This document shows positions 1 to 27,830 of a stretch of DNA of 27,830 bases, piece after piece. The stretch spans positions 1 through 27,830 of the IMG/VR virus record IMGVR_UViG_3300028394_000260; one strand, 5' to 3'. Each line of letters begins with the position of its first letter. Positions within the stretch are counted from its first letter, which is position 1. This DNA comes from a virus. The position numbers and the translations under genes were made by a program. The notes under the pieces were generated by a model. It was not told the DNA's origin and ran no database searches. It saw nothing but the letters and a program-made list of their open reading frames with translations.

Positions 1-464
1 TTGTGCCCGGCGACAGCGTTGTCGTACTGACGCTGCTTGAGCCTGTTGGGCCGACAGCGCCTGTTGCACCAGACACGCCTATAGGCCCAGTTGCACCCGT
101 AGTGCCGACACCTGTAGCTCCTGTGACACCAGTCACGCCAGTGCCGCCTGTGTTGCCTGTTGCGCCGGCTGCGCCAGCAGTCCCGGGCAAGCCAGTGGGG
201 CCAGTTAACCCAGTGGCGCCGGCTAATCCGCGCGGGCCTGTCTCGCCAACAGGGCCAGTCGCGCCAGAGACGCCTGCTGCCCCGGCAAGCCCTGTGGCGC
301 CAGTCGTGCCGACGCCAGTGGCGCCTGTTACGCCCGTTGAGCCCTTTACGCCAGATACGCCGGAACCAAGACTGTTGATCGATAGCGTGTCTGCGCCAGC
401 GTCGTACACAAACGAGACATTTGCGCCCGGCACAAGCGTTGTTGTGCTGACGCTGCTTAAGCCA
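1..464. repeat. 420-bp tandem module within the collagen-like gene
   Basis: Bases 1-44 and 421-464 are near-identical direct copies (both read roughly AGCGTTGT-GT-CTGACGCTGCTT). The offset is exactly 420 bases, or 140 codons. On the minus strand both encode Gly-Ser/Leu-Ser-Ser-Val-Ser-Thr-Thr-Thr-Leu followed by a Pro-Gly turn. Each unit is a collagen-like stretch plus a spacer. The second copy is cut by the window edge, so the number of units is unknown. Confidence 0.75.
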
Positions 465-808
465 GTTGCACCAGTTGCGCCAGCACCAGTAGCGCCAGTT
501 ACGCCAGCCGGGCCAGTTACGCCTGTTGGCCCGGCTACGCCAGTTACACCTGTAGCGCCAGTAACCCCGCTTAGGCCAATCGGGCCTGTGGCGCCGACAG
601 CACCAGTAACGCCAACGGCGCCAGTGGCTCCGACAGGACCAGTCGGCCCGGTAGCGCCTTTCGTGGCAAGACCAGCCGCGGCTAAAAGCCCGCCGATTGT
701 TGTTTTCTTCGTTGTTGGCTGCGCGGCTTCAAGGTCAACAATCGCTACCAGATCATTGGGCTCTGGTAGCGGCTTTGCCGGCAAATCGGATATACGTTTT
801 TTTGCCAT
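1..808 (-). CDS. Collagen-like phage appendage protein (3' end beyond window)
   Basis: The frame opens at ATG 808 and stays open to the left edge, so at least 269 codons are present and the C-terminus is missing. The first 45 residues ([20 protein letters not shown] onward, then [13 protein letters not shown]) match the N-terminus of the collagen-like protein at 4821-6488, and this is probably a shared virion-anchoring segment. The rest is Gly-X-Y repeat rich in GATG and GVTG, interrupted near 361-460 by a non-collagen spacer ([20 protein letters not shown]). The same spacer starts again at the left edge, so the protein is modular with a 140-codon period. Such proteins usually form trimeric tail or head fibres; that role is inferred. 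The open frame on the opposite strand (Pro-Val-Ala repeats) is a shadow. Confidence 0.85.
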
Positions 809-819
809 GAGCGCGCCGA

Positions 820-853
820 TAGAATTTGAGCTGGCTGACCGCCCTCAATTCTA
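820..853 (-). promoter_or_regulatory. Hairpin in the leader of the collagen-like gene
   Basis: On the minus strand TAGAATTGAG pairs with CTCAAATTCTA, giving about 10 base pairs with one bulged A around a 13-base loop. It lies in the 64-base gap between the cytidine deaminase stop (873) and the ATG at 808. No T-run follows, so it is not an intrinsic terminator. It could act at the RNA level or as an operator. Only the pairing is seen; the function is unknown. Confidence 0.3.
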
Positions 854-872
854 CCGAATAAGCTGTGATTAC

Positions 873-1382
873 TTAAAAAGCGTGCGGCAAAAGCTCGTCT
901 AGCTTGAACCGGCCCACGCCGTCTACCAGAATTTCTGCGTCTGGAGCAGCAAATTCTAGCGCAACTTCTCGGCACGCGCCGCACGGCATAAAAGCTACGG
1001 GCAACGGCACGCCAGCGTTATCGACAACAGCAATGGCTATTTGCGCTATTTCAAACTTTGCGCCGTCTGTGTCTTGCGTCGAAGGCGTCGAAATAGCATT
1101 GGCGATAGCTACGCGCTCTGCGCACATGGTTAAGCCGTACGACTTGTTTTCAACGTTGCAGCCAGTGAAAATCTGGTCGCTGTGCGTGAGCTTTACAGCC
1201 GCGCCAATGCTGAGGCCAGAATACGGCGAGTATGCCAGTACGGCTACGCCGCGCGCTGCTTCGATAAGCGCCAGCTCACTGGGTGAAAAAGCTAATGGAT
1301 CTGCTACTGGTGCTGGTACGTCGGTAGCCTGCTGGCGACGGCCCGTAAAAATAGCCCAAAGTCTGCTCAGTTGTTTTGGCAT
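873..1382 (-). CDS. cdd: Cytidine deaminase
   Basis: Zinc-dependent deaminase converting (deoxy)cytidine to (deoxy)uridine, part of pyrimidine salvage. With the ATG at 1382 the protein has 169 residues. It carries AYSPYSG near 51, the first zinc and catalytic motif Cys-Ala-Glu at 87-89 within NVENKSYGLTMCAER, and the second zinc motif PCGAC at 133-137. Cys rather than His as first ligand is the pattern of small homotetrameric CDAs, usually about 130 residues. The extra length is an N-terminal extension of about 35 residues. The ATG is the only credible start, because an upstream TTG at 1427 lies deeper inside the thioredoxin gene. Even so, the two genes overlap by 107 bases and no good Shine-Dalgarno precedes this ATG, which follows a run of seven A. 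Phages more often carry dCMP deaminase. Confidence 0.92.
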   Translation of the reverse strand: MPKQLSRLWAIFTGRRQQATDVPAPVADPLAFSPSELALIEAARGVAVLAYSPYSGLSIGAAVKLTHSDQIFTGCNVENKSYGLTMCAERVAIANAISTPSTQDTDGAKFEIAQIAIAVVDNAGVPLPVAFMPCGACREVALEFAAPDAEILVDGVGRFKLDELLPHAF

Positions 1383-1698
1383 TTTTTTGCAACCACTGTT
1401 TGAGGTTTTCGACACCTGTGAAGCCAACTGTGCGCCGTATGGTGCCGTCGGCGTGAAGTATGACCAGAACTGGCACAGCCTTCACGGCATATTTGGCCGC
1501 AAACGCTGGCTCCAGATCTACGTCAATGATAACTAAATCGTAGCCGTCTGCAAGCTCAGGCTGTTTAGCCAGCACAGCTTTGAGCGCAACACAGCTTGGG
1601 CACCAGTCGGCGCCAAACACCAATAGGTCGTCAGCTTGGGCATAAAGCGCGCCGAATAGGCAGACCCCCGCCGCTATGAACAATCGTATAACTTGCAT
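1276..1698 (-). CDS. Exported (periplasmic) thioredoxin-like protein
   Basis: The 140-residue product starts with a classic signal peptide (MQVIRLFIAAGVCLFGALYA, predicted cleavage after AQA near residue 22). A thioredoxin fold follows, with active site Trp-Cys-Pro-Ser-Cys at 32-36, the IIDVD strand at 57-61 and the cis-proline at 76 (KAVPVLV). It probably acts as a periplasmic thiol-disulphide reductase or oxidase, as in the DsbE/TlpA class; the exact reaction is not decidable. The Trx domain ends near residue 106. The last 34 residues have no thioredoxin counterpart and overlap the cytidine deaminase gene in another frame. The ATG is preceded by GTGAGGGG. Phage thioredoxins are usually cytoplasmic, so export is notable. 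Confidence 0.85.
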   Translation of the reverse strand: MQVIRLFIAAGVCLFGALYAQADDLLVFGADWCPSCVALKAVLAKQPELADGYDLVIIDVDLEPAFAAKYAVKAVPVLVILHADGTIRRTVGFTGVENLKQWLQKNAKTTEQTLGYFYGPSPAGYRRTSTSSRSISFFTQ

Positions 1699-1723
1699 AG
1701 CCCCTCACTTTCCCGTGAGTACT

Positions 1724-1732
1724 ATTGTAACA
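1724..1732 (-). promoter_or_regulatory. Possible extended -10 promoter for thioredoxin/cdd
   Basis: The minus strand reads TGTTACAAT, matching TGn plus a -10 close to TATAAT, 26 bases upstream of the thioredoxin ATG. No convincing -35 box is present at 16-18 bases, which extended -10 promoters tolerate. The gap between 1699 and 1761 is one of the few places in this gene-dense region with space for a promoter. Confidence 0.3.
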
Positions 1733-1761
1733 AGTTAACAAATTGCAAATTCGACAGGTAG

Positions 1762-3168
1762 TTAACCCGTCGTTGAGTCGGCTATTTGCTGCCCAGTCGT
1801 CGCTACAGTTGCGGCATTTGCCAGCCGTTCTCCAAAAGAGCCGCTGGTCAGGGAGTTGCTTGTTAAATACGCCCACACATCCGCAGGCGTCAGTGCTGCC
1901 GTACCCACGCCCGTACCCACAGCCACGCCCGACTGCACCGCTGACGCCACGGGTACAGCCATCGTGCCGGTGGTGTTGCCAGCGTTATATGTCGTTCCTG
2001 CCCGCACGTTGCTTGCAGCGGGCAGGGCATTGGCAACCGTGGTCGCGTCAATGAGTGTTTTGGTCGTGCTGGCGGTCTTGGCAAACACAGCCACGTTGCT
2101 CGTTGCGTCCGTGAGCCTGATCGGCCCCGCCGTTGGTGCCTGACCTCGCGGGCCGAATTCAAACTCCGACACATAGGTCAACGATCCTGCGGCAGAACTC
2201 ACCACACCGGGTGCTGCCGTGAACCCTGTTGACCCCGGCCCGAACCCATTTCCTTTTGCCCGCAGCACAGTCAGCGTTCCGGTACTGGAGTTTTGCGCAC
2301 CCGCTGCCGCAGACCCTCCGGTGCATGTGTTGTTGATTGTGACCGTGCCTGTGCTTGCGTTGGTGACCGCAACAGCCGCACCTCCGGTCACGGGGCAGTT
2401 GATTTGGATTTCTCCAGACGATGTGTTGGCGATCAGCGGGTATGCACCCGCCGCGACCGTGCATCCGGCAGCAATGGTTATCAACCCTGTACCGGAGTTA
2501 TAAACCGCGTAGCTTCCGCCGCCAGCAGCAGTGAACGACGAACCCGCCAAGAAATTGACCCTGCCTGACGCAGCGTTTTGGCAACCAAGACCGCCAGCGT
2601 TTGTCGGCGACGCGATTACAGTACCCGTGATGTTGATCGTTCCAGTGCTTGAGTTCACCACAGCGCTGTATTGCCCAGCACCAGTGATGGTCGCAGGGAT
2701 GGATGCCGTACCTATGTTGAGCGTTCCGCCTCCAGTGTTGTCGGCTCCGTAACAGCCCTGACCGCCTGTCCCGTAAATATTCCCCGCAATTACATTCAAC
2801 GTGCCGAGGCCAGTGTTCCGAACGCCGACGTTGAAGTAGATCGCCCCTGCGTAAATAACACCCGACGCACCCGCGTTGACCGTCGCTGATGTTCCAGCGT
2901 TTCCGTTGAATTGCAAACACAGCGCTCCGTTGGTGTTGTTCCCGTACACGTTTGCGTAGAGCGTAGCTCCGTTTCCCAAGACGAACCCACCAGTTGCAGT
3001 AGCCCCGCCCGTTGTGTCGTTGCGAATCTCAAGGCACGTTGCGTCAGCAGTGATCGTGATTGTTCTGGAGTTCGCCACAGCAACGTCGCCTGTGGTCGGC
3101 ACAACGCCACCTATCCACGTACTTGTGGCGTTGAAGTTGCCACTTGCTGCTGCCAAAATAATTGCCAT
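1762..3168 (-). CDS. Predicted beta-helix structural/appendage protein, copy B
   Basis: Protein of 468 residues, very rich in Gly, Ala, Thr, Asn and Ser. The N-terminus (STWIGGVVPTTGDVAVANS) has the Trp...Gly-Gly-x-x-Pro-x-x-Gly-Asp pattern of G8-like openings in phage surface proteins. The middle is built of short repeats of the type NSSTGTINITG, STGTVTINNT and NSGTGLITIA, as in stacked right-handed beta-helix rungs. The C-terminus (LTPADVWAYLTSNSLTSGSF, then GERLANAATVATTGQQIAD) is a tail common in phage virion proteins. It is a paralogue of the gene just upstream, with matching ends and a diverged centre. Probably a fibre, spike or head decoration; the precise role is unknown. The ATG lies two bases after the upstream gene's stop, so translation is probably coupled. 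Confidence 0.75.
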   Translation of the reverse strand: MAIILAAASGNFNATSTWIGGVVPTTGDVAVANSRTITITADATCLEIRNDTTGGATATGGFVLGNGATLYANVYGNNTNGALCLQFNGNAGTSATVNAGASGVIYAGAIYFNVGVRNTGLGTLNVIAGNIYGTGGQGCYGADNTGGGTLNIGTASIPATITGAGQYSAVVNSSTGTINITGTVIASPTNAGGLGCQNAASGRVNFLAGSSFTAAGGGSYAVYNSGTGLITIAAGCTVAAGAYPLIANTSSGEIQINCPVTGGAAVAVTNASTGTVTINNTCTGGSAAAGAQNSSTGTLTVLRAKGNGFGPGSTGFTAAPGVVSSAAGSLTYVSEFEFGPRGQAPTAGPIRLTDATSNVAVFAKTASTTKTLIDATTVANALPAASNVRAGTTYNAGNTTGTMAVPVASAVQSGVAVGTGVGTAALTPADVWAYLTSNSLTSGSFGERLANAATVATTGQQIADSTTG

Positions 3169-3170
3169 GG

Positions 3171-4508
3171 TTACACCAATGAGTCTGCAATCTGTTGCCC
3201 AATCGTTGCCACTGTTCCGGCGTTCTTAAGCCGCTCTCCCATGCTTCCGCTTGTCGTGGCCGACGCAGTGAGGTATGCCCACACAGCAGCAGGAGTGAGC
3301 GCCGCCGTGCCTGTGGTGGCATCAACAGCCACGCCCAGAGCTACCGAGCCAGCAGCAGGGATCGCGCATGTGCCGGTGTTGTTGCCAGAGTTGTATGAAG
3401 TGCCCAGCCGAACGTCGGAGACGGCAGGCACATAGGACGCAGTAGCGGCCGCATCGACAAGCGTTTTCTTCGACAGGCCAACACGGTACATGATCGACTG
3501 ATTCGACGCCACATCGGTCAACCAAACAGCACCACTCACGGGCGACATGCCAAGGTCGCCGTATTCGATATTGGAAACGTAAGCAACTCCCGTGTTGACC
3601 AACCCGTATTGAGCGGTGACGGTTGCTCCGACGCCAAACGCATTTCCTTTGACTGTCGTGCATGCGCTGATCGTCCCTGAGTTTGAAACGCCAGCAGCGC
3701 CCGGCCCGCCGACCGCTGCACCAATAGAAGTTACCGTGCCAGCGTTGGACAACCCCACGCTCCCAGTTCCTCCAGTGCATGAACCGCTGACGCTCACTGT
3801 CCCTGCCGCGCTGTTGATTACACCATTCGCAGAGGCACCAGAACCTCCGGTCACGTTTCCTGTGATGTAAATAAACCCAGCGCCCACATTGTTGACTGTG
3901 TTTTGAGCGGAACCAGCTTGCCCAATGCCTCCAGTGAGGGTTCCGGTGAGGTTGATGTTTACAGTACCCCCTTGCTCGTTTCTGACTGCGTTTACCGTTG
4001 CACTGGTGGCTCCCGTTGCAATCGCCACAGCACCGGTGATATTCACCGTTCCACTCGATGCGTTCCGCACTCCGTATGTGTTTGAAGAAGTCGCGGCGTT
4101 TGCTCCGTTGATGTCGCCCACTATGTTCAGCGTGCCTGTGGATAAGTTGCTGATTGCGCCTTGGTTGTTCGCGGCGTCGTTTTGAAGTGTGCCGGTCATC
4201 CTTGCCGAGTTGCCAGAGAGACCTGAGTACACGAACGCTGCGGTGTTCGCGTTGGTGCAGCGAAATCCGCCAACCGGCGTTGCCGATGATCCTGTTCCGA
4301 TCATCTCGCAGCCGTTGCTCAACACGAACTGACCGCCCGCCACAGTGCTAGTCGACAGCACTTGAAACTCTTGGCACTGCACTGTGCCTGTGACGGTGAT
4401 CGTCTTCCCGTTGGCAACAGCAATGTCGCCAGTACCGGGGACAACGCCACCCGTCCATGTGCTGCCGGTGCTGAAGTTGCCGTTGGCCGCCGCAAGGATC
4501 GTTGCCAT
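3171..4508 (-). CDS. Predicted beta-helix structural/appendage protein, copy A
   Basis: Protein of 445 residues and tandem paralogue of the gene at 1762-3168. It has the same N-terminus (ILAAANGNFSTGSTWTGGVV, then PGTGDIAVANGKTITV), a middle of Thr/Gly/Asn rungs such as NASSGTVNITG and NLSTGTLNIVG, and the same C-terminal segment (LTPAAVWAYLTASATTSGSM, then GERLKNAGTVATIGQQIAD). The rung repeats suggest a right-handed beta-helix of the kind found in receptor-binding spikes. No catalytic residues stand out. The start is supported by AAGGG seven bases upstream of the ATG. It is sandwiched between fibre genes, which supports an appendage role; this is inference from context and composition. Confidence 0.75.
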   Translation of the reverse strand: MATILAAANGNFSTGSTWTGGVVPGTGDIAVANGKTITVTGTVQCQEFQVLSTSTVAGGQFVLSNGCEMIGTGSSATPVGGFRCTNANTAAFVYSGLSGNSARMTGTLQNDAANNQGAISNLSTGTLNIVGDINGANAATSSNTYGVRNASSGTVNITGAVAIATGATSATVNAVRNEQGGTVNINLTGTLTGGIGQAGSAQNTVNNVGAGFIYITGNVTGGSGASANGVINSAAGTVSVSGSCTGGTGSVGLSNAGTVTSIGAAVGGPGAAGVSNSGTISACTTVKGNAFGVGATVTAQYGLVNTGVAYVSNIEYGDLGMSPVSGAVWLTDVASNQSIMYRVGLSKKTLVDAAATASYVPAVSDVRLGTSYNSGNNTGTCAIPAAGSVALGVAVDATTGTAALTPAAVWAYLTASATTSGSMGERLKNAGTVATIGQQIADSLV

Positions 4509-4509
4509 G

Positions 4510-4812
4510 TCAGAACCCTTTCGATCTCAACAATTCAACAACAGCGAGTCGCATTGCGTCTGCGGCCTTCTGTTCTTCTGGTGACTCAAGAGTTTCAAGG
4601 CTCCCCCGAAACAGGCTTGTGGCAGCAGCGTCAGCCGTGACCAGCACAGGTATGCCCGTCTCGGGGTCTGTGCCGATTCTGGCAGGGACGATCCGCACCG
4701 CAGCAGAGGAGTTAAGCGTGCCGTCTGGGTTGTACAGTGACGACACAGACAGGCTGATGTTCACTCGGTCATAAACGTTCCCGTCAATCAAGATTGGCGT
4801 TGTCAGCATCAT
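4510..4812 (-). CDS. Small hypothetical protein in the appendage cluster
   Basis: Protein of 100 residues, not recognised. It starts MMLTTPILIDGNVYDRVNIS and ends in a probable helix (EEQKAADAMRLAVVELLRSK). The first half reads as beta strands. It sits between the collagen-like fibre and the beta-helix pair, with a one-base gap to the next start, so it is very likely co-translated and may be a fibre adaptor or chaperone. The start could be either of two adjacent ATGs (4812 or 4809); AAGGTG lies just upstream. Confidence 0.65.
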   Translation of the reverse strand: MMLTTPILIDGNVYDRVNISLSVSSLYNPDGTLNSSAAVRIVPARIGTDPETGIPVLVTADAAATSLFRGSLETLESPEEQKAADAMRLAVVELLRSKGF

Positions 4813-4820
4813 AAATCACC

Positions 4821-6488
4821 TTATGCGTACGTAGCTGAAAGTCTATCTGTCCACGCTACACTGGTTGCCGTGGTGCGCGTGCTGATCGTGCCGGCACTCG
4901 TAACCAGCGTCTTTTTAATTGTCCAAACAGCCGATGATTCAGATGACCCTGACGCCGCTGTGCCGATATACATAAACCCCGATACGAAATCAGAGCGCAC
5001 TACATTTTTTAAGGCTGTGGGGCCTGTAGCTCCAGTTACACCAGTGATTCCTGATACGCCAGTTGGACCAGTCGTTCCTACGCCTGTTGGCCCTGTGGCG
5101 CCAGTTACACCTACGACGCCGGTAGCGCCAGTGATACCAATTGGGCCGGTAGCTCCGCTAACTCCAATTGAGCCGGTAGCTCCCGTTACACCTACAGCAC
5201 CTGTAGCGCCTGTAGCTCCGTCGCGTCCAACATAACCTGCTACACCAGTCGCGCCGGTTACACCCACCAAACCGCTCGGACCAGTTGCGCCGTCGCTGCC
5301 GACGTATCCGGCTACGCCTGTAGCGCCGGTTATACCAATAGGTCCAGTTGCGCCGCTAATCCCAATTACACCAGTTGCTCCGGTTATGCCGATTAAACCA
5401 TTTGGGCCAGTGGCGCCAGATACCCCTACAAAGCCAGTAGCGCCGATGGGGCCAGTTGCGCCGGTTACACCTACAACTCCAGTAGCGCCTGTAATCCCAA
5501 TTGGGCCAGTAGCCCCAGATACACCTACAACACCAGTAGCGCCGGAAACGCCTATTACGCCCGTAGCTCCTGTAATTCCAACTGAGCCAGTAGCGCCAGA
5601 AATACCTGTGACGCCCACTACCCCCGTAGCACCAGTTACGCCTACTATACCGGTAGCGCCGCTAACGCCTATTACGCCAGTAGCTCCGGTTACTCCAATC
5701 GGGCCAGTTGCGCCTGATACGCCTACTACGCCGGTAGCGCCTGTAACGCCTACCAGCCCGGTAGCTCCGCTAACGCCGATTACGCCAGTAGCTCCGGTTA
5801 CTCCAATGAGCCCTGTTGCGCCACTAACCCCAATTACACCAGTAGCGCCACTAATCCCAATTACACCAGTAGCTCCTGTAATACCAATAGGGCCAGTAGC
5901 GCCAGAAACGCCTGTAACGCCCACTACGCCCGTAGCGCCAGTTACTCCTACTGCACCAGTAGCGCCAGTTGCACCAGTCAGCGGCAAATTAGTCAGCGGC
6001 GCGCTGCGCCAAAGCTGCGTAAGCGGGTCATATATGAGCGCGGAGCGTTCTGTCGGCGTACCGGGGCTAACGTTTGTTAGCTTCTCCAGCGCAAAAGGCG
6101 GCGTAAATAACGGCTGCCAGTTTGCTAAAACAGTTGGATCTGAGCCGCGCAGAATAAACGTCTGCTCAATGTCTTCGCGTAAAGCGTGGTCGCCCTGCTG
6201 TACGCCCAGCGCCAACATTGCGGCTTCAGAGGCCACAACGTAGGTTTCAGTCACAGCCAGCGCAGGCAGCTGGCTAACTTCCAGCCGGCCTGTCGCTACG
6301 TTTAGGGTAGCCACACCACCCGCCACGCCACGCGCCGAATTAGGTACAGCGTCTGCCGCGGCTACAATAGCGGCAATTGTGGTCTTTTTCGTTTTGAGCC
6401 GCGCCATAGCCGAGTCGACTATGGGCACAATGTCCGCTGGAGCCAGCGTAGACTTTAGCTCCAATTCGGATATTTTTTTCTTGCTCAT
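4821..6488 (-). CDS. Collagen-like phage tail fibre protein
   Basis: Protein of 555 residues in four parts. Residues 1-48 ([20 protein letters not shown], then [14 protein letters not shown]) form the N-terminal segment shared with the collagen-like protein at 1-808. Residues 49-170 resemble a linker domain common in phage tail fibres ([20 protein letters not shown], then [15 protein letters not shown]). Residues about 171-490 are uninterrupted Gly-X-Y repeats, mostly GVTGATG and GISGATG in 9-residue blocks. The last 65 residues ([26 protein letters not shown], and a Trp near the end) form the short tip domain typical of such fibres. It is probably trimeric and involved in host recognition. 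No strong Shine-Dalgarno is seen; a TATAAT lies 35 bases upstream. Confidence 0.88.
5020..5979. repeat. Collagen Gly-X-Y coding repeat array
   Basis: About 960 bases of 9- and 27-base degenerate periodicity encode Gly-X-Y triplets (minus-strand units resembling GGC GTA ACT GGC GCT ACT GGC). The repeats vary at synonymous positions and are not separated by unique spacers. Low-complexity arrays like this are prone to slippage, so length may vary between isolates. The opposite strand stays open in one frame as Pro-Val-Ala-Pro repeats, a by-product of the composition. Confidence 0.85.
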
Positions 6489-6523
6489 GGCGATAACCCG
6501 AATTACTGATGCGCGTAGTGCAT

Positions 6524-6529
6524 ATTATA
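6524..6529 (-). promoter_or_regulatory. Possible -10 element upstream of the tail fibre gene
   Basis: A perfect TATAAT on the minus strand (context GCTATAATATGC) lies 35 bases upstream of the fibre ATG, inside the 56-base gap 6489-6544. No good -35 hexamer lies 16-18 bases before it. It could be a host sigma-70 promoter helped by an activator, or chance. It would drive the appendage genes independently of the thymidylate kinase cluster. Confidence 0.35.
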
Positions 6530-6544
6530 GCGTACGCCAAGCAC

Positions 6545-6853
6545 TCAATAAACGGAACCGTCATCGTCATCAACTGGCCGCTGCTGTTTACTTTTCTTGC
6601 TGGGCCTGACGCCGTCTAAATCTTCTGCGGCTTTGTTTAGCCATTTAGCCAGCTTTCGCGCGTCATTGGCTGATAACAGCGGTAGTTGTACGCCGGTGGT
6701 TTCTACGATTATGCCGCTTTCGGTGTAGGTGCCCGCGTCCCAGTCACCAGCTTCTAGGACAAGTGCTGGCGAAGATGACGGCGCGGCAGCTACCAGATTC
6801 TTGAACTCAATACGCCCGGGCGTATTTTTGATAACAGTAGCCACAAAAATCAC
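6545..6853 (-). CDS. Hypothetical phage protein (102 aa)
   Basis: Starts with GTG at 6853, overlapping the preceding stop as GTGA, a 4-base coupling arrangement. The first 60 residues look beta-rich and contain VLEAGDWDAGTYTESGIIVE. A helix with LSANDARKLAKWLNKAAEDL follows, a pattern seen in many small phage proteins of unknown role. The C-terminal tail is polar and charged (KKSKQQRPVDDDDGS). No function can be assigned. Confidence 0.7.
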   Translation of the reverse strand: MIFVATVIKNTPGRIEFKNLVAAAPSSSPALVLEAGDWDAGTYTESGIIVETTGVQLPLLSANDARKLAKWLNKAAEDLDGVRPSKKSKQQRPVDDDDGSVY

Positions 6854-7116
6854 GCCTCCTGCAAATCTTCAAGAATCACAGGAGCGTCGTTGCCCGCAAA
6901 AGCACCAGCAAATTTACCGTGGTAGTACTCGTCAGCATCTTCTTGAGACAGGCCATCTGCAAGTAGCTTGGCGTAAATCTTAGCCCGGCTGTATACGGCA
7001 ACAGGGTCAGCTGTACCGATACGCCCAATACCCACAATTGCACTCTCCATGTTCTCAAGCAAAATAGCGTCAGGGTTTAAGTCCGACAGCTGATCTACAA
7101 AACGTTGCGCAGTCAT
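6850..7116 (-). CDS. Conserved phage hypothetical protein (88 aa)
   Basis: Small acidic protein whose pattern (NPDAILLENMESAIVGIGRI, then AVYSRAKIYAKLLADG, QEDADEYY and APVILEDL) resembles a widespread uncharacterised phage family. Those proteins share DAxL...AIIGIGxR...AVY and an E/D-rich EYFxFNxxGAxxGxxTP ending. No catalytic motif is known. Starts and stops overlap both neighbours by 4 bases, so it belongs to the operon running from thymidylate kinase. Confidence 0.75.
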   Translation of the reverse strand: MTAQRFVDQLSDLNPDAILLENMESAIVGIGRIGTADPVAVYSRAKIYAKLLADGLSQEDADEYYHGKFAGAFAGNDAPVILEDLQEA

Positions 7117-7628
7117 TTATCGCACTCCATTTGGATGTCTTCAAGAAACAGCGCTGCGATGTCGCCAGCGCGTTTGTAGCCTTCTCGAACACCGCGTTGA
7201 AACTCCATGCTGCCGCCAAGCGTACTCTTTGTGGGCAAATCGGCAATCGTGGCTAGCGCGGCGATTGATTTATTCCTGATGTTCTTGTATTCAGGCGAGC
7301 TAAGCACTGCGCTGTTGCCAGTTGCGGCTGCGGGCGCCTGAATATTTACAGCTAATTCTAAAGCTAAACCCTTTGATTTCAAAGCTTTAGTGATTCTGAC
7401 CAGCTCGTTGAAGTCGCAGAAATTTTGCGCCGTGTTCTTCAAATGAGTCTGCGCAAGCCTGTGGAGGTCACAACACAAGTGCGACAATTCGGCTAGTTGA
7501 GTCTTGGTAGATGTAGCCCCAAGCGTTTGCTCTCTACACTCGGCTGTTAAAAGAGCTTGCGCCACTGTATCCCGCCGTGTCTGTTTTTGCCGCGCGATGT
7601 TCGCTGGCGAGAATGCGTTGACTGTCAT
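7113..7628 (-). CDS. Hypothetical protein (171 aa), helical
   Basis: Not recognised. The sequence is mostly alpha-helical with a basic N-terminus (ARQKQTRRDTVAQALL) and three Cys near residues 31-53 (AECRE, LCCDLHRL). A central segment has repeated Leu/Ala heptad-like spacing, and the C-terminus reads GYKRAGDIAALFLEDIQMEC. It overlaps thymidylate kinase by ATGA upstream and the 88-residue gene by ATGA downstream, so the three are translated together. No transmembrane segment or nuclease motif is visible. Confidence 0.7.
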   Translation of the reverse strand: MTVNAFSPANIARQKQTRRDTVAQALLTAECREQTLGATSTKTQLAELSHLCCDLHRLAQTHLKNTAQNFCDFNELVRITKALKSKGLALELAVNIQAPAAATGNSAVLSSPEYKNIRNKSIAALATIADLPTKSTLGGSMEFQRGVREGYKRAGDIAALFLEDIQMECDK

Positions 7629-8269
7629 GCACCGGCCTCCATGCTGGTTTTCTTATCTATAAATTGCGCGTAAGCCCACTCGTGGATAACGTCTACGGGA
7701 GAGTCTTCGCTATACACAACGGCGTGAACATTCTGATATGCGCGAGAGGCTGCTAGGTACTCATCGCGCATACGGGAGATAGCGTCGGGATCCCAGCTTT
7801 CATACCGGTCTTTTATCTTGGGGCCGGGGTTACCTTGCACACGCGCGGCAAGCCGAGTAGCGGCAAGCTTGGGGTCGATGTCCAACAGGAAGTACAGGTC
7901 TGGCTGGACGCCCACAGTCTCGTTGAAAATACCCCAGATCAAGCCCGTGGGTATTTTGTTGACGAACCCCTGATAGATCAGCGTCGAAAGCAACCACCTG
8001 TCAGCTATGATCACAACGCCAGCGGCCAGCCGTTCTTTGATGTAGCCAGTTAATTCTGCGCGCGCTGCCGAGAATAGCAGCATTTGAGAAGCTGGGCAGA
8101 TTGGCGTATCTGATTCCAGTAAAATCTGCCGGACAGCTTTGCCCAGCTTAGTGGTCCCGGGATCTACGATTAGCTCCACCGGGATGTTCTCAGCTACAAG
8201 CCTGTCGCGCATAAGCTTAGCTTGCGTCGTTTTTCCAGAGCCATCTATGCCCTCGAAACAGATAAACAT
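7625..8269 (-). CDS. tmk: Thymidylate kinase
   Basis: dTMP kinase, phosphorylating dTMP to dTDP with ATP. The 214 residues match the family length of about 200-215. The P-loop is EGIDGSGKT at 6-14, the dTMP-binding segment is DPGTTKLGKAVR at 36-47, and the DR(Y/W) motif is DRWLLSTLIYQG at 90-101. A basic LID region around RVQGNPGPKIKDRYES follows. These assign the gene firmly. It complements ThyX (20143-20787), which makes dTMP. AAGGA six bases before the ATG supports the start, and ATGA couples it to the next gene. Confidence 0.93.
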   Translation of the reverse strand: MFICFEGIDGSGKTTQAKLMRDRLVAENIPVELIVDPGTTKLGKAVRQILLESDTPICPASQMLLFSAARAELTGYIKERLAAGVVIIADRWLLSTLIYQGFVNKIPTGLIWGIFNETVGVQPDLYFLLDIDPKLAATRLAARVQGNPGPKIKDRYESWDPDAISRMRDEYLAASRAYQNVHAVVYSEDSPVDVIHEWAYAQFIDKKTSMEAGA

Positions 8270-8307
8270 GGATTCCTTTTCTGCCGCAGATGGTTTTGTT
8301 ATCTAAA

Positions 8308-8625
8308 TCAGTTGCCGGTGATGGCTACGCTGCGCGAGTCGCCTAAAATTGGCTTGGAGATCAAGGCATCTACGCCAGTGATGCTGATAGCCGACTGCGG
8401 GCTGGGCACTTCTTGGCCCGTTACTGGAGTGTGCAACAGGAACTGGTCGCCGTTGGCAAAGCGCAGGGCAAAGCCAGACGACACGTAGCCCAAGCCCACA
8501 ACACCGCGCTTGGCCAGCCACTTATCGGCAAACGCGCAAAACGCCCGTAGCTGTGGAATGTCTGCTGCTGGGGTCTGCTCCAAAAAGTCTTCGCTAATCT
8601 TACTCAACACATCTTTTTCTTGCAT
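8308..8625 (-). CDS. Hypothetical protein (105 aa)
   Basis: Not recognised. Residues 1-40 are helical and acidic (LSKISEDFLEQTPAADIPQL). The remainder looks like beta strands (GVVGLGYVSSGFALRFANGD, then QFLLHTP). Start: AGAGGTG lies five bases upstream of the ATG at 8625, inside the last codons of the HD gene, giving a 26-base overlap. A 38-base gap separates its stop from thymidylate kinase. Confidence 0.65.
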   Translation of the reverse strand: MQEKDVLSKISEDFLEQTPAADIPQLRAFCAFADKWLAKRGVVGLGYVSSGFALRFANGDQFLLHTPVTGQEVPSPQSAISITGVDALISKPILGDSRSVAITGN

Positions 8626-9352
8626 AATTCACCTCTGCTTTTTTGCGTGGTTTACTAGCCGGGGTACTGGCAGCCTCTGACGCCTCTCGAATTGTCTTTG
8701 TATTCTGTGCCACGATCTTGTCAAGCCGGGCCTTGTTTTTGCAGGCTTTGATCGTCTGGCTTACGTCGATCAGCAAGTTGCGCGCTGCATGCACATACAA
8801 CCGCAATACGTAATACCTGTTTGCGGCATGAATAGCAAGTAAATCGCCATCAAGCTGCGTGAGCAATTTCTTGATGCGCGGGACTACGGCAATCCCACGG
8901 GCCTCAAGCTGCGCAAGCATCTCTTTTGCTGTACAGAGAATGTCAGCCACAACGACGATCTGGGCGCCCACAGGACTCTGGCTTAGTCTACCGCGAAACT
9001 CCATGTCGCGCTTTGTCTCGACCAACCTGAAATCGCGGCTAATGTCAGCTACCATAGCGGCAATCTGGACTGTGGCAATCTCGGCAATGTTCTCGAAAGC
9101 GCAAGCACTGACGTTCAGGACATCGTGGAGCAAAGCGCCCTGCACAATAGCGGCGATGCTCTCTTTCGTGTCGTCGGGCATAAAGTCAGCCCGCATGTCT
9201 TGGTACAGCCGCTGCGCAATAGTCTCGGCCTGATACGCCACAAGAGAGCAGTGATCAGCTAGCTTGGCGCCTGTCTGGCTTTGCCGGCCCTCGTAGTGCT
9301 TGCGGGCAAACGTCAATGTCTTCTGAATAGCAGACTCAGTTGGTTTCTTCAT
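8600..9352 (-). CDS. SpoT/MESH1-like HD-domain protein, catalytic ED pair replaced
   Basis: The 250-residue protein aligns by eye with the HD hydrolase fold of Rel/SpoT/MESH1 (p)ppGpp hydrolases. Shared features are FARKHYEGR at the start, His34 in ADHCSLVA, the His-Asp pair at 76-77 (ALLHDV), FENIAEI, KR...FRGRLSQSP, and Asp137 in GAQIVVVADIL. All four metal ligands are therefore present. In canonical hydrolases HD is followed by xxED, the catalytic acidic pair, but here the residues are Asn80-Val81. Activity may therefore be altered, lost or directed at another nucleotide. The C-terminus has a basic Ala/Lys tail. The start at 9352 is chosen because GGAGGT lies just upstream; an ATG at 9364 has none. 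It could act on alarmones or dNTPs during infection. Confidence 0.7.
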   Translation of the reverse strand: MKKPTESAIQKTLTFARKHYEGRQSQTGAKLADHCSLVAYQAETIAQRLYQDMRADFMPDDTKESIAAIVQGALLHDVLNVSACAFENIAEIATVQIAAMVADISRDFRLVETKRDMEFRGRLSQSPVGAQIVVVADILCTAKEMLAQLEARGIAVVPRIKKLLTQLDGDLLAIHAANRYYVLRLYVHAARNLLIDVSQTIKACKNKARLDKIVAQNTKTIREASEAASTPASKPRKKAEVNYARKRCVE

Positions 9353-9356
9353 TGGC

Positions 9357-9362
9357 ACCTCC
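9357..9362 (-). promoter_or_regulatory. Shine-Dalgarno deciding the HD-protein start
   Basis: GGAGGT on the minus strand lies four bases before the ATG at 9352. It overlaps the first codons that would follow the alternative ATG at 9364, so the shorter form (MKKPTES) is the likely product. Confidence 0.7.
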
Positions 9363-9379
9363 ATGCGCCTTGAGCTGCG

Positions 9380-10423
9380 TCACACAAGTCGCAAGATCGT
9401 TTGCCAGCCTAGCTCAAAAGCTTTACGGCGAGCTGCGAGATTGTAGTTGACGCGCTTGTTTAAGTTATCAATATGCCACGGCTCCGCAATGAACGTCTGC
9501 AGCGCGGCCATCAGTTTCTCGTAGTTCGGCGCTGCGTGCGGAACCCCGTTTTCGTCGTAATCTACCCGTGTTTTGACTAATACGCCATTCGAATCTTGGT
9601 AGATGAAGTCAGATTGCGGCGACAAATTGAAGCTGAGCACAGGCGTACCGCAGGTAATCGATGTGATTCCGCACATGCCGTAGTTGTCACATTCAGCCGG
9701 AATGAGCGTTAAGTCGTGCTCCGTGTACAGCCCCGGGCGCTGGTTTATAGCTACGCTCCGGCGCAATTTTACCCGCCCGCCTGTTTTGCGCCCAAGCTCT
9801 TTGAAGAACTGCGCTACAGATGGCGCGAACCGGCTTGATGTCACGCCGACGGTTAGGCGGGCGTCTGGCATGCGCGTGATGATGTACGCCAAGTCTCCAA
9901 GAAACTGGCTGTTAGCGCAGCGGGCGTTGCGGTCGAACCACGGTAAAAGTATCTTTATCGCCTTGACGTCTACCGGCTGCGTCTTTTTGACAGCTGGTAA
10001 ACCGGTGTCAAACGGAATATGCGTGACGTGCTTGAACTTGTACACCGTTGTGAACAGCTCGCGGCACTCGGCTGTCATGGCAACAAGATGGTCAGCTTGA
10101 CGTAGCGCCTTGCGAAACGGCTTCTCTAGCTCCTGCCACATTGGCGCAACAATGGTCGTGATGCCGAACCGCTTAGCGTATAGCAGCTGCTCTACTTTAG
10201 GCGTATGCGTCCAGACAATTACGTCCTGCTCTTTAGCCCAGTTCGTAAACAGCAAATGCCGTTTGTCGTGCACATCGCCGTCAAACTCAACGCCCAGCTT
10301 TGTCGGCGGGTTGGTCGCGTACAGGCTGTGAACTGCGCCCTGTTGGCGTACAAACCCAGCCAGCCGGATAGCCAAATACGCCTCGTCGCAGTGAGCGTAG
10401 CGGGTGTAGATACCAATGCGCAT
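9380..10423 (-). CDS. GT-B glycosyltransferase (GT4-like)
   Basis: Protein of 347 residues with a two-Rossmann GT-B layout. The N-terminal half begins MRIGIYTRYAHCDEAYLAIR. The C-terminal nucleotide-sugar half carries LTLIPAECDNYGMCGITSIT followed by CGTPVLS (residues 239-263), matching the E-x7-E-like donor-binding region of GT4 enzymes (Glu244, then Gly-x-x-x-x-x-x-Gly-Thr-Pro-Val). The donor and acceptor cannot be read from the sequence; phage targets include DNA bases, virion proteins and host envelope sugars. It follows the putative portal gene by three bases and precedes the HD gene, so it is probably expressed with virion genes. Confidence 0.78.
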   Translation of the reverse strand: MRIGIYTRYAHCDEAYLAIRLAGFVRQQGAVHSLYATNPPTKLGVEFDGDVHDKRHLLFTNWAKEQDVIVWTHTPKVEQLLYAKRFGITTIVAPMWQELEKPFRKALRQADHLVAMTAECRELFTTVYKFKHVTHIPFDTGLPAVKKTQPVDVKAIKILLPWFDRNARCANSQFLGDLAYIITRMPDARLTVGVTSSRFAPSVAQFFKELGRKTGGRVKLRRSVAINQRPGLYTEHDLTLIPAECDNYGMCGITSITCGTPVLSFNLSPQSDFIYQDSNGVLVKTRVDYDENGVPHAAPNYEKLMAALQTFIAEPWHIDNLNKRVNYNLAARRKAFELGWQTILRLV

Positions 10424-10426
10424 ATA

Positions 10427-12379
10427 CTAGCCGCCAGCTCCTTGGCCGCCGCCAAACTGTTGCTGCATCACCATTTGACCGCCCTGTGACCGGGCCTGCT
10501 GACGAATGTCATCAATGATGCTTGTGACCAGCGCGTGCATTGTTGGGTCGGAACGCTTGAGCTTGATTAGCTCTGAGTCTTTCACTTGCTCTGGCATAGA
10601 CAGCAGCTGGTTTGCGATAAGCTGCGCCTGCTGCTGGAGTTCTTCCGGCGTACGCGGCACATTTGGCGCGTTCTGCCGCTGCGACAGGAACTGGTCTACC
10701 GGACTGGGTGGCGGCCCGGCAGGCGCAGGCTGCCCGCCACCGCCGCCACCTTGCTGGCTGGGATCGCCACCGCCCTGTTGGGCTGGCTCACCTGTAGCGC
10801 TGGCGCCAGTGTTGCCGGCGCCCATCATCATGTCCGGCGTCTGACTCATAGCCTGCATTTGCTGCGCCTGCTGCATCTCTTCCTGCATCTTCGCCTGCTC
10901 TTCGGAGTAGATGCGCTGCTCGTCCAGCATCCGCTTTGTTTCTTCCTCGTAGTCCAGACCGACGCTCTTGAGCCCCGTGGTCTTAGAGATTTGCTGGCCC
11001 TGCATAAGCTGCAGCTTGGCCATCTGCCGATTGAGGTCGTCGGCGTGAGTAACCCGCATGAGCTTTGCGCTAACCTGATTCCACGACATAACGCGCGAAA
11101 TGTTAGACACAAGGTCTTTCAAAAACATGTTTAAGTTGTGCGGCAGCGCGCTCCAGTTAGCTTCAAAGAGCCGCAGCGCCGCAGGAGCTGCCTGAAAAGA
11201 CAACGTGCCGTTAAACAGCTCAACTGGCATGCCGATACATTTCAGCAGCGTCTCCTGCCCCTGATCAATCAAGTCTTTCGGCGCCAATTGCGAAGCGTCA
11301 CCGCCAAGAGCTTGATAGTTAACCGGGAACGGCAAGACGTTCCACCGCGCCGGGTCAGCGCGGCGGGCCCTGATCATCGAAGACACGCGACCACTAAAGC
11401 TGGAAAGATTGATCGAGTGCACCGGATCGCTTGACGCTTGGTCACCGCCGCGTGGAGCGGGCGTGATCACGCGAAACGGGATTACGTAATCCAGCGCAAT
11501 AGCTTCGTTGTAGCGCTGCAGGATTTGCACGTACCACGCCTGCCGGAAGTTTGTCAGCACACGGGAAATACCCCAGCCGCGATTACGCATACCAGCCAGC
11601 GCGTCTTCCTTCATGTGATAGATAACGCCCTTGTCGAACATCAGGTTCTGGCCGTTTTTTACAGCCTGAATAATCTCCCAGCTGGCGCGAGAGAGATGAT
11701 GTAAGTGCCCTTGGCGTATAAGGTTACGGTAATCTTCTGGGATTTTCCAGACGTACGAGCATTCGCCCGTATACGGATCCCACAAGATATCAATTTCATG
11801 GGGCGCCCAGCGCTTTACGCACATCTGCCCAGTGTCGCCGCTACGCCGGTCAATATGGCGCCAGTTACCGCGAACTTTGCAGTGCGGGCAGGTAGCGTGG
11901 AACTCAAAGTTCGACCACGTGAACGCGCACTGCTCAGAGTTGTATACCCTGTCCAGCGGCATCTCAAGGCCGCAGCGGGTGCAGGATAAGTAGCGCCGAA
12001 AAGGCACAAGCAGGGTCGTAAACGAATTGCCGTAGCAAAGATAGTCGAGGGCAATGGTGTGCAGGACGTTCTTGATGCTGAGCGTGTCTTCCAGAAACGT
12101 ACGGAACTTCTCTTTCTCTTCCCGCCCGACTGTTTTCTCGCTGGCGTCGCCGATTTCGACGTCGGTGATGAAGTACGAGACAACGCGGTCAATAGCCTGC
12201 CGGTATACGCCGTTTGCGTTTAAGATGTACTCAACCCAGCGCAGCGCTGATTGAATACTCTCCGGCATGGAGAGGCTGGCTACGTCGCAGAACGGGTCTG
12301 GAAAACGCTCGTCGGCCTGTGTGCCGCGGCCAAGCGAGTTGTAGCCCATCTGACTGGAAGGTATAAGCGACACAGGCAC
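10427..12379 (-). CDS. Putative portal protein with internal zinc ribbon
   Basis: Protein of 650 residues. The N-terminal third (SALRWVEYILNANGVYRQAI, DRVVSYFITDVEI, LDYLCYGNSFTTLLVPF) and the segment GVIYHMKEDALAGMRNRGWG, followed by a helical stem-like stretch, have portal character. The GMPVELFNGTLSFQ segment is also portal-like. An insertion holds Cys133-x-x-Cys136 and Cys164-x-x-Cys167, a probable zinc ribbon. Residues about 490-640 are rich in Gln, Met, Pro and Gly, a low-complexity tail. Portals form the dodecameric DNA gate at the capsid vertex. Start: GTG 12379, but a second in-frame GTG at 12373 is better spaced from AAGGGG. Terminase and capsid genes are not in the window, so the call rests on the sequence alone. 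Confidence 0.68.
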   Translation of the reverse strand: MPVSLIPSSQMGYNSLGRGTQADERFPDPFCDVASLSMPESIQSALRWVEYILNANGVYRQAIDRVVSYFITDVEIGDASEKTVGREEKEKFRTFLEDTLSIKNVLHTIALDYLCYGNSFTTLLVPFRRYLSCTRCGLEMPLDRVYNSEQCAFTWSNFEFHATCPHCKVRGNWRHIDRRSGDTGQMCVKRWAPHEIDILWDPYTGECSYVWKIPEDYRNLIRQGHLHHLSRASWEIIQAVKNGQNLMFDKGVIYHMKEDALAGMRNRGWGISRVLTNFRQAWYVQILQRYNEAIALDYVIPFRVITPAPRGGDQASSDPVHSINLSSFSGRVSSMIRARRADPARWNVLPFPVNYQALGGDASQLAPKDLIDQGQETLLKCIGMPVELFNGTLSFQAAPAALRLFEANWSALPHNLNMFLKDLVSNISRVMSWNQVSAKLMRVTHADDLNRQMAKLQLMQGQQISKTTGLKSVGLDYEEETKRMLDEQRIYSEEQAKMQEEMQQAQQMQAMSQTPDMMMGAGNTGASATGEPAQQGGGDPSQQGGGGGGQPAPAGPPPSPVDQFLSQRQNAPNVPRTPEELQQQAQLIANQLLSMPEQVKDSELIKLKRSDPTMHALVTSIIDDIRQQARSQGGQMVMQQQFGGGQGAGG

Positions 12380-12390
12380 GCCCCTTGCGC

Positions 12391-12573
12391 TTAGTTAATG
12401 GCCGTCCGCGCCGCTTCAGCAGCGCGCTTACGGAAATCGTTGTCTAGATCCTGCACGTACGCCTGTTTTTCAACAGCCGTGTTAGGTACTAGCATACCCG
12501 GAACAGCAGCCGGTGGCGACACTGTTTGCTCGGGCGGTGTGACACCAGCCTCGATAACGCCGCGTTTTTCCAT
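12391..12573 (-). CDS. Small hypothetical protein (60 aa)
   Basis: A short acidic/basic protein between the 307-residue gene and the putative portal. It has a Pro/Val-rich centre (PPEQTVSPPAAVPGMLVPN) and a C-terminal helix (DNDFRKRAAEAARTAIN). The ATG lies four bases after the upstream stop, so translation may be coupled. Size and position fit a head accessory or scaffold-like peptide, but nothing specific is recognised. Confidence 0.5.
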   Translation of the reverse strand: MEKRGVIEAGVTPPEQTVSPPAAVPGMLVPNTAVEKQAYVQDLDNDFRKRAAEAARTAIN

Positions 12574-12577
12574 GATA

Positions 12578-13501
12578 TCACTCGGGTTGCGTTACACGAA
12601 CTGCGCGCTCTACGAGTAATACGCAGTACTCGCGGTTATCATAAACATACTGAAATCCTGTCGTATGAACAAGATACAGCCTGTTATCGTCGTTAATTTT
12701 CACAGCCCATGGTCGCTGGTACGGGTCGTTTGAGGGCGGAAACCAGCGGGCGGCATTTTGCTCAAACCGCAGGTCGTAAACAAGTACGACGAAGCCGTTC
12801 TCTTCAGGGCTATCTGGTTCTGCGCGGCCGACGTGTATCAGCACATCGTGAAAGAAAGCCGGTACAGTGCCAATCCCCTCTTTCTCGAAGTACAGCAGTT
12901 TCTGCGGCGGGCCGCTGGTGGTAGTCTTACTGCCCATCGGATGATTTGCGTTCGGCACAATCGGGGGTTGCTTCTTGAGCCCAAAAGCTGCCATTGGACT
13001 GTAGTTCCTGTCAATCTGTTCAAGTGGCGGAGCAGCCGCTACAGTCGGCGTGCGAGACTCTTTTTCCAGCTCTGCCACTATCTCGTCTTCCGTAGGCTGC
13101 GGAGTTGGCGCGCCTCGGACAGCTGTCTTAACAGGCACGCGCTGCACACTTGATTTAGGCATCCGGGCCAGCTCTTCAAAAACCATAGCCGTACGCTCCC
13201 TGATTGAATTGATATCATTACCGGAAACTTGCGGGTTTACCGTGGCAAACGCCTGATCGATGTTCGTAGCGCTCATTTGCGACAGCGTAATTCCCCGCGT
13301 ACCGCCGCCATTTGGGTCAACTATGTTGATTTCAATCTGGCCGCGGTCGTGCGGGTTGAAATTAACAGGTACGCCACCCGGAGTAGCACCGGAAATAATA
13401 GCGCCCTTTAGGCCGTGCTTCCCCGGGCGCATGCTGTCTAACATAGACCGGCCATTAGACAGGCGCTCTGCAGACGGGTCGCCGTATGTGGGCAATGCCA
13501 T
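12578..13501 (-). CDS. Hypothetical protein upstream of portal (307 aa)
   Basis: Not recognised. The N-terminus is Gly/Pro-rich (AIISGATPGGVPVNFNPHDR), with an ISGATPGGVPV segment typical of small phage baseplate or connector proteins. The centre is charged and disordered (TPQPTEDEIVAELEKESRTP). The last 110 residues look like a compact beta-rich domain containing LLYFEKEGIGTVPAFFHDVL. GGAGC lies just before the ATG. It is the first gene after the terminator at 13518-13553, so a promoter or read-through must supply its transcript. A structural role is suggested only by its place before the putative portal. Confidence 0.65.
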   Translation of the reverse strand: MALPTYGDPSAERLSNGRSMLDSMRPGKHGLKGAIISGATPGGVPVNFNPHDRGQIEINIVDPNGGGTRGITLSQMSATNIDQAFATVNPQVSGNDINSIRERTAMVFEELARMPKSSVQRVPVKTAVRGAPTPQPTEDEIVAELEKESRTPTVAAAPPLEQIDRNYSPMAAFGLKKQPPIVPNANHPMGSKTTTSGPPQKLLYFEKEGIGTVPAFFHDVLIHVGRAEPDSPEENGFVVLVYDLRFEQNAARWFPPSNDPYQRPWAVKINDDNRLYLVHTTGFQYVYDNREYCVLLVERAVRVTQPE

Positions 13502-13517
13502 AAAAGCTCCAATAGCT

Positions 13518-13553
13518 AAAAAAAGGGGGGAGCAGCTTACGCTGCTACCCCCC
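13518..13553 (-). terminator. Rho-independent terminator
   Basis: On the minus strand GGGGGG-T-AGCAGC, loop GTAA, GCTGCT-CCCCCC forms a 12-pair stem with one bulge, followed directly by TTTTTTT. The stop codon TAG of the upstream gene (13545-13547) is inside the stem, so ribosomes finishing that gene would sit on the hairpin. It separates the middle gene block from the portal and appendage block and is the clearest terminator in the window. Confidence 0.9.
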
Positions 13554-13823
13554 GAAAGATTCTGGACTTAGGTCGGGGCACACGCTGTATAACATATTTC
13601 GAGAAATATGAAAGTACATTCGCCCCAGTGGAACCCCAACGCCGACCACTAACCGGACGGCGCTCGGCTGAGTTAAGACTTCCGCCATAACTCGGCCGGC
13701 TATCAACTGCGCCACCACCAAACCCAACGAGTCGTCTTCAGGAAAGAACGGCAGCGTACTAGGCTGCTCGTCTTGCTCGTGAAGCCACTGAAGCACATCG
13801 TCGTGTTTGATGAAGTAGCGCAC
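13545..13823 (-). CDS. Hypothetical protein (92 aa)
   Basis: Starts with GTG 13823, sharing one base with the upstream stop (TAGTG). It begins MRYFIKHDDVLQWLHEQDEQ and contains the apolar stretch GLVVAQLIAGRVMAEVL, too polar for a sure membrane segment. The final codons (Phe-Gly-Gly-stop) are formed by the terminator stem, so the C-terminus is constrained by the hairpin. No family is recognised. It is the last gene of the middle block. Confidence 0.65.
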   Translation of the reverse strand: MRYFIKHDDVLQWLHEQDEQPSTLPFFPEDDSLGLVVAQLIAGRVMAEVLTQPSAVRLVVGVGVPLGRMYFHISRNMLYSVCPDLSPESFGG

Positions 13824-14839
13824 TAGTTAACAGCCTCTGTCTCTGGAGCCTCTTGGCACGCCCTGCGATACGCCGGACGCCAGTCTACTGGGGACAGAAA
13901 GTCCCCGCAGACGTGCTCCGGCATCGTAGCCTGAAGCTGGTCGACGTCGACCAGCTGGATCCGCGACAACTGCGACAGAATGATCTGCCGCTCCTCTAGA
14001 GCTGCCGAGAACAGTTCCTCTGCTGTAGCAGCGTGCGCTGCTACTTTTACGCAGACCGACCGGAGGTAAGCCTCCGCCGCCACTCTGTCGGTGACGATGG
14101 CTTCCGCCAGCGGCACCCGCACAGACACCGGCGCGTCTGCGTTAAGCAGCGCGCCGTAGACATCATCTTGGCTCAAGTCAGCCATGCGCAGTTCAGCGCG
14201 CATTTCAGACTCAAGCGCCTCCAGCGTCGACTGATCGACGCTTTCAGCGTTTTCCAACCCGTGCCGCGCCAGAATTTTGGCGGCAGGGTTAGACAGCGCC
14301 ATGGGCACGCCATGCTGGGTAAACTCCAGCGGGATTGCCCGGGCCGGCTGCCCCAGCACGGGAGAGTAATCCTCCGTGCCGGCAGTGGGGTCAAAGACTG
14401 GCCACGCTGGCGAATCCAGCTGTGGCTTCTCGCCGCGTAGCGTTGCGTAGCCGAAGTCGGCCATGCAACGCAAGAGGTCCAAGCCGCGGCGCGCGTTGTG
14501 CCGGTGCTTGGGCTTGTTGAGGTCCAAGACCGGCCCTTTCCCGCCATCCGACAGCGGCGCACGGAAGTCGATCTTCCCGTGCGTGGTAAACGCCAGTTTA
14601 CCGCCGTCTACGGGCTTACTTACAGCCCAAGACAGAATGAGCTCGTTGGCCTTGGCTTCCAACACCAAGACTAACGGGCGCGTAACTTCCCATGCGTCCC
14701 GCACTGGGTTGCCCCAGCTCTGGAAGTTTCCCGGCAGCCAGATACAGGCTGCCAGCCCCGAACAAATCTCGCTTACGCGAGAGAACGACCTGACCTGCCT
14801 AGCGTGGAACTGCTGCAGATCTTGTTTGTAACTTTCCAT
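13823..14839 (-). CDS. Hypothetical protein (338 aa)
   Basis: Not recognised. The N-terminal half has beta-rich segments (PLVLVLEAKANELILSWAVS, KLAFTTHGKIDF) and a helix with HNARRGLDLLRCMADFGYA. The C-terminal half is acidic and helical (TLEALESEMRAELRMADLSQ, and further on AATAEELFSAALEERQIILS). No metal or nucleotide motif stands out. AGGGG six bases before the ATG supports the start, which lies 41 bases inside the upstream small gene. Confidence 0.7.
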   Translation of the reverse strand: MESYKQDLQQFHARQVRSFSRVSEICSGLAACIWLPGNFQSWGNPVRDAWEVTRPLVLVLEAKANELILSWAVSKPVDGGKLAFTTHGKIDFRAPLSDGGKGPVLDLNKPKHRHNARRGLDLLRCMADFGYATLRGEKPQLDSPAWPVFDPTAGTEDYSPVLGQPARAIPLEFTQHGVPMALSNPAAKILARHGLENAESVDQSTLEALESEMRAELRMADLSQDDVYGALLNADAPVSVRVPLAEAIVTDRVAAEAYLRSVCVKVAAHAATAEELFSAALEERQIILSQLSRIQLVDVDQLQATMPEHVCGDFLSPVDWRPAYRRACQEAPETEAVN

Positions 14840-15065
14840 CCCTGACCCCTTTTCTTCCTACACAGGATGTTTTGACGGCCACGCAACGGCGCGTGTCGTC
14901 GGAGAAGTTCTCGTTACTTGAGAACCGGCGCCACTCGTCTTCAGTGACGAGCAGCTTTGTATTCTTTCCGTCTCTTTCAGTCTGATGCAGCGTCACGAGG
15001 ATTTTTCCCTTGTAACGCCGCTGATTTTTCACCGGCACGCCCTTATAGGCTACGAACTTTTTCAC
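14799..15065 (-). CDS. Small basic hypothetical protein (88 aa)
   Basis: The start is set at GTG 15065, giving MKKFVAYKGVPVKNQRRYKG. GAGGAGGT precedes it by seven bases, and no coding-like sequence lies upstream in that frame. The protein is Lys/Arg-rich with a beta-like core (KGKILVTLHQTERD, TKLLVTEDEWRRF) and two Cys. It may bind nucleic acid, by composition only. The C-terminal 13 residues overlap the next gene. A 102-base gap upstream contains AT-rich sequence that could hold a promoter. Confidence 0.6.
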   Translation of the reverse strand: MKKFVAYKGVPVKNQRRYKGKILVTLHQTERDGKNTKLLVTEDEWRRFSSNENFSDDTRRCVAVKTSCVGRKGVRDGKLQTRSAAVPR

Positions 15066-15072
15066 GCATGTG

Positions 15073-15080
15073 ACCTCCTC
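15073..15080 (-). promoter_or_regulatory. Strong Shine-Dalgarno (GAGGAGGT)
   Basis: A near-perfect anti-16S match seven bases before GTG 15065. An ATG at the intermediate position opens only an 8-codon frame, so the GTG is the start this site supports. It is the strongest ribosome site noted in the middle block. Confidence 0.7.
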
Positions 15081-15167
15081 TACGGCACTACGGCCGCGGC
15101 GTGTAAATTGCATCAAGCTGCATACAAAACAGCCGTACAATAAATATGCCCGCTTAACGCCAGTAAT

Positions 15168-15590
15168 TTAGTTTTCTGGATCTGGGAGCACATCGCTGAA
15201 AGCGGTCAGCACATCGTCGTCATTGTCGGGAAAAAAGTCATCAGACGAGTGCTGGGCTCGTTGCGGGGCCGGTGCTTGAAGCTCAGGGGGACTTTCGAGG
15301 TGGATAGGGTCGAGTCCCAAGTAGCCAGTTTCATCTGGCTCTAGGTTCTCTGTCGGCGGCGGGAACAATGGCTGTGCACCCCAAGGCGTGAGCAAGTGCC
15401 GGAAAGGCGGTTTAGATATCTTTAGCTGCTGGCCGGCAAAGCTAAACACAGAAACATCCCGGTCGATAAGCTCTTGCAAGCGCGTCGTAAGCTGCGCAAG
15501 CTCTGCAAACTCCTCGACGCCAAAAGCTCCGTCAGCCTGCAGAATGGCGGCGTAGAATTTGACCTCTGGTTCTGGCTTCTCTTCTGCCAT
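15168..15590 (-). CDS. Hypothetical protein (140 aa), acidic C-terminus
   Basis: Not recognised. Residues 1-60 form a probable alpha/beta segment (EVKFYAAILQADGAFGVEEF, TTRLQELIDRDVSVFSFAGQ). The C-terminal 70 residues are Pro-rich and strongly acidic (SSDDFFPDNDDDVLTAFSDV), as in DNA-mimic or protein-docking tails. The ATG overlaps the preceding stop as TAATG, so it is translationally coupled to the 214-residue gene upstream. Confidence 0.65.
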   Translation of the reverse strand: MAEEKPEPEVKFYAAILQADGAFGVEEFAELAQLTTRLQELIDRDVSVFSFAGQQLKISKPPFRHLLTPWGAQPLFPPPTENLEPDETGYLGLDPIHLESPPELQAPAPQRAQHSSDDFFPDNDDDVLTAFSDVLPDPEN

Positions 15591-16234
15591 TAGTCGTCTC
15601 TCATGGTAAGGGGATCTTCGCCAGTAAAACCGCTGACCCTGCTGGCAGCCACTATTGCAGCTGGCGCATTTAGCCCCAATGTCGTATCTACAGTACGAAC
15701 TGCGCCAAGCCCGCGTGCGCTCGTCTGCATAAAGAAGATACGCGTGTTGGTGCGCACGCCAAATACCGTCACGGACAGCGTTTCGTTGAACCGCGACGTC
15801 GGATCACGGATCAAGATGTCGTGCGAGAACGACTGCGCAAACAAGCCACGTTTAGGGTCAGAAAACGCTATCCCGCCCAGAAAGCCAAAGCACTCTTCTT
15901 TGCGTGACTCGTGGATGCAGTACAGCCGCTTGTCCCAGTTAGTGGTCTGCTGCCGACCGGGTGCTGGCCTGCTGCCGAGTCCTTTGAAAAAGAACTCATG
16001 GTCTTTCAGCACGTCGATGCAAAATGGCCGAAGATCCCTACTCTCGGCAGGGATACGCGCATCAAACTCTATTACTGGATCACGGTCGAAGCCGCCGTGC
16101 GTAAAGAGCAGCGCAGGCGTGAATAGCAACAGCGAGTTGCCGCGCCGCCGTAGCGCCTCCGAACACGACAGGGCCGCAACAGGGTCTGCGCCCGTGATGT
16201 TCTCAACCTGCCGAAAAACAGCTGGGCGTTCCAT
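15590..16234 (-). CDS. Hypothetical protein (214 aa)
   Basis: Not recognised. The start is set at ATG 16234 (MERPAVFRQVENITGADPVA); a TTG at 16246 would add four residues. The sequence is mixed alpha/beta, with LLLFTPALLFTHGGFDRDPV, the Cys-containing segment RLYCIHESRKEECFGFLGGI, and a beta-rich end (NETLSVTVFGVRTNTRIFFM). A role in DNA metabolism is possible because it lies directly downstream of the RuvC-like gene. No Walker or nuclease motif is seen. Confidence 0.65.
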   Translation of the reverse strand: MERPAVFRQVENITGADPVAALSCSEALRRRGNSLLLFTPALLFTHGGFDRDPVIEFDARIPAESRDLRPFCIDVLKDHEFFFKGLGSRPAPGRQQTTNWDKRLYCIHESRKEECFGFLGGIAFSDPKRGLFAQSFSHDILIRDPTSRFNETLSVTVFGVRTNTRIFFMQTSARGLGAVRTVDTTLGLNAPAAIVAASRVSGFTGEDPLTMRDD

Positions 16235-16249
16235 GCCAAGTGCCAAAAA

Positions 16250-16894
16250 TTAGGGCTTCGTTTTTGAATTAGACATACCGTCGTTTGTCGTCTGCATGAG
16301 TAACAGCAGAACAAACGCTGCGTCCACTACGTTGTCGATGCCTGTGGACTTGTATTTCTCGGCAACAAAGGCGTTGCCCAGCAGCTTGTTAGCCGCATCA
16401 ATCATTTCTTCCTTGCTCGCTTTGCCATTGCCAGTCGCGTACTTCTTGATTGTGCTGATCGCAAAGCCGTTGGCAAGCAAGTCGGCCTCTTCGGCCCAAG
16501 TAGCCACGGTGACCTTCATGCCGCCAAGAACTTCAGACGCCGTGGCTACGCGAGACAGCACAGCCGGAATGCCGAACTTCTTGTTAATGAAGAACTCCCG
16601 GGGCGGCGTGTACTTTACGTCTTCGTAGCCAATAACGTCCGGCGACACAACGTTCAGAAACGCGCGCAACCGCACAAAGCGGGCAGCCCGTGATTCCAGA
16701 CCTTGCGTAGATAGATCCCACTGAAACAGCTGGAGTTTGTCGCGCAGTAGTTTACTGCCGGGGACAAAATCATATACAGCCACGCCGCAGTTACTGCCCA
16801 AGTCTAGCCCAAGAAAGCGAATTGCGTCTGGCTGTTTCTTAGCCAGCTTTGGCCCGAATTGCTTCGGGTCTTTATACATCCTGTACTTCGGCAT
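16250..16894 (-). CDS. RuvC-like Holliday junction resolvase
   Basis: RNase H-fold resolvase of 214 residues. The acidic catalytic set is visible in order: Asp31 in RFLGLDLGSNCGVAVYD, Glu91 in DVIGYEDVKY, and the pair Asp187/Asp191 in STGIDNVVDAAFVLL. The Lys/Gly motif before the last acidic pair (IKKYATGNGKASKEEM) is typical of RuvC. The enzyme is expected to cut four-way junctions during recombination or to trim branched DNA before packaging. It pairs functionally with the RecA-like protein at 24535-25899. Start: ATG 16894, four bases after the upstream stop. Confidence 0.88.
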   Translation of the reverse strand: MPKYRMYKDPKQFGPKLAKKQPDAIRFLGLDLGSNCGVAVYDFVPGSKLLRDKLQLFQWDLSTQGLESRAARFVRLRAFLNVVSPDVIGYEDVKYTPPREFFINKKFGIPAVLSRVATASEVLGGMKVTVATWAEEADLLANGFAISTIKKYATGNGKASKEEMIDAANKLLGNAFVAEKYKSTGIDNVVDAAFVLLLLMQTTNDGMSNSKTKP

Positions 16895-16897
16895 TGT

Positions 16898-17548
16898 TTA
16901 CTTTCTGGAGCGGAACCATGTCCTAAAATCACGGGCTGATGCTTGGCGTTCTTGTTCTTTCTGCTTCGCGGCTAATCCTGCAAGCTGTTCTTGCGTAGCT
17001 CGTAGCTCACTGTACACCGCATTCAGCCGGGCTTGCAATACATCATTCTTCATCCGCAGGTGTTCCGCCAAGTGATCAGCGTCATACATCGGCGCGCCAT
17101 TGCGCCGGGCAAACTCACACGCAGTTGACGAAAACCTAGCCATACCAGCCTGCGCTGGTGACTCTTCGCCAACCTGAGAAACCTCACGCACAGCCGTAAA
17201 CCACGCAGCGCAGCATACACGACCAACCGCAGAAAACAAGACTTCGCGCACAGGATACCGAAAGTCGAAGAACCTGTGCCGCTGCAGAGCTGCGTCAAAA
17301 GACCGCACTGGATCTGCGGCGTTGACGAAATCACGCTGCGCTGCTGCTAGCGCCGCAGTTATAGCAACAAGCTCATCCTGCGTGATCTCGTTCTTCGCGT
17401 ACCAATCTGCAGTCTCGGCGTCGCGGGCTTTTTCGTCAAGGTTCTCGACGGCCTGCAACATCAACGTCGGTGTGATGTACGCGTAGTCCCGCTCAGGGTT
17501 GTACAGCGGGCCATCAGAATTTTTCTGCCTGTAGTTAATTCCGCCCAT
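16898..17548 (-). CDS. Hypothetical protein with C-terminal coiled coil (216 aa)
   Basis: Not recognised. It starts MGGINYRQKNSDGPLYNPER. The middle contains RFFDFRYPVREVLFSAVGRV and two adjacent Cys. Residues about 165-205 form a long charged helix (MKNDVLQARLNAVYSELRAT, then QEQLAGLAAKQKEQERQA), a likely coiled coil, ending in a basic tail. AAAGGA precedes the ATG. It lies immediately upstream of the resolvase gene and may be a partner, though only proximity says so. Confidence 0.65.
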   Translation of the reverse strand: MGGINYRQKNSDGPLYNPERDYAYITPTLMLQAVENLDEKARDAETADWYAKNEITQDELVAITAALAAAQRDFVNAADPVRSFDAALQRHRFFDFRYPVREVLFSAVGRVCCAAWFTAVREVSQVGEESPAQAGMARFSSTACEFARRNGAPMYDADHLAEHLRMKNDVLQARLNAVYSELRATQEQLAGLAAKQKEQERQASARDFRTWFRSRK

Positions 17549-17566
17549 AAAGAGTCCTTTCTTTAT

Positions 17567-18424
17567 TTAGTCCACGCCACCCGCCACGCCTGTGCGTCCA
17601 GCAGTATACCGGCAACGCACACACATGGTGCCAGCATCTGCAGGGTCAAAGAAACCTTCGGTGTTGCAAGTAGCGCAATAACGCGGCACGTACGTATTCT
17701 GGTGCGTGGCGTAATTGCACTGATCATACCCAAGCCAGCAGTATTCGCAACTGTGCTCACAGCCGTCTGGGCAAGGTTTAGCCCGGCACCTGACTTCAAT
17801 CAACGTCTTGTTGAACTTGATCATCGAGCTACTGGCGCTAACACGCGCAAAACTCGGCATCTGCCGGCTTTTCTCCGCCTCAACGTGGGCGAAAAACAGC
17901 AGGTTCACAAAATGCAGCGCCGAAGAGTACGGGTAAATACCCCACGGCGCTGAAAACCCCACAGACCTAGAAATAGCAGAACAACTGCCCTTGGAGAAAA
18001 ACTGCGTAAATACCATAGGGCAGGGCGATCCAGCCAGCGCCCGAACAGAGAACAAAAACCCGTGCACATTCTTACGCTGGTACGGCCGCACATTTTCGAC
18101 TTTTACCGGCACGATTTCGTCGGCCATCTGCCTGACCCAAGCCAAGACAGGCTGGCCGTCAATCAGGCGGTCGATGTTGCCTGACAGCCGCCACGCCAAG
18201 TCCGCGGCTGCGCTGCGGGTAAGCTCAGTTCCCGCCATCGCCCGCACTGAGTCGTACACAGCGGTCTCTACAACAGTTTCCGGCATCTCTGACATGATAT
18301 CTCTGCAGATATCGTAAACAGTTTGCCCGGTTATGTTTGCGCCAAAGTACGGCCGCAGGGCGCGGCTGCAGATTCGATCACGCCGGTCGAGCAGCCGGCG
18401 GTAGCTAAACGCTGGCTGGCTCAT
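17567..18424 (-). CDS. Hypothetical protein with Cys-rich zinc-binding C-terminus
   Basis: Protein of 285 residues from ATG 18424 (MSQPAFSYRRLLDRRD), chosen because GGAG lies six bases upstream; the longer open frame would run through the neighbouring gene. The N-terminal 130 residues are helical and lack a known motif. The last 65 residues hold ten cysteines: six in a cluster starting CRAKPCPDGCEHSCEYC, then two CxxC pairs (CATC and CVRC) spaced like a zinc ribbon. At least two structural zinc sites are likely. Candidate roles are nucleic-acid binding or a subunit of the replication machinery; none is proven. Confidence 0.6.
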   Translation of the reverse strand: MSQPAFSYRRLLDRRDRICSRALRPYFGANITGQTVYDICRDIMSEMPETVVETAVYDSVRAMAGTELTRSAAADLAWRLSGNIDRLIDGQPVLAWVRQMADEIVPVKVENVRPYQRKNVHGFLFSVRALAGSPCPMVFTQFFSKGSCSAISRSVGFSAPWGIYPYSSALHFVNLLFFAHVEAEKSRQMPSFARVSASSSMIKFNKTLIEVRCRAKPCPDGCEHSCEYCWLGYDQCNYATHQNTYVPRYCATCNTEGFFDPADAGTMCVRCRYTAGRTGVAGGVD

Positions 18425-18968
18425 TTGTGTCTCCGGGTTTACGGATCTGACGATCAGGGTTGTTTGCAGACCACGTAGCCATGGCTTTCTTGTAGGTATC
18501 AACAGCCCATGTGCTGACGTTCTGCGCTTCTGCAGCCTCGTGGTGCATCTGCAACACAAGCGTACCCAGCTCCATCTGCAGCAGCTTCATAATGTCGCCA
18601 ACGCAGACTACGTTATGGACAACAACCGTTGATGGCTGTGTAGCGTTTGTTTCTGTAGCGACGGAATACTTAATTTCAATGCTTTCAATCTTCAGCGCCG
18701 CTGGCAGCGGAGCAGCAGCAGGCAAGTTCTGTATGAGCACGCCAAGTCTTTGCAACGCCTCTACTCGTGCCGCCAGTTGCTCCATTTTGGCGCCAGCCTC
18801 AGACAAGACGCGCCCCGGCCGGACGGTCACAGGCTGTTGCCCAGCCGCGTGGCCCGCAGCGTAGTTTTTCAGCGCATCGGCAAGTGCTGATGCGTCGAGC
18901 TTCAGCGGCACGGTCACAGTGTTGGGCGTTTCAACTTTCACGGCATCTACAATTTCAGGTTGCGACAT
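18405..18968 (-). CDS. Hypothetical protein (187 aa)
   Basis: Not recognised. A variable N-terminus is followed by ASALADALKNYAAGHAAGQQ, a helix with regular hydrophobic spacing (AGAKMEQLAARVEALQRLGV), and a beta-like middle (KIESIEIKYSVATETN, STVVVHNVVCVGD). The C-terminus is helical. GAGGT lies five bases before the ATG. It overlaps the zinc-cluster gene by 20 bases. Confidence 0.65.
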   Translation of the reverse strand: MSQPEIVDAVKVETPNTVTVPLKLDASALADALKNYAAGHAAGQQPVTVRPGRVLSEAGAKMEQLAARVEALQRLGVLIQNLPAAAPLPAALKIESIEIKYSVATETNATQPSTVVVHNVVCVGDIMKLLQMELGTLVLQMHHEAAEAQNVSTWAVDTYKKAMATWSANNPDRQIRKPGDTNEPASV

Positions 18969-18975
18969 AGTTACC

Positions 18976-19380
18976 TCAGTCAGTGATTACAGCAAAACCA
19001 ATCCAGCAGCGGATGCTGGTATTAACGTCAGTGTCCACATCATACAAAAGTTCAACAGGCATGCCAGTCACTACATAGAGGTGCGTGACGTTGTTGGGAA
19101 TATATGCAGAGCATGCCAGTCCAAGCTGCAGCATGAACGCCAAGGCCAAGTCGGCTGACGGGCTTAGCTCATAAGAGAAAAGCGGCACGCGCACGTATTC
19201 GTCATGCTCTGCCAACGACCAAACTGGCGTGTCCCCGGGCAAAAGCTGCTCGGCTAGTACCTGCCACTTGTTGCCCGGTAGCTTGTCTTTGGCCCTGACC
19301 ACCGCGGGCTCAAATGGCGCGCCGGGTGGCCAACTAAGCCGGGTCTTATTGATATCTAATTGGTCAACGATCAGTTTCAT
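18976..19380 (-). CDS. Hypothetical protein (134 aa)
   Basis: Not recognised; an alpha/beta protein beginning MKLIVDQLDINKTRLSWPPG and containing HDEYVRVPLFSYELSPSADL and THLYVVTGMPVELLYDVDTD. The apolar stretch LALAFMLQLGLACSAYI could be a buried helix. It overlaps the glycosyltransferase stop as ATGA, so it is probably made together with that enzyme. Confidence 0.65.
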   Translation of the reverse strand: MKLIVDQLDINKTRLSWPPGAPFEPAVVRAKDKLPGNKWQVLAEQLLPGDTPVWSLAEHDEYVRVPLFSYELSPSADLALAFMLQLGLACSAYIPNNVTHLYVVTGMPVELLYDVDTDVNTSIRCWIGFAVITD

Positions 19381-20105
19381 GGCTGGTACTCAAAACCTAT
19401 TGGGTGTTCTGTGTTTCCGCGTTTAGACGCCGCCGACTCTACGCCCGCGTCATTGGCATTGATCCAAACGCCATCTCGAAAATGGGCCAGCGGCAAGTCA
19501 TGCTGCCGGCAAAGCTCGCCTAGCATAACGTCTACGCCCCGATGTTTGAAGCCCGGCAAAGGCCAGTCGAATCTCTGCAAAACAGCTGTCTGGATAGCCC
19601 ACCAGCTGCCTTGCGCAAACGACACGTACGCTGGCGGCTCTTTGCCGGCAAACCACGGCTGCGCCCGAATCCAGCCTGCTTGGTTACCAGCTAGGCGGGT
19701 CTTGTAGACAGACCCCACCATTGCCGAAGTCTCCAATTGCGTACACAGCCGGGGCAGCCAGACAGCCGGGTCGTTGTCAGGGGCTAGGCAAGAATCATCG
19801 TCAAACCAGATCGTAGCCGGCGCCGTGATTGGCTCCGAGTAAAGCATCCGGCGCATCATCGGATACTTGTGCGTGTTCTCGGCTGAGTCAATTACAAGAG
19901 CGCGCGGAAAATGAGCCGATACCTGTGCCTGTACAAATTCGCGGGTTTGCGGGCCCACGGCATTGCAACCAAAACGGAACTCGACAGGCTGCTTGGCTAG
20001 TTGCCGCATCGGGTCGTTTAACACCCGCTGCGCTAGTTTGAAGCAGTAGTCGTCGCTACCGTAGAACAAGACGCACACACAGGCAAAAGCGGATCCGTCC
20101 GCCAT
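19377..20105 (-). CDS. GT-A glycosyltransferase-like protein
   Basis: About 242 residues resembling a GT-A (GT2-type) transferase. A Rossmann-like N-terminus (FACVCVLFYGSDDYCFKLAQ) is followed by an Asp-Asp-Asp metal and nucleotide-sugar motif at 102-104 (TIWFDDDSCLAP). The acceptor-side region has AYVSFAQGSWWAIQTAVLQR and then HRGVDVMLGELCRQHDLPLA, corresponding to the conserved ED/D-x-x-L helix. Sugar and acceptor are unknown. GGAG six bases upstream favours ATG 20105 over ATG 20117. It is distinct in fold from the GT-B enzyme at 9380-10423. Confidence 0.68.
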   Translation of the reverse strand: MADGSAFACVCVLFYGSDDYCFKLAQRVLNDPMRQLAKQPVEFRFGCNAVGPQTREFVQAQVSAHFPRALVIDSAENTHKYPMMRRMLYSEPITAPATIWFDDDSCLAPDNDPAVWLPRLCTQLETSAMVGSVYKTRLAGNQAGWIRAQPWFAGKEPPAYVSFAQGSWWAIQTAVLQRFDWPLPGFKHRGVDVMLGELCRQHDLPLAHFRDGVWINANDAGVESAASKRGNTEHPIGFEYQP

Positions 20106-20142
20106 AGTCAGCTCCATCCGACGTGTTTGTAATCAAACTAAC

Positions 20143-20787
20143 TTAGAACCCAAACGCAGCAAGAGAGTGTTTGAACGGCTCACCCGGCAGTGTTTGCACA
20201 AGCGACAACATAAGCCGAGCTAGTTCTCGCGTCTCTTCTTGCGCATCTGGTTTCAACCGCAGTTTCCAAAGGTGCACAAAAGCGGCAAAAGAACCTGTCC
20301 AGACAAATTGCGTGTTCAGGCACAGTGGCAACACAATCCGGCACTGCTCTTTTGCCACCCCAGCCTCAACCAAATCAGCGTACAGATTTTGGCTCTGCTC
20401 GATATGCGCGCCAATCCGCGCCACAAGCTCAGCGTTCTGTGGCTCCGGCACTGGCCCAGAACTGCCCTGCTTGCTGCTGGTTGACTGCAATCGAAGTTGC
20501 TTCGGCAACCAGTATTCGTCAGAGAAGTCGACGTACCGGCCGCTGATGCTGTTTGCTGTCAGACCAACTTGATGCTTGAAAAGCTGCCGCTCAACAAAGA
20601 TCGGGCACTCAATTCTGAACTGCAACTGCGGGTGTCTAAACGGCGACGTGTGTTTGTGCTCGACCAGATAGTTCAAAAGCTTGATGTCGCGATCTGTCAT
20701 TGTGTCTACGCGCTTACCGTAGCTCACCCGCGCGGCGTTAACCACCATTAAGTCATCGCCAAAATGGCTCCACAACTGCGCTTGCAT
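20143..20787 (-). CDS. thyX: Flavin-dependent thymidylate synthase
   Basis: ThyX methylates dUMP to dTMP using methylene-tetrahydrofolate, FAD and NADPH. The 214 residues match the family. Visible motifs are HTSPFRH at 46-52, the signature region RQLFKHQVGLTANSISGRY (positions 67-85), and LKPDAQEETRELA near 178-190, with the dUMP-binding Arg177 preceding it (WKLR). The usual RHR-x7-S reads KHQ here, and the usual Asn-x-Arg before the FLxLR segment is Ser-Phe-Ala. KHQ variants occur in phage ThyX; the second change is less familiar. GAGGA precedes the ATG. It forms a dTTP pathway with thymidylate kinase. Confidence 0.93.
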   Translation of the reverse strand: MQAQLWSHFGDDLMVVNAARVSYGKRVDTMTDRDIKLLNYLVEHKHTSPFRHPQLQFRIECPIFVERQLFKHQVGLTANSISGRYVDFSDEYWLPKQLRLQSTSSKQGSSGPVPEPQNAELVARIGAHIEQSQNLYADLVEAGVAKEQCRIVLPLCLNTQFVWTGSFAAFVHLWKLRLKPDAQEETRELARLMLSLVQTLPGEPFKHSLAAFGF

Positions 20788-20794
20788 GAAATCC

Positions 20795-21349
20795 TCAGAG
20801 TGTGGCTGGAGACAGTTGATTCTTGGCTACTGCGACTGGCAACACTACAGGCGCCGTGCGGGAACGCGCCAAAAGCTGCAAGGCTTTGGTTACATTGCGC
20901 CCTGCATCTACGTCTAGCGTCTTTTTGTTGCGCGTATCTGTGACAAGGTCATCAAGCAGCTCTACAAACTTGTTCCTGTCTTTGGCTGACGTAAAACTGA
21001 ACCGCACAGAGAACTGCGTTATAGTCTGGCCTGCGTGCTCCTCAGCTACATCGTTGCGCTCCCATGCCGTCCCTTGCCCTCGTGTATACACGGTAGTCAA
21101 CCGGCCACACCAGTCATAAATCAGCAGAATAGCCGATTTATCCAAATCAGTTGTTAGCGAAAACACGTGTGGAAACTTAACGCACGGAATAAACGGCAAC
21201 GTTTCAGTTACCTTTTCATCCAGATTTACACGCTGCATTTGAACAGGAATAGTGCGCTCGCCGATTTTCTTGTCGTTAGTGAAAAACTCAGCCTCAATTG
21301 CGCCTACGCCGGGTTCAATTACAATCGGGACATTGCGTACAGAAAACAT
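20795..21349 (-). CDS. Hypothetical protein (184 aa)
   Basis: Not recognised. A beta-rich N-terminal two-thirds (PIVIEPGVGAIEAEFFTNDK, SAILLIYDWCGRLTTVYTRG, TITQFSVRFSFTSAKDRN) is followed by a helical segment and a hydrophobic C-terminus. The fold could be a ligand-binding beta barrel or PH-like domain. AAGGG is close to the ATG. It is the gene immediately upstream of thyX in the same transcript. Confidence 0.65.
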   Translation of the reverse strand: MFSVRNVPIVIEPGVGAIEAEFFTNDKKIGERTIPVQMQRVNLDEKVTETLPFIPCVKFPHVFSLTTDLDKSAILLIYDWCGRLTTVYTRGQGTAWERNDVAEEHAGQTITQFSVRFSFTSAKDRNKFVELLDDLVTDTRNKKTLDVDAGRNVTKALQLLARSRTAPVVLPVAVAKNQLSPATL

Positions 21350-21358
21350 GTTGGGCCC

Positions 21359-22276
21359 TTATCGAGTGATGTCGGAACGTGGTTTGGGGCGTGCTGCCGG
21401 CGCGGCTTCGTCCGCCTTCTCATCTGATGCTGCTTCAGCGGCTTCTTCACGCCGCTGAATCTCAGCTACAACCTGCTCGCACATAGCGATGTGGTTTGAA
21501 ATAATGTCCGACAACTGGCTGAAGTTATCGACAATCTCCGACAGATAGCTCAGCACTGTCGTGTCGAGCTTAGCTGGCGGAGAGTTCATGATGTCGTTGT
21601 ACAGGTCATCGTCTTTCTCGGTCAGCCACAAACTGGTTGACCGGCCAATAAACCGCCGCTGGTGTTGCAGCAAGTCGTAGACCTGCTGCTTCAGGCCCTT
21701 GGGCGCCTGATGCGTGCGGCCGCTTGTCTTCTGTTTGCCGCGGATCTCTTGCAACTCAGCCGCCAGCGTCTTGGCTGTGTAGGCTTCTTCGGCACAGCGT
21801 TCCTCCACCGCAGCCCGCTGGGTGTCATCGGGAATCTGCGACAGCAACTGCACGTGAGAAGCTGTGATGCGCCAACGCGGACGCTCTGGGCAACGCATAC
21901 CCAGCAGCCGGCGAAGCTCGCTTTCGCTGGGGTACCGCTCGAAGAACGACATGGCGCTGCGAAGCTGTTCGACAGAGTACACCGGCGCAAAAATAGATAT
22001 CAATAACCCAGCGCCATCTATATGGCTGGCCTGCTGCTGCTCTGTCAAATACTTGTCTGGATCGTCCCGCACTTCGGTGAGCAACTTGCCGACTCGCCAG
22101 TACGTCGTCACGTTGGCGGTCTGGATATCGCCAAACAACCGGTCGATCTCGCCGACTACGCGCTGCAAAGCTGGCTTCAAGTCAGCATGGGCAGGCATAC
22201 TGAGCGCTGACGGCTCTGTAGCCGTTAAGGCTGTTTGGCTTGCTGCCGCCATTTCAGTTTTAGACTTTCTTGTCAT
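21359..22276 (-). CDS. DUF1016 (YhcG) N-terminal-like protein without nuclease domain
   Basis: Protein of 305 residues. Residues about 50-180 follow the pattern of the DUF1016 N-terminal helical domain: Tyr-Trp-Arg-Val-Gly-Lys at 59-64, LRSAMSFFERYPSESELRRL near 105-124, RWRITASHVQLLSQIPD at 134-150 and ERCAEEAYTAKTLAAEL. In YhcG-type proteins a PD-(D/E)XK nuclease follows; here the remainder is a helical region (LSEIVDNFSQLSDIISNHIA) and an acidic Ala-rich tail, with no D-ExK seen. It may be a DNA- or protein-binding derivative. AAGGAG five bases before the ATG gives a very strong ribosome site. The family assignment is by eye. Confidence 0.5.
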   Translation of the reverse strand: MTRKSKTEMAAASQTALTATEPSALSMPAHADLKPALQRVVGEIDRLFGDIQTANVTTYWRVGKLLTEVRDDPDKYLTEQQQASHIDGAGLLISIFAPVYSVEQLRSAMSFFERYPSESELRRLLGMRCPERPRWRITASHVQLLSQIPDDTQRAAVEERCAEEAYTAKTLAAELQEIRGKQKTSGRTHQAPKGLKQQVYDLLQHQRRFIGRSTSLWLTEKDDDLYNDIMNSPPAKLDTTVLSYLSEIVDNFSQLSDIISNHIAMCEQVVAEIQRREEAAEAASDEKADEAAPAARPKPRSDITR

Positions 22277-22293
22277 CGTAACTCCTTGGGATA

Positions 22294-23451
22294 CTACTTA
22301 CGTTTCTTAACGCGGGGTTCTGGAATCAGCATGCTCATTGCGCCGTGCTGCAGAACATCCCGCACTGTATGGTGTTGATGCCGTGCATACCGCAGCACGG
22401 AACAACACAGGTCATAGAGCGTACGCTCAGTAAGCGCCGCTTTGGTATACACTTCCAGTGCTGCCCGGGGCTCCAGATCAGCGCCGGCTGTAGCCGTGGC
22501 GCGGGCGATACGTGTCGCTACGTCACGCGACACCCGCATTTTCAATAGCAACGTGGCGCAGTTATCCAACGCTGCGTCGAAGCCCGCTTTATCTTCAGTG
22601 AACCCGAGTGACTTCTGGCACAACGCCCGAACGCGGGCAGCAATAACGTCCATGTCGATAACGTTCTGTGCTGCCCGCGCCACCAGAGCACCAGTCCGGC
22701 CTTCCAAGTCTGCGCCAATGTGGTTGAGCCTGAGATTAGAAGCTGTCGGCGTCACGGCCACGCCAAACTGCGTGAACAGACACGTCGTGGCGTTGATAGC
22801 CAGACCAGTGTCTTCCCGGTTGGAAAAAAACCAGCCTGACGCAAACGTGTGCCGCGGGTCGGTATAGATATCATTACGCCGCGATTTCGGCAGTATGAAA
22901 AACAACCGTAATTCGCGCCCTATTAGCTCAGCCCGCGAAAACTGTGCCTCTGGCTGTGCTGTCATTAGCTCGTCTGACACGATCTCCAGAAAACGACTGT
23001 TGTCCAGCAATCTGTGCGTGAGCCCAAGAAAGCCGTCAATCGTCTGCTCTCTGTGGTCTACCAACAGCGTACGCTCACGAACAGCGTCAAACCGCACGCG
23101 CACCGTGGTGTTGTACACGCTCACAGCGGCAGCAATATCAGACGCTGCCGCACCTTGCGCGGACAACCGGCCGTTCTCGCCAGACAGCTCATTGAACAGC
23201 GGGTTTAGCCCGTAGGCTAGCACTTGAGCAAGCGACGCAAATCCAAGTGCGTTGAACCTGTAGCCAGTCTCAGCCAGCCTGCCGTCAGCCCGCATGAGAA
23301 TCTGGGCCTCGTCCACCATCGGCACGCACTCAGTGTTGGCTGTGCGCTTGGCCAGAAAATCCCGGCACTCTTCCAGCTGCCCAGATGAAAACGCAAACGC
23401 CGTCACAGGCGCAAACACGCCCCGCACAGCTTTGGTCATATCTGTAGCCAC
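22294..23451 (-). CDS. DUF932-like phage/plasmid protein
   Basis: Protein of 385 residues. The middle (residues about 120-252) shows the DUF932 layout: an RTLLVDHREQTIDGFLGLTH block, SGWFFSNREDTGLAINATTC matching the conserved isNSEtG...C-x-N segment, and LNHIGADLEGRTGALV matching the HxG element. DUF932 genes recur in phages and plasmids beside replication and recombination genes, but their function is not established. The start is GTG 23451, since AGGG lies seven bases upstream; ATG 23439 has no such site. Confidence 0.5.
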   Translation of the reverse strand: MATDMTKAVRGVFAPVTAFAFSSGQLEECRDFLAKRTANTECVPMVDEAQILMRADGRLAETGYRFNALGFASLAQVLAYGLNPLFNELSGENGRLSAQGAAASDIAAAVSVYNTTVRVRFDAVRERTLLVDHREQTIDGFLGLTHRLLDNSRFLEIVSDELMTAQPEAQFSRAELIGRELRLFFILPKSRRNDIYTDPRHTFASGWFFSNREDTGLAINATTCLFTQFGVAVTPTASNLRLNHIGADLEGRTGALVARAAQNVIDMDVIAARVRALCQKSLGFTEDKAGFDAALDNCATLLLKMRVSRDVATRIARATATAGADLEPRAALEVYTKAALTERTLYDLCCSVLRYARHQHHTVRDVLQHGAMSMLIPEPRVKKRK

Positions 23452-23472
23452 GCTAACGCCCTGCAGTTATGG

Positions 23473-24030
23473 TCATTCGTCAGTGACAGCCCACTCAGGG
23501 CCAATCGACCCAAACAGTGACACTGTCGGCTCTACGATGAGCATCGTTCTACCAAGTTGCCAGCTCCACTGAATCCGCGTCTGGTCTTTGACGTTGTCCG
23601 TCATGAGCGTGTGGGCGCAGAACATAGTCCTGACCACCGGGAACACGAACACAAAACCATGCTCTGGATTGACCTCAAGCCGCTCCAGACTTTTGAGCAC
23701 AGCCGAACACAGCCTGTTCTTGCCGCGCGCTGTGTTTTTAAAGATATCAGAAAACGTCAACTCGTGCAGGCGGGGGATACGTTTGCCGCACAAGACTGCA
23801 GGGAACTCCCGATACACAGCGTTAAACCAGCGGAAATTCAGGTTGTTCTGCCCAGTCATGTCTCGGCACTCGTTGGCTAACCTGCCCCACGCAGCCCGCT
23901 TTGCGCCGCACTCTGTGAACACACGCTTGATGGTGCGCTCCTCAAAAGCCAGCTGTCGCTGAACCCGAATAGCGTCAGCGTTTTCACTGTTTTCATTGAA
24001 CAAGTTGCCGAAAAATTGATCGCGATCCAT
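23473..24030 (-). CDS. Hypothetical protein (185 aa)
   Basis: Not recognised. The N-terminal 60 residues are helical and charged (QRQLAFEERTIKRVFTECGA), with Cys residues at AKRAAWGRLANECRDM and LCGKRI. The C-terminal half is hydrophobic beta-like (EHGFVFVFPVVRTMFCAHTL). GGAG six bases before the ATG supports the start. It lies between the DUF932-like gene and two small genes in the block that follows recA. Confidence 0.65.
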   Translation of the reverse strand: MDRDQFFGNLFNENSENADAIRVQRQLAFEERTIKRVFTECGAKRAAWGRLANECRDMTGQNNLNFRWFNAVYREFPAVLCGKRIPRLHELTFSDIFKNTARGKNRLCSAVLKSLERLEVNPEHGFVFVFPVVRTMFCAHTLMTDNVKDQTRIQWSWQLGRTMLIVEPTVSLFGSIGPEWAVTDE

Positions 24031-24033
24031 GCG

Positions 24034-24246
24034 TTACTCCGGGGTTAGGCCGGGAGCGTCGCGAATCAGGTCACGAATCGATTGAACGCACTTTTCCGAC
24101 TCTTCAGACAGCCCGCCGTGTTTGAGCATTCGTCGGCATGCCTGATCGACTTCCCACAACGCTGCACGCGCCGCCTGTCCCTCAACCGCATCCCTGAACT
24201 CTACTCGGTCGTCAGGCAGCGTAAACTCAAGCTTGGCAATAGGCAT
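24034..24246 (-). CDS. Conserved small phage protein (70 aa)
   Basis: Small acidic protein MPIAKLEFTLPDDRVEFRDA with an ALWEVDQACRRMLKHGGLSE core. This resembles a widespread uncharacterised phage family of the form FxLPEE...EF..A......ALWE.DQ.LR...K. AAAGGAG six bases upstream gives a strong ribosome site. Function is unknown, but family spread suggests a real, conserved gene. Confidence 0.75.
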   Translation of the reverse strand: MPIAKLEFTLPDDRVEFRDAVEGQAARAALWEVDQACRRMLKHGGLSEESEKCVQSIRDLIRDAPGLTPE

Positions 24247-24256
24247 TGCAACTCCT

Positions 24257-24526
24257 TTAGTTGCCGGTAAAGAAATCGTGTGGCTTATCAGTATTCACGC
24301 CTTTATCTAACTTTGCCAAAGTTTCGCGATGAAACCGGACAGCATCAGCGGAAGGCGTTTTACTGGCCGCAGCCGTTATAGCTGCAACATCGCCGCCGTT
24401 CTCATGAACCCAGAGAGACAACAAATGCGTATTATGCGCCATAACGGCTAAATTAGCCGATACCTGCGCCCGTGACTCTTCAAGCGCCGCGATCTGTTCT
24501 TTCAATTTGTCAATTTCGCTCGACAT
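24257..24526 (-). CDS. Small coiled-coil hypothetical protein (89 aa)
   Basis: Starts MSSEIDKLKEQIAALEESRA, a clear heptad coiled coil over the first 35 residues. A second helix and a C-terminal GVNTDKPHDFFTGN follow. AGAGGT five bases before the ATG supports the start. It sits directly after the RecA-like gene, so it could be an accessory or filament partner, but nothing in the sequence names a role. Confidence 0.65.
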   Translation of the reverse strand: MSSEIDKLKEQIAALEESRAQVSANLAVMAHNTHLLSLWVHENGGDVAAITAAASKTPSADAVRFHRETLAKLDKGVNTDKPHDFFTGN

Positions 24527-24534
24527 GTTTACCT

Positions 24535-25899
24535 CTATTCTACTTGGCCCAGTGGATCAAAATCAGCCGGAATGATATCTGCCAACGAGCTGGACGCAGC
24601 CATAAGCTCTGGCACATCGGTCATCTGTTGTTTCTTCAACTCTGCCATTACCTGATCGCGATAACGGCAAGCCGGGTCGCACAACGGGTAGTCGTTTACG
24701 CCAAGAATGCCATGCAGCATTCCCACTACCTTTTTGTTGCCCTCCAAAATTATCGACGCTTCTACCTCAGAGACAGCATCAGACTTTGAGATACCAAGCG
24801 CCGTGGAATAAACCAGCGGCGTCTCGGAGTTCTTGGTGCCGTGCTTGTACTCCAGATCGCAAACTTGCCTAATCAACCCGGGCAGCTTGGGGTCCATTCC
24901 CGGGGGCAACTTGGCAGACGCGTTTTGCAGATCGACCAGCAGCCGTGCCGTAGCTGTGTGCCAGTCCCAATAATGGTACTGCTTGTTTTTATATGTCTCG
25001 TTGCCCTCTGCATCACGCCCCACTGCAATCTCGTTGTACCACAGCAGATTAACAACGATTTTCCTATCTTTAGCGCCAAGGTTGTTCTTGCTCGCCACAA
25101 TACGCACGGCTTGCCCTTCAGTCCGCCCGGCAATCAGATCTTTGCTGGACGCCTTGGACATGTCGAGGATCATCGTGGCGTAGTAGTCCAGAGCAGCGCC
25201 GCCGGGAGCGTACTTTTTTGGCGGACCAAAACCAGAGCCGCCAATGTCTTCCTTCAAGTGGTTTGTGCCCACCAGCGCAATTGGGTACCGCCGCAACGTT
25301 GGCACCAAAGCTGTCCGCATGAAATCTGACAAGTTGCGGGCCAGATATGGATGCCCCGCAGCAGCGTGACCTTCGTCGGCCACTTTGTCTACGCGCCGCT
25401 CCACCTCGACAGCCGAAATAGAGTCGAGGCCAATGCACACAGGGATCGACTTGTCGGCAGCGTCCAATTGTTTGTGCAACGCCTGACAGAAACCCATGTA
25501 CTTCTTCTGCCACTCTTCTACAGTCGCGGCTGTAACGACGCGAGTACGAGACATGTACTGCTCGTTGTGCTGAAACAACCCAGCCATCATGGTCGGAGAA
25601 CCTTTGTTCTCAGTGTCGATCATGATGGCGCCGCCGCCGTACACGTGAAACCACCGCATGATCTCAATCAGCAAAGCTGACTTACCGGCGCTAAACTCTC
25701 CACGCAGTTGCACAAACCGAGACAGTGGAAAGATATTGGCCTGAAACAGATACCGGGCAGACAACGCCGGCAAAGGCAAACCGATCAGCGGCTCGTTATC
25801 TTCGTCACTGCCCTGCAACACTTCTGTGATGACAGGATGCTCGTCGTGACGAGCCTGTGCGTCAACTGCGTTGTCTTCTTCTTTACGTTTACGGCCCAT
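24535..25899 (-). CDS. RecA-like (UvsX-type) recombinase
   Basis: Protein of 454 residues with a RecA-fold ATPase core. Walker A is GEFSAGKS at 67-74 and a strand-end acidic motif is MIDTENK at 93-99. Walker B is VCIGLDSISAV at 154-164. A RecA-like Asn-His sensor lies at GTNHLKEDIG, followed by the family Gly-Gly-x-Ala-Leu-x-x-Tyr signature (GGAALDYYATMILDM, 233-247). The C-terminal 150 residues are unlike bacterial RecA and resemble phage versions. It should form filaments on single-stranded DNA and promote strand exchange for recombination-dependent replication. The ribosome site is weak (AGAAAGA). It is preceded by a long inverted repeat (25917-26027). Confidence 0.85.
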   Translation of the reverse strand: MGRKRKEEDNAVDAQARHDEHPVITEVLQGSDEDNEPLIGLPLPALSARYLFQANIFPLSRFVQLRGEFSAGKSALLIEIMRWFHVYGGGAIMIDTENKGSPTMMAGLFQHNEQYMSRTRVVTAATVEEWQKKYMGFCQALHKQLDAADKSIPVCIGLDSISAVEVERRVDKVADEGHAAAGHPYLARNLSDFMRTALVPTLRRYPIALVGTNHLKEDIGGSGFGPPKKYAPGGAALDYYATMILDMSKASSKDLIAGRTEGQAVRIVASKNNLGAKDRKIVVNLLWYNEIAVGRDAEGNETYKNKQYHYWDWHTATARLLVDLQNASAKLPPGMDPKLPGLIRQVCDLEYKHGTKNSETPLVYSTALGISKSDAVSEVEASIILEGNKKVVGMLHGILGVNDYPLCDPACRYRDQVMAELKKQQMTDVPELMAASSSLADIIPADFDPLGQVE

Positions 25900-25916
25900 A
25901 AATTCTTTCTGTGGTT

Positions 25917-26027
25917 AAAAATGCCCGGGCGGCAGTACGTTGGTTATTTTCCAGTTACAGGACATTTTCCGGTGTCAGAAAATACCGGCAAACAGGAAAT
26001 TGGCAAGTACTGCCGCCCATGATTTTT
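25917..26027. promoter_or_regulatory. Long inverted repeat between the GHKL-nuclease and recombinase genes
   Basis: GGGCGGCAGTAC at 25927-25938 is perfectly inverted as GTACTGCCGCCC at 26007-26018, 68 bases apart. The pairing can extend outward through AAAAAT (25917-25922) and ATTTTT (26022-26027) after a small mismatch (GCCC against ATG). The loop contains a smaller hairpin CCGGT...ACCGG. It fills the 134-base gap between the GHKL-nuclease stop (26034) and the recombinase ATG (25899). It may be a bidirectional terminator, an RNA control element, or a recombination or replication site. Only the symmetry is directly seen. Confidence 0.6.
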
Positions 26028-26033
26028 CCAATC

Positions 26034-27677
26034 TTAAATGTAGTAGCTATCATTATCGAGTTTCAATTCGCGCAACGTGTACAACGCAATTTCGACACCC
26101 AAATCGTTTTTTACGCGTCTAGCCGTTTCTCTTGCGCCAGTTGAAAAATTTTCAGCGACTAATTGCCCATATTTCTTATCAGCGTTTGGAGACATAAATA
26201 TGTAGCCAAACGTTTGCATAACGTCTTTACCGTCCGCTGAATCCGGTTTTAGTTCAATAACGCAACCAGTTTTATCCGCTTCGTCAGCGTAATAAAATAT
26301 GTCTGCTTTGCCGCCTGAACCTTCAATTGAATACTCTGGGTGGACAACTGGTTTTTTGCCCGAGCCCGGAATTAGCGTGCGAAGACGCGCAACGTAACGG
26401 TCGCGGTACACCGCCTCAAGTTCGGTTTTATCTTTGCCGTCTTTGTTGGTATCTGTTGCCCATTCACCAATTAACGGCTGCACACGCGCGTATATACGGG
26501 CACGTAATTCTTGCCAGTTACCGTCGTCAACAATTCCGTTTTTTTCGTAAGTTGTTGAAAACCCGTTCAACAGCGTAATTACGCCCGTGTACGGTACGTA
26601 CGTGTTAGACGAGTTATTGCCGCCAAAAGCTGCAATATCAAGCGACGTTATTACTTTGCCGTGCATAACAACATGCACTTTGCGATTGTATTGATAACAG
26701 GGATGACGAGATTTCGGCCCATCAATTCCGGCAGTTGCGTACTCGTCGTCTTGCGCTGCCCTGCCGAATTCAAGAATTGCCGCGTATTTTCTTCCGTCTG
26801 GGCCCACGCCGCTAAATTTTTCTTGGTCAATTGTCGGGCGAGAAGCGTTTCGGTACTGCTGCACAACAGGCTGAATATCCCACACACAATCAACATCACC
26901 ATCTTTGTTTAACAGGGGCGAACCGTCTTTATTGCACAGCCGCAAACGCAAAGAGAGTCTGTGACCGTGAAACGTGTCGCCTGCCAACAACCGCGCATAT
27001 TTGAAACCCAGCTGCGATATCACGTGTGTCGTGTAGTCTTGCCGGCGCCGGTAAATGCCTTTTTCAGACAAACCTACAATGTAGAACTCTGTTCCGTGCT
27101 CATTTTCAGCAAAAATTTCGTTATCGTACCGTACGGGTATTTCGCCAAACGGGCGCGATGGATTTTCGTGGTCGTGGTATGAAAACCGATAGCCATGGTT
27201 TTCATTTTTAGTTTTTGTAACTATGTACCGGAGTGAGTCGGCATGCTTACAAAACATAAGCAACATCGTTTTCATACCAACGCCGTGCTCGTGCAAACTT
27301 TCATACTCTGGATTTGTCTTCGACAGCTCACCCAAAGCAAGACATTGCTCAAGACGATCAAGTTCAATTCCGGGGCCATTATCGCGAAGCCGCATCCACG
27401 CAGTTTCAAGGTCCAGCGTGCCTTTTGCCCAATCGCCGCCAATTGTTAACTCCACAGAAATGTCGCCAAAGTGCGCCATTTCAGCTGCGGGGTTATCAAT
27501 ACCCTCACTAACTGTTTCATTAAACCCGCGGTCTGTGTACGTGAGCCGCTCCCACGGACGCGGCCAACCGCGCGCTAAAGAACCCGGAGCTAGAATGTTC
27601 AGTATTTTTGCCACCCTGCCGTCGCCGGTTGCGGATGTGGTCGGCGCAGCGGGTGTTAAAACTGAAGTAGCTGACAT
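26034..27677 (-). CDS. GHKL ATPase fused to PD-(D/E)XK nuclease-like domain
   Basis: 547-residue protein. Residues 45-200 are a GHKL (MutL/Hsp90/MORC-type) ATPase. The N-box-like block is ETVSEGIDN (54-62), the G1 box is Asp-Asn-Gly-Pro-Gly-Ile (99-104), the G2 box is HGVGMKT (131-137) and the G3-like Gly-Thr is at 195-196. Residues about 446-490 match a PD-(D/E)XK nuclease core: YSIEGSGGKADIFYY with Asp459, CVIELKP with Glu475 and Lys477, and a trailing Gln488-Thr-Phe-Gly-Tyr. ATP-driven dimer clamping could therefore gate DNA cleavage. Start at ATG 27677, preceded by AAGGA; a longer frame upstream would run through the leader hairpin. It is followed by the inverted repeat and the recombinase. 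The usual Mg-binding Asn of the N-box appears to be Glu58. Confidence 0.72.
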   Translation of the reverse strand: MSATSVLTPAAPTTSATGDGRVAKILNILAPGSLARGWPRPWERLTYTDRGFNETVSEGIDNPAAEMAHFGDISVELTIGGDWAKGTLDLETAWMRLRDNGPGIELDRLEQCLALGELSKTNPEYESLHEHGVGMKTMLLMFCKHADSLRYIVTKTKNENHGYRFSYHDHENPSRPFGEIPVRYDNEIFAENEHGTEFYIVGLSEKGIYRRRQDYTTHVISQLGFKYARLLAGDTFHGHRLSLRLRLCNKDGSPLLNKDGDVDCVWDIQPVVQQYRNASRPTIDQEKFSGVGPDGRKYAAILEFGRAAQDDEYATAGIDGPKSRHPCYQYNRKVHVVMHGKVITSLDIAAFGGNNSSNTYVPYTGVITLLNGFSTTYEKNGIVDDGNWQELRARIYARVQPLIGEWATDTNKDGKDKTELEAVYRDRYVARLRTLIPGSGKKPVVHPEYSIEGSGGKADIFYYADEADKTGCVIELKPDSADGKDVMQTFGYIFMSPNADKKYGQLVAENFSTGARETARRVKNDLGVEIALYTLRELKLDNDSYYI

Positions 27678-27713
27678 AGTAAATCCTTTCAAAGTAAAGA
27701 TATGAAAACCCAA

Positions 27714-27763
27714 CCGCGGGGCCGCCGTGCTACAACGACGAGCGCAGGCACAGGGCCCCGCGG
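27714..27763. promoter_or_regulatory. GC-rich leader hairpin before the GHKL-nuclease gene
   Basis: CCGCGGGGCC and GGCCCCGCGG form a perfect 10-base stem, with a second inner pair GTGC/GCAC, around a 17-base loop. It ends 36 bases upstream of the ATG at 27677. On the minus strand it is followed by TTGGGTTTTC, not a clean T-run. It could attenuate transcription, stabilise the mRNA or control translation. The remainder of the gap 27678-27782 holds only the AAGGA ribosome site and no gene. Confidence 0.5.
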
Positions 27764-27767
27764 CGGA

Positions 27768-27798
27768 CAAAAACAACAGAGACTAAGCCTTCTTAGTC
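27768..27798 (-). terminator. Probable Rho-independent terminator
   Basis: GACTAAG, loop AAGG, CTTAGTC forms a 7-pair stem on the minus strand. TCTGTTGTTTTTG follows downstream, a T-rich but interrupted tract. It overlaps the stop codon (27783-27785) of the gene at the right edge, mirroring the stop-in-stem arrangement at 13518-13553. It would separate that gene from the GHKL-nuclease leader. Confidence 0.5.
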
Positions 27799-27830
27799 GC
27801 GGCGGCACGGGCACGCGCCCGGGCCAGAAT
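27783..27830 (-). CDS. 3' end of a gene with Ala/Arg/Lys-rich tail (partial)
   Basis: Fifteen codons then TAG read ILARARARAAATKKA on the minus strand. The basic, Ala-rich composition is typical of nucleic-acid-binding tails, as in histone-like proteins, but no domain is visible because the gene continues beyond the window. The adjacent terminator supports a real gene end. Confidence 0.5.
   Translation of the reverse strand: MLARARARAAATKKA

What the first reader, a model, noticed from the sequence alone, without database searches (positions are those of the whole stretch)
26034..27677. Phage-encoded GHKL ATPase fused to a PD-(D/E)XK nuclease-like domain
One 547-residue protein carries a MutL/Hsp90/MORC-type ATPase (DNGPGI, HGVGMKT) and, at the C-terminus, Asp459...Glu475-x-Lys477 followed by Gln488 and Tyr, the layout of PD-(D/E)XK nucleases. 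GHKL proteins clamp as dimers on ATP binding, so this could be an ATP-gated DNA cleaver. Bacterial MORC-like ATPases are known around restriction-type systems, and MutL couples the same ATPase to a different nuclease. A phage copy next to a RecA-like recombinase could serve DNA-end processing, host-genome attack, anti-defence or inter-phage exclusion. I do not know of a described phage system with this architecture.
Basis: partly seen in the sequence, partly recalled or inferred. Interest (0 to 1): 0.75.

Follow-up and report, generated by a model that had tools for sequence, protein, structure and literature searches.

The report
Phage MORC-like ATPase fused to NucS-like nuclease
A large phage carries, as a movable extra gene, a predicted DNA-cutting enzyme that joins a MORC/MutL-type ATP clamp to a mismatch-repair-type (NucS/EndoMS) nuclease; relatives sit in bacterial and archaeal restriction loci and, in marine archaeal viruses, inside the replication operon, so the same machine may serve both genome conflict and viral replication.

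Summary
Window 26034-27677 (-) is an intact 547-codon gene: GHKL ATPase, S5 transducer, PD-(D/E)XK domain. The C-terminal domain, folded alone, is confident (pLDDT 86.7) and closest to EndoMS/NucS (Z about 12). By profile comparison it is NucS-like (probability 96%), not Shedu-like (0.2%). All 21 family members compared keep E58, D61, EHGxGMK, K379, E448, D459, E475, K477, Q488 and Y492. The architecture has cellular parallels: paraMORC3 (2008) and VcSduA (GHKL-Shedu, a proven phage-defence nuclease). Here the nuclease differs, and viral carriage appears undescribed in the papers I could search. Cellular relatives mostly neighbour restriction-modification or other conflict genes. In 13 marine archaeal-virus contigs the gene abuts DNA polymerase B. 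In the window's phage group only 2 of 13 contigs carry it, in a variable slot beside a UvsX-like recombinase, with foreign GC3. Best reading: an ATP-gated endonuclease carried as accessory conflict cargo (mechanism likely, role moderately so). Main rival: a repair/replication nuclease. No activity, substrate or dimer was shown.

The parts
26034..27677 (-). MORC-like GHKL ATPase / NucS-like nuclease fusion gene, 547 aa plus stop
   Evidence: ortholog L021:6340-7974 at 54% identity
27684..27689 (-). ribosome-binding site AAAGGA upstream of the ATG
   Evidence: read directly
27063..27587 (-). GHKL ATPase domain, residues 31-205
   Evidence: Pfam; VIA-align Z 18-19.5 to SMCHD1/MORC3/MORC4 over residues about 30-414
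27492..27506 (-). N-box E58-G-I-D61-N62 (catalytic Glu58; Glu54 is not conserved)
   Evidence: E58 and D61 21/21, N62 20/21
27369..27383 (-). G1 motif D99-N-G-P-G103
   Evidence: D99 and G103 21/21
27270..27290 (-). G2 / ATP-lid motif E130-H-G-V-G-M-K136
   Evidence: E130, H131, G132, G134, K136 21/21
26523..27062 (-). S5-type transducer domain, residues 206-385, with conserved Lys379 as likely ATP-contacting lysine
   Evidence: K379 21/21; structural match to the MORC/SMCHD1/topo VI-B ATPase modules; lysine role inferred from GHKL family knowledge
26073..26429 (-). PD-(D/E)XK nuclease domain, residues 417-535, NucS/EndoMS-like
   Evidence: model pLDDT 86.7; Foldseek NucS 1.3e-4, EndoMS-DNA 7e-4; Z 11.9; HMM E 5.6e-4; hhalign prob 96%
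26202..26336 (-). nuclease active-site set E448, D459, E475-x-K477, Q488xxxY492
   Evidence: each 21/21; aligned to the same residues in NucS
25918..26027 (-). long hairpin between this gene and the recombinase gene (21-nt arms, 81% complementary), followed by a U-run
   Evidence: -50.2 kcal/mol, z -5.75
27714..27763 (-). hairpin separating the upstream gene from this one (10-nt perfect arms); long hairpins of differing sequence lie after the same upstream gene in related phages
   Evidence: z -3.3 here; -7.0 in L021, -6.7 in L014, -3.0 in L016
24535..25899 (-). neighbour: UvsX/RecA-like recombinase, conserved in the phage group
   Evidence: PHROG 97, E 6.9e-30; Pfam RecA 6.8e-7; 73-79% identity in 12 contigs
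27783..27830 (-). neighbour: C-terminal end (ILARARARAAATKKA*) of the upstream 'MPRY' gene, cut by the contig end

Best explanation
The protein is an ATP-gated DNA endonuclease: a MORC/MutL-like GHKL ATPase with S5 transducer (residues about 31-385) joined by a two-helix linker to a NucS/EndoMS-like PD-(D/E)XK nuclease (about 417-535). Likely working cycle (inferred): ATP binding at E58/D61/D99/G103/EHGxGMK, with Lys379 contacting the nucleotide, dimerises the ATPase heads and closes a clamp on DNA; this brings two nuclease domains, each with E448/D459/E475/K477 and Q488/Y492, onto the two strands; hydrolysis resets it. In this phage the gene is accessory cargo, acquired horizontally into a variable slot next to the core recombinase gene, and most likely used in genome conflict (cutting host or competing-phage DNA, or DNA in a particular structural or modification state) rather than in essential replication. 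Shown: domain architecture, invariance of both sets of active-site residues, NucS-type rather than Shedu-type nuclease, patchy presence, foreign composition, restriction/conflict context of cellular relatives. Inferred: dimer, clamp, ATP gating, cleavage, target, conflict role.
For: ATPase: Pfam E 1.9e-6; family profile against PDB: MutL 2.1e-5, MORC3 1.5e-4, topo VI-B 5.7e-4; fold: SMCHD1 2.2e-14, MORC3 1.3e-11, Z 18-19.5. Nuclease: C-terminal model pLDDT 86.7; NucS 1.3e-4, EndoMS-DNA 7e-4; Z 11.9; profile NucS 5.6e-4 with D, ExK, Q and Y aligned; hhalign NucS 96%, Shedu 0.2%, controls 0.1-0.3%. 21/21 invariance. Conflict role: cellular relatives lie by dcm + SNF2 helicase + MutH/Sau3AI (L003), HsdM (L008), Eco57I MTase + SNF2 (L010), C5-MTase + HhH-GPD glycosylase (L013), HNH + BglII-type nuclease on an integrase-bearing element (L026) and an HSP70 / pPIWI-associated nuclease gene (L011). 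Accessory status: 2 of 13 related phage contigs, absent from 11 even in contigs up to 205 kb; GC3 0.469 against 0.62-0.72 in eight other window genes, and 0.516 against 0.704 in L021; a different ORF in the same slot in L015/L024. Precedent: VcSduA (GHKL + PD-(D/E)xK) needs both ATPase Glu and nuclease Lys for phage defence (PMC12137116).
Against: No biochemistry; dimer not modelled. NucS/EndoMS are mismatch-repair nucleases, and a related viral clade keeps the gene in a replication module, which favours a repair role. No C5 or N6/N4 methyltransferase was found on the 134-kb contig of the other phage-clade carrier, L029, so self-protection by methylation is unsupported. The window is a 27.8-kb fragment, so companion genes could be missed.
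Confidence: 0.55

Rival explanations
1. DNA repair or replication nuclease: a single-chain 'MutL plus EndoMS' that recognises mismatches, branches or lesions in phage DNA, clamps in an ATP-dependent way and cuts, feeding breaks to the neighbouring UvsX-like recombinase.
For: Nuclease closest to mismatch-specific NucS/EndoMS; ATPase also matches MutL. In 13 of 13 marine archaeal-virus contigs the gene starts within about 10 bases of the end of DNA polymerase B, with a PCNA-position gene upstream in the 11 contigs that reach that far and a PD-(D/E)XK (Cas4/RecB-like) gene downstream. In the window it precedes a UvsX-like recombinase. NucS review PMC8228993 links archaeal NucS to PCNA and mentions recA in its operon context.
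Against: Within this phage group the gene is absent from 11 of 13 contigs although the recombinase is always there, is compositionally foreign and is separated from the recombinase gene by a strong hairpin. The tree puts the phage clade with cellular conflict-locus members rather than with the replication-module viruses (midpoint root). No PIP-like motif was found.
Confidence: 0.28
2. Regulatory or decoy ATPase: the nuclease domain binds DNA (modified, or at a junction) but does not cut; the protein acts as a clamp like eukaryotic MORC, for example shielding phage DNA or blocking host nucleases (anti-defence).
For: Top structural matches are MORC/SMCHD1 proteins, which bind and compact DNA without cutting (function from general knowledge).
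Against: All six nuclease residues are invariant in 21 of 21 members, including three phage-clade members only about 30-54% identical to each other; a non-catalytic domain should have lost some.
Confidence: 0.12
3. A degenerate passenger gene without function in this phage.
For: Rare and patchy; foreign GC3.
Against: Intact 547-codon frame with ribosome-binding site; ATPase domain 64% and S5 domain 57% identical to the L021 ortholog, with all catalytic residues kept.
Confidence: 0.05

Closest known systems
VcSduA / Shedu type I-D (GHKL ATPase + DUF4263 PD-(D/E)xK), V. cholerae phage defence (PMC12137116)
   Same: Same order of parts: N-terminal GHKL ATPase, middle clamp-like domain, C-terminal PD-(D/E)XK nuclease; single gene.
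   Different: The nuclease here is NucS/EndoMS-like with 11 residues from K477 to Q488; it does not match the Shedu domain (no PF14082 hit; hhalign 0.2%). Found in viruses and mostly in restriction/conflict loci of Bacillota, haloarchaea and Chloroflexota.
paraMORC3 family (Iyer et al. 2008, PMC2292703)
   Same: GHKL + S5 + C-terminal restriction-endonuclease-fold domain with E-D-ExK, partly in restriction-modification loci.
   Different: Described as prevalent in proteobacteria and bacteroidetes; 15 of 21 members here carry the MORC-proper S5 motif that paraMORCs are said to lack. Direct sequence comparison could not be made.
EndoMS/NucS mismatch endonuclease
   Same: Nuclease domain fold, E/D/ExK/QxxxY residues and spacing.
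   Different: The NucS N-terminal DNA-binding domain is replaced by a GHKL-S5 ATPase module; no PIP-like motif found.
MORC / SMCHD1 ATPase modules
   Same: Closest solved structures over residues about 30-414; MORC motif in most relatives.
   Different: Eukaryotic MORCs have no fused nuclease (general knowledge); the window's own copy lacks the strict MORC motif.
MutL
   Same: GHKL-S5 ATPase coupled to DNA cleavage.
   Different: MutL's endonuclease domain is a different fold; no DQHA(X)2E(X)4E motif in this sequence.
T4 rIIA (phage GHKL protein, mentioned in PMC7824862)
   Same: A phage GHKL ATPase with a variable C-terminal domain.
   Different: No PHROG match at E up to 10; no nuclease domain reported for it in the passage read.

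Membership tests
GHKL ATPase superfamily | N-box, G1, G2 and GT motifs with Bergerat fold | tested here: met
PD-(D/E)XK nuclease superfamily | alpha-beta-beta-beta-alpha-beta core with D, ExK on strands and Q on the following helix | tested here: met
   residues invariant
MORC family (prokaryotic definition of Iyer 2008) | GhXhhpXXRhl motif in the S5 domain | tested here: not met
   window, L021 and L029 lack it; 15 of 21 family members have it exactly. The window protein is therefore called MORC-like
MORC family (prokaryotic definition of Iyer 2008) | GHKL + S5 ATPase module | tested here: met
   residues about 30-414 against MORC3, MORC4 and SMCHD1, Z 18-19.5
paraMORC3 | GHKL + S5 + C-terminal RE-fold domain with E-D-ExK | tested here: met
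   same general layout as PMC2292703 describes
paraMORC3 | specific sequence kinship to published paraMORC3 members | not tested
   no paraMORC3 sequences were retrieved; the supplement could not be read
Shedu (SduA, incl. type I-D VcSduA) | DUF4263 / SduA_C domain (PF14082) | tested here: not met
   no PF14082 match in hmmscan to E 10 and hhalign 0.2% against seven SduA_C sequences
EndoMS/NucS | C-terminal catalytic domain with NucS residues and spacing | tested here: met
EndoMS/NucS | N-terminal NucS DNA-binding domain | tested here: not met
   no NucS match in the Pfam scan; NCBIfam NucS matches only 448-518 at E 0.079; the N-terminus is GHKL-S5
EndoMS/NucS | C-terminal PIP (sliding-clamp) motif | tested here: inconclusive
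   no canonical PIP-like pattern by regex; shorter variants not tested
MutL endonuclease | DQHA(X)2E(X)4E motif | tested here: not met
   absent from the translation
Restriction-modification system component | linked methyltransferase | tested here: inconclusive
   present by several cellular relatives; none recognised in the window, a fragment; PF00145 and PF01555 absent from the L029 phage contig
T4 rIIA | sequence kinship to rIIA | tested here: inconclusive
   no PHROG match; no direct comparison made

The most novel reading that the evidence does not exclude
A viral family of self-contained, ATP-gated EndoMS-type nucleases: in marine archaeal viruses it is a core part of the replication module (abutting DNA polymerase B, next to the clamp gene) and works as a viral 'MutL plus EndoMS' repair or fork nuclease, while tailed phages and cells have turned the same machine into mobile conflict nucleases. 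It would be an enzyme family shared by mismatch repair, restriction and virus replication.
Probability: 0.25. Interest if true: 0.8.

Novelty: new variant of a known kind. Interest (0 to 1): 0.57.

Why it matters
GHKL ATPases coupled to nucleases are known from mismatch repair (MutL), restriction loci (MORC/paraMORC) and, since 2025, a proven phage defence (VcSduA). This family joins the MORC-like ATPase to the EndoMS/NucS nuclease in one chain and occurs on viral genomes, in two unrelated settings: movable cargo in large phages and a fixed place in the replication operon of marine archaeal viruses. It gives small, single-gene targets to test how ATP-driven clamp closing licenses a PD-(D/E)XK nuclease, and whether viruses carry their own mismatch-type endonuclease.

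Tried and rejected
L002, the first viral hit, is a chance match of one peptide in a structural-type protein. tblastn against 50,697 phage records found nothing for the window protein, the archaeal-virus protein or the Priestia protein. PHROGs and PADLOC gave no hit for the window protein; two family members match PADLOC MzaB weakly (1.5e-4), too weak to file it as Mza. Shedu membership was considered because of VcSduA and rejected by profile comparison; Shedu structures also did not appear among the listed fold matches, which by itself proves nothing. The MORC motif was tested and is lost in the window's own clade. A link to the recombinase by adjacency alone was rejected after the slot comparison. 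Searches in 299 and 295 genomes of two phyla found only the seed genomes: the family is rare, so distribution cannot be refined this way. Promoter scan gave no excess over shuffles.

Full report
Check of the observation. The frame 26034-27677 on the minus strand is open from ATG to stop, 547 aa, with an AAAGGA ribosome-binding site 6 bases upstream. The window is a 27,830-base virus record, probably a fragment. Pfam HATPase_c_3 matches at E 1.9e-6, above the curated cut-off. One detail is wrong: Glu54 varies (E/T/D/S) among relatives, whereas E58 in E58-G-I-D61-N62 is invariant.

Relatives. The first relative found was on a Priestia megaterium plasmid (27.6% identity, E 2e-29 over residues 52-540). 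From there, alignment-based scans found cellular members in Clostridium, a Clostridia MAG, two haloarchaea, a Dehalococcoidia MAG and one unclassified bacterium and viral members. In an alignment of 21 members (window, Priestia, six genome contigs, 13 viral loci), E58, D61, D99, G103, E130-H-G-x-G-x-K136, G195-T196, K379, E448, D459, E475, K477, Q488 and Y492 are all invariant, although members can be as little as about 20% identical to the window protein. A tree has three groups: archaeal-virus members; the window with L021 and L029 (100/99 support); and cellular members together with mobile-element and prophage-like ones.

Structure. The full-length model (pLDDT 72.8) matches SMCHD1, MORC3, MORC2-DNA, topo VI-B and MutL, and VIA-align gives Z 18-19.5 for residues about 30-414 against SMCHD1, MORC3 and MORC4. 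The C-terminal 167 residues folded alone give pLDDT 86.7 with most core blocks at 90-98 and the order helix-helix-strand-strand-strand-helix-strand-helix-strand. Foldseek ranks NucS first (1.3e-4) and EndoMS bound to DNA next (7e-4), and VIA-align gives Z 11.9 (rmsd 3.2, 109 aligned) for EndoMS, 11.8 for NucS and 11.9 for AF1548, followed by many restriction-type nucleases. By sequence, a profile of 19 C-terminal domains finds NucS at 5.6e-4, Cas4 at 4.4e-3 and EndoMS at 0.035, with D, ExK, Q and Y in register. Profile-profile comparison gives 96% probability for NucS against 0.2% for the Shedu nuclease domain and 0.1-0.3% for two negative controls. The ExK-to-Q distance is 11 residues, as in NucS (read); the Shedu domains have a longer stretch there. 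So the nuclease is NucS/EndoMS-type.

MORC or paraMORC? Iyer and colleagues unify MORCs by GhXhhpXXRhl in the S5 domain. Fifteen of 21 members contain it exactly, where shuffled sequences do so in 0.2-0.8% of trials; the window, L021 and L029 lack it. The family is therefore MORC-like as a whole, but the window's copy fails the strict motif. The same paper describes paraMORC3 with a C-terminal RE-fold domain; whether that set includes this family could not be tested.

Setting in the window's phages. The recombinase next door has 73-79% identical relatives in 12 other viral contigs. In all of them it follows the same upstream gene, but only L021 has the ATPase-nuclease between them (54% identity); L015 and L024 have an unrelated ORF there, and the others a short ORF or nothing. 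A family search of the whole contigs of the other 11, up to 205 kb, finds no copy elsewhere. The gene's GC3 is 0.469 against 0.62-0.72 for eight other window genes; in L021 it is 0.516 against 0.704 for the recombinase. In the window the gene lies between two hairpins, the downstream one with z -5.75. These are the marks of acquired cargo. The 650-aa portal-like protein is distantly like proteins of Vibrio and Salmonella phages of about 180 kb, so this is probably a large tailed phage of unknown host.

Setting elsewhere. Cellular and mobile members lie beside C5-methyltransferase, SNF2 helicase and MutH/Sau3AI genes (L003), type I HsdM (L008), an Eco57I-type methyltransferase and SNF2 helicase (L010), a C5-methyltransferase with HhH-GPD glycosylase (L013), HNH and BglII-type nucleases on an integrase-bearing element (L026), and an HSP70/pPIWI-nuclease gene (L011). 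By contrast, in 13 of 13 archaeal-virus contigs the gene starts within about 10 bases of the end of DNA polymerase B, and in all 11 whose contig reaches far enough a gene in the PCNA position (no Pfam match; assigned by eye) lies upstream. One of these contigs carries a thermosome-like gene (by eye), as reported for marine group II viruses (PMC5332604), so these are probably MGII viruses (inference).

Mechanism and role. The likely mechanism is ATP-driven dimer closure on DNA that licenses paired NucS-like active sites. The residues for both activities are invariant; the dimer, gating and cutting are inferred. For the role in this phage, accessory status, foreign composition and the conflict context of its closest relatives favour a conflict nuclease; the NucS kinship and the archaeal-virus operon favour repair or replication. 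VcSduA, in which both the ATPase Glu and nuclease Lys are needed for phage defence, shows that such a layout can work as a single-gene DNA-targeting system. I put about 0.55 on the first, 0.28 on the second.

Novelty. GHKL-nuclease fusions are known. What I did not find described, in the open literature held here and with supplements not readable, is the MORC-like/NucS-type combination on viruses and its place in archaeal-virus replication operons. A 2017 paper notes NucS C-terminal domains in other architectures without naming them in the text I could read, so the fusion itself may have been seen before. I file it as a new variant of a known kind.

Noticed in passing
L004-L007, L031-L034, L036-L038, L040, L043: In marine archaeal-virus contigs the GHKL-nuclease gene always directly follows DNA polymerase B, with a PCNA-position gene upstream and a Cas4/RecB-like nuclease gene downstream: apparently a fixed replication-module gene.
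   Followed up: partly
window 27714-27763 and L014, L015, L016, L021, L025 equivalents: A long hairpin follows the 'MPRY' gene in the related phages looked at; its sequence differs but pairing is kept, terminator-like or regulatory.
   Followed up: partly
window 25918-26027: Second strong hairpin (z -5.75) between the ATPase-nuclease and recombinase genes, not present in L021 where the gap is only about 24 bases.
   Followed up: partly
L015:6602-7915 and L024:6626-7915: A different ORF of about 430 aa (weak DUF6551) occupies the same slot next to the recombinase in two related phages: a variable cargo site.
   Followed up: partly
L026:5957-9443: HNH nuclease, BglII-type restriction nuclease and GHKL-nuclease genes in a row on an integrase-bearing element.
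   Followed up: partly
L013:2380-7338: C5-methyltransferase, unknown gene, HhH-GPD glycosylase and GHKL-nuclease in a row: looks like a restriction locus with its own mismatch glycosylase.
   Followed up: partly
L011:7609-8847: Gene with HSP70-like and predicted pPIWI-associating nuclease domains beside the GHKL-nuclease.
   Followed up: no
window 4821-6488: 555-aa protein with a long collagen-like GATG/GVTGATG repeat tract, probably a fibre protein.
   Followed up: no
window 1762-3168 and 3171-4508: Two adjacent proteins with similar N-termini (MAxILAAAxGNFxxxSTWxGGVVPxTGD), apparently tandem paralogues.
   Followed up: no
window 21359-22276: DUF1016_N-like protein (E 1e-6, below cut-off) in the same gene row.
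   Followed up: no
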